From Syntrophaceae bacterium (lineage in GTDB: Bacteria > Desulfobacterota > BSN033 > UBA1163), in NCBI GenBank assembly GCA_013388635.1, contig JACAEX010000073.1, positions 1 through 55,561 on the forward strand: a stretch of DNA of 55,561 nt, in the 5' to 3' direction. Below are positions 1-55,561 of this stretch, in pieces. Position 1 is the stretch's first letter. Every line of letters begins with the position of its first letter. Below the pieces are notes generated by a model. That model saw nothing but the letters and a program-made list of their open reading frames with translations. It searched no databases and was not told where the DNA came from. The translations under genes and the position numbers were made by a program.

Positions 1-1139
1 CCATGCCTCTTTCGAGCCTCTTCTGACATCTCGAAGATATCCTCCTCAACAGGTGGAGGAAGTTCATAACCTTTTTCAATTCCCTTGAGCCCTGCAGCCA
101 GCATGACTGCAAAGGCCAGGTATGGATTACAAGCTGGATCCGGTGAACGAAACTCAATTCGAGTGGCTTTCTCTTTTCCTGGTTTGTACATGGGGACCCG
201 GACAAGGGCAGAACGGTTTCTCCGTGCCCAGGAGATATAGACTGGGGCTTCATAACCAGGAACGAGCCTTTTATAGGAATTTACCCATTGAGAAGTTATG
301 GAAGTGATTTCCTTTGAGTGTTTTAAAATTCCTGCAATATAGGATTTAGCAATATTTGAGAGATGAAATTCATCCTTTGGATCGAAAAAGGCATTCCTAT
401 CGCCTTTGAATAGGGATTGATGGGTATGCATTCCGCTTCCATTCTGTCCAAAGATGGGTTTCGGCATGAAGGTCGCATAGACTCCATGCCTTAAGGCAAT
501 CTCCTTAACCACAAGGCGGTAGGTCATGGCATGATCTGCCATGGTCAGGGCCTCCGCATATCTAAGGTCGATCTCATGTTGACTGGGAGCGACTTCGTGA
601 TGACTGTATTCGACATGAATTCCCATGGCCTCCAAGGTTAAAATCGTTTCACGCCGAAGCTCGGTGGCCACATCGAGAGGGGTGAGGTCAAAATAGCCAC
701 CGCGGTCAAGGATTTGAGGAATCCCATCATTAGTTTTGAAATAGAAATATTCCAATTCAGGGCCTACATAGAAGGTATAGCCAAGTTCTCGAGCCTTACT
801 GAGCGCCCTTTTCAAAGCCCAGCGAGGATCCCCTTTATAAGGGGTTCCATCCGGCTCATAGATGTCTGCAAACATCCTGGCCACGGCATTCTCTTTTGGT
901 CTCCATGGGATGATCTGAAAGGTATTGGGGTCGGGTTTGGCAATCATATCGCTCTCGTCGATTCGGGCATAACCCTGGATGGAGGAGCCATCAAATCCCA
1001 TTCCCTCCTCAAGGGCTCCTTCCAATTCATCGATCGTGATTGCAAACCCTTTTAGAAACCCCAAGATGTCCGTAAACCAGAGCCGAATGAATTTAACGTT
1101 ATTCTCCTTCGCCATCTTCAACACATTCTCTTTATCCAT
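1..1139 (-). CDS. glnA: Glutamine synthetase, GSI-alpha type (3' end beyond window)
   Basis: ATP-dependent ligation of ammonium to glutamate, the entry step of nitrogen assimilation in the cytoplasm. About 379 residues are visible. The N-terminus MDKENVLKMAKENNVKFI is followed by the beta-grasp region, the GFDGSSIQGY motif, the GPELEYF metal-binding segment, EYSHHEVAPSQHEI, the ATP-binding KPIFGQNGSGMH segment and the RIEFRSPDPACNPY segment. The frame is open to base 1; against a usual 440-450 residues, roughly 65 C-terminal residues are missing. The compact spacing fits GSI-alpha, which is not controlled by adenylylation, but the adenylylation region cannot be judged because it is cut off. 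The start ATG is preceded by AGGAGGAAGAG. A sigma-54 promoter and a hexaloop/terminator leader lie upstream, so nitrogen control at both initiation and elongation is expected. Confidence 0.97.
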   Translation of the reverse strand, partial: MDKENVLKMAKENNVKFIRLWFTDILGFLKGFAITIDELEGALEEGMGFDGSSIQGYARIDESDMIAKPDPNTFQIIPWRPKENAVARMFADIYEPDGTPYKGDPRWALKRALSKARELGYTFYVGPELEYFYFKTNDGIPQILDRGGYFDLTPLDVATELRRETILTLEAMGIHVEYSHHEVAPSQHEIDLRYAEALTMADHAMTYRLVVKEIALRHGVYATFMPKPIFGQNGSGMHTHQSLFKGDRNAFFDPKDEFHLSNIAKSYIAGILKHSKEITSITSQWVNSYKRLVPGYEAPVYISWARRNRSALVRVPMYKPGKEKATRIEFRSPDPACNPYLAFAVMLAAGLKGIEKGYELPPPVEEDIFEMSEEARKRH

Positions 1140-1247
1140 CTCTTCCTCCTTTTTAATCCGCGCCCCTTTGGTGAAGAGAGATCATGAGGCCGGATTATTG
1201 ATTTCAATTGCCTGTGGCCCTAAAAAGACATTGGGAATTTGGAATTG

Positions 1248-1317
1248 AAAAGGCGTCTCTTTTAAACCTGTGGAGGCAGGTTAGAGACGCCTTTGTCTAA
1301 AAAGATACGGCTTTGTA
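1248..1317 (-). promoter_or_regulatory. glnA leader: two A1/G4 hexaloop hairpins overlapping a terminator (ANTAR-type)
   Basis: Read on the minus strand, a hairpin TAC-AAAGCC-GTA (1306-1317) is followed after 7 bases by AGAC-AAAGGC-GTCT (1285-1298). Both loops are six bases with A at position 1 and G at position 4. The second hairpin shares its bases with a strong stem formed by AAGGCGTCTCT and AGAGACGCCTT (1250-1293), which encloses an inner hairpin AACCTG/CAGGTT and runs into a short T tract. The second hexaloop and the terminator cannot form together. This matches the published two-hexaloop RNA target of ANTAR antiterminators. That an ANTAR protein acts here is inference. Confidence 0.72.
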
Positions 1318-1332
1318 CTACCGAGCTGAACG

Positions 1333-1348
1333 AGCAAGTTCTATGCCA
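1333..1348 (-). promoter_or_regulatory. Sigma-54 promoter of glnA
   Basis: The minus strand reads TGGCAT-AGAAC-TTGCT. GG and GC are separated by exactly ten bases, as the -24/-12 promoter class requires. The predicted transcript starts about 12 bases downstream, near 1322, almost directly at the first leader hairpin. The NtrC-family activator encoded at 14051-15493 is a natural candidate regulator; its binding site was not identified. Between this promoter and the next gene (1349-1580) there is AT-rich sequence with nothing further recognised. Confidence 0.8.
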
Positions 1349-1580
1349 TTGACGATGTTTTTTCTGAGCCTTTCCAATTTTATAATTTGCTGAAATAACT
1401 GATTTTTTGTGAAGGCCAAAGGTCGTGTGGTTTAAAGGATGAGCCTGCGGTTTAAAAGAGATGATGGGATTTAAGCGAGGTGTTTAAAAATCAGCATCTT
1501 CTTGCCCTTTAAAAAAATTGACAAACCCGATCCATTTTCATAAATTGATAAAAGAGATGCGTTCGGAGAGAGGAGAACCT

Positions 1581-1919
1581 ATGGAGATCGAAAAATTTCT
1601 GGAATTGACGAAAAAGTTGGACAAGAAAAAGAAGGGGAGACCAGAGGAGCTGGAAAGGTTGAAGAAGGTCTTTGAACGATTTCACCTTCTGAACCGAAAT
1701 TATTTAGATAAAGAGACCTTTGACAAGGCCCAGGATTCCATCTCCTCAATCGCTGAGACCATTGCAAATACGGTCCAATATCTGGACGCTGAGATCGCAA
1801 GGCTGAGAAGCAAACGATCGAAGTTGCCTTTTGAGAATGTGACCCTCAGTGAGATGCAGAAGGTTCAGAATAGAAATGAGATGCTGCTGAAGGAGTATCT
1901 GGCTGAATTTCAAAAATAA
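1581..1919 (+). CDS. Small coiled-coil protein of unknown function
   Basis: No family is recognised. The 112-residue product is rich in Lys and Glu, lacks a signal peptide or membrane segment, and has long helical heptad-like stretches (EIEKFLELTKKLDKKKK near the start and LDAEIARLRSKRSK around residues 70-85). ATG 1581 is chosen because AGAGAGGAG stands 7 bases upstream; an upstream in-frame extension to 1518 has no ribosome site. The gene ends 26 bases before the binding-protein gene at 1946 on the same strand, so it is probably co-transcribed with the ABC transporter. A cytoplasmic accessory role is possible, but nothing in the sequence shows it. Confidence 0.7.
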   Translation: MEIEKFLELTKKLDKKKKGRPEELERLKKVFERFHLLNRNYLDKETFDKAQDSISSIAETIANTVQYLDAEIARLRSKRSKLPFENVTLSEMQKVQNRNEMLLKEYLAEFQK

Positions 1920-1945
1920 GGCGGTTGGCCGAAGGAGGGGAAGAT

Positions 1946-3283
1946 ATGAAAAGATTTTTTTATTATGTCATCTGTTTTGTATGGATGTTTCTGTTGGTTG
2001 CTTCAATGGCCGGGGCAGCAACAAAAGAGGTGGTCATCGTGACCTCTTTTCCGAAGGAACTCTTTGAAACCTATAAAAAGGCCTTTGAAGCCAGGTATCC
2101 GGGTGTGACCGTGGTGGTCAAACAGAAACAGACGACCGAGGGGGTCACCTATATTCGGGAGACGGCCTCAAAACCGGAAGCGGACATCATGTGGGCCAGT
2201 GCAGTGGATGCCTTTCAGGTGTTAAAGGCAGAGAAACTGTTAGCCCACTATTCCCTGTCGAAGGAGATCTCTTCAAAGATCCCTGCGAGGGTGGGAACCT
2301 ATCCGATTCACGATCCGGACGGATTCTTCTTTGGTTTCGCCCTTTCTGGATATGGGATGATGTGGAATAAACCTTATCTCCAGGCCCATAAATTGAAGCC
2401 CCCTGCAGAATGGACTGATCTCATCGACCCCAGTTATTACGGCCATCTGGCGATTTCAGCCCCGTCGAGAAGCGGGACGACCCATCTCACGGTGGAGGCC
2501 ATCCTTCAGGCTTATGGATGGGAGAAGGGATGGGCCCTTCTGCTCAACATGGGTGGGAACATGGCCGTGGTCACAGAGAGGAGCTTCGGTGTGCCCGAAG
2601 GCGTGAATAATGGTCAGTATGGGATCGGGATCGTAATTGACTTCTTTGGGCTCTCTGCCATTTCAAGTGGCTTTCCCGTGGATTTCGCCTACCCTTCGAT
2701 GACACCGATCGTCCCTGCCAATGTGGGAATCGTCAAAGGAGGACCGAACTCAGAGAATGCAAAACGGTTTGTCAACTACCTGCTCAGCGAAGAGGGGCAG
2801 GTTCTCCTCTTCAAACCCGATATCGGCAGGCTTCCGGTTATTCCTGAGCTTTACGCGAGGGCACCTTCAGGATATCCCAATCCTTTTAAGATGAAATTAG
2901 GTGTGCTAGACTTCAATTCTGAACTTTCTTCTGTAAGGTATGGACTGCTCAATTCCCTCTTCGATCAGATCGTGACCTTCAGGCTGGGTGAGCTGAAAGA
3001 GGCATGGGGGGCGATTTATAAAGCGGAAAAGGCGATCGAAGAGGCGAAGAAAAAGAAGAAGGATGTTACGAAGGCGGCGGCGTTGATAGCCGAAGCCCGC
3101 TCTCTGGCTACAAGGGTTCCTGTTCCCGAGTCCAAGGCCAACAACAAAGATTTCAATAAGGCATTTAAAGGTAAGGAGAAGACAGAGGCCAGGGCAAAGT
3201 TGGAGACGGAGTGGGATGCTGCTGCCAAGGCCAACTATTCAAAGGCGAAGGAGCTGGCCCTAAAAGCGATGGAGATGATCTAA
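1946..3283 (+). CDS. ABC transporter periplasmic substrate-binding protein (family 1, ferric/phosphonate-like)
   Basis: Exported binding protein delivering a small ligand to the permease at 3457. A signal peptide is plain: KRFFYYVICFVWMFLLVASM followed by AGAA. Mature residues begin KEVVIVTSFPKELFETY, the usual first strand of FbpA/PhnS-type proteins. Later segments include EADIMWASAVDAF and GIGIVIDFFGLSAI. About 90 residues after the binding domain (roughly 355-445) are Lys/Ala/Glu-rich helix, unusual for the family and reminiscent of the coiled-coil protein just upstream. ATG 1946 has GGAGGGG 5 bases upstream. The ligand cannot be named: ferric iron, thiamine, 2-aminoethylphosphonate and related importers share this architecture. 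Confidence 0.9.
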   Translation: MKRFFYYVICFVWMFLLVASMAGAATKEVVIVTSFPKELFETYKKAFEARYPGVTVVVKQKQTTEGVTYIRETASKPEADIMWASAVDAFQVLKAEKLLAHYSLSKEISSKIPARVGTYPIHDPDGFFFGFALSGYGMMWNKPYLQAHKLKPPAEWTDLIDPSYYGHLAISAPSRSGTTHLTVEAILQAYGWEKGWALLLNMGGNMAVVTERSFGVPEGVNNGQYGIGIVIDFFGLSAISSGFPVDFAYPSMTPIVPANVGIVKGGPNSENAKRFVNYLLSEEGQVLLFKPDIGRLPVIPELYARAPSGYPNPFKMKLGVLDFNSELSSVRYGLLNSLFDQIVTFRLGELKEAWGAIYKAEKAIEEAKKKKKDVTKAAALIAEARSLATRVPVPESKANNKDFNKAFKGKEKTEARAKLETEWDAAAKANYSKAKELALKAMEMI

Positions 3284-3288
3284 AAATT

Positions 3289-3410
3289 GTCTTTAGGTTA
3301 GGGTTAGGAAGCCAGTTTGGTAAATGGTTTATAAGTTACGGTAAAGCTTTAGATCCCATAACCCCTTAAACAAAACCGGCATCTTTACCCTAACCCTTAA
3401 CCCTAAGACC
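3289..3410 (+). repeat. Imperfect inverted repeat with TTAGGGTTAGG / CCCTAACCCTTAACCC arms
   Basis: The left arm GTCTTTAGGTTAGGGTTAGG (3289-3308) is mirrored by CCCTAACCCTTAACCCTAAG (3388-3407). The interior is about 80 bases without coding potential. It fills the gap between the binding protein and the permease and could form a long hairpin in the operon transcript. A related TAACCCTAACC word recurs at 10601-10611. It is a member of the word-like intergenic palindromes of this genome; no function is visible. Confidence 0.75.
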
Positions 3411-3456
3411 TTAATTTGCCAGTCATTCAATGAAAAGATGGTAATCATGGTGGGAT

Positions 3457-5148
3457 GTGCTTAGAAATAAACTGAAAGAGATTGACCTTTCTCAGTCCTT
3501 GATCTTTCTCATTCTTTTGGCCCTTCTTTTCACCTTTATCCTCTATCCGTTGATTCGAGTCCTTTACGTGGCCTTCACTGAGGCAGACTCTCTCTCCCTC
3601 AGCCATTTCATCAATTTTTTCGAAAGGGCCCTATTCAAGGAATCTTTTCTGAACAGCCTTAGCGCAGGACTGATGGCTGTTATCTTTGGGAGCCTGATCA
3701 GCCTGCCCTTGGCCTTCTTCACCATCAAATACGATTTCAAAGGAAGGACCCTGATCCAGACACTGGGGATCCTTCCCTTGGTGATGCCTCCATTTGTGGG
3801 GGCGGTGGCTCTTCAGCTGATCCTCGGTCGGAGCGGGGTGTTCAATCTCCTTCTCCTCAAATGGTTCGGCACCTCCGTCCCATTTATGGAGGGGCTGAGA
3901 GGTGTGATCATCGTCCAAACCCTCCACTATTTCCCTTTCATCTTTCTCAACGCCTCGGCCTCCCTGGCCAATGTGGATCCTTCACTGGAGGAGATGGCCC
4001 AGAATATGGGTAGCCACGGTCTTCGTCTCTTTCGAAGGGTCACCCTTCCGTTGATGATGCCGGGTTATGTGGCAGGCATTCTCCTGGTCTTCATCCGCGT
4101 GATCGACGATCTCGGTACTCCGTTGATGCTCAATTACACCAAGATGCTTGCTCCGCAGGCCTATCTTCGGGTGACGACCATTGGGGTCGAGGATAAAGCG
4201 GGTTATGTGATCTGCGTGATCATGGTCGTGCTCTCGCTTCTCTCCCTCTGGGGGGCGATGAAATTCCTCAGTCTCTCCGAATATGCCATGGTTCAGCGTG
4301 GTGGGGCAGGAACTCCGATCTCAAAAAAGATCGGGGGCTGGAGGTTGGTCTTTGTCCTGGTTTTCTGTTTCTTCGTGTTGGGGGTCAGCCTCCTGCCGCA
4401 TCTGGGCATCTTTGTCCTCTCCTTTGCCAAAGTCTGGAGCTTTTCCATTCTTCCGAAATCCTACACCCTGAACCATTACGTAGAGATCTTCTTCAGAACC
4501 CCGCATTTTGTAAAGAATACGCTCTTGTACTGCCTTTTGGCAGCGGGCATTGACGTCCTCTTGGGATCGGTCATTGCATTCCTCCTGATCCGAGGAAAGG
4601 TATTCGGGAAAGGGCTTTTAGATGCGATTGCGACGATGCCGTTGGCCATCCCGGGAGTGGTTCTGGCAACGGGTTATCTGAGGGTCTTTCATGGAACGAA
4701 CCTTCCTTTTTTTCATCAGCCTCTGACCTCCCTCTGGATCATTCTGGTCATTGCCTATTCTGCAAGGAGGCTGCCCTATACGTTAAGGTCCTGTTATGCT
4801 TCCATTCAGCAGATTCACATCTCCTTGGAAGAGGCTGCTTTGAACCTGGGGGCGAACCGGAGAAAGACATTCTTTAGAATCACCTTTCCCTTGATGACCG
4901 GAGGGTTGATCGCTGGAGGGCTTTTGGCTTTTATCACTTCGTCCGTGGAACTGGCCTCCACGATCATGCTCGTTCCGCGCATGGAGTACGGACCGCTTTC
5001 TTATGGAATCTATATTTATATGCAGAGCGCTGTTGGAAGGGGTCCAGGCGCTGCCTTAGGGGTGGTTGCGATTTTATTGGTCGCGACTGGCACCTACCTG
5101 GTCAACAGGGTCTTTGCCGGAGGGAGTGGAACGGCCTTTAAGTTATGA
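3457..5148 (+). CDS. ABC transporter permease, two fused transmembrane domains (FbpB-like)
   Basis: Inner-membrane channel of the importer encoded by 1946-6293. The 563 residues hold two homologous six-helix permease domains in one chain, as in ferric-ion (FbpB) and related transporters. Each carries the cytoplasmic EAA loop that docks on the ATPase: EEMAQNMGSHGLRLFRRVTL at about 190-210 and EEAALNLGANRRKTFFRITF at about 465-485. The start is GTG at 3457 (GTG CTT AGA AAT) behind GGTGGG; no better ATG exists in frame. It is separated from the binding protein by the inverted repeat and from the ATPase by 44 bases that include the word-like sequence GGACGATCCACGATGAACG. Confidence 0.93.
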   Translation: MLRNKLKEIDLSQSLIFLILLALLFTFILYPLIRVLYVAFTEADSLSLSHFINFFERALFKESFLNSLSAGLMAVIFGSLISLPLAFFTIKYDFKGRTLIQTLGILPLVMPPFVGAVALQLILGRSGVFNLLLLKWFGTSVPFMEGLRGVIIVQTLHYFPFIFLNASASLANVDPSLEEMAQNMGSHGLRLFRRVTLPLMMPGYVAGILLVFIRVIDDLGTPLMLNYTKMLAPQAYLRVTTIGVEDKAGYVICVIMVVLSLLSLWGAMKFLSLSEYAMVQRGGAGTPISKKIGGWRLVFVLVFCFFVLGVSLLPHLGIFVLSFAKVWSFSILPKSYTLNHYVEIFFRTPHFVKNTLLYCLLAAGIDVLLGSVIAFLLIRGKVFGKGLLDAIATMPLAIPGVVLATGYLRVFHGTNLPFFHQPLTSLWIILVIAYSARRLPYTLRSCYASIQQIHISLEEAALNLGANRRKTFFRITFPLMTGGLIAGGLLAFITSSVELASTIMLVPRMEYGPLSYGIYIYMQSAVGRGPGAALGVVAILLVATGTYLVNRVFAGGSGTAFKL

Positions 5149-5192
5149 AGGACGAGGGACGATCCACGATGAACGATGGACGGAGATAGCGG

Positions 5193-6293
5193 ATGAATAA
5201 AGCCAGTGAGGTTCGGCTGATTAACTTAGGCAAAAAGTTCGGTGAGGTCGAAGCGGTTAAAGATGTCAATTTAACGATTGAGAGAGGTGATTTTTTCACT
5301 TTCCTCGGCCCAAGCGGCTGTGGTAAGACGACACTCCTTCGGATGATTGCAGGATTCACCAGACCGGATCAAGGGACCATCCTGTTTGACGGAGTCGAGG
5401 TCAACGACATTCCGCCTTGGAAAAGGGATGTGGGCATGGTCTTTCAGAGTTATGCGCTATGGCCTCATCTTTCAGTCTTTGAAAACGTGGCCTTCGGGCT
5501 GAAGGAGAGGAATCTTCCCAAAGCCGTGGTCCAGGAGAAGACCCTCCGCGCCCTCTCCATGGTCAACTTAGAAGGATTGGAGAGAAGAAGGCCCTCGGAA
5601 CTATCAGGAGGACAACAGCAACGGGTCGCGTTAGCTCGAACCCTGGTGATCGAGCCCAGACTCCTTCTCTTGGACGAACCTTTGAGTAACCTGGATGCGA
5701 AGCTCCGGATCCAGATGAGGCAAGAGCTGGTTCGGATCCAGAGGGATTTGGGGATCACCTCCATCTATGTCACCCATGACCAGGAGGAGGCACTCACCCT
5801 TTCCACTCGAATTGCAGTCATGTCAAAGGGTCATGTGGTGCAGGTGGGCAGTCCGAAGGAGATCTATGAAAACCCAAAGAGTCAGGAGGTTGCTGATTTT
5901 GTAGGGACTTCCAACTTTTTCAGCGGTTCGGTGGTTGAAGAGTTGAAGGATAAGCTTCGTGTGAGAACTGAAGAAGGGGTTATGCTGGCGGTGGAAAGGC
6001 AGCCAGAACTTCCTCTTGGCATTGGATCAAATCTCCTTCTCAATATCCGGCCCGAGTCATTCCGGATCTCTGATGCTGACGAAGTTTCGTCGGGTGAGAA
6101 TCGGGTCGAGGGAGTGGTCAAGACCTCGGCCTACCTCGGTTCGCTGGTGCAATATGAGGTTGAGGTCTCCGGAGGGAAGAGGGTGAAGGTCAACCTGGTC
6201 AACCCGAGAAAAAAATCCCTCCTCAGAGAGGGGGAACGGGTCTCCCTCACATTTTCTTCGGAGGACGTCATCGCCATCCCGTTTGGAAGATGA
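5193..6293 (+). CDS. ABC transporter ATP-binding protein (PotA/FbpC type)
   Basis: Energises the importer. The 366 residues contain Walker A GPSGCGKTT (about 39-47), Q-loop VFQSYALWPHLSVFENVAFG, signature LSGGQQQRVALAR, Walker B LLLLDEPLSNLD and the switch histidine in THDQEEA. A C-terminal TOBE-like regulatory domain follows (NIRPESFRIS onward), which places it in the CUT1/PotA/FbpC group. Length and order are normal. It is the last gene of the transporter operon; an antitoxin gene follows 79 bases downstream. Confidence 0.95.
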   Translation: MNKASEVRLINLGKKFGEVEAVKDVNLTIERGDFFTFLGPSGCGKTTLLRMIAGFTRPDQGTILFDGVEVNDIPPWKRDVGMVFQSYALWPHLSVFENVAFGLKERNLPKAVVQEKTLRALSMVNLEGLERRRPSELSGGQQQRVALARTLVIEPRLLLLDEPLSNLDAKLRIQMRQELVRIQRDLGITSIYVTHDQEEALTLSTRIAVMSKGHVVQVGSPKEIYENPKSQEVADFVGTSNFFSGSVVEELKDKLRVRTEEGVMLAVERQPELPLGIGSNLLLNIRPESFRISDADEVSSGENRVEGVVKTSAYLGSLVQYEVEVSGGKRVKVNLVNPRKKSLLREGERVSLTFSSEDVIAIPFGR

Positions 6294-6372
6294 CCCCTGT
6301 ATGCCTTCATCCCATCCGGCATCCCATCGGGAAGGGTTGACGCGGCCTGGAAAATGCAATACGTTGTTAGAC

Positions 6373-6594
6373 ATGAAACCTGCAACGCTGACCATCCGAT
6401 TGGATAAAAACCTAAATGCATTACTGTCTAAGGCGAACAAACGGTCCGGGAAAAACCGGAGCGAGATTGCCCGTGAGGCACTGCGCCGTCAACCCCGACT
6501 TCAACAATTTGAGGAGCTGCGGAAGAGGATCATGCCATTCGCCGAGGCCTGGGGGCTTTTGACGGACGAGGATATTTTTTCCAAGATATCATGA
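6373..6594 (+). CDS. Ribbon-helix-helix antitoxin-like protein
   Basis: A 73-residue DNA-binding protein of the CopG/RHH class. The first strand TLTIRLDKNLNALLSKANKR and the helix KNRSEIAREALRR give the usual RHH pattern. The tail (EELRKRIMPFAEAWGLLTDE) resembles toxin-binding tails of VapB/MazE-like antitoxins. The stop overlaps the start of the toxin remnant in an ATGA arrangement (6591-6594), typical of toxin-antitoxin pairs. No ribosome site is evident before ATG 6373. A possible weak promoter (TTGACG, 17 bases, TACGTT; 6337-6365) would give an almost leaderless transcript; this is speculative. Confidence 0.8.
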   Translation: MKPATLTIRLDKNLNALLSKANKRSGKNRSEIAREALRRQPRLQQFEELRKRIMPFAEAWGLLTDEDIFSKIS

Positions 6595-6900
6595 AGGTCT
6601 TTCTCGACACAAATGTGTTGGTCAGTGCATTGGCCACGAGGGGGCTTTGCGGGGATGGGGTTGAGAGAAGTCCTCGCTTCGCATCAATTAGTTGTTTCTG
6701 CTCCACTCTTCACGGAACTCAAGCAGGTCCTCCATCAGAAGATCCAAATCCCGGCTGAGCTCATGGATGATACGGTAGCCATGCTCCAGCAGGCTGCTCA
6801 TGCTGCGCCTGGGCCCATGGGGAAGGTTATTTACGCCGTCTCGCAGAAAGGCGTCTGATTTATCACGGGGATGAAATGCTTCATGTCCCAAGAGGAGCCC
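6591..6900 (+). pseudogene. PIN-domain toxin (VapC-like), frameshifted
   Basis: ATG 6591 begins MKVFLDTNVLVSALATRGLCGD, the classic PIN start with its catalytic Asp. Around 6650-6665, in a G-rich run (GGGGATGGGG), the frame breaks. The continuation LREVLASHQLVVSAPLFTEL and the helix after it are read in the +1 frame, consistent with one inserted base. That frame hits a stop at 6856-6858 just before FITG, the family's C-terminal (F/I)xTGD region, which is itself damaged. Multiple lesions indicate decay rather than a single sequencing error. The antitoxin upstream is intact, as expected if the toxin was lost first. Confidence 0.75.
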
Positions 6901-7042
6901 AACGGCCTGCGATTTAAAGCGGGGGTGGGTTTACTGGAATTTGGATGGAAATCGGAGCGTATAGAGAGGGTTCAATATTGTTTGCACAGCGTGGGATATT
7001 GGCGTTAAGATGAGGAGAGGATATTTGATGAGGAGGTAGACG

Positions 7043-7744
7043 ATGGTCGATTATCTGAATAGAGAGGAATTGGAGCTTTTACGGCGTTGGCCTACGTGTG
7101 CGATATCGAACGGGATCGAGCTCTTCAACATCCGTCCTCGAAACGAAGGGTTTATGCTCCCCGAAATTAAGTGCGTCTTTCCAGAACTGGGGCCGATGAT
7201 CGGTTATGCGGTCACAGCCGTCATCAGCGCTGAGTCCCCGGAAGGCCGCCGGGTTCAGGCGCCGGATTGGTGGGAGATGATCCTGAAGATACCAGAGCCC
7301 CGGGTGGCCGTGATTCACGACATCGACCGTCCTGTTATAGGCTCTTTCTGGGGCGAGGTCAATGCCAATATCCACAGGGCCCTGGGCTGCATCGGGACCG
7401 TCACGGACGGCTCGGTAAGGGATCTGGATGAGGTGAGTGAGATCGGTTTCCATTTCTTCTCAAGTTGTGTCAGCGTTTCCCATGCCTACGTCCATCTGGT
7501 GGAGATCGGGATCCCTGTTAAGGTGGGCGGCGTGGTGGTGAGGCCGGGTGATCTGTTGATGGGCGACAAGCATGGCGTGATCTCCATTCCCCTGGAGATC
7601 GCAAGAGATGTGCCCAGGGCTGCTCAGCTCGTCGAAGACTGGGAGAGGCCTGTCATCAATTACTGCAAGTCTAAGGAATTCACTCTCGAAGGGCTGAAGG
7701 ATCGCTACCTGTCGCCTCGGCCCACCTGGCCACCTCGCAGGTAG
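7043..7744 (+). CDS. RraA-family protein (HMG/CHA aldolase or RraA-like)
   Basis: The 233 residues belong to the RraA/4-hydroxy-4-methyl-2-oxoglutarate aldolase superfamily. GEVNANIHRALGCIGTVTDG (about 108-127) followed by VRDLDE matches the active-site segment of the aldolases, and GDLLMGDKHGVISIP matches the conserved C-terminal turn with its Asp. Known activities are pyruvate aldol cleavage, oxaloacetate decarboxylation or RNase E inhibition; the sequence alone does not choose. AGGAGG precedes ATG 7043. It stands alone, convergent with glnD. The sequence just after its stop is more GC-rich than its surroundings, so recent acquisition is possible but weakly supported. Confidence 0.85.
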   Translation: MVDYLNREELELLRRWPTCAISNGIELFNIRPRNEGFMLPEIKCVFPELGPMIGYAVTAVISAESPEGRRVQAPDWWEMILKIPEPRVAVIHDIDRPVIGSFWGEVNANIHRALGCIGTVTDGSVRDLDEVSEIGFHFFSSCVSVSHAYVHLVEIGIPVKVGGVVVRPGDLLMGDKHGVISIPLEIARDVPRAAQLVEDWERPVINYCKSKEFTLEGLKDRYLSPRPTWPPRR

Positions 7745-7769
7745 CCGGCCGGGCCGCCCGACACAAAAA

Positions 7770-10599
<2,830 letters not shown>

Positions 10600-10601
10600 T
10601 T

Positions 10602-10648
10602 AACCCTAACCTGCCTCCCCTTAAATTAAGGGGAGGTGAGGAGGGGTT
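10602..10648 (-). repeat. Palindrome between amtB and glnK
   Basis: A perfect palindrome, CCTCCCC-TTAAATTAA-GGGGAGG (10614-10636), sits in the 78-base amtB-glnK spacer, flanked by TAACCCTAACC (10601-10611) and GAGGAGGGGTT (10639-10649). There is no T tract on the minus strand, so it is not a normal terminator. It could act as a processing or stabilising hairpin that tunes glnK against amtB, or be just another intergenic repeat. Confidence 0.7.
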
Positions 10649-10662
10649 AAAGGCTGGATTTT

Positions 10663-11889
10663 TTAAAAACTATAACCTGCTTCTCCATGCTGGCTGATAT
10701 CCAGACCGTTGACCTCATGCTCCTCGCTGACTCTCAATCCCATGGTCCAATCGAGGATTTTTAATAGAATGAGTGTAACCAGGAAAGAATAAATCCACGC
10801 AGAAGCCACACTCAAGGCTTGGATGGCTAAAAGGGAAGGGTTTCCAAAGAAGAGGCCATCGTTTCCAGCTGCGTTGATAGCTTTTGATGCAAACAGCCCA
10901 GCAGCAAGAGCGCCCCATGTGCCACCCACCCCATGGACTCCAACCACATCGAGAGAGTCATCATATCCGAGTTTGCTCTTGAGGTTAATGGCGAAATAAC
11001 AGGCCACACCTGCTGCGAGTCCGATCAGGATAGCAGAGATCGGCCCGACGAAACCTGAGGCAGGAGTGATGGCAACCAATCCAGCGACCGCACCTGACGC
11101 TGCCCCGAGAACAGTAGGGTTACCCCGATAGGCCCACTCGGCAATCATCCACGATAAGGCCGCAGCCGCTGTAGAGATGTGAGTTACTACGAAGGCATTG
11201 GTTGCGAGAGCACCCGAGGCCACCGCACTTCCCCCATTAAAACCAAACCAACCAAACCAGAGCAGGCCCGCTCCCAAAAGGGTCATGGTTAAATTATGGG
11301 GAGGCATGGGTTCATCTCCATACCCCTTCCTTTTTCCTACCATCAGGGCAGCTGCTAATGCGGCCATACCTGAACTGACATGGACCACCAGACCACCTGC
11401 AAAGTCAAGGGCACCAAGATTTTTGATCCAACCTCCATTTCCCCAGACCCAGTGGGCCAAAGGGTCATAGACAAAGGTGGCCCAGAGGATAAGGAAGACC
11501 AGATAAGTTTTAAACTTAAATCTCTCTGCAATAGCTCCGGTGATCAAAGCAGGGGTGATCACAGCAAACATCATCTGAAAGATCATGAAGGCCTGATGAG
11601 GGACGGTGGCTGAATAGTCGGGATATGGGTCCAGGCCCACCCCTCTTAGTCCAATCCAGTCAAGACTTCCAATCACATGGCCGATATCCGGACCAAAGGC
11701 AAGGCTATACCCATAAAGAACCCACTGAATGGTGATGACGCCGAGAGCAATGAAGCTTTGCATGATGGTTCCCAGGACATTCTTCGCTCTTACCATCCCT
11801 CCGTAGAAGAGGGCCAGCCCCGGTGTCATTAACATCACCAATGCCGAAGAGATCAAAATCCATGCGGTATCTCCAGTATCGACTTTCAT
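10663..11889 (-). CDS. amtB: Ammonium transporter
   Basis: Trimeric inner-membrane ammonium channel. The 408-residue chain begins directly at the first membrane helix (GDTAWILISSALVMLMTPGL, then ALFYGGMVRAKN) with no signal extension. It carries conserved Amt segments: DFAGGLVVHVSSGMAALAAA, FNGGSAVASG and DVVGVHGVGGTWGALAAGLF with the pore histidines, and a C-terminal tail EEHEVNGLDISQHGEAGYSF that contacts GlnK in the family. AGGAGG precedes ATG 11889. It is the first gene of amtB-glnK-glnD, transcribed from a consensus sigma-54 promoter 71 bases upstream. Confidence 0.96.
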   Translation of the reverse strand: MKVDTGDTAWILISSALVMLMTPGLALFYGGMVRAKNVLGTIMQSFIALGVITIQWVLYGYSLAFGPDIGHVIGSLDWIGLRGVGLDPYPDYSATVPHQAFMIFQMMFAVITPALITGAIAERFKFKTYLVFLILWATFVYDPLAHWVWGNGGWIKNLGALDFAGGLVVHVSSGMAALAAALMVGKRKGYGDEPMPPHNLTMTLLGAGLLWFGWFGFNGGSAVASGALATNAFVVTHISTAAAALSWMIAEWAYRGNPTVLGAASGAVAGLVAITPASGFVGPISAILIGLAAGVACYFAINLKSKLGYDDSLDVVGVHGVGGTWGALAAGLFASKAINAAGNDGLFFGNPSLLAIQALSVASAWIYSFLVTLILLKILDWTMGLRVSEEHEVNGLDISQHGEAGYSF

Positions 11890-11959
11890 TTAATTCCTCC
11901 TCGTTAGCAGGGCTCAATGATTCAAATGGCCGAGGGTTCAAGTGTTTTAATTACAAAAA

Positions 11960-11975
11960 AGCAATCCTTGTGCCA
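11960..11975 (-). promoter_or_regulatory. Sigma-54 promoter of amtB-glnK-glnD
   Basis: The minus strand reads TGGCAC-AAGGA-TTGCT, a full match to the -24/-12 consensus. The start site is predicted near 11949, giving a leader of about 60 bases with no hexaloop or terminator, in contrast to glnA. The remaining spacer up to the nadE stop (11976-12197) contains the nadE terminator and about 200 bases where an enhancer for an NtrC-type activator would be expected; no clear site was recognised. Confidence 0.9.
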
Positions 11976-12181
11976 AAAGGGGAGAGAATGAGTTGGTTTG
12001 AACTTTATTAAGATTATTCCAGAGCTTGCGATCGGTCATCACTCCGGGTGGTCTTCATCTCCACTCTTCTTCTTAACGAGATCTGTTGGATTTTAGGCAG
12101 CCTGATGGAAAAGAACCAGTCCGCTTTCGCTCATGACGGGGATGCTTCTGAAGAAATCCGAACTCAGGAGTTGTTTTGGAA

Positions 12182-12218
12182 AACAGGTACGAGCAGCCTA
12201 AGAATTTTGGTACCTGTT
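12182..12218 (-). terminator. Possible terminator at the end of nadE
   Basis: A 9-bp inverted repeat, AACAGGTAC and GTACCTGTT, separated by a 19-base loop and followed on the minus strand by TTCC. The stem overlaps the nadE stop codon (12198-12200). The large loop and short T tract make it a moderate candidate. It would separate nadE from the amtB promoter. Confidence 0.45.
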
Positions 12219-13934
12219 CGTCACGGGCAGTCTTCGATCCTTTCCCAAGGCGCGGTGGGTGATCTTCACTCCAGGGGGGCTCTGCCTCCGTTTATACTCA
12301 TTTCGGTCGACCATATGGATCACCTCTTTGACCAGACTCTCTTCAAATCCCATCTTGGTAATCTCTTCGACTCCCTTGTCCTCTTCCACATAGGCCTGAA
12401 GAATCGGATCGAGAACCGAGTAGGGCGGCAGGGAGTCCTCATCCTTCTGATTCGGTCTCAGCTCTGCAGAGGGCGGTTTTACGAAAACATTCTTCGGGAT
12501 CACCGCTTTTCCTTCCCTTCTATTTCTCAACCCTGCCAATTCATAAACCAATGTTTTGGGGACATCCTTCAAGACCGCATACCCGCCCGCCATGTCTCCG
12601 TAAAGCGTGCAATACCCCACGCTCATCTCGCTCTTGTTTCCTGTGGTCAATACCAGCCAGCCGAATTTGTTGGAGAGGGCCATCAGGATGTTGCCGCGAA
12701 TTCGAGCCTGGATATTCTCTTCTGTGACGTCGGGCTTCAGCCCCTTGAAGGATGGAGCGAGCGTCTTCAGGTAGGCCCGATATACTTCTGTGATCGGGAT
12801 GGTAAGGAAGCGGATGCCCAGGTTCTTCGCCAGTAATTTCGCATCCTCCAAAGATTCCTTTGAGGAATATGGAGACGGCATGGCCACGCCCACCACGCCC
12901 GTCTTTCCCAACGCATCGACAGCAATCGAAGCAGTCAGAGCAGAATCGATGCCTCCGCTCAGGCCGACCAGGACCTTCTGAAAACCATTCTTCCGAACAT
13001 AGTCTCCTGTACCGAGGACAAGGGCTGAATAGATTTCAGAGAGCCGGTCGAGAGGTTTGTTCTCCCTCTTCGGAATCGGAGGTCTCTTCTTCATCGAGGG
13101 GCTCCGATCCGGAAGATCGATCTTTCTCAGGTCTTTCTCCCCGTTGGTCGATTTCTCCCTCCTGATCCGGGGGTCGTGAAGCCTCATGCGGAAGACCGCC
13201 TCCATATCGAGATCCGCCAGGACCAGATCCTCCTCAAATTGTTTTCCCCTGACGATCAGTTCCCCTTTTTGGTCGAAGATCAGGCTTCCTCCATCGAAGA
13301 CCAGCTCATCCTGGCCGCCCACCAGGTTGCAATAGGCTACGATCGCCACATTGTCAGAGGCCCGGGTGGAGATCATCTTCTCGCGGGAAGCAGATTTTCC
13401 CGCATGAAAGGGGGATGAGGAGAGATTCACAATCAGTTCCGCTCCTCCGTAAAGGGCCTGGGTTCGGATGGGGTCTCCAGGGTACCAGAGGTCTTCACAG
13501 ATGCTCGGACCGATCGGGATGGAGTTCAGGGTAAAGATGAAATTCTCTGTTCCCACATGAAAATACCGGTCCTCATCGAAGACCCCGTAGTTGGGGAGAA
13601 AGGTCTTGCAATAGGCATCGATCATCTCTCCGTTGTGGAGCAGGGCAGCGGCATTATAGATGTCTTTCTTCCTTTCCACAAAACCGACGAGGGCTGTGAT
13701 TGAGGTCGTGGCCCTGGCAATCCTCTTTATGGCTTTCAGGTTGGCATCGATAAACTTCGGCATGAGCAGAAGGTCTTCAGGGGGATAGCCGGTGACTGCC
13801 ATCTCCGGAAAGACTAAAAGGTCTGCGCCCGCCTTCTTTCCGCGTTCGATGTAGTCTAAGATCTTTTTCGTGTTGCCTTCGATATCGCCAACGGTGGTGT
13901 TGATCTGACAGAGACCGATTCGCAGGGTTCGCAT
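12198..13934 (-). CDS. nadE: Glutamine-dependent NAD+ synthetase
   Basis: Last step of NAD synthesis: amidation of deamido-NAD using glutamine-derived ammonia. The N-terminal nitrilase-type glutaminase (about 1-260) shows the Glu in FPEMAVTGYPPEDLL, the Lys in CKTFLPNYGVFDE and the Cys in GPSICEDLWYPGDP. The C-terminal NAD synthase domain has the pyrophosphatase loop VGLSGGIDSALTASIA, then TTGNKSEMSVGYCTLYGD. At 578 residues it has the full two-domain length. ATG 13934 is preferred, with GAGAGGTG 5 bases upstream; GTG 13940 would be too close to that site. It sits between the NtrC-like regulator and amtB, a glutamine-using enzyme inside a nitrogen block. Confidence 0.95.
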   Translation of the reverse strand: MRTLRIGLCQINTTVGDIEGNTKKILDYIERGKKAGADLLVFPEMAVTGYPPEDLLLMPKFIDANLKAIKRIARATTSITALVGFVERKKDIYNAAALLHNGEMIDAYCKTFLPNYGVFDEDRYFHVGTENFIFTLNSIPIGPSICEDLWYPGDPIRTQALYGGAELIVNLSSSPFHAGKSASREKMISTRASDNVAIVAYCNLVGGQDELVFDGGSLIFDQKGELIVRGKQFEEDLVLADLDMEAVFRMRLHDPRIRREKSTNGEKDLRKIDLPDRSPSMKKRPPIPKRENKPLDRLSEIYSALVLGTGDYVRKNGFQKVLVGLSGGIDSALTASIAVDALGKTGVVGVAMPSPYSSKESLEDAKLLAKNLGIRFLTIPITEVYRAYLKTLAPSFKGLKPDVTEENIQARIRGNILMALSNKFGWLVLTTGNKSEMSVGYCTLYGDMAGGYAVLKDVPKTLVYELAGLRNRREGKAVIPKNVFVKPPSAELRPNQKDEDSLPPYSVLDPILQAYVEEDKGVEEITKMGFEESLVKEVIHMVDRNEYKRRQSPPGVKITHRALGKDRRLPVTNRYQNS

Positions 13935-13948
13935 ACTCACCTCTCAAA

Positions 13949-14042
13949 AACGCAGAGCGCATAGTGCATAGCGCAAAGCGTAAATGTCAAAATTCAAACC
14001 TCAAACCTCCTAACTCAAAACTCATAACTATAATTCCTAACT
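13949..14042. repeat. Word-like repeat cluster (CGCATAG..CGCAAAGCG; AACTCAAAACTCATAACT)
   Basis: The spacer between nadE and the response regulator consists of short reiterated words: AGCGCATAGTGCATAGCGC, then CTCAAACCTCCTAACTC, AAAACTCATAACT, TAATTCCTAACTC. It is neither a regular tandem array nor a CRISPR. Similar words occur after nadK (38850-38903). It belongs to the class of degenerate intergenic repeats in this genome. Confidence 0.65.
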
Positions 14043-14050
14043 CTAAAGTT

Positions 14051-15493
14051 TCAACTTTCTTCGTCAGAAACGAGCACCTCTTTCTTAATGTGATACCTCT
14101 CCATCTTTCCTCGAAGGGTGTTTCGGTTGATCCCCAAAAGCTGGGCTGCCTGAAGCTGGTTTCCCTTCGTCTTTTGGAGGGCACGAAGGATCAGTTCCCT
14201 TTCGACGGTAGCGATCATATCCAGACCCTGCCGGGTCGCAGTCCCTCTCGAGAGCTCCTCGAAGAGGATGTTTAGAAGCTCTTCCATAGGTCTTTTGCCA
14301 AGATCCTCTTCGGCCTCTGGTCTCTCCCAGGTCTTCTCCAGGAGGAGCTGATCCTCAAGAATCCATTCGCCCTGGCATAAGAGCATCGCTCTCTTCAGGA
14401 CGTTCTCAAGTTGACGGACATTTCCAGGCCATCCATAGTCAGTGATCTTCTCCATGGCGGCAGGGGTGATGCCGACGATCTTCTTTTTCAGCTCACGATT
14501 AAATTTTTTCAGGAAATAGGAGACCAGGTCAGGGATGTCCTCTTTTCTCTCCCTCAAAGCCGGTATCCGGATGGAGACCACGTTGAGCCGGTAGTAGAGA
14601 TCCTCCCTGAACCTACGGTTTGAAATCGCCTCTTCTAAATCTTTGTTCGTTGCGACAATGAATCGGATGTCCACCCGGATCGTCTCCATCCCTCCTAACC
14701 TTTCAAAGCTTCTCTCCTGGAGGACTCGCAATAATTTGGCCTGCGTGGAAAGAGACATATCGCCGATCTCGTCAAGGAAGATCGTCCCTCCCTGACACTG
14801 CTCAAGCTTTCCGATACGGCGGGAGATGGCACCGGTGAAGGCCCCTTTCTCATGGCCGAAGAGCTCGCTCTCAAGAAGGGTGTCGGGGATGGCTGCGCAA
14901 TTGACGGGAAGAAAGGGCTGGTTGACACGGGTGCTATGATGATAGATTGCCCGGGCGATCAGTTCCTTACCGGTTCCGCTTTCCCCTCGCAGGAGCACGG
15001 TGACGTCGCTCGGAGCAACCTGGCCGATCATCTTAAAGATCTCCTGCATCTTAGAGGAGGATCCGATGATCTGCTCTCTTTCGTCCGCTCCGGCCGGCTC
15101 GACCAGAGCATAAGAGACCTCCTCCGTCATCAATCTCCGCAGGGAGAGGGCTTTTTCGATCAGGCTCTTCATCTGGGGGATGGGAAATGGTTTCAGGATG
15201 TAGTCGAAGGCTCCGTATTTCATCGCCTCGATTGCCGTCTCGGTTGTTCCATAAGCGGTCATGATGATCACGAGAGATTTGGGATCGATGGACCTGATCT
15301 CTTTCAGCACCTCAATCCCGTTTCGACCAGGCATTTTGATGTCCATGATGATGAGGTCAGGCGCATGCTGTTTGAACTGGTCCAATGCCTCCTCTCCATT
15401 CTGAGCGGTCAGAACGGAAAAATCGCGCTCCATCATCCTTTTCAAAGAGTACCGGATGGACTTCTCGTCATCGACGATCAGGACGGTTTGCAT
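14051..15493 (-). CDS. Sigma-54-dependent response regulator, NtrC family
   Basis: A transcription activator of 480 residues. The receiver domain holds VDDEKS and the phospho-acceptor Asp in LIIMDIKMPGRNG. The AAA+ domain has Walker A GESGTGKE, the sigma-54-contacting GAFTGA loop and Walker B GGTIFLDEIGDM. A Fis-type helix-turn-helix closes the protein (NQLQAAQLLGINRNTLRGKM). GGGGTGAG precedes ATG 15493, 4 bases after the kinase stop, so the pair is one operon. With two sigma-54 promoters on nitrogen genes in the window (glnA, amtB), it is a strong NtrC candidate. The partner kinase has GAF domains rather than the PAS of classical NtrB, so another signal is possible. Confidence 0.93.
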   Translation of the reverse strand: MQTVLIVDDEKSIRYSLKRMMERDFSVLTAQNGEEALDQFKQHAPDLIIMDIKMPGRNGIEVLKEIRSIDPKSLVIIMTAYGTTETAIEAMKYGAFDYILKPFPIPQMKSLIEKALSLRRLMTEEVSYALVEPAGADEREQIIGSSSKMQEIFKMIGQVAPSDVTVLLRGESGTGKELIARAIYHHSTRVNQPFLPVNCAAIPDTLLESELFGHEKGAFTGAISRRIGKLEQCQGGTIFLDEIGDMSLSTQAKLLRVLQERSFERLGGMETIRVDIRFIVATNKDLEEAISNRRFREDLYYRLNVVSIRIPALRERKEDIPDLVSYFLKKFNRELKKKIVGITPAAMEKITDYGWPGNVRQLENVLKRAMLLCQGEWILEDQLLLEKTWERPEAEEDLGKRPMEELLNILFEELSRGTATRQGLDMIATVERELILRALQKTKGNQLQAAQLLGINRNTLRGKMERYHIKKEVLVSDEES

Positions 15494-15497
15494 CTTC

Positions 15498-17255
15498 TCA
15501 CCCCTGGTCTATTGGGAGATAGACGGTAAAGGTCGTTCCCTCATCTGGATCACTTGTCACATCGATCTTCCCGTGATGCTGGTCGATGATTCGATAAGCA
15601 ATGGAGAGGCCGAGGCCGATCCCTCCTTCTTTGGTAGAGAAGAAAGGGTCGAAGAGCCTGTTCATGTCCTCAGGAGGGATGCCGACCCCAGAATCTTGAA
15701 TGGCCAGTTGTACCCATTGCCCATCTTTGGATACCCCGCCCTGCAATTTCAATCGACCTCCTCCTGGCATCGCCTGTATGGCATTCATCAAGAGATTGAG
15801 GATCACCTGTTTCATCTGTTCCTTATCGATGGTGATGAGAGGTAAGGATAAAAAATCTTTTTCGACGGAGATCTGGAGCTTCTCCGTCTGGGGCCTCAGG
15901 AGCTGAAGGGTTTCTTCAAAAATGGAGGTGACCTCCGTTCTTTCTAAATTGGGTGATGCGGGTTTAGCGAACTGGAGAAATTGGTTTATGATCTCATTGA
16001 TCCTTTGAATCTCCTCTTCAATCACCTGGAAGTCCTCTCGCTGAGGATCTCCTAATGGGAGATTCTGGATCATGGAGTGGATGAGGATGTTGATGCTCGT
16101 CAGCGGATTTCGAATCTCGTGTGCGATGCCTGCGGCCAGCTGCCCAAGGGCAGCCAATCTCTCAGACCGGATCAGTTGGGCCTCCGCCTTTCTGAGGTCA
16201 GCCGTCGTTTTCTTGATCTTCTGCTCCATCTCCTGGCTGAAGGCCTTAAGTTCCTGGTACATGAAGGCGTTGTGGATCGCCAGACCTGCCTGCTGGGCAA
16301 AGGTCATCACCGCTTCGAGGGCCTCCTTTGTGATCGTCCTCCCTGGCTCGACGTGATCTGCCGCAATCACCCCCAGGGGCTTTTCCCTGGCGAAGAGGGG
16401 GATGACGACCAGGGAGTGCAGGTTGAACTTCTTTTTGAGCATCGGGTTGACCGTGGGGTCCTGGGTTGCATCAGGAATGACAAGGGGTCGCTTTTCAAAA
16501 ATCGATCGGGCCACCACGCTATCCGCGGGATCGAGGGGCAGAACGATTCCCTTGATCATCTCTTCGTCCACACCGACTGCCATTTTACACTCGAGAATAT
16601 TCTTCCTTTCGTTGACCAGGTAGAGCCGGGCCCGATCAAATCCGATGTTCTTCGTCACTCCCTCCAAGACCAGTCTGAGGATCTCATCGATCTCTAACGT
16701 CTCCATCAAGCCGGCATTTTCAATACAGATGGCAGCCTGATTGGCCACGGTGGATAGCACCTCCTCTTCGGTTTTCGAAAAGGAATGGGGATAGGAGGTG
16801 TAGCAGTTGATCACCCCGAGCACGCGGTTCTTCACACACATCGGGACACTGAGCATCGAGACCAGGCCTTCCTTTTTGGCCAGTTCTTTCTCTTTATAAA
16901 GTGGATCTTTGAGGACATCGGGGATGGCCATGGGCTGATTGTGGAGGGCCACATGGCCCACCACCCCTTCTCCTATCTTCAGGCTTCTCTCCTTCAGGTA
17001 TGCTTCACTGATGCTCTGCGTTGCCTTCAACTTCAACCTTTGGTCTTTCTCATCTAGGATCCAGAGGGAACATATCTTTGAGTCCATGAGATTAGCCGTG
17101 ACGGTTACAATTAGACGTAAGACGTCATCGAGATAGAGGCCAGAGGCAATTGCCCTGCTGATCTCTAAAAGGGCATTGATCTCTCTGGACTCAATAAGAG
17201 GTTTTTCTCCGTCCAAAGAATGGCTCTCCTTTTTCTTGTTATCATAAACGAAAAC
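15498..17255 (-). CDS. GAF-domain sensor histidine kinase (partner of the NtrC-like regulator)
   Basis: Autophosphorylating kinase for the regulator encoded immediately downstream. Domains: first GAF (from LLEISRAIASGLYLDDVLRL), second GAF (from ILRLVLEGVTKNIGFDRARL), coiled coil, HisKA with the phospho-accepting His in AAGIAHEIRNPLTSINILIH, and HATPase with N box NLLMNAIQAMPGG, DSGVGIPPEDMNRLFDPFFS and GGIGLGLSIAYRII. The start is uncertain. ATG 17255 gives a soluble 585-residue protein of the usual layout. A TTG at 17327 would add 24 residues forming a membrane segment, but those codons lie on the terminator of the upstream gene and lack a ribosome site. The N-terminal boundary is therefore an inference; the rest is secure. 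Confidence 0.9.
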   Translation of the reverse strand, partial: VFVYDNKKKESHSLDGEKPLIESREINALLEISRAIASGLYLDDVLRLIVTVTANLMDSKICSLWILDEKDQRLKLKATQSISEAYLKERSLKIGEGVVGHVALHNQPMAIPDVLKDPLYKEKELAKKEGLVSMLSVPMCVKNRVLGVINCYTSYPHSFSKTEEEVLSTVANQAAICIENAGLMETLEIDEILRLVLEGVTKNIGFDRARLYLVNERKNILECKMAVGVDEEMIKGIVLPLDPADSVVARSIFEKRPLVIPDATQDPTVNPMLKKKFNLHSLVVIPLFAREKPLGVIAADHVEPGRTITKEALEAVMTFAQQAGLAIHNAFMYQELKAFSQEMEQKIKKTTADLRKAEAQLIRSERLAALGQLAAGIAHEIRNPLTSINILIHSMIQNLPLGDPQREDFQVIEEEIQRINEIINQFLQFAKPASPNLERTEVTSIFEETLQLLRPQTEKLQISVEKDFLSLPLITIDKEQMKQVILNLLMNAIQAMPGGGRLKLQGGVSKDGQWVQLAIQDSGVGIPPEDMNRLFDPFFSTKEGGIGLGLSIAYRIIDQHHGKIDVTSDPDEGTTFTVYLPIDQG

Positions 17256-17286
17256 CATCCATTTGAAAAGTAGAATACTGATAGCT

Positions 17287-17320
17287 AAAAAAAGGGGATA
17301 CCAGAAAAACAGGTATCCCC
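17287..17320 (-). terminator. Intrinsic terminator after the glutamate synthase-like gene
   Basis: On the minus strand, GGGGATACC-TGTTTTTCT-GGTATCCCC is followed by seven T. The 9-bp perfect stem and T tract make a strong terminator, 25 bases after the stop at 17345. The kinase gene therefore probably needs its own promoter or depends on read-through. Confidence 0.88.
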
Positions 17321-17344
17321 TCCTCAACAGCCATTTTTTTTTAA

Positions 17345-18913
17345 TTAACCTAAAATCTTATTGACCTCCTCCTGATCACAATCCATTGCATAGGGAATTC
17401 CAGAGACCTCAGCAGCCTCACGAGTCAGGGCGCAAAGGTCATTTCTGGTGATGTATTTCAGCGCAAATTTTCTGGCCCCAGCCATTAGCTGTTGAAGGCC
17501 TGCGTTCAGCCGATCAAAATAGGTGATCATGCCAATGGTTCCTGTGGGGATACGTTCAAAGTCCTTCCCATACTTCTCTTTTAACTTCGCCGCCAAGACA
17601 AAGATGTGCTCCACATCTGTTCCAAACTTTGCGATATCCGAAGGGACTTTACCTTTTTTGACCATTTGACCAATTGTGTTTCCCACCATCGCAGCAGTCA
17701 TCGAGGCTCGTCCCAGACAGATCGCCTTGATATAGGGTGCGGCCAGAGCAATGGCTTTGAAGATATGGTCTTCTAAGGCAAGTCCGCCTGCCATGGCACA
17801 GGATGGGATGAATGCTCCCTTTTGTTCTAAGCGTTTCAAGAATTTGTAGAGGAGACTTTCAAGGTAAACCGTAGGGATTCCCCATTCGTTCATCATGCGC
17901 CAAGGGCTCATCCCAGTTCCCCCTCCGGCGCCATCCACGGTGAGAAGATCGATCTTTGCATCGGAGGCATATTTCACAGCCCTTGCCAGATCCGCAGGCC
18001 TGTAGGCACCGGTTTTCAGGGAGATATGTTTGGCTCCAATCTTTTTCAGCCGTTCCACTTCTTTATGGAATCCTTCTTCGCTCACCATTCCAAGTCTGGA
18101 ATGGCGTTCGAATTCCTTAAAATCTCCCTGTTTAAAGGCTTCCTGAATCACCGGGTCTTCAGGATCGGGCAGGACGATGTACCCTCGGCTCTTCAATTGG
18201 AGAGCCCTTTCCAAGCTCGGAAGTTTGACCTCACCTCCGATGTCTTTGGCACCCTGGCCCCATTTCGGTTCAATGATCTGGACGCCCAATTTTTCTACGA
18301 CATATTCTGGAACGCCCAGGCGTCCGTCTTCCACATTATATTGGACGACGATCCCACCGTACCCGTCATACCACTGTTGAAATATCTTGACCCGACGCTC
18401 CATCTCGGGAGATCGGACCACGCGGCCATTTTTAAATTCTGAATTGGGATCCATGCCACAAACATTTTCTCCAACAACAACCAGAGTTCCAGAAATAGCT
18501 GCTGCAATCGCCATCGATTCCCAATGGATGCGGGCGATATCGGTCGATCCCAAGGCACCAGTAAAATAGGGGACTTTCATTCGAATTTTTTCGTTTGCTC
18601 CAACCTCTGTCGAGATATCCACCGATGGAAAGGTAGCATGGTCAGAATCAGCTGATACACCAATTGCTCCCACGCAGGTTCCCTGAATGTTGAAATGGGA
18701 GTAATCGATGGGGTAGTCTTTTTCAGAACCTGCGGTGACTTTAGAATAAGGCTGGGGATAGAGAATCTCCCTTCCTCTCAAGGCAGAACGACCCACTTCG
18801 CATGGACCTGGGCAACCGTCCAGGCAGGTTACACAGATCCCTGAAATAGGGGCAGGTTCAACACGGTTTTTGGTAAAAGTGGCTGGGCTTCGATTTGGTT
18901 TTGTAAATGTCAT
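17345..18913 (-). CDS. FMN-binding glutamate synthase family protein (stand-alone GltB central domain)
   Basis: The 522-residue product corresponds to the FMN-dependent synthase domain of glutamate synthase without the glutaminase or NADPH subunit. Motifs: LKTGAYRPADLARAVKYASD, DLLTVDGAGGGTGMSPWRMM (FMN and 2-oxoglutarate site) and GGLALEDHIFKAIALAAPYI. Near the N-terminus ICVTCLDGCPGPC gives a four-cysteine C-x2-C-x3-C-x3-C pattern that could hold an Fe-S cluster; the canonical GltB 3Fe-4S cysteine motif was not found. Related proteins are thought to use ferredoxin or an unidentified donor; the donor here is unknown. ATG 18913 follows AAGGAGGAGAAAC. An upstream in-frame start at 18979 falls inside the leader hairpin and is rejected. 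Expression is expected to be controlled by the leader at 18944-19048. Confidence 0.88.
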   Translation of the reverse strand: MTFTKPNRSPATFTKNRVEPAPISGICVTCLDGCPGPCEVGRSALRGREILYPQPYSKVTAGSEKDYPIDYSHFNIQGTCVGAIGVSADSDHATFPSVDISTEVGANEKIRMKVPYFTGALGSTDIARIHWESMAIAAAISGTLVVVGENVCGMDPNSEFKNGRVVRSPEMERRVKIFQQWYDGYGGIVVQYNVEDGRLGVPEYVVEKLGVQIIEPKWGQGAKDIGGEVKLPSLERALQLKSRGYIVLPDPEDPVIQEAFKQGDFKEFERHSRLGMVSEEGFHKEVERLKKIGAKHISLKTGAYRPADLARAVKYASDAKIDLLTVDGAGGGTGMSPWRMMNEWGIPTVYLESLLYKFLKRLEQKGAFIPSCAMAGGLALEDHIFKAIALAAPYIKAICLGRASMTAAMVGNTIGQMVKKGKVPSDIAKFGTDVEHIFVLAAKLKEKYGKDFERIPTGTIGMITYFDRLNAGLQQLMAGARKFALKYITRNDLCALTREAAEVSGIPYAMDCDQEEVNKILG

Positions 18914-18943
18914 GTTTCTCCTCCTTTTTGATAGAAGAATAAT

Positions 18944-19048
18944 AAAAAAGGCGCCAAATTGCTTTGACGCCTTCGTCATTCATACAGCGTTGTAGTAAAT
19001 TATGGGAGGTCGTTTTTAAGACCCCCATTACCAATACGCCTTTGTATT
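18944..19048 (-). promoter_or_regulatory. Leader of the glutamate synthase-like gene: three hexaloop hairpins and a terminator (ANTAR-type)
   Basis: In transcript order on the minus strand: AATAC-AAAGGC-GTATT (19033-19048); a strong bulged hairpin, ATGGGGGTC with GACCTCCCAT (19002-19028); TAC-AACGCT-GTA (18983-18994); TGAC-GAAGGC-GTCA (18965-18978); and a terminator, AAGGCGTCAAA-GCAA-TTTGGCGCCTT plus TTTT (18944-18973). The first two loops have A1 and G4; the last loop has G at position 1 and G4. The last hexaloop shares bases with the terminator, so the two are mutually exclusive. This is the same design as the glnA leader, with one additional hexaloop and an inserted hairpin. Control by an ANTAR antiterminator is inferred. 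Confidence 0.7.
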
Positions 19049-19057
19049 TCGGGGCTT

Positions 19058-19086
19058 TTATTAAAATAAAATTTAGTTATTGTCAA
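19058..19086 (-). promoter_or_regulatory. Sigma-70-type promoter of the glutamate synthase-like gene
   Basis: Minus strand: consensus TTGACA (19081-19086), 17 bases, then TAATAA (19058-19063), a weak -10. The predicted start near 19050 coincides with the first hexaloop hairpin, so the whole leader would be transcribed. The -35 is perfect and the -10 poor, which suggests activator help. Confidence 0.6.
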
Positions 19087-19175
19087 TAGAAATTAATAGA
19101 AATTGTTGAATTCTACCATCTAAAAAGGAAAATTTGGGACTTCAGTGGGGCATCTGAATTTATATCGAAATTTTA

Positions 19176-19205
19176 TTGACATTCTTCTCTCGAAAAGATT
19201 AAAAT
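19176..19205 (+). promoter_or_regulatory. Sigma-70-type promoter of the KaiC/XRE/cupin regulator gene
   Basis: Plus strand: TTGACA (19176-19181), 18 bases, TAAAAT (19200-19205). The start is expected near 19212, about 40 bases before ATG 19252. It diverges from the promoter at 19058-19086. The roughly 90 bases between the two -35 elements are AT-rich and would be a natural operator for the XRE protein, although no clear dyad was identified. Confidence 0.6.
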
Positions 19206-19251
19206 AAATTTTGAATTAACAAAATTTGGACCTATTTTAGCAGAAATTAAG

Positions 19252-20559
19252 ATGAGCGGAAAGATTTCAACTGGGATTGGTTATCTGGATCACATTCTTG
19301 GATTTCTCAAGACTGGCGATAATGTGATCTGGGAGGTTGAGGCTGGGACATATATAGAGATTTTTCTTCAACGCTTCATTGAACACAACTTGAAGAGTGG
19401 ATACAAATTGGTCTATGTCAGTTTTAATGCCTCTCCATCTACTCTATCTAAGCGTTTAGCTCATCTTTCCCATTTAGAATCCCTTACGATCCTGGATTGC
19501 TTTACCTCTGGGAAGGGGAATAATGATCCTCTTTTTGCGCAATTCTATGAGAAGGAAAAAGAGAAGTTTAAGGGAAATGTCATCAAGGTTGAAAACCCAA
19601 AAGACCATTCACAATTTCGTGTTGCTCTGGATCGGATTGAGGTTGAGAAAGGATCAGGCGTTCGCTATATTTTCGACAGCCTCACCGGAATGCAGGACAT
19701 CTGGGGCGATGAGAATGTGACTTACAAATTTTTCACTTACTCCTGTCCGAGGCTCTATGACCTTCAGACCGTAGCCTACTGGGTTTTGGAAAAGGAAGCG
19801 CACACCTCATCCTTTAAGGCGAATCTGAGACATATCACTCAAGTAGCGATTGAACTTGAGAAAGAGAACGGAGAGCTCTTTCTCAAGGCAAACAAAATTG
19901 AAGGTAGATTTTCTAAGGTCGCCTTTCTTCCAAAACATTATGAAGCCTGGGGAGATGAGATCATTTTCCCTTCGATCGGCGGCCGAAGGCCTAGCAGTTT
20001 AGGTGAAAAAATTAAAGCGTTGAGAAAAAAGATAGGTATGACCCAGAAGGAACTGGCCGAACAGGTGGGCTTAACCCCGAGTTTTATTAGTCAGTTAGAG
20101 AAGAACCTGATCAGTCCATCCCTCGATTCCCTCCTGAAGTTGAGCGAAAAACTGAATACCCAGCCAGTCTATTTTCTGATGGAGAATGAGAGTGAGCCTT
20201 TACAAAAAATAGTGATCAAGCCCAATGAAAGGCAGAATGTTCAACTTCCGTCAGTGAAGGCAACGAAAGTTAAACTTGAATTATTGGTTTCCGATACACT
20301 AAATCGCCGGATGGAACCTTATCTCTTAACAATAAAAGAGGGTGAGGTCATTGATGGACATTTTTATAACCATAAAGGGGATGAATTTGCTTATGTGATA
20401 GAGGGAGAGCTGGAGGTGGAGATTCACGATGAAAAACATCTATTAAGTCAGGGGGATAGTTTTTACATCGAATCGAGATTTCCATCGAGATGGGTCAATA
20501 AGGGAAAGGGAAATGCGGTAATTCTATGGGTTTTAAGCCCCCCAAGGGCAGGTCTATAA
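19252..20559 (+). CDS. Fusion regulator: KaiC/RecA-like pseudo-ATPase, XRE helix-turn-helix, cupin
   Basis: A 435-residue protein with an unusual order. Residues 1-235 resemble a KaiC/RecA core (GIGYLDHILGFLKTGDNVIW at the start, LVYVSFNASPSTLSKRLAHL and YIFDSLTGMQDIWG at a Walker B-like strand), but the Walker A position reads EVEAGTYIEIF with no GK(S/T), so ATP hydrolysis is unlikely. Residues about 244-300 are a classical XRE domain (LGEKIKALRKKIGMTQKELA then EQVGLTPSFISQLEKNLISP). Residues about 350-430 are a cupin (EGEVIDGHFYNHKGDEFAYV, then IEGELEVEIHDEKHLLSQGD). XRE-cupin proteins usually sense a small ligand and autoregulate. It is divergent from the glutamate synthase-like gene and upstream of the NADH module, so either could be its target; this is inference. 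Confidence 0.85.
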   Translation: MSGKISTGIGYLDHILGFLKTGDNVIWEVEAGTYIEIFLQRFIEHNLKSGYKLVYVSFNASPSTLSKRLAHLSHLESLTILDCFTSGKGNNDPLFAQFYEKEKEKFKGNVIKVENPKDHSQFRVALDRIEVEKGSGVRYIFDSLTGMQDIWGDENVTYKFFTYSCPRLYDLQTVAYWVLEKEAHTSSFKANLRHITQVAIELEKENGELFLKANKIEGRFSKVAFLPKHYEAWGDEIIFPSIGGRRPSSLGEKIKALRKKIGMTQKELAEQVGLTPSFISQLEKNLISPSLDSLLKLSEKLNTQPVYFLMENESEPLQKIVIKPNERQNVQLPSVKATKVKLELLVSDTLNRRMEPYLLTIKEGEVIDGHFYNHKGDEFAYVIEGELEVEIHDEKHLLSQGDSFYIESRFPSRWVNKGKGNAVILWVLSPPRAGL

Positions 20560-20660
20560 AGTTCATTAAAAGTTAAGCCGTCGATTTTTTTTGCATGGAA
20601 AGTTTAGTATAAATTTATTTATTAAATAAGAGTTAAATATATATAATTTTGGAGGTGAAA

Positions 20661-21137
20661 ATGGACCTGAAATGGGTTGATTTAATCGTTGACAGACATC
20701 AGGAGAAGAGAACAGCCCTTGTTAGCATCCTCCATGATATTCAGGACCGGTATAAGTACCTTCCTGAAGAGGCGTTGAGGATGGTGGCATCCAGGCTACA
20801 CATGGATATTAATGAGATTTACGGTGTTGCAACTTTTTATAAATCCTTCAGCCTTATCCCTAAGGGCAAACATTCTATCACGCTTTGTCTTGGAACTGCA
20901 TGTCATGTTCGGGGAGGTCCTAAGATTTTGAGGGAGCTCAAGAATTTTCTCCATATCGAGCCGGGTCAAACAACGCCGGACAGGCAGTTCTCTCTGAATG
21001 TGGTGAACTGTTTGGGTGTCTGTGCCATCGGCCCTGTCATGTCTATTGATGGGAAGTTCTATGGAGAGATGAATCCGATGAGAGCAAAGAGGCTCATTGA
21101 AAAAAATAACCGGAAACGAAGCGGGGTGAAATCATGA
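20661..21137 (+). CDS. NuoE/HoxE-like [2Fe-2S] subunit of an NADH-dependent oxidoreductase
   Basis: A thioredoxin-fold ferredoxin subunit that relays electrons next to the FMN subunit. The 158 residues contain the four cluster cysteines in [12 protein letters not shown] (C-x4-C) and [11 protein letters not shown] (C-x3-C). The N-terminal helical part ([20 protein letters not shown]) and [12 protein letters not shown] are typical of NuoE. ATG 20661 has GGAGGTG 3-4 bases upstream and is preferred to the TTG at 20649. Its stop overlaps the next gene by 4 bases (ATGA), so translation is coupled to the NuoF-like subunit. Confidence 0.93.
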
Positions 21138-22987
21138 GAAAGATTAAGACTGCATCTGATTTAGAGAAATGGCGGCAAGATATTATAAAAAAACAGAAGA
21201 GGGATGAAATCGTTGTCTCCGTATGCGGAGGCACTGGATGTCATGCATATGGATGTAAAAAAGTGAGAGATCAGTTTGCCAAGGCCATTAAGAAGAATGG
21301 CTTTATGGATAAAAAGATCCGATTGAGGTTCACAGGATGTAGAGGATTCTGCGAAAGGGGGCCTATTGTAACCATTCAACCCCAGGGAGTCTTCTATCAA
21401 AGAGTACAAGAGAAGGATGTGGACCTCATCGTTTCGGAGACTATCAATCAAGGAAAGATTATTGATCGCTTATTGTATGAGGATCCGAATACAAAAAGAA
21501 AGATTGATTCAGAAAAAGAGATTCCTTTTTACAAAGCTCAACACCGCCTGGTTCTTGGGAAAAATGGTCTGATCGAGCCAACTAAGATTGAGGATTATAT
21601 TGGAGTTGGCGGATATCAATCTTTAACAAAGGCCCTTTTTGAAATGAAACCTGAGGAGATTATCGAAGAAATAAAAACCTCAGGTTTAAGGGGAAGAGGA
21701 GGAGCTGGGTTCCCAACTGGTAAAAAATGGGAAGATTGTCGGAAGGCTCAGGGTAATATGAAGTATCTCATTTGCAATTGTGATGAAGGAGATCCTGGAG
21801 CCTACATGGACCGAAGCCTTCTGGAGGGAAACCCACATTCTGTTTTAGAAGGAATGATCATCGGTGCCTATGCGATTGGAGGTAGCCATGGATATATCTA
21901 CGTGAGGCATGAATATCCCTTAGCTTGTAAAAACGCAGAGATTGCCATTAAACAGGCAAGAAGGGCAGGATTGCTCGGGAAAGATATCCTTGGATCAGGT
22001 TTCGATTTTGATATAGAAATCGCCAAAGGAGGAGGTGCCTTTGTCTGTGGAGAATCGACGGCACTGATTTCATCGATCGAGGGAAGAGTAGGAGAACCAA
22101 GAAGCAAACAGATTCACACCGTAACCCGAGGGCTCTGGGGGAAACCCACCAATCTGAACAATGTGGAGACCTGGGCCAATGTCCCTCTCATCATTGAGAA
22201 GGGAAGTAAATGGTTTGCCTCAATCGGGACAGAGAAGAGTAAAGGGACAAAGATCTTTTCTTTAGTGGGAAAGGTTAAGAATACAGGGTTGGTTGAAGTG
22301 CCCATGGGAATCACCCTTAATGAAATCATCTTTGGTATCGGAGGGGGTGCAAAGAATGGGAGACAGATTAAGGCAGTGCAGACTGGAGGACCTTCGGGTG
22401 GGTGTATCCCTGCTTCATTATTTGATCTTCCGGTTGATTTCGATAGTCTGACGCAGGTTGGCTCGATGATGGGTTCTGGTGGAATGATCGTGATGGATGA
22501 AGGGACCTGTATGGTCGATGTGGCAAAGTACTTTGTTCATTTTTTGGAGGAAGAATCTTGCGGCAAATGCCTTCCTTGCAGAGAAGGGCTGAAAAGGATG
22601 GGTCAGATTCTGGATGGAATCACAGAGGGAAGAGGGGATGAGGAGACTCTTATGCTTCTTGAAGATTTGTCTCAGGTCGTTGGGGATACCTCTCTCTGCG
22701 GGCTGGGTAAGACCGCTCCCAATCCTGTCCTTTCTGCCCTGAGGTACTTCCGTCCAGAGTTTGAGGCGCATATTTATCAGAAAAAGTGCCCCGCTGGTGT
22801 CTGCACATCGCTCATTCAATATTCGATCTCAGAAGATTGTACAGGGTGCGGCGCCTGTGCCAAGGTCTGTCCGATGAAAGCGATCGAAGGAGAGAAGAAA
22901 CAAATTCACCGCATCCTCACCGAACTCTGTTCAAAATGTGGATCTTGTAAGGATGTTTGTAAATCAAATGCTGTGATCGTTCAATAA
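21134..22987 (+). CDS. NuoF/HoxF-like NADH-binding FMN subunit with extra Fe-S domains
   Basis: Oxidises or reduces NAD(P)(H) through FMN. Order in the 617 residues: N-terminal thioredoxin-like [2Fe-2S] domain ([13 protein letters not shown] and [12 protein letters not shown]), NADH site [19 protein letters not shown] site [23 protein letters not shown] segment, the [4Fe-4S] motif [13 protein letters not shown], and a C-terminal two-cluster ferredoxin ([12 protein letters not shown] and [12 protein letters not shown]). This extended architecture is that of HydB/HoxF/NADP-reducing subunits rather than of respiratory NuoF. No hydrogenase or formate dehydrogenase subunit lies nearby, so the electron partner is unknown. 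Confidence 0.94.
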
Positions 22988-22999
22988 AGGAGAATGTCA

Positions 23000-23671
23000 A
23001 TGGAAAGAAAAACGGTCAAGATCACCATCGATGGAAGATTGTTAGAGGTTGAGGAAGGAAACACCATTCTTCAGGCAGGGCGTCAATTTGGAATTCATAT
23101 TCCTACCCTGTGTTATATGGAGCATCTTACGCCTTATGGTGGATGCCGGATCTGTGTGGTCGAAATCAGCCAGGACGGTGGTAAACCATTTGTTGATACA
23201 GCCTGCACCTACGAGGTAAAAGATGGATTAGTCGTTCAAACTCAGACTCCCCGAATCATCCGTGCGAGAAAGATGTTAGCAGAGCTTCTGGTTGCCAGTG
23301 CGCCCAATGTCAAGATCGCTCAAGACATCGCTGCTCGGATGGGGCTTCTTAAGGTCCGTTTTCCGATGGAGGATAATCGGTGTGTCCTCTGTGGTCTTTG
23401 TATCAGAATGTGTTATGAACAGATGGATGGGAAAGCCCTCGGGTTTGCAGGAAGAGGGACGGGAAGAAAGGTGAGCATGCCTTTTAATACCCGATCTGAA
23501 ACCTGTCGGCTCTGCCGGGGATGCGACTATGTCTGTCCTGGAGTGATTGTTCCCTGCCACGGAGTGAAAGAACCCGGTGAACTTTGCGGGAGGTGTGTGA
23601 GATTAGATGATATGCCCTATTGTTGTCCTGAAGGCACTTTTGGCTGTTTCTGTGACAAGAACCCTCTTTAA
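23000..23671 (+). CDS. NuoG/HoxU-like Fe-S subunit
   Basis: A small Fe-S protein completing a NuoEFG/HoxEFU-type trio. The N-terminus is a plant-type [2Fe-2S] domain (IPTLCYMEHLTPYGGCRICV, then a further Cys in DTACTYEV). Then come RCVLCGLCIRMC and CRLCRGCDYVCP, [4Fe-4S] motifs. The last 40 residues add an unusual set of cysteines (LCGRCVRLDDMPYCC and GCFCDKNPL). At 223 residues it resembles HoxU rather than full NuoG. ATG 23000 is chosen because AGGAG lies 7 bases upstream; ATG 22994 is too close to it. It is the last gene of the three-gene set, 12 bases after the NuoF-like gene. Confidence 0.9.
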   Translation: MERKTVKITIDGRLLEVEEGNTILQAGRQFGIHIPTLCYMEHLTPYGGCRICVVEISQDGGKPFVDTACTYEVKDGLVVQTQTPRIIRARKMLAELLVASAPNVKIAQDIAARMGLLKVRFPMEDNRCVLCGLCIRMCYEQMDGKALGFAGRGTGRKVSMPFNTRSETCRLCRGCDYVCPGVIVPCHGVKEPGELCGRCVRLDDMPYCCPEGTFGCFCDKNPL

Positions 23672-23736
23672 GGATATGTAAGATGGAAATGGTGATGGAA
23701 AGATTCTAATATCTTCTTAGCCCCGGAGGTCTCTTT

Positions 23737-25335
23737 TCAGAAGAGTTTGAAGAAGAGGATCTGGCTGTTGCCCTTGCTTCCCAATATGTTCGACTCGGAA
23801 TAGTTGATCAGCGCTACCACTAACTCTTCCTCCCCATCATTATCAGCGTCTCTCAATTGATAGTCGGAGATATATCCTTTGAGCTCTTTTGTCTTCCATT
23901 CGCTGACGAGGCCGTCCTCCTCCCAGACCAGACACTGAATCTCTCCACTGTCGAACGTCCTCAGTCTTTCAAACGTGCCCCATGAGGAGTAATTCTTATT
24001 CATGATCACCTGCTTCACCCCATCCCCATAGAGATCTCGGACAAGGATTCTCGATGGGATATAGACCCTCCAGGGTGGGGAGTCCGTGGGTCGAAAAGCG
24101 TCCGCCTTCTTCTTCGACGTTTCATAGTAGTTATTGGTTCCGCCGTAGCGTTCTCTGCTCCTCCACAACTCCTTTCCGTCCTGGGAGAGGATTTTTAGCT
24201 GGTTGAATTTTTCGTCGAGGAGGAGGATCTCGGGCTTTCCGCTCTGACGGATATCCGCAAGGGTGAAGCCGAAAATATTTGTCCCTTTTGGAAAATCCAT
24301 CTTGGGCCCTTTTTCAAAAGATTTCTTAGCCCAGATAAATTTATAGATCGGGCCGACGAAGATCCCTTCGGAACCCATCTTCTGTCCCATCAGTATCGGT
24401 CCTTCTTTGGGATGCTCCAGTACTCGAAAGTACCAGCCTTCCTTTTCGGTAATCTTTTTCAGTTTTCCCTCCTCGTATTCAAGGATGAGGGACCGAAGGT
24501 CATCTTCAACGACAGAGGTGACGATCACCTCCGCATACCCATTTCGATTGACATCAACGACGTCGAGGGTCAGAAAGTTATGGTGAGACCCGGCCTCGAT
24601 CTTCTGAAGAAGGCTCAGTCTTTCGCCATCATACTTAAAAACGTAAAGGTTATTTCTATCCATGATCACGATTTCATTCTTCTTGTCTCCGTCCACATCG
24701 CCGATATCAAGGCCTTTGATTTCAAAGTTGAAGGTCTGGCTCTTCTTGAATGCAATTCCTTCCGGAGAGGTCCGCCCGATCTCCCTTTTCGGCTTGACGA
24801 TATAAGGGTGTCTGGGTTCGGTCGGTCGGCCGGCTACCGCGCGGCGTCCCAGAATCTTATATCCGATATCCTGGGCAAAATCGCCGATCTTTAACATCAC
24901 ATCCTCAATCCCTTTGTGCTGAGTATAGGCGGTGAGCGGAGGCTTCTCTTCTGTGATGCTGATTAGTCTGGCATCGAGGCTGATATAGTCGCCGATCTTA
25001 GTCAGACTCCCGAGGACGATATAGTCTGCTCCGGCTCTCATCCCGATGTTTTTTGCCACGGTCTCATCGAGTCGCATGGGCTTCTCTTCATAAAGGGCCC
25101 GCTCCACAATGGAGCGTTCGACCACCGTGATCTTTCCTTCGACCGTGATCCGGGATGAAAGAATGTCATAGATACCCTCCCGCAGATAGTCCAGGTTCTC
25201 CTGGCTATGGATCAGAAAGGGAAGGATGGCGACCTTGCGAATCTTAGCCGGGTCTCTGCTCTGGCTCGACGAAGCACAGGGAATCGTGAGGAGGAGGGCA
25301 AAAAATAACCAGGGAAATACCTGTCTCCATTTCAT
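23737..25335 (-). CDS. Exported protein with TolB/FlgO-like N-terminal domain and FG-GAP/VCBS repeats
   Basis: The 532 residues begin with a signal peptide (WRQVFPWLFFALLLTIPCAS); the Cys may be a lipobox (TIPC), although the +2 context was not assessed further. Residues about 30-170 match the TolB-N/FlgO/CsgG-like fold (KIRKVAILPFLIHSQENLDY, VVERSIVERALYEEK, GADYIVLGSLTKIGDYISLD). The rest carries calcium-binding beta-propeller motifs: DIGDVDGDKKNEIVIM, DVVDVNRNGYAEVIVTS and RDADNDGEEELVV. The combination suggests an envelope protein; the function is unknown. It is convergent with the NADH module and preceded by a strong terminator belonging to the thiolase gene. Confidence 0.82.
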   Translation of the reverse strand: MKWRQVFPWLFFALLLTIPCASSSQSRDPAKIRKVAILPFLIHSQENLDYLREGIYDILSSRITVEGKITVVERSIVERALYEEKPMRLDETVAKNIGMRAGADYIVLGSLTKIGDYISLDARLISITEEKPPLTAYTQHKGIEDVMLKIGDFAQDIGYKILGRRAVAGRPTEPRHPYIVKPKREIGRTSPEGIAFKKSQTFNFEIKGLDIGDVDGDKKNEIVIMDRNNLYVFKYDGERLSLLQKIEAGSHHNFLTLDVVDVNRNGYAEVIVTSVVEDDLRSLILEYEEGKLKKITEKEGWYFRVLEHPKEGPILMGQKMGSEGIFVGPIYKFIWAKKSFEKGPKMDFPKGTNIFGFTLADIRQSGKPEILLLDEKFNQLKILSQDGKELWRSRERYGGTNNYYETSKKKADAFRPTDSPPWRVYIPSRILVRDLYGDGVKQVIMNKNYSSWGTFERLRTFDSGEIQCLVWEEDGLVSEWKTKELKGYISDYQLRDADNDGEEELVVALINYSESNILGSKGNSQILFFKLF

Positions 25336-25403
25336 TGGGACTTCTCCTTTCTTATAATCAATATGATAATTTTATTTGGGGGAATTTGTCAAATGACCTA
25401 TTA

Positions 25404-25435
25404 TAAAAAAGGGCAAGCATCGTGCTTGCCCTTTT
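25404..25435 (-). terminator. Intrinsic terminator after the thiolase gene
   Basis: AAAAAGGGCAAGC-ATCGT-GCTTGCCCTTTT: a perfect 9-10 bp stem with an A run on one side and a T run on the other. On the minus strand it is followed by six T and lies 27 bases after the thiolase stop. By symmetry it could also work on the plus strand. Confidence 0.88.
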
Positions 25436-25461
25436 AGGATGAGGATTGAGCAACCGTGTCA

Positions 25462-26664
25462 TCAGCCTATCTTAAGTACCATGGCGGCTCCGGTGTCGCC
25501 TGCAGCACAGCCTGCCCAGAGGCCATAGCCTCCACCGAGCATCACGACCTCCTCAATCAATTCAGCGATCAGCCTTCCGGCCGTTGGGCCCTGGGGATGG
25601 CCATAGATCATCGAATTTCCGTAATTGTTCATCCAGTTGACGTCCATCCCCATCATTCGACTCATATAGATATCGTTGACCACAAAAGGGCTGTGAGTCT
25701 TGACCGCCTTCAGATCTTTGACTTTTATCCCTGCATCCTTCAGGGCCATCTCCGAGGCAGGGACAGGGGCCTCTGCCATGTATCCTTTCTTGGCCCTTGA
25801 AAAACCATAAGATAGAATCTGGATCTCTACCTTTTGATCTGCGCTCAGCTCTTTCGCCTTCTCCCGAGTGGTGACGATAAATCCGCAGTTTCCATCTGCT
25901 GGGTGGGTTTGCGAGCCATAGGTGTGGACACCTCCTGGCTCGACGGGAGCCAGCTTGGCAAGACCTTCGGCTGTGGTCGGGATGATGCCCTCATCTTCCT
26001 CAACCAGTTTCGTCTCCTTCTTCCCCGTCTTCACCTCGACCGGAAACATATATCTTTTTTGAAAAGCTCTATCATTAGCCAGCGCATCTAAATATTGGTG
26101 ATATCTCCTCAGGGTGACCGCGTCACACTCCTCCTTTGTGACCCCGATCTTCCTGGCCACGTTTTCAGCCGTCTGGATCATCTTAAAGCCCGCCCACGGG
26201 TCTCTGTTAAAGTTGTCCATCATCCAGTTTTCCGATTCCACCTCTCCTCCCGGACCGAGGGGGTTGGGCCAGACGGTATGGGGTCCATTTGAACAGCGGT
26301 CCGACATCAGGGCATATCCTGCCTGGTATGCCCCGATTTCGATATTCTGGGCAGCGAGATAGATGCAGGTGGTGGAAGTGGTGCAGGCCTGATTGACCAT
26401 GAGAGCGGGGATATCTTTTGCGCCTTCGACTAACATGGCAGCAGCCCAGGTGTGGCTATAGAAGAGGTGATGTTGGGGCACGGTCACTCCATAATAGAGG
26501 TAGTCGATCACCCTGGGATCGATTCCTCTTTTCTTAAACCACCGATTGGCTGTGGTCGCACCCAGGACGATCGCATTTTCATTTGCAAGACTTCCCTGCC
26601 AGCGGCAGAAGGGTGAAGAGTAATAACCTTTGAATGGGATATATGCCTTAGTCAGTTTGGCCAT
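25462..26664 (-). CDS. Thiolase family protein (acetyl-CoA acyltransferase-like)
   Basis: A 400-residue thiolase that cleaves or forms C-C bonds between acyl-CoAs. The nucleophilic cysteine is Cys94 in NQACTTSTT. The second catalytic region reads IYGHPQGPTAGR (GHP in place of the usual NxxGGAIAxGHP context) and the C-terminal cysteine motif is GCAAGDTGAAMVL. These variants suggest a specialised acyl-CoA substrate rather than acetoacetyl-CoA. The neighbour upstream on the same strand is a 3-hydroxyacyl-CoA dehydrogenase 82 bases away, so the two likely catalyse consecutive beta-oxidation-type steps. Confidence 0.9.
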   Translation of the reverse strand: MAKLTKAYIPFKGYYSSPFCRWQGSLANENAIVLGATTANRWFKKRGIDPRVIDYLYYGVTVPQHHLFYSHTWAAAMLVEGAKDIPALMVNQACTTSTTCIYLAAQNIEIGAYQAGYALMSDRCSNGPHTVWPNPLGPGGEVESENWMMDNFNRDPWAGFKMIQTAENVARKIGVTKEECDAVTLRRYHQYLDALANDRAFQKRYMFPVEVKTGKKETKLVEEDEGIIPTTAEGLAKLAPVEPGGVHTYGSQTHPADGNCGFIVTTREKAKELSADQKVEIQILSYGFSRAKKGYMAEAPVPASEMALKDAGIKVKDLKAVKTHSPFVVNDIYMSRMMGMDVNWMNNYGNSMIYGHPQGPTAGRLIAELIEEVVMLGGGYGLWAGCAAGDTGAAMVLKIG

Positions 26665-26746
26665 AGGTTTCCTCCCTTGTTCGTCAATTGTGATCTGTGG
26701 AGAGATTTATTTTCGATTCACTATTCACGAGTCACCGATCACGTAT

Positions 26747-27601
26747 CTAATACTTATACCAGCCTGCCCCAGTTTTTCTTCCAAACCTTCCGGCACGGAT
26801 CATCGATCTCAAGAGGGTCGGAGCAGACCATTTGCTTTCCTTATTCAGCTCTCTGTAGAGATATTCTGTGACGTGGAGCGCGATGTCGATCCCCGTCAGG
26901 TCCATTAATTCGAAAGGTCCCATCGGATAGTTCAAGCCCAGCTTGACCGCCTTGTCGATATCCTCAATACTGGCCACCCCTTCCTCTGCCATGCGGATGG
27001 CTTCGATAAAATGAGGGATCATCAAACGGTTGACAATGAAACCCGGGGTATCCTTTTTGACCTCGACGGGCTCCTTCCCCATTTTTCTTGCCATCTCCAT
27101 GACGAACTGCACGGTTTCGTCGTTTGTGTGGTGTCCCCTGATCACCTCCACCAGCCTCATCAGAGGCGCAGGATTGAAGAAATGCATCCCGGCCACTCTT
27201 TCAGGTCGCTTGGTCGCCATCGCTATCTCCGTGACAGACATCGAAGAGGTATTCGTGGTGAGGATGACCTGAGGCCGTGTCAATTCGTCCAATTGTCGGA
27301 ACACACTCTTCTTCAGTTCCAGATCCTCAAAAACCGCCTCGATGACGAAGTCCACATCCTTTAGATCTTCCATCTTGGTCGTTCCTCTGATCCGGGAAAG
27401 AACGCCTTTCTTTTGATCCTCGGTCATCTTTCCCTTTTCAACACTCTTGCTGAGGAATTTCTCGATGGCTTTGAGACCGTTTTGAACAAAACGCTCTTCG
27501 ATATCTCTCATCACCACCTGGTATCCGGCCTGCGAGGCCACCTGAGCAATACCGTTTCCCATGGATCCAGCGCCGAGCACTCCAATAACCTTAACCTCCA
27601 T
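26747..27601 (-). CDS. 3-hydroxyacyl-CoA dehydrogenase
   Basis: NAD-dependent oxidation of 3-hydroxyacyl-CoA. The 284 residues have the Rossmann motif GVLGAGSMGNGIAQVASQAG at 7-26, the conserved ATKRPERVAGMHFFNPAPLM with the catalytic His, VVKKDTPGF-like VEVKKDTPGFIVNRLMIPHF, and NYPMGPFELMDLTGID in the C-terminal helical domain. Length and motifs fit the short HBD/PaaH form. GGAGGG precedes ATG 27601. A TTGACA at 27683-27688 on the minus strand, with a weak TAAGTT 17 bases on, may be its promoter. It is paired with the thiolase; a word-like repeat with CACGAGTCACCGATCAC lies in the gap between them. Confidence 0.94.
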   Translation of the reverse strand: MEVKVIGVLGAGSMGNGIAQVASQAGYQVVMRDIEERFVQNGLKAIEKFLSKSVEKGKMTEDQKKGVLSRIRGTTKMEDLKDVDFVIEAVFEDLELKKSVFRQLDELTRPQVILTTNTSSMSVTEIAMATKRPERVAGMHFFNPAPLMRLVEVIRGHHTNDETVQFVMEMARKMGKEPVEVKKDTPGFIVNRLMIPHFIEAIRMAEEGVASIEDIDKAVKLGLNYPMGPFELMDLTGIDIALHVTEYLYRELNKESKWSAPTLLRSMIRAGRFGRKTGAGWYKY

Positions 27602-27753
27602 ATTTTCCCTCCTTTCTTAGATATACCTTTGTCGGATAAGCACGTTCTTTTTTTCACATAACTTATTATAATATTTTTTCGATGTCAATTTTTTTCTGAG
27701 ATCTCTGAAGGGCTCAGAAGTCTTCGGTTTTTCGGAGGCCTCTCAAAAAAATC

Positions 27754-27783
27754 TTGACAAATCGGGGGGGGTTCAGGTTAAAT
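27754..27783 (+). promoter_or_regulatory. Probable promoter of the biotin carrier gene
   Basis: TTGACA (27754-27759), 18 bases containing a run of eight G, then TTAAAT (27778-27783). The start would be near 27790, leaving a leader of about 110 bases before ATG 27904 in which no riboswitch-like structure was recognised. Confidence 0.5.
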
Positions 27784-27903
27784 CAATACCGTATTCACTT
27801 TTTGTGACCTTGTCCATTTTCTTTGTCCGGGGATATACTTGCTATAAGACCACGGATACGGGGCATGAGTCACGGACACGATAGAGAATGAGGAGGTTGA
27901 TCA

Positions 27904-28119
27904 ATGGCGACACCTGTAACAGTCCCTATGGTTGGAAAGATCGTTTCAGTGACGGTGAAGGTTGGAGATCGGGTAAAGGAGGATGACCAGGTCGCGGTGT
28001 TGGAGGCGATGAAGATGGAGATGCCCATCGTCGCTCCGGTCAGCGGGGTGGTTAAGGAGGTTTGTGTATCCCCGGGACAGGAGGTGGAGGCAGAGGCGAC
28101 CATCGCTGTTATTGATTGA
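27904..28119 (+). CDS. Small stand-alone biotinyl (biotin carboxyl carrier) protein
   Basis: A 71-residue protein consisting of just a biotinyl domain: two glycine turns (VKVGDRVKED and VSPGQEVEAE) flank the biotinylation motif EAMKMEM with the acceptor lysine. Such free carriers serve acyl-CoA, pyruvate or oxaloacetate carboxylases/decarboxylases. No carboxylase subunit is encoded in the window. Proximity to thiolase and hydroxyacyl-CoA dehydrogenase (divergent) suggests acyl-CoA metabolism; this is inference. GAGGAGG stands 6-8 bases before ATG 27904. Confidence 0.92.
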   Translation: MATPVTVPMVGKIVSVTVKVGDRVKEDDQVAVLEAMKMEMPIVAPVSGVVKEVCVSPGQEVEAEATIAVID

Positions 28120-28223
28120 TCGAGATCGATGAGATAAGAGATTTATGGCTACTTCTCTCACGATTACAAAATTGAAATCTTCAATTGATGAAGCTTTCCC
28201 CTTCTTAATTGAGACCCGATTGA

Positions 28224-28420
28224 CCCTGTTGAATCCGAAGGGCGGTACTCCAGAAGGTTTACCCCGTTAGAAAGCACCGGCATTGATGTTGGGATGGCTT
28301 GAAGAAAAATAGCCCCTTTCTATCGAGGGTTCCCCGCCTTCGCCGAAGGCCACGGACTTCAGTCTGCAGGCGGCCTTTTTCCTTATCGGGGTTCCCAGGA
28401 AACTCAAGATTCTAACAGGG
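28224..28420. repeat. Long inverted-repeat element with an ACTTCAGTC palindrome inside
   Basis: Ends: CCCTGTTGAATC (28224-28235) and GATTCTAACAGGG (28408-28420), inverted with one mismatch or bulge. Inside are two similar segments, CCCCTTTCTATCGAGGGTTCCC and CCTTTTTCCTTATCGGGGTT, and a short palindromic unit CGCCTTCGCCGAAGGCCACG continuing GACTTCAGTCTGC (28336-28366), which resembles the units at 46171-46326. No ORF is credible. It fills most of the 28120-28511 gap and may be a small non-autonomous element. Confidence 0.6.
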
Positions 28421-28511
28421 TTGACACCCTCTCTATCTCTGTGATATTTCAACGATCAAGTCTGTTGCAGCAAAAGGGTCCACACTTTTGTCAGGGGAGA
28501 CCGCCAAATAG

Positions 28512-29459
28512 ATGTATCTCAACAGGACCGTTGCAGTAATCATTCCAGCCTATAACGAGGAGAAATTGATCGAAAGGGTGATCAGATCCATTCCCTCGTT
28601 TGTCGATCACATTGTCGTGGTGGACGATGCCAGCGAGGACCGAACAAAAGAGATTGTCCAGGCGAATCAGAGAGAAGAAGCCCGGATCGCCTATCTTCGG
28701 CATCCAAAGAATGTAGGGGTTGGGGGAGCCATTGTCACGGGCTATAAATGGGCTCGAGACAGGCAGATAGACGTCAGCGTAGTGATGGCGGGCGATGGCC
28801 AGATGGATCCGGACGACCTTCCGAAATTGCTCGATCCTGTGGTGAGAGGAGAGGTCGACTATGCCAAGGGAAACCGCCTCTTCACCGGAAAGGCGTGGAG
28901 GATCATACCCAAAACACGCTATTTAGGGAATGCCATTCTTTCCTTTTTGACCAAGATCGCATCCGGTTACTGGCATGTCGCGGATTCGCAGTCAGGCTAT
29001 GGGGCGGTAAACCTGGAGGTATTAAAAACGATTGAGTTGGATAGCATCTATAAACGGTACGGAATGCCAAATGATTTCCTGGTGAGGCTCAACGTCTACC
29101 AGTTCAGGGTTCGGGATGTGTCCGTCAACCCAGTTTATGGGATCGGCGAGCGTTCCAATATGAAGATATACAGGGTGATTTTCACCCTTTCGTTTCTCCT
29201 TCTCAAGCTATTCTTATGGAGGCTGAAGGAGAAGTATATTATCCGGGATTTCCATCCGCTCGTTCTTTTCTATCTGCTGGGCTTTTTCCTCACGCCCATA
29301 GGGGTCGTCTTCGGCTGCTATCTTCTGATTTACAGGATCCTGGTTGGGCCTGTGGCTGCGACCAGCGCTCTCTTTGCAGCCTTTTTCGCGATATCAGGTC
29401 TTCAGTCGCTCTTCTTCGCCATGTGGTTCGATATGGAATATAATAAGGAGCTGAAATAG
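28512..29459 (+). CDS. Family 2 glycosyltransferase, polyprenyl-phosphate sugar transferase-like
   Basis: Transfers a sugar from a nucleotide donor, probably to polyprenyl phosphate, at the inner membrane. The GT-A domain opens VAVIIPAYNEEKLIERVIRS, with VVVDDASEDRTKEI and the metal-binding region MAGDGQMDPDDLPKLL. Two to three C-terminal hydrophobic segments (FTLSFLLLKLFLW, LVLFYLLGFFLTPIGVVF, and one near residue 295) anchor it. At 315 residues it has the usual DPM1/GtrB-like length. It is the first gene of the glycan operon; a word-like palindrome separates it from the next glycosyltransferase. Confidence 0.92.
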   Translation: MYLNRTVAVIIPAYNEEKLIERVIRSIPSFVDHIVVVDDASEDRTKEIVQANQREEARIAYLRHPKNVGVGGAIVTGYKWARDRQIDVSVVMAGDGQMDPDDLPKLLDPVVRGEVDYAKGNRLFTGKAWRIIPKTRYLGNAILSFLTKIASGYWHVADSQSGYGAVNLEVLKTIELDSIYKRYGMPNDFLVRLNVYQFRVRDVSVNPVYGIGERSNMKIYRVIFTLSFLLLKLFLWRLKEKYIIRDFHPLVLFYLLGFFLTPIGVVFGCYLLIYRILVGPVAATSALFAAFFAISGLQSLFFAMWFDMEYNKELK

Positions 29460-29460
29460 A

Positions 29461-29595
29461 CCAAATTCCAATAACCAAATCCCAAATTCCAAATAATTTC
29501 CAATGACCAAATCATCAAACTTTGAACTTTTTTGAAAATTGGAATTTGGATACTGGTCATTATTTGGTTATCGGTGCTTGGGTATTGGAGATTCA
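29461..29595. repeat. Dispersed palindromic repeat, family A, copy 1
   Basis: The left side is built from CCAAATTCCAATAACCAAAT words and the right side from their complements (GGAATTTGGATACTGGTCAT, then TATTTGGTTATCGGTGCTTG), giving a long imperfect hairpin. Copies 2 and 3 are at 42116-42240 and 52700-52834. The right arm runs right up to the TTG start of the next gene and supplies its ribosome-binding GGAG. Confidence 0.8.
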
Positions 29596-29597
29596 TA

Positions 29598-30752
29598 TTG
29601 AATATCTGTATCATCACCTCTTCCTTCCCATCCCATCGCGATGACCTCGTTCAGGCTCCTTTTGTGGGCAATTTCATCGAAGGGTTGAAAGCGAGGGGTC
29701 ATCACGTCTTCATCTTCACCCAGGACCGGCAGGGGAAGAAGGAAGAATTTTTGAAAGATGTAAAGGTCATCTGGTTTACGTGGATGACCTCACCCAAGCC
29801 CATGGTGGAGCTCAATCCTTTAAATCCCCTGGACCTCATTCATATCTTGAGCCTTTTTTATCATGGGAAGAGGGCATTGCTCCCTTTTTTAAGAGAGAAC
29901 AGGATTGATGCATGTCTTGGGCTCTGGGTCCTTCCCGGTGGATATTTTGCCAACTATGCCTATCGAAAAATCGGGATTCCCTACTCTATTTGGGCCCTTG
30001 GCTCAGATATCCAGAGATACGGAGGCAACTTCCTCCTATATCGAGTGATGAGGAGAATCGTCCAGGAGGCCACAGGTGTTTTTGCCGATGGCTTTGATCT
30101 TGCGAAAGGCGTGGAAGAACGATTTAAGAAGAAATGTTTTTTTTTGGCCACCACACGGACACTTTCCTCTCCCCTCTTTTTGAAAAAGGAAGAACCCGGG
30201 AAATCCGGGGAGGGGCCTTATCGATTCCTCTTCGTGGGGAGGCTGGAGAAGGTGAAGGGGATCGATCTCCTGCTCGAAAGTGCAGCTCTGTTAAAAGAGG
30301 AAGGGATCAGGTTTCATTTGACTGTGGTTGGAAACGGGAGCCTGGGGGCCATGGCAAGGGATTTTGTCGATCGAAAGGGTCTTGGGGATTGGGTGACGTT
30401 GACGGGGAACATCTCTGATGAGAGATTAGTCTCTATGTATACAGCCTCTGATTGTGTGGTCATCCCTTCTCGGTCTGAGTCTATCCCCCTGGTCTTTTCA
30501 GAAGCGTTAAACTTTAATAAAGAGATGATCGTCGCAGATGTGGGGGATCTGGGAATGCTGGGTCGGACGTACGGTGTGGCGTGGGTCGTTCCTCCGGAAG
30601 ATGTCAGGGCGTTAAAAGAGATGATGAAGAAGATAGTTGAAACTGGGGATCGGAGAAGAAGGGAAGTGGCAGGCGAAGGCAGGAGGGAGGAATTAAAGCG
30701 ATTATTCAATATCGAGACCAGTGTGGAGAGATTTTTGGCGGATTATCTATAA
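29598..30752 (+). CDS. Family 4 glycosyltransferase
   Basis: A GT-B fold retaining glycosyltransferase of 384 residues, probably adding sugars to a lipid-linked glycan on the cytoplasmic face. N-terminal acceptor domain: ITSSFPSHRDDLVQAPFVGN. C-terminal donor domain: FLFVGRLEKVKGIDLLLESA, LTVVGNGSLGAMAR and PSRSESIPLVFSEAL, the E-x7-E motif of GT4 enzymes. The start is taken as TTG 29598 (TTG AAT ATC TGT) with GGAG 7 bases upstream. A longer in-frame start at 29532 would translate 22 codons of a palindromic repeat and is rejected. Confidence 0.9.
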   Translation: MNICIITSSFPSHRDDLVQAPFVGNFIEGLKARGHHVFIFTQDRQGKKEEFLKDVKVIWFTWMTSPKPMVELNPLNPLDLIHILSLFYHGKRALLPFLRENRIDACLGLWVLPGGYFANYAYRKIGIPYSIWALGSDIQRYGGNFLLYRVMRRIVQEATGVFADGFDLAKGVEERFKKKCFFLATTRTLSSPLFLKKEEPGKSGEGPYRFLFVGRLEKVKGIDLLLESAALLKEEGIRFHLTVVGNGSLGAMARDFVDRKGLGDWVTLTGNISDERLVSMYTASDCVVIPSRSESIPLVFSEALNFNKEMIVADVGDLGMLGRTYGVAWVVPPEDVRALKEMMKKIVETGDRRRREVAGEGRREELKRLFNIETSVERFLADYL

Positions 30753-30801
30753 GGATGAATCACCATTCACCAACACAAATCGCGAGGATAGGAGGGTGAG
30801 C

Positions 30802-31512
30802 ATGAAGGCGGTGATTCTGGCGGGCGGGAAGGGAACAAGGCTTGCCCCTTATACCACGGTATTTCCGAAGCCTTTGATGCCCGTGGACGGGATACCCATA
30901 CTCGAGGTGATGGTTAGACAACTGGCCCACTTCGGGATAAGGGAGCTGATCTTCACGGTCAGCCATCAATCCGAACCGCTGATCTCTGCCTACTTCAGAG
31001 ATGGAAGGGCATACGGAGTGAACCTCTCTTATTCTAAAGAGGAGAAACCTCTCGGAACGGCTGGACCGCTTTCCCTCCTTCCGGATCTTCCGGAGACGTT
31101 CCTGGTGATGAACGGAGACATCCTCACCACCCTCCATTACCCGAAGTTGATCCGGTTTCACCGAGAACAAAAAGGAATGGTTACCGTTGCGATGAATCGG
31201 AAGAGGATTCATCTCGAATTGGGGGTGATGGAGTTCGATCGCAGATATCGGCTCACCCGATATGTTGAAAAACCCATCCTTTCATATTCTGTCAGCATGG
31301 GCGTTTATGTATTCGAAAAGAAGGTGCTGGGATGGATTCCTTCTCAAAGATATATGGATTTTCCAGATTTGATTCAGAAGCTCGTCAAAGCTGGAGAGAA
31401 GGTGGTCTGTTACCCCAGTGATGATTTTTGGCTCGACATCGGGACGCCTGGAGATTACGAGGAGGCTCAGAGGAAGTTCAAGAGGATGAGGAAGAGATTG
31501 CTTTATGAATAA
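30802..31512 (+). CDS. Sugar-phosphate nucleotidyltransferase
   Basis: Activates a sugar phosphate to an NDP-sugar. The 236 residues start MKAVILAGGKGTRLAPYTTV and continue FPKPLMPVDGIPILEVMVRQ, the G-x-G-T-R and PKP signature of the family. FLVMNGDIL provides the metal-binding Asp and DFWLDIGTPGDYEEAQ the C-terminal metal ligand. It lacks an acyltransferase extension. GGAGGGTGAGC precedes ATG 30802; an in-frame start upstream at 30721 would overlap the previous gene. Next to a LegB-like dehydratase and an aminotransferase, it resembles PtmE-type enzymes; its nucleotide and sugar are not determined. Confidence 0.92.
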   Translation: MKAVILAGGKGTRLAPYTTVFPKPLMPVDGIPILEVMVRQLAHFGIRELIFTVSHQSEPLISAYFRDGRAYGVNLSYSKEEKPLGTAGPLSLLPDLPETFLVMNGDILTTLHYPKLIRFHREQKGMVTVAMNRKRIHLELGVMEFDRRYRLTRYVEKPILSYSVSMGVYVFEKKVLGWIPSQRYMDFPDLIQKLVKAGEKVVCYPSDDFWLDIGTPGDYEEAQRKFKRMRKRLLYE

Positions 31513-31520
31513 TCATAAAG

Positions 31521-31595
31521 ACCGTGATCCGTGAACCGTGATTCGTGAACCGCAAGAGATTGGGCCATTCAAAAAACGAATCACCAACACGAGTC
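31521..31595. repeat. Word-like palindrome, family C (CCGTGATTCGTGAACCG / CGAATCACCAACACGAG)
   Basis: The left side repeats ACCGTGATCCGTGAACCGTG and ATTCGTGAACCG (31521-31552); the right side reads CGAATCACCAACACGAGTCCC (31578-31598), roughly its complement. It lies between the nucleotidyltransferase and dehydratase genes. The same words occur at 33744-33838 and, as single arms, near 26722, 30755, 32598 and 37945. Confidence 0.7.
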
Positions 31596-31613
31596 CCTAT
31601 TACGAGGTAGTTT

Positions 31614-32594
31614 ATGGCAAAGGTTTTGGTGACAGGGGCGGGCGGATTTATCGGAAGCCATCTCAGCGAGGAGTTGGTCAGGCAGGGAGAAGAGGTCAGG
31701 GCCTTCGTCCGGTACAACTCGAGGAATGAGAGGGGGCTCTTAGAGGATTTGCCAAAAGATATTCTGGACCAGATCGAGGTGACCCCGGGCGACCTGAAGG
31801 ATCCGGACGGTGTTAAAAAGGCGGTGAAAGGGTGCTCCAGGGTTTTCCATTTAGGCGCCCTGATTGCTATCCCTTATTCCTACGTTCATCCATTCGATTT
31901 TGTACAGACCAACGTCATGGGGACTGCAAATCTCTTCAATGCCTGTCTCGAAGAGAGCCGGTTGGAGAGGATCGTTCATACCTCTACCAGCGAGGTCTAT
32001 GGAACGGCCCAATATGTCCCCATCGATGAGAAGCATCCCCTCCAGGCGCAGTCTCCCTATGCAGCGAGCAAGATCGCTGCGGATAAGTTAGCCGAGAGCT
32101 ACTATCTTTCGTTTGGCCTTCCTGTGGCCACGATTCGGCCATTCAATACCTTTGGTCCGAGGCAGTCGTTGCGGGCGATCATCCCGACCATCATCTCCCA
32201 GGCCGTGGAGAAGAGAGAGATCAGATTGGGAAATCTCAAGCCCAGGCGGGACTTTCTTTATGTGAAGGATACGGTTCGAGGTTTTATCGAAATTGGAAGA
32301 TGTGACCAGGCGGTAGGGAAGGCGATCAATATCGGAGTGGGAAAAGATATCTCCATCGAGGAGTTGGCGAAAAAGATTTTGAACTTGATGGGGAGGTCAG
32401 CGGAGATCGTGGTTGAAGACCGGAGGATCCGCCCTGAAAAGAGCGAGGTGATGCAGCTCCTCTCCGATACCCGGTTGGCGCAGAAGCTATTTGGATGGTC
32501 GCCCGCGTATGCCCTGGAAGAAGGATTGGGAGAGAGCATCGAGTGGTATCGAAAGAATTTGGCCAGGTTCAAAGTCGGAAGTTATCCGTTATAA
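31614..32594 (+). CDS. NAD-dependent sugar 4,6-dehydratase, LegB-like (extended SDR)
   Basis: Converts an NDP-hexose(amine) to its 4-keto-6-deoxy form. The 326 residues have the Rossmann motif VTGAGGFIGSHLSEEL, HLGALIAIPYSYVHPFDFV, TSTSEVYGTAQYVPIDEKHP, the catalytic YAASK, and RPFNTFGPRQSLRAIIPTII. These last segments match NAD-dependent dehydratases of the LegB group (legionaminic acid precursor synthesis) better than GalE or RmlB. Followed directly by a DegT aminotransferase, it probably feeds a 4-amino-4,6-dideoxy sugar. Substrate identity is inferred. Confidence 0.88.
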   Translation: MAKVLVTGAGGFIGSHLSEELVRQGEEVRAFVRYNSRNERGLLEDLPKDILDQIEVTPGDLKDPDGVKKAVKGCSRVFHLGALIAIPYSYVHPFDFVQTNVMGTANLFNACLEESRLERIVHTSTSEVYGTAQYVPIDEKHPLQAQSPYAASKIAADKLAESYYLSFGLPVATIRPFNTFGPRQSLRAIIPTIISQAVEKREIRLGNLKPRRDFLYVKDTVRGFIEIGRCDQAVGKAINIGVGKDISIEELAKKILNLMGRSAEIVVEDRRIRPEKSEVMQLLSDTRLAQKLFGWSPAYALEEGLGESIEWYRKNLARFKVGSYPL

Positions 32595-32618
32595 ACAACG
32601 TGAATCGTGACCTGTGAG

Positions 32619-33764
32619 ATGAAAGCGTGGAAATACCCCCTTTCTGATATCGATCTTGGAAAAGAAGAGGAGCTGGAGGTTCTGAAGGTTTTGCGCTCCA
32701 GATGGCTTTCTACAGGGCCGGTCACGGAGAGGTTTGAAAAGGCCTTTTCGGAGCGCCTCGGGGGAGGATATGGCGTTGGGGTCTCGAGCGGAACGGCTGC
32801 ACTCCACCTGGCCCTGGCCTCCCTTGGCTTGAAGAATGGCGATGAGGTCATCCTTCCCTCCCTGACCTTTGTGGCCACGGCCAACGCTGTCCTTTATGTT
32901 GGCGCAAGACCGGTCTTTGCCGATATTGTAAGTCTGGAGGATCTGAACATCTCTCCCTTGGAAATTGAGAGAAAGGTTACAAAAAGGACAAAAGCCATCG
33001 TGGTGATGCATTACGGAGGATACCCTTGCGATATGGGATCGGTTATGGAAATTGCTAGGAGCCGGGGCCTTTCTGTGGTTGAAGACGCAGCCCATGCGCC
33101 TGGTGCAGAGTATGAGGGGAGAAGGTGTGGAACGATCGGAGATGTGGGTTGCTTCAGTTTTTTTTCAAACAAGAATTTGGTTACGGGGGAAGGGGGAATG
33201 GTGGTTACCCGGAGTAAGGTACTCGCGGATAGGATTCGAAGGATGAGGTCCCACGGGATGGTGGCTCTTTCATGGGATAAGTTTCGAGGCCACCTCTCAT
33301 CGTATGATATCGAGACGCTGGGTTACAATTATCGAATCACAGAGATTCAATCTGTGTTGGGTTTGGTCCAGCTGAGAAAGTTGGATCGAAATAATAGAAA
33401 GAGGAAGAGATTGGTTGAGATCTATCGAAGAGAACTTCAAGAAGTGGAGGAAATCTCCGTCCCCTTCTCAAAATTTAAAGGGATTCCTTCCTATCATCTC
33501 TTTCCAGTTTTGTTGGGCGCTTCGATCAACAGAAACCTGGTAATGGAAAGACTCAAGAAGTTCGGGATTCAAACCAGTGTTCACTATCCTCCAGTTCATC
33601 TCTTTTCGCTTTATCGAAAGCATTTTGGATACAGGAGAGGGATGCTTCCCAAGACAGAAGAGGTAAGCAGAAGGGAGCTGACCCTTCCGCTTCACCCTCG
33701 GATGGATGAAAAAGATATGAGGTGGATTGTGAAGAAAGTAAGAATCGTAATTCGTGAACCGTGA
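32619..33764 (+). CDS. DegT/DnrJ/EryC1 family PLP-dependent sugar aminotransferase
   Basis: Transaminates the 4-keto sugar. The 381 residues include GVSSGTAALHLALASLGLKN, DEVILPSLTFVATANAVLYV, VVEDAAHAPGAEYEGRRCG (PLP Asp), and the lysine that forms the Schiff base, Lys185 in SFFSNKNLVTGEGG, then YNYRITEIQSVLGLVQL. ATG 32619 is chosen; GTG 32607 would add four residues encoded by a repeat word. The last codons (RIVIREP) are made by a copy of the family C repeat, so the C-terminus may be recently extended or truncated. Confidence 0.93.
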   Translation: MKAWKYPLSDIDLGKEEELEVLKVLRSRWLSTGPVTERFEKAFSERLGGGYGVGVSSGTAALHLALASLGLKNGDEVILPSLTFVATANAVLYVGARPVFADIVSLEDLNISPLEIERKVTKRTKAIVVMHYGGYPCDMGSVMEIARSRGLSVVEDAAHAPGAEYEGRRCGTIGDVGCFSFFSNKNLVTGEGGMVVTRSKVLADRIRRMRSHGMVALSWDKFRGHLSSYDIETLGYNYRITEIQSVLGLVQLRKLDRNNRKRKRLVEIYRRELQEVEEISVPFSKFKGIPSYHLFPVLLGASINRNLVMERLKKFGIQTSVHYPPVHLFSLYRKHFGYRRGMLPKTEEVSRRELTLPLHPRMDEKDMRWIVKKVRIVIREP

Positions 33765-33838
33765 TTCGTGAACCGTTATCCGTCTCTCCTTTGGAAAGGA
33801 ATTTTTTTCCGGGTCACGAGTCACCAATCACCAGCACG
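33744..33838. repeat. Word-like palindrome, family C, second full copy
   Basis: The left side GAATCGTAATTCGTGAACCG continues TGATTCGTGAACCGTT (33741-33777); the right side is GGGTCACGAGTCACCAATCACC (33811-33832). The inner part has GGAAAGGAATTTTTTTCC. The left part overlaps the last codons of the aminotransferase gene. It has the same words as 31521-31595. Confidence 0.7.
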
Positions 33839-33845
33839 TGGTTTC

Positions 33846-34862
33846 ATGGAGCTGAAGGTTTTTGAATCGCCAGGCAAGGAATGGGACGAATTTGCCTCTC
33901 AATACACCGATCTAATCTTTTACCAATCGGCGTGGGCTGGGGTATTAAAGAAGGGGTTGGGAGGACAACCCCTTTATTTTTTTCTGAAGGAAGGAGAACA
34001 GATCATCGCAGGATTGCCCGGGGTTTTGCTCAACTTTAAGATTGTCAAGGTTTTTTACGCCTCCATTCCATATGGGAATTTACTCGGCGAAAGATCGCAC
34101 TTTCCTTTGTTTATGGAACTTTTAGACTATGAGCTTAGAAAGAGAGGGATCGATCAGGTCAGAATTACAGAATCGCCTTTTTCAGAACCCTTTCAACCCA
34201 GAAGGTTCAAACCGATCTCTGCCAAGTGCACCCTGCTCGATCTGAGAAATTATGATAAAGAACAGCTTTGGAAGGGGTATCGAAAGAACGTCCGGAGGGA
34301 TATTCGGAAAGCACAGAGAAGCGGGGTCATCGTTCGCGCCGGTTCTTCCAAGGAAGATGTGAGAATATTTTACAGGCTCTACCTGGATTCGATGGAGAGA
34401 AATCGGGCGGCTGCGAAATATCCGTTTCGTTGGTTCGAAAGCATTTACGAAGAGTTGGGGAAGAGGCAACTCGCCACCACCCTCTTCGGTGAGTTGAACG
34501 GAGTGGCCATTGCGGGCGTCATTCTCATCAACTCGACCACGACCACACATTATTTCCACAACGGCTCACAGGGTGAATTTCTGAGGTTCTGTCCCAATGA
34601 ACTATTGATCCATTCGGCCCTGGAAGGGGCCATTGAGAAGGGGCATTCTTGCTTTGACTTTATGGGGTCAGACTCAAATGATCTCCCTCTACTCCGGTTC
34701 AAAGAGAAATGGGGAGGCCAGACCCGGGATATATGTACCCATGTCAGAGATTACCATTCCATCCGGTGCAGGATCTGGGAATTGGGGAAAAGATTCGGCA
34801 ACTCGAGATTGGGCAGTATGCTGCTGAGGGGTTTTTGGGATCAGAGGAAAGAGATTGATTGA
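33846..34862 (+). CDS. FemAB/GNAT-type acyltransferase
   Basis: A 338-residue double-GNAT protein of the FemAB superfamily. Visible features are KNVRRDIRKAQRSGVIVRAG in the centre (the conserved R-R-x-I-x-K/R-A segment), TTTTHYFHNGSQGEF, and CFDFMGSDSNDLPLLRFKEK with W-G-G near the C-terminus. Relatives add amino acids to peptidoglycan or act in exopolysaccharide loci. Placed after dehydratase and aminotransferase genes, it may acylate the new amino group, taking the place of LegH/PglD-type enzymes; this is inference. ATG 33846 follows a repeat and has only a weak ribosome site. Its stop overlaps the next gene's TTG start. Confidence 0.82.
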   Translation: MELKVFESPGKEWDEFASQYTDLIFYQSAWAGVLKKGLGGQPLYFFLKEGEQIIAGLPGVLLNFKIVKVFYASIPYGNLLGERSHFPLFMELLDYELRKRGIDQVRITESPFSEPFQPRRFKPISAKCTLLDLRNYDKEQLWKGYRKNVRRDIRKAQRSGVIVRAGSSKEDVRIFYRLYLDSMERNRAAAKYPFRWFESIYEELGKRQLATTLFGELNGVAIAGVILINSTTTTHYFHNGSQGEFLRFCPNELLIHSALEGAIEKGHSCFDFMGSDSNDLPLLRFKEKWGGQTRDICTHVRDYHSIRCRIWELGKRFGNSRLGSMLLRGFWDQRKEID

Positions 34863-35829
34863 ACAGGCGAACCTTCTTACGGGCCGGGGGAAGAAATCCC
34901 TCTGGAGGTGGATTCAATGGGCAATCGTCATCAGCCTCTTCTTCTTTTTAGGAAAGGTGATCTGGGAGAACTGGGGCCAGGTCAAGGAGGCACCGTTTAC
35001 CCTGAAGCCTTTTCCTTTAATCCTGTCCATTTTCATCTTCGGCCTCAGTCATTTTGTCCAGATCTGGGCGTGGTATCTCATCACCGTGAAACTGGGGATT
35101 GCGATTTCGATCCGTGAGACCTTGGAGACCTGGTTTTACTCTCAGTTGGGAAAGTACCTTCCTGGCAAGGTTTGGCTCCTGCTCGGCCGTTTTTACTTCT
35201 ACCGATCGAAAGGCAAATCGAAGGAGATGATTTCTGTTGCTCTTTACCTGGAGACCGCCACCATGGTCATGGCAGCGGGTATCCTCTTCCTGGTCTCGCT
35301 CCTTTACTTTCCGGAAATGAAATTGGATAGTTTGAGAGGCCAATTCTGGTGGGTGAGCCTGCCATTGCTCCTGATCTTCATTTCCCTCCACCCGAAGGTT
35401 CTCCAAAAGGTGCTCAACGGGTTTCTCGTCCTTTTTAAAAAAGAACCCCTTTCCCTTCCCATTTCGTATGCTGATGCCTTTCGAATAATATTGATATGTG
35501 TTTTGTCCTGGGTGATCGGAGGAGCTGGTTTTTATCTTTTTGTGGACTCGGTATTTCCAGTCTCTTATGATCAGGCCCTATTTTTGACAGGATCGTTGGC
35601 ATTCTCGAGCATCTTGGGTTTGATAGCCTTTTTCGCTCCAGGTGGCCTAGGGGTGAGGGAAGGGGCTTTGGTCTATCTGCTTTCATTCGTAATGCCAACC
35701 TCTGTAGCGGTCATCGTGTCAGTACTCACGCGTCTCTGGACGACCGTTATTGAAATAGGATTGACTGGAATGGTATATATGTTTCATCGATTTCGAGGAG
35801 GGATACAGGAAAAGGGTAAAAATGGGTAA
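34855..35829 (+). CDS. Lysylphosphatidylglycerol synthetase-like flippase-domain membrane protein
   Basis: A polytopic membrane protein of 324 residues with about eight hydrophobic segments, belonging to the UPF0104/AglD-like family. Diagnostic spots are WFYSQLGKYLPGKVWLLLGR near 95-115 and AFFAPGGLGVREGALVYLLS near 265-285. Family members lie in glycan loci and are proposed to move lipid-linked substrates. The start is TTG 34855 with AGAGG upstream, overlapping the FemAB stop; the end overlaps the next gene by 8 bases. The tight overlaps indicate one translationally coupled operon. Confidence 0.85.
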   Translation: MIEQANLLTGRGKKSLWRWIQWAIVISLFFFLGKVIWENWGQVKEAPFTLKPFPLILSIFIFGLSHFVQIWAWYLITVKLGIAISIRETLETWFYSQLGKYLPGKVWLLLGRFYFYRSKGKSKEMISVALYLETATMVMAAGILFLVSLLYFPEMKLDSLRGQFWWVSLPLLLIFISLHPKVLQKVLNGFLVLFKKEPLSLPISYADAFRIILICVLSWVIGGAGFYLFVDSVFPVSYDQALFLTGSLAFSSILGLIAFFAPGGLGVREGALVYLLSFVMPTSVAVIVSVLTRLWTTVIEIGLTGMVYMFHRFRGGIQEKGKNG

Positions 35830-37810
35830 GGCAAAAAGAGGTCAAAAACAGGATGACATCAAGGTCGGCTCAAAACCCCCGGAGAAAGAGCCCTCCTCTT
35901 TTTTAAATCATCTCATTGCCGTCTTGCTGATTGTCGGGGTGGCATGGGCAGCCTATTCCAATACCTTCCATGTCCCTTTTCAATTTGACGATCCCTCCAA
36001 TATCACCCAGAATCCCAATATCCAGATCAGGGCCTTTACCTGGGATCGATTGGGACAACTGATCAGGAATACTTACAAAGAGACGATCCGGATATTCTCT
36101 TATTTTACCCTGGCCCTCAATTTCTACGTTGGGGGATTTGATGTATTCGGCTATCATCTGGTCAATTTCTTTATCCATATCGCTTCGGGTATCTTCCTTT
36201 ATTGGTTTCTCTTTCTGACATTGAATTTACCTTCGTTAAAGCGGAGGTACGGGGCCATCTCTGTTAAGGTCTCCCTTTTTACCGCCCTGATCTTCATCTC
36301 CCATCCGATCCAAACCCAGTCAGTGACTTATATCGTCCAGAGGATGGCCAGCATGGCCGGCATGTTCTATCTGCTCTGTTTCGTCCTCTATATCAAAGCA
36401 AGGGGCTCATCTGGCAAGTCGAGGGTCATCTATTTTGTGGGGCTGGTGATCAGTTATCTGCTGGGCGTTTTTACAAAGGAGAATGTGGCCATCCTTCCGT
36501 TGTTCATTGCGCTTTATGAATTCTATTTCTTTCAAAATTTCGACCTGGGCTTCAAAGGGAGAAAGATTCTCCTCGGCCTTATCGCAACCCTCCTTGTGAT
36601 CGGGGGTTTTGGATTCCTCTTATGGGGAGGACGTTATATTGATGTCATCATCGAAGGCTACAAAGATCGACCCTTTACGATGTCAGAGAGGGTGCTGACC
36701 CAGTTCAGGGTGGTGCTTTATTACCTGACCCTCCTCGCCTATCCGCATCCCTCTCGGCTCAATCTGGACTACGATTTTCCAGTATCCAAAAGCCTTCTCG
36801 ATCCGTTCTCCACGCTGATCTCTATTTTGTTCACCGCCGGTCTTCTGGGATACAGCATCTGGATAGCAAAGAGGAGACCTATTCTCTCTTTCTCTATTTT
36901 ATGGTATTTCGGGAATTTAGTGATTGAATCGTCGATCTTCCCCCTGGAGATGGTATTTGAACATAGGCTTTATCTTCCGGCAGTGGGTCCCTTTCTTCTT
37001 TTCAGTCTTCTGGTCGTGAACGGGATTGAGAGATGGAGGGAAAGAATGGGAGTGGAAGAGAAACCGGCGAGCCAGATCACCCTGTTCAAAAAGATAAGAT
37101 CTTCGCTTGCGGAGATCGTCATCTTCGGTCTGGTTATTCTCCTTTTAACTGCAGGAGCCTTTTATAGGAATAGGCTGTGGAACAGTCCGGTCGATCTCTG
37201 GGCTGATTGCGTGAAGAAGTCTCCCAATAAGTCAAGGCCCTATGTCAATCTTGGCCTCGCCTATTTTGAGTCAGGGCAATACGGAAAGGCCCTTGAGACG
37301 ACCCAAAAAGCGATTGATATCGATCCGAAATCTGCGAATGCCTATTACAATCTCGGGATGGTCCTTCAAAAAATGGGAGATCTCAATAAGGCGATTGGTG
37401 CGATTAGAAAGTCGCTCGACATCGATCCCACCTTCAATATGGCCCATTACACCTTGGGGATGTTCTATTTTGAAAAAGGTCAGTACGAAGAGTCTGCCGA
37501 GGCTTTCCATAAATTCGTGAAGGCCTTTCCTTATTTTCCCGAGGTGCATCATCTTTTAGGCGTCGTCTATGCAGCCCAAAAGAAGTTTGATCAATCGGTT
37601 GCAGAATTTGAGTGGGAACTCCGGGTCAATCCCTATCACGCCTTGGCCCACCTCAACCTGGGGCAGATCTACTGGTTCGAATTTCGTAACAGAGAGAAGG
37701 CCCTCTACCATCTGAAGGCCGCGCTTTCGCTGGCCCCTTTTCTGCCCAATCGCGCGGAGGTTCGGAGACTGGTTCATCTCTTAGAAGGATTGTCATGGTC
37801 TCCTCCTTGA
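35822..37810 (+). CDS. Polytopic membrane protein with C-terminal TPR repeats (TMTC-like)
   Basis: A 662-residue protein. After a basic N-terminus, about ten membrane helices (35-450) include the loop FHVPFQFDDPSNITQNPNIQ, which resembles the D-D motif of GT-C glycosyltransferases such as TMTC/O-mannosyltransferases, and FYVGGFDVFGYHLVNFFIHI. Residues about 465-650 are at least four TPR units (RPYVNLGLAYFESGQYGKAL, NAYYNLGMVLQKMGDLNKAI, MAHYTLGMFYFEKGQYEESA and a fourth from VHHLLGVVYAAQKKFDQSVA). Probable role: periplasmic-side glycosyl transfer with substrate recognition by the TPR part. It is the last gene of the glycan operon. Confidence 0.85.
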   Translation: MGKAKRGQKQDDIKVGSKPPEKEPSSFLNHLIAVLLIVGVAWAAYSNTFHVPFQFDDPSNITQNPNIQIRAFTWDRLGQLIRNTYKETIRIFSYFTLALNFYVGGFDVFGYHLVNFFIHIASGIFLYWFLFLTLNLPSLKRRYGAISVKVSLFTALIFISHPIQTQSVTYIVQRMASMAGMFYLLCFVLYIKARGSSGKSRVIYFVGLVISYLLGVFTKENVAILPLFIALYEFYFFQNFDLGFKGRKILLGLIATLLVIGGFGFLLWGGRYIDVIIEGYKDRPFTMSERVLTQFRVVLYYLTLLAYPHPSRLNLDYDFPVSKSLLDPFSTLISILFTAGLLGYSIWIAKRRPILSFSILWYFGNLVIESSIFPLEMVFEHRLYLPAVGPFLLFSLLVVNGIERWRERMGVEEKPASQITLFKKIRSSLAEIVIFGLVILLLTAGAFYRNRLWNSPVDLWADCVKKSPNKSRPYVNLGLAYFESGQYGKALETTQKAIDIDPKSANAYYNLGMVLQKMGDLNKAIGAIRKSLDIDPTFNMAHYTLGMFYFEKGQYEESAEAFHKFVKAFPYFPEVHHLLGVVYAAQKKFDQSVAEFEWELRVNPYHALAHLNLGQIYWFEFRNREKALYHLKAALSLAPFLPNRAEVRRLVHLLEGLSWSPP

Positions 37811-37975
37811 GATTCTCACCGGGTTGCCAAAGCAGAGCCTTTCGATTGACAAAGGAGTTCTCCATTGTGTACCATCGGTTCTTAGAAAGGGACCTTCATC
37901 CGTGTCGGTTACGCCCGCATCTGTGTTTAAATTCCATTTTAACGAACACGCACCACGATCTCAGCGGGGTGAATC

Positions 37976-38848
37976 GTGAAACGAATCGGGATTATTGCAA
38001 AAAAGAATAAGCCAGAGGCAGTGGGCATCGTCAGGGACCTGGTTCAGTGGCTCCAACTCAGAAAGATCGAGGTCTACGTCGAAGAGGAGATGGGAGGAGT
38101 CTTTGAGCCTCGTCTTTCGGGCTCTTATGTGAGTTCCGTCAAAAGGGAGGAAATCCCCGGCCATGTGGAGATGGTCGTCGTCCTCGGTGGGGATGGAACG
38201 CTTCTCAGTGTGGCCCGCTTGGCCGGCGGTCATCAGGTCCCGATCCTTGGGGTCAATTTAGGAGGACTGGGCTTTCTAACCGAGATCACCCTGGAGGAGT
38301 TGTTTGGCGTTCTGGAGAGCGTGATCCGGGGGGATTTTACGACTGATGAAAGGGTGGTGCTCAATGCGGCTGTGATCCGAAGGGGGGAAAGGATGGCTGA
38401 GTTCGCCGTGCTCAATGACGCGGTGATCAATAAGGGTGCCTTGGCAAGGATCATCGACCTCGAGACCACGATCAACGGGGAGTACCTGACCACCTTTAAA
38501 TCGGACGGGCTCATCATCTCGACGCCCACCGGGTCAACCGCTTACAACCTTTCCGCAGGGGGACCTATTGTCTATCCCTCGCTTCATTGCATCATCATCA
38601 CCCCTATCTGCCCTCATACCCTGACCAATCGGCCGATCATGGTTCCTGATGATGTGGAGATCCGGGCCATTCTCAAGACGAAACAACAGGAGGTCATCCT
38701 CACGCTGGATGGCCAGCAGGGATTCTCTTTGGAATATGAGGACGTGGTCGAGCTGAGGAAGGCGGAGGGCCGGATCCTTCTGATCAAATCGCCCCACCGA
38801 CACTACTTCGAGGTGTTGAGAGAAAAGTTGAAGTGGGGGGAAAGATAA
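37976..38848 (+). CDS. nadK: NAD kinase
   Basis: Phosphorylates NAD to NADP. The 290 residues carry the catalytic GGDGTLLSVARL (71-82), LGVNLGGLGFLTEI, FKSDGLIISTPTGSTAYNLS and AGGPIVYPSLHCI, all hallmarks of NadK. The start is GTG 37976 (GTG AAA CGA ATC) preceded by GCGGGGTG. The 165-base gap after the TPR gene holds no gene, only words of the GTGAATCGTG type. It is the first of a housekeeping run that includes recN 58 bases on. Confidence 0.96.
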   Translation: MKRIGIIAKKNKPEAVGIVRDLVQWLQLRKIEVYVEEEMGGVFEPRLSGSYVSSVKREEIPGHVEMVVVLGGDGTLLSVARLAGGHQVPILGVNLGGLGFLTEITLEELFGVLESVIRGDFTTDERVVLNAAVIRRGERMAEFAVLNDAVINKGALARIIDLETTINGEYLTTFKSDGLIISTPTGSTAYNLSAGGPIVYPSLHCIIITPICPHTLTNRPIMVPDDVEIRAILKTKQQEVILTLDGQQGFSLEYEDVVELRKAEGRILLIKSPHRHYFEVLREKLKWGER

Positions 38849-38906
38849 TAAGTATTGAGTTCTTTTTTCTCCGAACCAAGAACTCCGAACTCATCACTCA
38901 ACGGCT

Positions 38907-40586
38907 ATGTTGCTGGAACTTCGGATCAGGAATTTTGCAATCATCGATGAGCTCAGCCTCTCTTTTTCAAAAGGCCTCAATATCCTGACGGGTGAGACCG
39001 GGGCAGGGAAGTCGATCATCCTCAATGCGGTCCATCTGCTCCTTGGAGATAAGGCGACAGAGGAGTTGATTCGAAGCTCTGAGGAAGAGGCGAGCATCGA
39101 GGCCCTTTTTGACATCTCCGGAAATCCGGAGGTCAAGGAAAGGGTCAAAGAGAGGGTGGGGAGGCTTCCTGACAGGGGAGAGGAGGATTGCCTGCTGGTC
39201 AGGCGGGTGATCTCGAGATCCGGGAGAGGGAAGGTATTTGTCAACGGAAGTCTATCGACGCTGGGGATCCTTTCGGAGATCGGAGAAGGGCTTGTCAGCA
39301 TCTACGGTCAGCATGAACATCAGTCGCTCCAGCGGATGGAAACCCATGTCGACATCCTGGATGAATTCGGCGGATTGCTCGGCCTTCGGGATAAATTTCA
39401 AGGCCGTCTTCAGGAGTTCCTTTCCCTCTCTGAAGAGGTCAGAAGGATTCGCGAGGAGAAGGAGCGGAGGGCAAAGGAGCGCGATCTGATGGCCTTTCAA
39501 TCGAGGGAGATTGAGATGGCAAAGATTCATGAGGGAGAGGAAGAGAGCCTGAAGGAAGAGAAACGGCTCCTCACCCATGCTCAAAGGCTGATAGCCTTCG
39601 CCAACGCCTCGGAAGAGATGCTCTACGGAGAGGAGGGCTCAGCGATTGAGAGGATCCAATCGATCCTGAACCAGGGCCGGGAGATCGTGGCGATTGACCC
39701 CTCCCTCTCTCAACTCTTAAAAAACCTCGAGACCGCATTGATCCAGGTCGAGGAGGTGGCCTTCGGTCTGAGGGAATATTCGAGACGGATCGAAGCCAAT
39801 CCGGCCAGGCTGGAGGAGATCGAGAACAGGCTGGAGGAGATCGACCGGTTGAAAAGGAAATACGGTTCGACTCTAAGAGAGGTCCTTCTCTTTAAAGAAA
39901 GGGTCGATCAGGCCCTGAAATCTTTTACCTCGGACGAGGAGAGACTCACCGATCTGGAGAGTTCACTGGGGCCCCTCCGGGAGGAGGTGAACGCACTGGC
40001 CAGGAGGCTCTCCAGCGAGAGGAGGCGAGTGGCATCGGAATTGAAGAGGTCAGTGGAGAAGGAGCTGAGCTCCTTGGGGATGAAGAAGACCACGTTCGAG
40101 GTCCGAATTGAGGATATGCCTCTCTCTTCAAAAGGGATCGACCGGGTGGAATTTCTCATCTCTCCCAATGTTGGAGAAGAGGTCAAACCATTGGCGAAAA
40201 TTGCCTCCGGGGGTGAGCTCTCGAGGATCATGCTGGCGATAAAAAGGATCCTGGCCAAGGTCGGCGGAGCCCAGGCCCTCGTCTTCGATGAAGTGGATTC
40301 TGGGATCGGAGGGGCGATTGCAGAGGTGGTCGGGAGAAAGTTGAGGGAGCTTTCAAAACATCATCAGGTCATCTGCGTCACCCATCTTCCCCAGATCGCC
40401 TGCTTTGCCGACCGTCACTACAGCGTGAAGAAAGAGGTGAGGGCAGGTCGAACAGTTACGGTCGTGGACCGATTGGAAGAGGAGGCCGTTACGGATGAGA
40501 TTGCGAGGATGCTTGGAGGGGTGAAGGTTACGGAAAAGACGCGTGCCCATGCCAGGGAGATGATTGAGAATGCCAAAAGGTCATAA
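38907..40586 (+). CDS. recN: DNA repair protein RecN
   Basis: An SMC-like ATPase that holds double-strand break ends. The 559 residues open with MLLELRIRNFAIIDELSLSF and Walker A TGETGAGKSIIL, have a central antiparallel coiled coil (roughly 150-350), and close with KIASGGELSRIMLAIKRI (signature), ALVFDEVDSGIGG (Walker B) and VICVTHLPQIACFAD. Length is normal. The nadK-recN order is common in bacteria. The spacer contains a palindrome of GAGTTCTT/AAGAACTC words, and no clear ribosome site stands before ATG 38907. Confidence 0.97.
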   Translation: MLLELRIRNFAIIDELSLSFSKGLNILTGETGAGKSIILNAVHLLLGDKATEELIRSSEEEASIEALFDISGNPEVKERVKERVGRLPDRGEEDCLLVRRVISRSGRGKVFVNGSLSTLGILSEIGEGLVSIYGQHEHQSLQRMETHVDILDEFGGLLGLRDKFQGRLQEFLSLSEEVRRIREEKERRAKERDLMAFQSREIEMAKIHEGEEESLKEEKRLLTHAQRLIAFANASEEMLYGEEGSAIERIQSILNQGREIVAIDPSLSQLLKNLETALIQVEEVAFGLREYSRRIEANPARLEEIENRLEEIDRLKRKYGSTLREVLLFKERVDQALKSFTSDEERLTDLESSLGPLREEVNALARRLSSERRRVASELKRSVEKELSSLGMKKTTFEVRIEDMPLSSKGIDRVEFLISPNVGEEVKPLAKIASGGELSRIMLAIKRILAKVGGAQALVFDEVDSGIGGAIAEVVGRKLRELSKHHQVICVTHLPQIACFADRHYSVKKEVRAGRTVTVVDRLEEEAVTDEIARMLGGVKVTEKTRAHAREMIENAKRS

Positions 40587-40735
40587 GTTCGAAGCACGAA
40601 ATTCGAAATCCGAAATAAGCACAAATGTTCAAAAAAGAAGAGTCTAAAATTTTGATATTCGAATTTAGGATTTGTTTCGGATTGGTCCTGAACGGACGCT
40701 TCGCCCGATATTCGGATTTCGGATTTTGAATGATC
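40587..40735. repeat. Dispersed palindromic repeat, family B, copy 1
   Basis: The left arm AAGCACGAAATTCGAAATCC and GAAATAAGCACA is opposed by ATTCGGATTTCGGATTTTG on the right, with inner matches AAATTTTGATATTCGAATTT. It contains the 19-base core GACGCTTCGCCCGATATTC (40695-40713), found exactly inverted in copy 2 (49787-49805). Confidence 0.8.
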
Positions 40736-40803
40736 TTTTTCTAACAGCGTTGAATGGAGCAGGGAGTGTCCATGAGAGTCATAGGTGTGCGGAGGGAGAT
40801 GGG

Positions 40804-41256
40804 ATGATCCGAAAAGCGAGACTGAAGGATGTAAAGGAGATTCAACGGTTGATCAAGCTCTATTCCAGCCGGGGAGAGATTCTCCCTCGCTCTCTCAGTG
40901 AGCTCTATGACCAGCTACGAGATTTCTTCGTCTCTGTTCAGAATCGGAAGGTCGTGGGCATCTGTGCCCTCCACATCTGCTGGGACGATCTCGCAGAGAT
41001 CAGATCCTTAGCTGTGCAGGAAGAGGACCGAAATAGAGGATTGGGTGCCAAACTGGTGAAGGCCTGCTTGGAGGAGTCAAAAGAATTGGGGGTTCAAAGA
41101 GTCTTTGCCCTGACGTATCAACCCGAATTTTTTGAAAGACTGGGCTTCACAAGGGTGGATAAGACCGTACTACCCCATAAGATCTGGACCGACTGTCTGA
41201 AATGTGTCAAATTTCCGGATTGCGATGAAGTAGCCGTGGTGAAAGATCTGGACTGA
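40804..41256 (+). CDS. GNAT N-acetyltransferase, short ArgA-like
   Basis: A 150-residue GNAT protein resembling the short N-acetylglutamate synthases that lack the kinase-like domain. It has IRKARLKDVKEIQRLIKLYS, the acetyl-CoA loop AVQEEDRNRGLGAKLVKACL (Q/R-x-x-G-x-G/A) and PEFFERLGFTRVDKTVLPHK, then WTDCLKCVKFPDCDE, a cysteine-bearing segment typical of this ArgA subgroup. GGAGGGA lies 6 bases before ATG 40804; upstream in-frame codons are repeat-derived. It would catalyse the first step of arginine synthesis; argJ at 48514 overlaps that role. Confidence 0.85.
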   Translation: MIRKARLKDVKEIQRLIKLYSSRGEILPRSLSELYDQLRDFFVSVQNRKVVGICALHICWDDLAEIRSLAVQEEDRNRGLGAKLVKACLEESKELGVQRVFALTYQPEFFERLGFTRVDKTVLPHKIWTDCLKCVKFPDCDEVAVVKDLD

Positions 41257-41344
41257 ATGTGGGTCCCCCGGGCCCGAAGAATGGAAGGCGGTTCAAAATC
41301 ACCGATTGACAGATCTCCTTTCACCCTTATATGATAGGCACCAT

Positions 41345-42079
41345 ATGAGCCATCCCATTGCCAATCCCAAAGATCGGATCATCTTTGCCCTGGATGTGGA
41401 GCATTTTTCAGAGGCCCAGAGGTGGGTGAACCTGCTCAAGGGCCATGTGGGGATGTTCAAGGTTGGAAAGCAGCTCTTCACTCACGCCGGGCCAAAGGTT
41501 GTCGATATGATCCGGCAGAAGGGGCAGAAGGTATTTCTCGATCTCAAGTTTCACGACATCCCCAACACAGTGGCGAAGGCAGGGGAGGAGGCGACCAAGC
41601 TGAATGTGGCCATGTTCAACCTCCATGCTCTCGGAGGGTTTGAGATGATGCGAAAGACGGTAGAGGCCTCGAGGGCGATTGCTAAGGACCTCGGTATTCC
41701 GAGGCCCCTGATCTTGGCTGTGACCATCCTGACCAGTATGGATGAGGAGACGATCAAAGAGGTTGGGATCAAGGGGCCGATTTCAGAAGAGGTGGGCAGG
41801 CTTGCCCAGCTTGCCATGAAGGCAGGGGTGAATGGAGCGGTGGCCTCCCCGCAGGAGATCGGGATCATCCGTCAAAAATGCGGGGAGGAATTTCTAATCG
41901 TCACCCCTGGCATCCGGCATCCCTCCGACAAAAAGGATGACCAGAAGCGGACCTTGACCCCTAAGGAAGCGATCGCTGCAGGGGCGAACTACCTCGTGAT
42001 CGGTCGACCGATCAAGGAGGCAAAGGATCCTCTCGAAGCCGTCGAAAAAATTATCGAGGATATCTCATCACTGAAATAA
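41345..42079 (+). CDS. pyrF: Orotidine 5'-phosphate decarboxylase
   Basis: Final step of UMP synthesis. The 244 residues hold the catalytic K-x-D-x-K-x-x-D array as FLDLKFHDIPNTVAKA (Asp-Leu-Lys-Phe-His-Asp-Ile), the N-terminal IIFALDVEHFSEAQRWVNLL, LAVTILTSMDEETIKEVG, and the phosphate-binding IVTPGIRHPSDKKDDQKRTL and YLVIGRPIKEAKDP. ATG 41345 is preferred over an upstream in-frame start at 41306, although its ribosome site is weak. A family A palindrome follows. Confidence 0.96.
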   Translation: MSHPIANPKDRIIFALDVEHFSEAQRWVNLLKGHVGMFKVGKQLFTHAGPKVVDMIRQKGQKVFLDLKFHDIPNTVAKAGEEATKLNVAMFNLHALGGFEMMRKTVEASRAIAKDLGIPRPLILAVTILTSMDEETIKEVGIKGPISEEVGRLAQLAMKAGVNGAVASPQEIGIIRQKCGEEFLIVTPGIRHPSDKKDDQKRTLTPKEAIAAGANYLVIGRPIKEAKDPLEAVEKIIEDISSLK

Positions 42080-42115
42080 GCATGCGGAGCTTCTATCACA
42101 CAGATTTTTTGGCTA

Positions 42116-42240
42116 ACCTCAATAATGACCAAATACCAGGCACCAATAACCAAATAATGACCAATGACCAAATTACAATGTTCAGATTTTTTTCGGTTAT
42201 TGGGTATTAGAATTTATTTGGGATTTGGATATTGGAATTT
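42116..42240. repeat. Dispersed palindromic repeat, family A, copy 2
   Basis: The left side is CAATAATGACCAAATACCAG, GCACCAATAACCAAATAATG and ACCAATGACCAAAT; the right side is TTATTGGGTATTAGAATTTA and TTTGGGATTTGGATATTGGA. It shares CCAGGCACCA with copy 3 and the TGACCAAAT/TTGGGATTTGG words with copy 1. It ends 6 bases before the rlmB start. Confidence 0.8.
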
Positions 42241-42246
42241 CACCCT

Positions 42247-43002
42247 ATGTCTCAGATCCTTTATGGCATCCATCCTGTCAGAGAAGCTTTGAAATCGCCC
42301 TACGTTCAATTTCAAAAGATCCTGATCGGTACGCAAAAACCTCATCCTCCTATCCAGTCGATCCTCGCCCTGGCGTCGAAGAAGGGGGTCCCGGTCACTT
42401 TTACGACGAAAGAGGTCCTTCGTCAGATGGTGAAGGGAGACCTTCATCAAAACGTCGCTGGAATCGTCCAGGATCTGCCATACGCCGATCTGAAAGAGAT
42501 CCTTTCTCAGTGGAAAATGGGAGGGGAAAAGGCGCTCTTCATCATCCTTGACGGCATCCAGGATCCACAGAATTTTGGTTCCCTGATCCGTACGGCTCTG
42601 GGATGTGGAGCCCATGGAATGATCTTCCCGAAGGACAGAGCAGTTGGGATCACTCCGTCCGTGGTCAAGGTTTCTGCAGGCGCAGCCCTCCACCTGCCGC
42701 TTGTCAGGGTTGTCAACGTCGCCACGACGATCGATGCGTTAAAGAAGGAAGGGATATGGGTCTACGGTGCCTCGGGAGAGGCCAGAGACTCGATCTTTGA
42801 TTTAGACCTGAATCTCGATCTGGCCATTGTCATCGGTTCGGAGGAGAAAGGAATCAGACCCCTGGTGAAGAAAAAGTGTGATCGAGTCTTTTCAATTCCG
42901 ATGAAGGGGCCGATCTCCTCCTTCAATGCCTCCGTATCCGGCGGAATGATCCTTTACGAAGTGGTGCGCCAACGTACTCTGCATGACCATCGACCCTTGT
43001 AG
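42247..43002 (+). CDS. rlmB: 23S rRNA 2'-O-ribose methyltransferase RlmB-like (TrmH/SpoU family)
   Basis: SAM-dependent 2'-O-methylation of rRNA. The 251 residues have the N-terminal substrate-binding domain (LYGIHPVREALKSPYVQFQK) and the knotted SPOUT domain with LDGIQDPQNFGSLIRTALGC (motif 1), LAIVIGSEEKGIRPLVKKKC (motif 2) and FSIPMKGPISSFNASVSGGM (motif 3). ATG 42247 is chosen; a TTG at 42232 lies within the upstream repeat. RlmB is the best match, but other SpoU members cannot be fully excluded. A perfect hairpin overlaps the stop codon. Confidence 0.9.
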   Translation: MSQILYGIHPVREALKSPYVQFQKILIGTQKPHPPIQSILALASKKGVPVTFTTKEVLRQMVKGDLHQNVAGIVQDLPYADLKEILSQWKMGGEKALFIILDGIQDPQNFGSLIRTALGCGAHGMIFPKDRAVGITPSVVKVSAGAALHLPLVRVVNVATTIDALKKEGIWVYGASGEARDSIFDLDLNLDLAIVIGSEEKGIRPLVKKKCDRVFSIPMKGPISSFNASVSGGMILYEVVRQRTLHDHRPL

Positions 43003-43024
43003 GGAACGCCTATATGCGTTCCCT
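43001..43024 (+). other. Perfect hairpin at the rlmB stop
   Basis: AGGGAACGC-CTATAT-GCGTTCCCT starts inside the TAG stop. The 9-bp perfect stem lacks a T tract (AAAGAGG follows), so it is more likely an mRNA 3'-end stabiliser or transcription pause site than a complete terminator. Confidence 0.6.
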
Positions 43025-43051
43025 AAAGAGGGACGGGGGATTTGAAGAAGA

Positions 43052-43522
43052 ATGATTACGATTCAGCGAACTGGCCGAGACCCATTGGAGATTGAATTTA
43101 TCCTGGTCGATTTCGAAGGCACGCTCGCCTTTGACCGGAGGGTCCATCCCAAGGCGAAGGATAAGATCAATCTCCTCGCCAAACGGACGAAGGTCTATAT
43201 CCTGACAAAAGGGGAGAAGGAGTTGATGGAGGAGGTCTTGGGGAGGGTCAGAGCAGAGGTGTACTATTTGACGGAGGGAGAGGCGTCTCAGCGAAAGTTG
43301 GAGTTGTTGCAGCAGCTCGGAGCTACACGGACCGTTGCGATTGGAAACGGTCTCGATGATGCCCCTCTTCTTGAGGAAGCAGGCCTCGGGATCTGCGTGA
43401 TCGGGAAGGAAGGAGCCTCTGCGGAGACGATGAAGAAGGCAGATGTGGTCGTATCGGATGTCGTCGACGCCCTCGACCTCTTATTGAAACCCCTGCGCCA
43501 AAAAGCCACCCTGGGTGTCTGA
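43052..43522 (+). CDS. HAD superfamily hydrolase-like protein with altered catalytic motif
   Basis: A 156-residue, capless HAD-fold protein similar to the soluble P-type ATPase-like group. Motif I reads VDFEGTLAFD: the nucleophile Asp20 is kept but the general acid Asp two positions on is Glu (DxE instead of DxD). Motif II is likely YILTKGEKE (Thr), motif III a Lys near SQRKLELLQQ, and motif IV is GNGLDDAPLLEEAGLG, intact. The D-to-E change often accompanies phosphonatase- or P-ATPase-like chemistry or loss of activity. Substrate unknown. It is convergent with a fumarylacetoacetase-family remnant. Confidence 0.85.
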   Translation: MITIQRTGRDPLEIEFILVDFEGTLAFDRRVHPKAKDKINLLAKRTKVYILTKGEKELMEEVLGRVRAEVYYLTEGEASQRKLELLQQLGATRTVAIGNGLDDAPLLEEAGLGICVIGKEGASAETMKKADVVVSDVVDALDLLLKPLRQKATLGV

Positions 43523-43533
43523 GCCCTCGAGGG

Positions 43534-43658
43534 TCAGCGGGTTCGGCAGGTGTTTACGAGCCGTCCGATCCCTTCAATCTCCACGGTCACCTCATACGAT
43601 TGGCCTCGACCAGGCCCAGACGAACAGAGTCCCCTTTATAAAACTGAGCGATCTTCAT
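43534..43658 (-). pseudogene. Fumarylacetoacetate hydrolase family remnant with internal deletion
   Basis: From ATG 43658, after AGGAGAGGAG, the frame gives MKIAQFYKGDSVRLGLVEAN, the N-terminus expected for an FAH-family protein, but runs into a stop at once. In another frame the next bases read SYEVTVEIEGIGRLVNTCRT and stop at 43534, the usual C-terminal (E-x-E-x-G-x-G-x-L-x-N) of the same family. About 45 of some 250 codons remain, so one deletion joined the two ends of the gene. No upstream or downstream piece is present. Confidence 0.72.
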
Positions 43659-43689
43659 CTCCTCTCCTCTTTATTAAAAATGTGCCAGA

Positions 43690-44003
43690 ATGCCACCCAG
43701 CTTGCTGGGTGGATGAATGGCATTCCCTCTCCCCTGGCGGGAGAGGGTTAGGGTGAGGGGGGAATGAGAGAAGATTTTGTCTCTAATCTCTTCACCCCCA
43801 CCTTCATCCTCCCCCCGAAAGGTGGAGGAAAGTCTTTAAGGAACTTAGGATGCCCCGCAGCTTGCTGCGGGGAGGTGGATTTTTCTTCAACGGACTCTAA
43901 TCTTCTTCTAAACAATCCCCCATGACGGAGTATTACCCACGAACCATGAGAACCCGATAAGTTATGGACACGCGACACGCCTGTCTGCCGGCAGGCAGGG
44001 GCA
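43690..44003. repeat. Cluster of short palindromes
   Basis: Four hairpins lie in this gap: CCACCCAGC-TTG-CTGGGTGG (43692-43711); CCCTCTCCCCTGGCGGGAGA followed by GGGTTAGGGTGAGGGG (43725-43760); CCCCGCAGC-TTG-CTGCGGGG (43853-43872); and CTGTCTGCCGGCAGGCAG (43980-43997). The first and third share the AGCTTGCT centre. A family C-like word (CACGAACCATGAGAACCCG) also occurs near 43937. There is no coding region between 43659 and 44065. Confidence 0.65.
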
Positions 44004-44065
44004 CGGTCACGCTATTTTCTGAGCAATTGGGATGAACGCAATTTACAGGCCTGAACCCGAATCAC

Positions 44066-44596
44066 TTAAAGATGATCGCGAATGACCCGAATCAGCCTCT
44101 GGATCTCTTCCGGAGTGAGCCTGCCATCTTTTCTAAAGATCAATCTCCCTTTTTTATCAAAGGCCAAAACATTACTGCTGTCGTCCGCAATCTTCCAGGC
44201 ATTCACCAGCACTTTCTTGTAATCCCGCACATAGATGGTTCTGGGATAGCGCCTCTGCTTATCTTTGAGGCCGGAGGAAATGGCAAAATTGGGAAGCCAG
44301 GTGGCTGCCATATTAATGATCGCAACCGATTGGAACTTTTCACCGGGAAAGTTCTCTCTGGCCAAAGCGTCACTGGCCTCATTATTCGTATCTCTCTCAT
44401 CAGGATCGACATAAAAAAGCACGTATACCTTTCCCTGTAACTCTGCACTGCTCCAGGGTGTTCCATCCAAACGCCCTCCCAGCTTTCCTTTTAACTCTAC
44501 CCTTGGAGGGATCTCGCCTAATTCCATAGCTTGAGCAGCCCGGTTTATCAGAAAGACGGCCCAAAAAAGGACGAACCCCAGCATGAAATGCGTCAC
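44066..44596 (-). CDS. YtfJ-family exported thioredoxin-fold protein
   Basis: A 176-residue protein with an N-terminal signal sequence (MLGFVLFWAVFLINRAAQAM). The rest matches YtfJ proteins: PWSSAELQGKVYVLFYVDPD, a helix with NFPGEKFQSVAIINMAATW, RTIYVRDYKKVLVNAWKIAD and VLAFDKKGRLIFRKDGRLTP ending in EEIQRLIRVIRDHL. The fold is thioredoxin-like but no CxxC is present, so redox activity is not expected. GTG 44596 with GGGAG 7 bases upstream is the preferred start; ATG 44584 is the alternative. Function of the family is unknown. Confidence 0.8.
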   Translation of the reverse strand: MTHFMLGFVLFWAVFLINRAAQAMELGEIPPRVELKGKLGGRLDGTPWSSAELQGKVYVLFYVDPDERDTNNEASDALARENFPGEKFQSVAIINMAATWLPNFAISSGLKDKQRRYPRTIYVRDYKKVLVNAWKIADDSSNVLAFDKKGRLIFRKDGRLTPEEIQRLIRVIRDHL

Positions 44597-44900
44597 CGTC
44601 AATCTCCCGAATGTTTGATGTCGATGTGCCAAACTTTTTTGTGGATGGCACCAAAGATTTGTGTCGATATGATCCTCGGCATGCTTCACGACGATGTCGC
44701 CCTTACCCTGCAAAATTGTAAACCCCATTTCACATCTGGTGGATCGGTCAGAGACTACAGTCTGGCTTTGAGCGTTCTCAAAAGTCTGCATTCCGTATTC
44801 CGAAGTCCGCATTAAAATCCGCTAACTTTCTTATGGATGCTGATAGAGGGCAGAAGCCTACTACTTGCTTTTCTTCTGATCCAAATGACCCAGCCCGATG
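44597..44900. other. Gap without recognised gene
   Basis: An in-frame upstream extension of the YtfJ-like gene runs to about 44812 but lacks a ribosome site and family similarity. The remainder up to the stop of the broken gene at 44901 shows no recognisable signal. Confidence 0.5.
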
Positions 44901-45597
44901 TCAAACCCCATGTTCCGTAAATCGAAGAGTTCGTGTGGCACCTGCCGAAGCATTTCTCGCTCTCCGGGCCAGGGCAACGTATTCCGATGCTTTCCAGTTC
45001 CTGGGCACCCTTTCAGGAAGTTCGGAGGCGAGCATGTTCTTCCCCTCTTGAGTTAAGTGACTCTTGGATATCAACTGCTTAAGAATGTCTCCAGCAGAAA
45101 GCATCGGAAGCATGCGTAAGCTGCACAAGAGATTTCGCATTCGCCGATCTTTTTCATCGGGCATGAAATATCCCTGCTGAAGAAGGGTATTGACGTGGTT
45201 CGATCCCATCCAAAAATGAACTGTGCGGTCTTCAAACCTCCTTGCATCCCCCTGAACAAATAATACTATAACGAGAAAATTACGCTCTGCACCAATCAAT
45301 AGATCAAGATGCTCTTTCTTTAACAAAATCGAGACCCGTGCTTCGTCACGACCCGATGCGGTTGCTTGAAAATCTGATGATCTGAGGGTTCGGCGCTTTA
45401 CTTGAACAGCGAAAGGCGGCTCGAATAATCGTCCTTTGCGGCGAGGCCCTTTCGTTTGTTCTTTCTGGTTCGTGACTATAAGGTCAAAACCAAAGTCGCC
45501 CGGTAGTTTGAAGGCCTCGTACCCCGCCGAAAAACAATTTCCCGGCTACATAGTACTCGGCCTCAAAGCCCTTATATAAACTTTCAAAGAATTTCAT
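44901..45597 (-). pseudogene. Nuclease-like protein gene with a single frameshift
   Basis: ATG 45597 opens MKFFESLYKGFEAEYYVAGK, LFF and then breaks near 45525-45530. In the next frame, GYEAFKLPGDFGFDLIVTNQ continues and stays open through FAVQVKRRTLRSSDFQATAS, SILLKKEHLDLLI and on to the stop at 44901. Removing one G from TTCGGCGGGGTAC would restore a product of about 230 residues. The D-x-x-F-D...V-Q-V-K spacing is like PD-(D/E)xK nuclease-fold proteins of the DUF4365 kind; that assignment is tentative. It is either a real pseudogene or an assembly error. Confidence 0.6.
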
Positions 45598-45649
45598 GTG
45601 GTTTTCCTAAGGTGGTATTAACCACTAACATTGGCGAAGGCCACTCCTA

Positions 45650-46102
45650 TCATAAGGGTTCATCTTGGGATTTCAGTTTCCTGATCCTCTCCTTTTCCTC
45701 CTCAGTAATTGTCTTCGATTTTAGCAAAGCATTCAGGAGAAACTCTCTTTCATCCTTCTTATAGACTCTACTCAAGGGGACCTGATGGCCGCATTTCGTG
45801 CATTGGAGCATACCTGTCTCAATCAATAATATTGCATCATTATACTTGGTCTTACATACCGGACAGCTCGGACTCTTTTTGATCAAGGAGTAAACAATGA
45901 CTGCTAAAGCCATAACAACGAAAAAGGCAATTTTTATGAGATAGGGATAGTCCTTGGCGAGGCGACCCATCCAAGCAACTCTACCGCAAAGGAATATAAG
46001 CAAGAGGACAAGACCTATTCCTACAAGAATCCACACAAGGTCCTCTCTGGTTAAAGGCTTGCAGAGTTCCTCTTTTTTGCGTCGTATATAGGCCTTAAAC
46101 AT
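45650..46102 (-). CDS. Membrane protein with two helices and a zinc ribbon, unknown family
   Basis: A 150-residue product. A basic N-terminus is followed by two membrane segments (EDLVWILVGIGLVLLLIFLC and LIKIAFFVVMALAVIVYSLI), then a cytoplasmic zinc-ribbon-like pair CPVC and CTKC about 23 residues apart, then a charged helical tail (EEEKERIRKLKSQDE). No family is recognised. GGGAG lies directly against ATG 46102, an unusually short spacing, so the start is uncertain. It lies in a region of broken genes and palindromes. Confidence 0.6.
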   Translation of the reverse strand: MFKAYIRRKKEELCKPLTREDLVWILVGIGLVLLLIFLCGRVAWMGRLAKDYPYLIKIAFFVVMALAVIVYSLIKKSPSCPVCKTKYNDAILLIETGMLQCTKCGHQVPLSRVYKKDEREFLLNALLKSKTITEEEKERIRKLKSQDEPL

Positions 46103-46170
46103 CTCCCGTCTTTGCGACAGTGTAAATACTATTGATCAGACACCTATAAACTTCTACGAGTTTGTTTACC

Positions 46171-46326
46171 CACCTTCGCAGAAAGCCACGGGCTTTAGTC
46201 CGTGGATGAATGCGAAAAGGGTATCTCGTCGGAGTCCCGCGTTAACGGGACGAAGGCCGATGTGCTTCGGCGGTGTTCGCCTAAGCTGGAGCCGGTGCCG
46301 CGGACTTCAGTCTGCGGGGCGGCTCC
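46171..46326. repeat. REP-like palindromes with ACTTYAGTC centres
   Basis: Unit 1: CACCTTCGCAGAAAGCCACG continuing GGCTTTAGTCCGTGG (46171-46205). Then GTCCCG-CGTTAA-CGGGAC (46234-46251). Unit 2: GGAGCC...GGCTCC (46288-46326) enclosing CCGCGGACTTCAGTCTGCGG. Unit 1 matches 28335-28370 (CGCCTTCGCCGAAGGCCACG then GACTTCAGTC). Such hairpins resemble the ends of IS200/IS605-type elements and REP sequences; no transposase is encoded here. From 46327 to 46640 nothing is recognised beyond reiterated GGATGCTTGGAAGGATG-like words. Confidence 0.65.
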
Positions 46327-46640
46327 ACTTTAGTGAACCAGGTAAGCATTTTTTGTACCAAAGGACATCCATTTACAATCCATTGATTTATAAATAGAAT
46401 TTCATCTAAGTAATGAAAATATACTGGCAGAACATTGTTCAAAATAGTAACCCAGTTCCAAATTTCTGCAGTTGCAAGAGACTTATGCAGCCGCTTGGAT
46501 GCTTGGAAGGATGTTAGGATGTTGGAAGAAGAAGTCGGGAGGAGGGGCTATGGATTCAAAATCCGGGAGACATAAGTATTTGCTGATTCCGAGTGCAGGA
46601 AAGGAAATTCTTTATTGAATAAAACCTTGGCTCAAAATTA

Positions 46641-46928
46641 ATGACATATGAAGATTTAACCCCGCAGCCGCGGTTCTTCGTCATTTTCCGAGGGAAGAGC
46701 CAAATGAGCATTTTCGACCTTCGCCAATCCTTCATCAAGGAATACAGCAAGTACGTCCAGAGCTTCCTCTCTATTGGTGACGATCGAATAAGGTCGTTCA
46801 TCGAGGAATCTCTCTTAAAAAAACAGACCCTCTGGCCAGATGCTCTTCTCCAATTAAATCCTTCCTATGAGATGGCTTCAACAATCCAAGGGCCAGGCGG
46901 CTGGGGTCAGATCTTCAAATGTCATTGA
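46641..46928 (+). pseudogene. N-terminal fragment of a DEAD/DEAH helicase
   Basis: From about 46704 the frame reads MSIFDLRQSFIKEYSKYVQS, FLSIGDDRIRSFIEESLLKK and TLWPDALLQLNPSYE, which is how large DEAD/DEAH helicases of defence-type loci commonly begin (D-L-R-x-x-x-x-x-x-Y...I-R-D/x-x-I-R...W-P-x-x-L-I/L-Q-L-N-P). The similarity ends near 46880; no helicase motif follows, and the sequence passes into a BrnT toxin fragment. Only about 60 of more than 1000 expected residues remain, so this is a truncation at a deletion junction. Confidence 0.6.
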
Positions 46929-47146
46929 TACCCGACTCACCTATTGTGGCTCAGGAGGATGAAATCCATTCGAAAGAAGAACCTCGTTATTATGTTTTAG
47001 GGAGAAAGGATGGGGGACGTCATCTTTTTATCGTTTTTACTCTTAGGAAAAAAAGAATAGGGGTGATTTCAGCAAGGGATATGAGCAGGAAGGAAAGGAG
47101 GGTTTATCGTGAGCAAATTGAAAAAGGCCCCGAGATTCAAGAGTGA
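46919..47146 (+). pseudogene. BrnT-like toxin, N-terminally truncated
   Basis: IPDSPIVAQEDEIHSKEEPR, YYVLGRKDGGRHLFIVFTLR and IGVISARDMSRKERRVYRE match the C-terminal two thirds of BrnT ribonuclease toxins. The N-terminal part (usually F-x-W-D-x-x-K-x-x-x-N-x-x-K-H-G-V) is missing, and the preceding DNA belongs to the helicase fragment. A protein of 75 residues could still be made from ATG 46919, but toxicity is doubtful. It overlaps the antitoxin gene by 38 bases, the normal brnT-brnA arrangement. Confidence 0.72.
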
Positions 47147-47387
47147 AAAAGAGGAGTTAGAATTTTGGGCTACCCACGATTCCACTGAATGTATCAATTA
47201 TACAAAATCAAAGAGAGCGATATTTCCAAATTTAAAGCCTTCGACGAGGACAATTTCCATCAGATTGCCGGAGTCCCTGATTGAGCATCTGAAGGTATTG
47301 ACCAATAAAAGGGATATTCCTTACCAATCCTTATTGAAGATGTTTTTAATGGAGAGGGTGGAGGAGGAATTAAGGGAGGCAAGATGA
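47109..47387 (+). CDS. BrnA/CopG-type antitoxin
   Basis: A 92-residue antitoxin. KAPRFKSEKEELEFWATHDS near the N-terminus is the toxin-embracing segment of BrnA-like proteins, and TRTISIRLPESLIEHLKVLT, then NKRDIPYQSLLKMFLMERV, is the ribbon-helix-helix DNA-binding domain. The start is GTG 47109 with GGAGG 7 bases upstream. It is intact although its toxin partner is truncated; it may persist as an autorepressor or protect against related toxins. Confidence 0.85.
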   Translation: MSKLKKAPRFKSEKEELEFWATHDSTECINYTKSKRAIFPNLKPSTRTISIRLPESLIEHLKVLTNKRDIPYQSLLKMFLMERVEEELREAR

Positions 47388-47536
47388 TGGTGTTTTGGGG
47401 TCATATATGAAGAGAAAGATGGGGAGAAGATAAGATGAAGATTCCCATAAGACCATAATGGTCTTCAAATCTTTAAGCTTGACTGTGACGGCGCTTTATG
47501 TCATTGTAACCACGAAAACCAAGAGGTGAATACAGT

Positions 47537-47854
47537 ATGCCTTCCCAGAAAAGTGGCGGAATGAAAGAGGACCTTAAGAATTTCAAAGCAGAAATTGTGC
47601 ATCAGTTCCACGTCATCTCTGAAGATGTTATCACTCAGGTTAAACAAGTCGCGGAAGGCGTAGCAAATGTCAATGAAAAACTTGATAGGAGGTTTAATGA
47701 ATTGAAGGCCGAGATCCAAGAAACAAGACAAGAGGTATTGGCGGCCATTAAATTCTCTTATGCTGAATTGGACAAACGTTTAACTTTCCTCGAAAATGAA
47801 TTCTTGGAGCTCAAACGCCGTGTCGATAAAATGGAAGGTCGTTCGGTTTCCTAG
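47537..47854 (+). CDS. Small coiled-coil protein of unknown function
   Basis: 105 residues, almost entirely predicted coiled coil: MKEDLKNFKAEIVHQFHVIS, VAEGVANVNEKLDRRFNELK and TFLENEFLELKRRVDKMEG. No signal peptide or membrane segment. Proteins of this look (two short coiled-coil halves with a VI(S/T)EDV patch) recur as single genes in accessory regions of many bacteria, with no known role. AGAGGTG precedes ATG 47537 at 8 bases. Confidence 0.68.
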   Translation: MPSQKSGGMKEDLKNFKAEIVHQFHVISEDVITQVKQVAEGVANVNEKLDRRFNELKAEIQETRQEVLAAIKFSYAELDKRLTFLENEFLELKRRVDKMEGRSVS

Positions 47855-48044
47855 AATTTCCCATCTTACCTGGTTGCTGGTCTGTGGTTACCCATTAAAT
47901 CCACGCCTCAGGGGCAGGCATCGGTAATTCGTTATTGTGGCCCTGGCTCCCGATCTCGGTCCCGATCAAGGGTGGGGCAAGCAGGCTCAGCCTCTCCCAT
48001 CGAGGGAGGAGGGGTTTACTTTTCTTTCGCCATGAGGTGTTCAA

Positions 48045-48285
48045 TCAATTGATGAAACAGATTAACTTATCGCTATTAACACCGAAGAAGGCTTCAGGAT
48101 CTCTTAATTTGCTGACATCCGATGGCCGCTCAAGATCTAAATAGACCGCACCCCCGATTCCAGAAATAATGGCCTTGGCGAGGGTCGATTTCCCAGATTA
48201 CCTGGGACCGAGGATGACGACCCCGGGCATATTCTCCAATTTCCGTTTGATCTTTGGGGTTACGATTCGTTTGATATAAGGTTTG
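48045..48285 (-). pseudogene. AAA-type ATPase (DUF4143-like) fragment with premature stop
   Basis: On the minus strand, PYIKRIVTPKIKRKLENMPG and VVILGPR are followed by a stop (48198-48200), then SGKSTLAKAIISGIGGAVYL, DLERPSDVSKLRDPEAFFGV and NSDKLICFIN with a stop at 48045. This is the Walker A region of the DUF4143-associated ATPases (GPRQ-x-GKT/S), with CAA changed to TAA at the Q. Only the N-terminal quarter remains. Flanking sequence (47855-48044 and 48286-48513) has no gene; a hairpin GCATATTGGAAG/CTTCC...CAATATGC lies at 48284-48321. Confidence 0.7.
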
Positions 48286-48513
48286 CATATTGGAAGTTTA
48301 TCTTCCAAAATACAATATGCCAAGTGCGTTTTTTAGCCTCAGATCATAAAGCTTGGATTTTCCTGCTTTAACGGAATTCAGCACCCGTCTTTCGTCCCTT
48401 CCGGAACTATGATCAGGTAGCACATGGTGTAAGAACCCCTTTAAGGTGCTCTTTGCTTGAGGCCACCGCAGCAATCATCTGGACAATTAGGCCTGAGGTT
48501 GGAGTGATGAGGA

Positions 48514-49710
48514 TCAGGAGCGGTAGGAGGCGTTGATCTTGACATAGTCGAGGGAGAGGTCGGTGGTGAAGATTGAGAACTGATTCTTCCCCTGGTGGAG
48601 GTCGATGGTCACTTTGAAGGAACGCTTTTTGAGAATCTGATTGCCCTGCTTCTCCAGGCGCAAGCCCGTTCCCATTCCGTTCTTCACGATGGGAACCCTG
48701 TCGAAGAAAAGATCGATCCGGTTCGGATCAATTTTGACGCCTGAGTGACCCAGGGCGCAGAGGATCCTTCCCCAATTCGCATCCTCTCCGAAGAAGGCTG
48801 TCTTCACCAGCGGCGAATGGGCCACTGCGTAGGCCGATTGTTTCGCATCCTCCATGCTCTTTGCCCCCTGGATCAGAATCTCAATGAATTTGGTCGCGCC
48901 CTCCCCGTCCCTTACCAGACTCTTTGCCAGGTTCTGACAGACCTCTGAAAGCATGGATTGAAAAACCTCGCCATCCCGTTCTCCACGATTGAATAGTGGA
49001 TTTCCCGCCTTCCCATTGGCCAGGAGAAGAACAGTATCATTGGTGCTGGTCTCTCCATCGATCGTAATCCGATGATAGGAGGTCTCTGCTGCCTCTTTCA
49101 GCATCCTTTGGAGGAGGGGGGAGCTGACATTCGCATCCGTTACCAGAAAGGAGAGCATGGTCGCAAGGTTTGGCCGAATCATTCCCGCGCCCTTCACCAT
49201 ACCGCAGAGCTTGACCCGCTTGCCTTTGATTTGACACGTCGCCACCTCCACCTTTGGAAGGGTATCTGTTGTCATGATCGCCTCAACGGTCTTCATCCAC
49301 CCCTCGGGAGAGAGATCGCCGATCAGCCGGGGTATCCCTGCCTCGATCTTATCGACGGGTAAGGGGGTGCCGATGACACCTGTTGATGAGATAAGGACAA
49401 GCTCTTTGCCGATCCCCAATTGCCTTGCCACGAGGGAGCATACCTTTTGGGCATCTCTCAAGCCCTGGTCTCCTGTACAGGCATTCGCATTACCACTGTT
49501 TACAATGATCGCCTGACAGAGCCCCCTTTTGATCCGTTCCATGTCGAGCTGGACAGGAGCTGCCTTCACCCGATTGGTCGTGAAGAGACCTGCGACCCGG
49601 GCTGGGACCTCCGAATAGATCAGGCCCAGATCCCTCTTCCCGTTCTTCTTTATCCCGGCTGAAATCCCTGAAAATAGAAAACCCGGTACTTTGAAATCGA
49701 GTGGCTTCAT
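48514..49710 (-). CDS. argJ: Glutamate N-acetyltransferase / amino-acid acetyltransferase
   Basis: Transfers acetyl from N-acetylornithine to glutamate in the cyclic arginine pathway. The 398-residue precursor has NSGNANACTGDQGLRDAQKV, the autocleavage site in GMIRPNLATMLSFLVTDA (Ala-Thr-Met-Leu; Thr becomes the nucleophile of the beta chain), SYHRITIDGETSTNDTVLLL and FGEDANWGRILCALGHSG. Length is typical. With a short ArgA-like acetyltransferase also encoded (40804), either enzyme could supply N-acetylglutamate. It stands between an ATPase remnant and a family B palindrome. Confidence 0.96.
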   Translation of the reverse strand: MKPLDFKVPGFLFSGISAGIKKNGKRDLGLIYSEVPARVAGLFTTNRVKAAPVQLDMERIKRGLCQAIIVNSGNANACTGDQGLRDAQKVCSLVARQLGIGKELVLISSTGVIGTPLPVDKIEAGIPRLIGDLSPEGWMKTVEAIMTTDTLPKVEVATCQIKGKRVKLCGMVKGAGMIRPNLATMLSFLVTDANVSSPLLQRMLKEAAETSYHRITIDGETSTNDTVLLLANGKAGNPLFNRGERDGEVFQSMLSEVCQNLAKSLVRDGEGATKFIEILIQGAKSMEDAKQSAYAVAHSPLVKTAFFGEDANWGRILCALGHSGVKIDPNRIDLFFDRVPIVKNGMGTGLRLEKQGNQILKKRSFKVTIDLHQGKNQFSIFTTDLSLDYVKINASYRS

Positions 49711-49744
49711 CCTCTTATACCATCTTTTACCAACCTGACTGGTT

Positions 49745-49872
49745 AATTGGAAGTCTTAAAAATCTTTCGGCATAAATCCAAAATTTGAATATCGGGCGAA
49801 GCGTCTTGACTTTTTGTGTTTCAGTAATTTAAATCTGTTTCGTAATTCGTATTTCGTGCTTCGGATTTAATT
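49745..49872. repeat. Dispersed palindromic repeat, family B, copy 2
   Basis: ATCCAAAATTTGAATATCGG is opposed by TCGTAATTCGTATTTCGTGC and TTCGGATTTAATT. It contains GAATATCGGGCGAAGCGTC (49787-49805), the exact reverse complement of the core in copy 1 at 40695-40713. It lies between argJ and the secA stop. Confidence 0.8.
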
Positions 49873-49877
49873 CATGT

Positions 49878-52547
49878 TTAGGCCCTTGCCTCTTCTCTGA
49901 GAAGGCAGCACTTCTTATACTTCTTACCGCTCCCGCAAGGACACGGGTCATTTCGGCCCACCTTCTTCCCCTCCCGTCGCACGGTCACACCCTTGCCTTC
50001 CTCTGTTACACCGCCTCCGGTCTGGGCCATCTCACCCCGGCTCAAGACGAAGGTCTGCTTTCTTTCCGCCTTTATCTCTTTGACCTCCTGGTCCCTGGCG
50101 ATCTGAATGGCAAAGAGTTTTTCAACCGTATCCTTCCTAATCCGATCTAACATCTCGAGAAACATCTGGTAGGCCTCTCTTTGATATTCAATTCGAGGGT
50201 CTTTCTGACCATAACCCCTTAATCCGATCCCTTCCTTTAACTGATCGATAGCAAGGAGATGGTCCTTCCAGTGGTGATCGATCGACTGGAGCATGATCAC
50301 CTTCTCCAGGTATCGGAGCGTCTCTGCCCCGAATTCCTCTTCCTTTCTCCGGTAGACATCGTTGACCTTCTCGAGAAGCAGACCCTTCAGCCGGTCCCGG
50401 TTCAGACCGTCCTCCTGCAAGGAGGCTGTCCAGCGGACGGAGAACTGTTGATAGACAGCGTCCTGAAGCCCCTGGAGGTCCCATTCCTCGGGATGGGTCT
50501 TTTCGTCTGTATAGAGATCCACGATCCCTTCGACCTGTTCCTCAATCATCTCCAGCACAGAATCCTTCAGATCCTCGCCAGCTAAAACATCTCTTCTCTG
50601 GGTGTAGATCACCTCCCGTTGCTGGTTCATGACATTATCATACTCTAAAAGATGTTTCCTTATTTCAAAATTATGAGCCTCCACCTTCCTCTGGGCGTTC
50701 TCAATCGCTTTGGTCACAAGGCCATGTTCGATGGGCTGATCCTCCTCAATGCCCAGGCGATCCATGATGCGGGAGATCCTTTCCGAGCCAAAGATCCTCA
50801 GAAGGTCGTCTTCCAGCGAGAGATAGAATCTGGAAGAGCCAGGATCGCCCTGTCTTCCAGCCCTTCCCCTCAGCTGATTGTCGATCCGCCTGGCTTCATG
50901 CCGCTCGGTTCCCAGCACGTGGAGCCCCCCTAACTGGATGACCTTCTCCTTCTCTTTCTGAACAATGGCCAACGCCTTCTCAAATGCCTTTTGCACAGCC
51001 TCTGCATCGGCTTTCTCGTCGACCATGCCCTTGGCCAGAAACTTGGGATTTCCTCCTAAGAGGATGTCCGTTCCCCTTCCAGCCATATTGGTGGAGATGG
51101 TGACCGCCCCCACCCTTCCTGCCTGCGCAATGATTTCAGCCTCCCGCTCATGGTGCTTGGCATTGAGGACGTTATGGGGAATTCCCCGTCTCTTGAGCAT
51201 CTGGCTCAATCTTTCAGATTTTTCAATGGAGATCGTCCCCACGAGGACAGGTCGGCCAGCCCGATGCAGCTCTTCGATCTCTCGAACGACCGCTCTAAAT
51301 TTTTCTTCCTCCGATTTGTAGATGACATCGGGGTAGTTCGTCCGGATCAGCGGCATATTGGTGGGGATGACCACCACATCGAGATTGTAGATCTTACGAA
51401 ACTCAGCGGCCTCGGTGTCCGCCGTGCCTGTCATACCGGCCAGCTTCTTGTACATCCGGAAATAATTTTGAAACGTGACGGTGGCCAGGGTCTGGTTTTC
51501 ATTCTCAATTCGAACGTTCTCCTTGGCCTCCACCGCCTGGTGGAGCCCATCGCTCCATCTTCTTCCGGGCATCAGCCTGCCGGTGAACTCGTCGACGATG
51601 ACGACCTGACCCTCTTTTACCACATAGTCCACATCCCTTTTGAAAAGGGTATGGGCCCTCAACGCCTGGTTGACATGGTGGAGGATCTCGATGTTTCTGG
51701 GGTCATAAAGGTTCTCCACATGGAGCAATTTTTCCACATGAGCCACGCCCTCTTCGGTCAGAAAGGCGGTATGGCTCTTCTCCTCAACCTGGTAATCCTT
51801 GCCCTGTTTGAGAGCGGGGATGATCCGGTTGATCCGGTAATACTTGTCCGTCGATTCCTCGGCGGGGCCGGAGATGATGAGCGGGGTTCTGGCTTCATCG
51901 ATCAGAATGCTGTCGACCTCATCGACGATCGCATAGTTCAGGTCCCGTTGAACATAGTCGTCGATGCTGAATTTCATATTGTCGCGGAGATAGTCGAAGC
52001 CGAACTCATTGTTCGTCCCGTAAGTGATATCGCAGGCGTATGCCTTCTTCCTTTCCTGATCGTTGAGTTCGTGGACGATCACCCCTACCGAGAGCCCCAG
52101 GGATCGATAGATCACTCCCATCCATTCACTATCCCTCTTTGCCAGATAGTCATTGACGGTGACGATATGAACCCCCCGGCCCTGGAGCGCATTCAGATAG
52201 GCAGGAAGCGTGGCCACCAATGTCTTTCCTTCTCCTGTGGCCATCTCTGCAATCTTACCCTCGTGAAGGACGATGCCCCCGATCAGCTGGACATCGAAGT
52301 GACGTTCTCCCAGAGTCCTTTTGGCTGCCTCTCGGACAACGGCAAAGGCCTCGGGAAGGATCTGATCCAGGGGCTCTCCCCGATCGATCCGCTCTCGGAA
52401 CTCTCCGGTCTTCGCCCGAAGCTGATCATCGCTCAAAGGGAGGACCCTTGGCTCCATCTGGTTGATCCGCTGGACAACGGGACGGATCCTTCTGAGTTCT
52501 CTTTCGTTCTTGCTCCCCACAATCTTCTTGATCAATGAGCCGATCAT
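49878..52547 (-). CDS. secA: Preprotein translocase ATPase SecA
   Basis: Motor of the Sec export pathway at the inner membrane. The 889 residues contain Walker [21 protein letters not shown] (about 102-121), [20 protein letters not shown] (DEVD), [35 protein letters not shown] followed by [20 protein letters not shown], and a C-terminal zinc-binding tail [16 protein letters not shown] that contacts SecB or the ribosome. Length is normal. ATG 52547 has AGGAG upstream and a consensus-like promoter 22 bases before the leader begins. Confidence 0.98.
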
Positions 52548-52575
52548 AAGGTGTCACTCCTGACGATTCTTAACC

Positions 52576-52604
52576 ATTATATAATGGATAGGCAGCTCTT
52601 TCAA
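52576..52604 (-). promoter_or_regulatory. Sigma-70 promoter of secA
   Basis: Minus strand: TTGAAA (52599-52604), exactly 17 bases, TATAAT (52576-52581). The start is expected near 52569, leaving a leader of about 22 bases with AGGAG before ATG 52547. There is no room for a SecM-like leader peptide. Confidence 0.82.
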
Positions 52605-52614
52605 CTAACAAAGA

Positions 52615-52639
52615 GCCCGATGAGCTATCTTCATCGGGC
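52615..52639 (-). terminator. Terminator-like hairpin upstream of secA
   Basis: GCCCGATGA-AGATAGC-TCATCGGGC on the minus strand, a perfect 9-bp stem followed by TCTTTGTTAG. The weak T tract lowers confidence. It probably ends the M23 peptidase transcript before the secA promoter. Confidence 0.6.
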
Positions 52640-52699
52640 CATGTTCATACCGCTCAGCGATTGAATGAATACAAACCTATTGAATAAGGTTAGAACAAC

Positions 52700-52834
52700 C
52701 AAGCTCCAGGCACCAGTGATCAAGTAATGACCAAACTTTCAAGGAACCAAATTCTTAAAGATACAACGGATCAGTATCCAGTTTTTAGGTGATGGGCATT
52801 TATTTGGGCTTTGGGAGGTGATTATTGGAACTTG
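52700..52834. repeat. Dispersed palindromic repeat, family A, copy 3
   Basis: The left side is CCAAGCTCCAGGCACCAGTG and ATCAAGTAATGACCAAAC; the right side is TTTTTAGGTGATGGGCATTT, ATTTGGGCTTTGGGAGG and TGATTATTGGAACTTG. It shares CCAGGCACCA and AATGACCAAA with copy 2. It is more diverged between its arms than the other copies and lies between the peptidase stop and the secA promoter. Confidence 0.75.
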
Positions 52835-52851
52835 TTTTTGGGGATGATCGG

Positions 52852-53760
52852 TCAGTTCAAGATATATCTCATCGGGTTCGCCGGAATACCGTTGACCCTC
52901 ACCTCGTAATGGAGATGGGGGCCTGTCGTTCTTCCGGTCATCCCGATCTCAGCTATCTTCGTGCCACGTTTGACCTTCTGGCCTACCTTGACTAAAATTT
53001 TGCTGAGGTGGCTGTAGCGGGTCGTGATCCCGAATCCGTGAGAAATGACCAGCATCTTTCCATGAACCCAGTCGTTTCCAGTGTCTGAGACGATCCCATC
53101 GGCGGGCGCGACCACTGGTGTTCCCACACGATTCGAAATATCGATCGCCTCATGCATCTGGGTTAACCCGGTGAAGGGGTTTGTGCGAAATCCGAACCCT
53201 GAGGTGACCCAGCCCATGGTTGGCCAGATAGAGGGCGTGTGGGCCAACATCTCCTTCTTTTGCTGCAGGAGTTTTTCGAGTTCGGAAAGGCTCTCCTCGC
53301 GGGAGAGGGCTTCCGACTGGAGCCGATCGATATCGCTCCTCATCTGTCGGACCAACCCCTTCTCATCCTTCTCACCCTTCAGTTTCTCCCGGATGTCGGA
53401 GGGCGATGGACCGCCCACACCCATCAGCGAAGAGGACTCTTGAACCTTCTCGAGATTGGCAATAATTCGAATCCGTTTATCGAAATCCTTCAATTTTGAG
53501 AGTTGCCTCTCCAGATCTTCGATCCGCGCCGAGAAAAATTGGATCTGTGACCTCTGCGTCTCGGTCTCATGACGCAGCCTGCCCAGTTCAAAGGTTTTCT
53601 TCCTGAGCTGGATATAGTCACAAAAGAAGAAGGTTGTGGTGAGAAGTGAGAAGGTTAGGAGGTAGAGAAGAGTTTTAAAAGTCTTTTTACGAATCCTCAG
53701 ATGCCGGGCCCTGGAAGTCTTCTGACCGAAGATAATAATATTGAAATATTCTTTATCCAA
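52852..53760 (-). CDS. M23 family metallopeptidase (LytM domain) with membrane anchor and coiled coil
   Basis: An envelope protein of 302 residues. A cytoplasmic N-terminus (about 25) is followed by one membrane helix (TLLYLLTFSLLTTTFFFCDY), a long coiled coil (about 50-175: RLRHETETQRSQIQFFSARI through ELEKLLQQKKEML), and a C-terminal M23 domain: VTSGFGFRTNPFTGLTQMHE then AIDIS (zinc His and Asp), and TTGPHLHYEVRVNG (catalytic HxH). All zinc ligands appear present, so it may be an active peptidoglycan endopeptidase rather than an EnvC-like activator. The start is TTG 53760 with GAGGAGG 7 bases upstream. Confidence 0.93.
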   Translation of the reverse strand: MDKEYFNIIIFGQKTSRARHLRIRKKTFKTLLYLLTFSLLTTTFFFCDYIQLRKKTFELGRLRHETETQRSQIQFFSARIEDLERQLSKLKDFDKRIRIIANLEKVQESSSLMGVGGPSPSDIREKLKGEKDEKGLVRQMRSDIDRLQSEALSREESLSELEKLLQQKKEMLAHTPSIWPTMGWVTSGFGFRTNPFTGLTQMHEAIDISNRVGTPVVAPADGIVSDTGNDWVHGKMLVISHGFGITTRYSHLSKILVKVGQKVKRGTKIAEIGMTGRTTGPHLHYEVRVNGIPANPMRYILN

Positions 53761-53817
53761 GACGGCCTCCTCGTTTCAGATCGATACGAATGGTGTCGTT
53801 TCCCCGGGTCAACTCTT

Positions 53818-53846
53818 AGATAACAAAGGAGGGGTTTCCTTGTCAA
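53818..53846 (-). promoter_or_regulatory. Probable promoter of the M23 peptidase gene
   Basis: Minus strand: TTGACA (53841-53846), 17 bases, TTATCT (53818-53823). The start would be near 53811, about 50 bases before TTG 53760. The -10 is weak. The remainder of the gap to the pmbA stop (53847-54052) shows no gene. Confidence 0.5.
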
Positions 53847-54052
53847 GCTTTTTTTGCAGCAATATTCGTACCAAGCGTTCATCCCTCGTTTCGGGATTTT
53901 TGAAAGAGTTATAAGGGGTTGAATATCTTTCAAAAAGATGGAGGTATGACCATTTTTCAGACCTTGGCCACTCGGAAGAAGTCGCCATTTTTGTAAAAAA
54001 TTTTCATACCTCTTGGACAAATTTTGACCCCTTGGGGTTTCGTTCGTTTAGT

Positions 54053-55438
54053 CTAACTGCCGCTGACCTCCAGCTCTTCTATGAGGAGGCTGGGCGATCC
54101 CGTTCTGCCAAAAAATCTGAGATCGTTTCCCACCTGGATCACCCTCTTAAAGAGCTGGAAGAGGTTTCCGGCTATTGCGATCGATTTGACCGGGTACGCC
54201 CTCTCCCCGTTTTCGATCCAATCGCCTGAACAACCGAGAGAGAAGTCCCCTGAGATCGGGTCCGCGGTGTGGAGGCCCATCACTTCCTCTATTACGACGC
54301 CTCGTCGAAGATCCTTTACAAGCTGCGGGAATGGATCTTTCGCCGGCTCGATGAAAAGGTTTGAAACCCCAAGGCCTGGAGGTGATTTGATGCTCGATCT
54401 GTGGCTGTTGCCTGTCGATTCGACCCATCTTGTCAGTTGAGAAATATTCTGCCGGTTGGCCCAGTACCTGTCGTACAGATAACCACGTAGCTCGCCGTTG
54501 ACGACCAGGGGCGTCCGTTGGGTGGGCGTGCCTTCCCCGTCGATGGGAGAGGTTGAAATCCCTTTCGGGTGGAGTCCATCATCCACAATGCTGAGCAGAG
54601 GCGAGAAGCATCGTTCACCTTCTTTTCCTTTGAGGGGAGACTTTCCCTTCTGGACTTGTTCGGAGAGGAAGGCAAAGGCCAGGAGGGAGAGAAATTCCGA
54701 GGCCACCTGATTCCGGATCAGGATCGGATAAAGGCCTGAGGCGATCCTCCTTCCGGCCAGCCTTTCCAGTGCCTTCAGGGCGGCATCCCGGCCGACCCTC
54801 TCCACATCCAGGTCTTTATGAAAATGGCTGAAGTCAAAATCCCATCCCACCTCCGACTCCCCTCCATCCTGAGCGATGGCCGTCACACTGGTCGAGGCAA
54901 GGGAGGAGGCATATGAAAATTGGAATCCGTTAGAGTTGACCAGTGTGATCCGGGAGATCACTTCCTCGTAAGAGGCTTTTCTCACCTTTGTGATTCTTTC
55001 AGGATCGACCGACCGTGTCACCTCCTCCAGCCTTCTCGCCTTTTCGATCTTTGCCTCTTGAGATGTCTCTTCCATCGTTTCATCGAAAATGGGAGGGCAG
55101 GGGGGAGATTCTTTGAGAACCGGTGAGAAGTCGAAGCAGGGATCTCCGGATGTAGGCTCCGCACTCTGGATCGCATCGTCGATCACACGCTCGACATCTT
55201 CCCGGGCGTCCTCGCCAGAGGAGGTGATGTAGGAGAAACCCATCCGCTGCCGGTTGAGAATACGAAAGGCGATCCCCAAAGAGCGAGAGGTCTGAAAGGT
55301 ATCGACCTTCGCATCCTTCGATTCCACATAGAGATGGGTGGACCGGTCCACGTAAATCTCGTATCCATCGACCGATCTTCTCCGGAGGATTTCCAGCGCA
55401 TGATCAATTACCTTCATCCCATCATTCATGGACATCAC
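54053..55438 (-). CDS. pmbA: TldD/PmbA family metalloprotease-related protein
   Basis: A 461-residue protein of the TldD/TldE (PmbA) family; the TldE-type partner lacks the zinc HExxxH motif, and none is seen here. Family segments: ALEILRRRSVDGYEIYVDRS, ISRITLVNSNGFQFSYASSL, TPLVVNGELRGYLYDRYWAN and RRGVVIEEVMGLHTADPISG, then DFSLGCSGDWIENGERAYPV. These complexes act in peptide maturation and degradation. TldD is not in the window. Several starts are possible (GTG 55438, ATG 55435, 55429, 55417), none with a good ribosome site; the longest is given. Confidence 0.9.
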   Translation of the reverse strand: MMSMNDGMKVIDHALEILRRRSVDGYEIYVDRSTHLYVESKDAKVDTFQTSRSLGIAFRILNRQRMGFSYITSSGEDAREDVERVIDDAIQSAEPTSGDPCFDFSPVLKESPPCPPIFDETMEETSQEAKIEKARRLEEVTRSVDPERITKVRKASYEEVISRITLVNSNGFQFSYASSLASTSVTAIAQDGGESEVGWDFDFSHFHKDLDVERVGRDAALKALERLAGRRIASGLYPILIRNQVASEFLSLLAFAFLSEQVQKGKSPLKGKEGERCFSPLLSIVDDGLHPKGISTSPIDGEGTPTQRTPLVVNGELRGYLYDRYWANRQNISQLTRWVESTGNSHRSSIKSPPGLGVSNLFIEPAKDPFPQLVKDLRRGVVIEEVMGLHTADPISGDFSLGCSGDWIENGERAYPVKSIAIAGNLFQLFKRVIQVGNDLRFFGRTGSPSLLIEELEVSGS

Positions 55439-55486
55439 AAGCTACTAATCGGTCCATCATTGTATAGACACTCGCCTTGCTTTGTC

Positions 55487-55535
55487 ATTCCTGGCTTGAC
55501 CAGGAATCCAGGGTTTCCTGTGAAAACAGGAACCC
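55487..55535. repeat. Paired hairpins at the window end
   Basis: ATTCCTGG-CTTGA-CCAGGAAT (55487-55507) is followed by GGGTTTCCTGT-GAAA-ACAGGAACCC (55511-55535). Related words continue to the window edge (GTTCCTGGTTCCC). This is another word-like palindromic intergenic repeat; the rest lies outside the window. Confidence 0.65.
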
Positions 55536-55561
55536 AGTTTTACACGTTCCTGGTTCCCTGC

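Follow-up and report, generated by a model that had tools for sequence, protein, structure and literature searches.

GnfR of Geobacter is an ANTAR antiterminator of nitrogen-fixation genes. In the EutV/eutP, NasR/nasF and AmiR systems, the RNA target is a dual-hexaloop antiterminator, made of two hairpins whose 6-nt loops have G in position 4 and, in most cases, A in position 1; the second of these hairpins overlaps an intrinsic terminator (Ramesh 2012, PMC3369931; PMC8934654). A lone hexaloop has been proposed as the minimal binding site (PMC8934654), and ANTAR substrates are described ahead of the glutamate synthase genes of Desulfotomaculum reducens and the nitrogenase genes of Pelobacter (PMC3369931). 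Among other RNA switches, tandem pseudo-cooperative riboswitches line up serial sensor-terminator units before one gene, and a steeper, more digital response is expected of them (PMC9481103). ANTAR leaders have so far been treated as single dual-hexaloop switches, whereas the family analysed here shows one, two or three serial modules, and broken intermediates, before the same gene.

Layout and fold of the gltB2-like leader

The window, that is, the whole 55,561-nt stretch analysed here, encodes on its minus strand a GltB2-like protein of 522 aa with a glutamate synthase domain (PF01645; 17345..18913), followed by a GAF histidine kinase and an NtrC-type response regulator (14051..17327, minus), which are probably co-transcribed with it. 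Read 5' to 3' on this strand, the leader comprises a promoter, hexaloop 1, a bulged hairpin, hexaloops 2 and 3, a terminator and a ribosome site before the ATG at 18913. The three hexaloops, the 9-bp bulged hairpin and a terminator that has bases in common with the last hexaloop had been described in a first-pass annotation, and all of them were found again on the minus strand. A plus-strand reading was rejected, the region being in that direction an ordinary divergent promoter of an HTH-cupin gene.

The promoter is sigma-70-like, TTGACA-N17-TAATAA (19086-19058, minus). Its -35 element (TTGACA, 19081..19086) is also seen in most orthologous leaders, about as far from the first hairpin, and its -10 element (TAATAA, 19058..19063, after a 17-nt spacer) recurs with identical hexamer and spacing in the relatives G001 and G012. 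This -10 element is weak, and a strict consensus promoter scan missed the window promoter. Directly downstream of the predicted transcription start, where other leaders have the P1 hairpin of module 1, lies hexaloop hairpin 1 (AATAC-AAAGGC-GTATT, 19033..19048, minus); its loop letters are those of the module-1 P1 loop in G010, and we read it as the P1 of a degenerate module 1. The inserted bulged hairpin (ATGGGGGTC..GACC-T-CCCAT, 19002..19028, minus) has 9 bp, a predicted energy of -12.6 to -13.6 kcal/mol and no U-tract, and is best read as a decayed module-1 terminator. A complete module follows (module 2, 18944..18997, minus). It consists of hexaloop hairpin 2 (TAC-AACGCT-GTA, 18983..18994) as P1, hexaloop hairpin 3 (TGAC-GAAGGC-GTCA, 18965..18978) as P2, the antiterminator hairpin, and an intrinsic terminator, AAGGCGTCAAA-GCAA-TTTGGCGCCTT plus U6 (18944..18973; 11-bp helix 18973-18948), with a predicted energy of about -15.8 kcal/mol. 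The 3-bp stem of hairpin 2 is weak, at about 0 (0.1) against -2.2 kcal/mol for hairpin 1.

The leader fold was more stable than expected (z = -5.5), none of 200 shuffles being equally stable. Hexaloop hairpins of the leader type numbered 84 on both strands of the 55.6 kb, and the gltB2-like leader was the only site in the window with three of them within 100 nt; when the leader was shuffled 20,000 times by mononucleotides, no shuffle had three. Two terminator-like sites were found against 0.3 expected, one being the leader terminator. The antiterminated state with local hairpins was predicted to be less stable (-18.8 against -31.5 kcal/mol), as expected of a protein-dependent state. The minimum free energy fold of the unbound leader (-44 kcal/mol, against -31.5 with local hairpins) pairs loop 1 with loop 2 at a distance, which in this model would mask both loops; as a conserved lock this pairing was rejected, since the G001 leader does not have that fold.

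The ANTAR-type module and its putative protein partner

An ANTAR substrate has two hairpins, each with a stem of 3 bp or more and a 6-nt loop bearing A1 and G4, a short constrained linker, and a P2 overlapping a mutually exclusive intrinsic terminator. Loops 1 and 2 of the window have such stems and both letters; in loop 3, G4 is accompanied by G1, so that A1, taken strictly, is lacking. The annotation had singled out this G in the last loop; it is present, but G1 is common in the family (14 of 71 loops: 7/37 first and 7/34 second loops). Loops 2 and 3 lie 17 nt apart, start to start, the commonest family value (20 modules), whereas the 52 nt between loops 1 and 2 exceed a short linker. The overlap of P2 with the terminator is conserved and covarying.

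A covariance model, R1, was made from window module 2 aligned with 14 modules of other leaders (15 training rows). In the window's genome (G000), it matched window module 2, a training member (E = 1.2e-14), the glnA leader, which is outside the training set (E = 1.4e-5), and, weakly, a site on contig C32 ahead of asd (E = 0.04). Orthologous gltB2 leaders have the same module, and in a phylum-wide sample of 395 genomes, 61 had R1 matches. Covariation among leaders had been put forward as a check on the three hexaloops and the insert. It was seen in the terminator helix, where both sides changed in 4 of 11 pairs and 94.5% of cells are paired, but not in the P1 and P2 stems, which show almost no variation within the family set; the insert, present in two leaders only, gives no meaningful count. 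Given this invariance, P1 and P2 draw their support from the conserved loops and from more distant leaders, in which the stem letters vary (TAC/GTA, CAC/GTG, AAC/GTT) and the loop is kept.

The glnA leader of the window (1248..1320, minus) has one module, with hairpins TAC-AAAGCC-GTA and GAC-AAAGGC-GTC followed by a terminator, and a sigma-54-like TGGCAT-N5-TTGC upstream. The two-hexaloop glnA design invoked in the first-pass annotation thus exists, at 1320-1248, and the difference in promoter type between the two genes holds, which supports the suggestion that antitermination is their shared control point. Elsewhere in the window, amtB-glnB-glnD is preceded by a sigma-54-like TTGGCAC-N5-TTGCTTTT (about 11974-11955, minus), with no hexaloops seen there. 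On contig C90, the end of one glnA is immediately followed by the gene of a 2,528-aa fused FAD/Fe-S/glutamate synthase protein (L116:324-7910, G000:C90); the contig ends suggest that C90 joins C37, and this gene likely lies after the glnA at window position 1. The asd site (G000:C32:150-203, L119; asd at L119:224-1246), read by eye, appears to be a well-formed ANTAR module whose stem letters differ (AAC/GTT), with TAC-GAGGAC-GTA and AAC-AGGGGT-GTT overlapping a terminator. In G001, asd is preceded by the same kind of module (G001:C26, L186).

The only ANTAR protein encoded by G000 is a GAF-ANTAR protein on contig C8, beside a second glnA. An ANTAR protein is encoded in all 17 family genomes, singly in nearly all, and its gene lies immediately 5' of the gltB2 leader in five relatives (G007, G008, G010, G021, G022); no conserved hexaloops were found upstream of the ANTAR gene itself. 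Among R1-positive genomes also scanned for the protein, 25 of 27 encode one, against 47 of 98 overall. We compared the G000 protein with the 11 RNA contacts of EutV (PMC8934654), on a numbering that takes chain and paper to differ by 2 residues: seven are kept (R142, K143, K149, E160, R168, M172, R175), three are conservatively replaced (R for K147, F for Y164, D for N173), and R177 differs. The GAF domain is similar to those of NifA and PtsP. Taken as sequence evidence, the module 2 match, its recurrence in orthologous leaders and the ANTAR gene linkage argue strongly, as first annotated, for an ANTAR-type antitermination leader.

Tandem arrays in relatives and the origin of the third loop

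The gltB2 leaders of relatives carry one module with two hexaloops (G003), two modules (G004, G008, G010, G012, G013) or, in G016, three modules with six hexaloops and three U-tracts (L184 12572-12736, G016:C6), of which the third terminator looks degenerate. Incomplete arrays were also found: the G007 leader has two terminators and a second module without P1, and that of G002 a complete first module and a second without terminator. The G001 leader is arranged as in the window, with a P1 on its own, then a hairpin lacking a U-tract and a complete module. Some array P2 hairpins are off consensus: that of module 2 in G004 has a GAC/GTT stem, and that of module 2 in G008 has T1. The leader unit of G022 is literally duplicated in tandem over 168 bp at 76% identity (L014:1153-1488, G022:C194); a further hexaloop, GAC-AAAGAT-GTC, sits within the apical part of the terminator in that leader.

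ANTAR arrays extend beyond gltB2 and beyond this family. Read by eye, two-module arrays precede gdhA in G005, G012 and G016, some with degenerate P2, and a KaiC/PPDK-like 879-aa gene in G006; two well-separated modules precede gltB2 in L013, L039-L042 and the Aerophobetes contigs L044 and L046. The genes gdhA, asd and the KaiC/PPDK-like gene are likely added ANTAR targets. In the gdhA leaders of G012 (L175 9545-9655) and G016 (L184 14610-14718), the first-module P2 loop has 5 nt, not 6 (GAT-GGGGC-GTC and GAT-CGGGC-ATC), and the terminator is intact. The 879-aa gene (L170:1834-4473) lies beside gdhA, behind a two-module ANTAR array; its product has a C-terminal PPDK_N domain, and its N-terminus resembles the KaiC-like portion of the HTH-cupin protein encoded in the window (19252-20559).

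With one terminator and three loops, the window leader falls short of a tandem attenuator, defined as at least two complete P1-P2-terminator units. Successive P1 hairpins in arrays are 52-58 nt apart; loops 1 and 2 are 52 nt apart in the window and 46 in G001. The inserted-hairpin stretch, which is short and G/C-biased, aligned with array terminator-1 regions better than shuffled sequence did (p = 0.0035), and for the G001 stretch by itself p was 0.066. Window module 1 was nearer to the module 1 of others (62-68%) than to their module 2 (54-62%) in five of five comparisons; between module 2 of the window and that of G013, identity reaches 89%. These sequence comparisons suggest that the window leader is most likely a degenerate derivative of a tandem array, in which module 1 lost its P2 loop and its terminator or U-tract. 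This account is the simplest, because the period, the position of loop 1, the insert alignment and the arrays in relatives all fit it. The third hexaloop and spacer had been annotated as a design of their own; the insert is variable and no conserved domain, two of the 11 leaders having it in genomes that are not sisters, and with the arrays of relatives a relic is the likelier explanation. In the gltB2 DNA tree, a clade of G000 and G001 was rejected (AU test, p = 0.02); the loop 1/insert state would therefore have arisen or been kept twice, and the loop 1 that survives may have a role under selection. A concatenated gene tree was set aside, as it mixed glnA paralogues, and the gltB2 DNA tree with the AU test was used.

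That repeated state also speaks for reading the leader as a single integrated unit that needs two ANTAR dimers, or one dimer passed from loop 1 to 2 to 3, the spacer folding loop 1 near loop 2. Loop 1 has kept A1 and G4, and its stem is the stronger (-2.2 against 0.1 kcal/mol). We nevertheless consider this reading unlikely, given that only 2 of 11 leaders have the arrangement, that G003 manages with two hexaloops, and that a P1-P2 linker 20 nt longer abolished antitermination by EutV (PMC8934654), which speaks against long-distance cooperation; every part is explained by tandem origin without it. Still less probable is that module 1 goes on attenuating, the inserted hairpin pausing or terminating RNA polymerase without a good U-tract. 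The hairpin is stable (-12.6 to -13.6 kcal/mol) and stands where relatives have terminator 1, but AUAAUUU follows it instead of a U-run, the terminator scan missed it, and no P2 hexaloop is there to control it.

That the leader is a plain terminator or a riboswitch-like element with no relation to ANTAR proteins, its hexaloops arising by chance, could be argued from the shortness of the hexaloop motifs and from an Rfam gathering-threshold scan of the window, in which no family matched. We give this reading hardly any credence: the hexaloop triple is unique in 55 kb, A/G1 and G4 are conserved, and the ANTAR gene is associated with the leader, the same module standing before glnA, gdhA and asd.

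Proposed mechanism and known counterparts

From the sequence elements, homology, the array architecture of relatives and the ANTAR gene linkage, we propose, at a probability of roughly three in four, that the leader is an ANTAR-controlled attenuator of a GltB2-like nitrogen-assimilation gene, and that its upstream loop and insert are the relic of a first tandem module. By default, the terminator (18973-18948) would form and transcription would stop. On a presumed signal, an active dimer of the C8 GAF-ANTAR protein would bind hexaloops 2 (P1) and 3 (P2); with P2 held by the dimer, the terminator would be blocked and transcription would read through into gltB2, probably reaching the downstream GAF kinase and NtrC-type regulator. 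In module 1, P1 appears to survive and the P2 loop and terminator function to be gone; hexaloop 1 may remain an extra protein-recruiting site.

A graded response had been suggested for the additional loop. Complete modules in a chain should multiply their termination probabilities, and by analogy a tighter, steeper switch is expected instead. A broader and more tentative idea, against which we see the odds, is that serial ANTAR attenuators govern the nitrogen-assimilation genes of this lineage, growing by tandem duplication and shrinking by decay, as a protein-sensing counterpart of tandem riboswitches, and that protein recruited by the window's leftover hexaloop continues to tune the switch that is left. 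The leaders form a natural series for asking what the number of attenuators does to leakiness and steepness, whether a single hexaloop is functional, and how arrays evolve.

The substrates of Desulfotomaculum reducens and Pelobacter are the same kind of RNA on nitrogen assimilation, and the main text of PMC3369931 makes no mention of tandem modules. Nor was a description of tandem ANTAR modules found in the main texts of the openly accessible literature. Dual-hexaloop ANTAR leaders, including those before glutamate synthase genes, are already known (PMC3369931); within those texts, serial ANTAR attenuators are apparently undescribed. Compared with tandem riboswitches (PMC9481103), a review of which does not contain the word ANTAR in its text, sensing here would rely on a site for an RNA-binding protein and not on an aptamer. 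Compared with the EutV, NasR and AmiR type, the window leader has an extra upstream hexaloop and hairpin, relatives have two to three whole modules in series, G1 is tolerated, and the regulator is a GAF-ANTAR rather than a REC-ANTAR protein.
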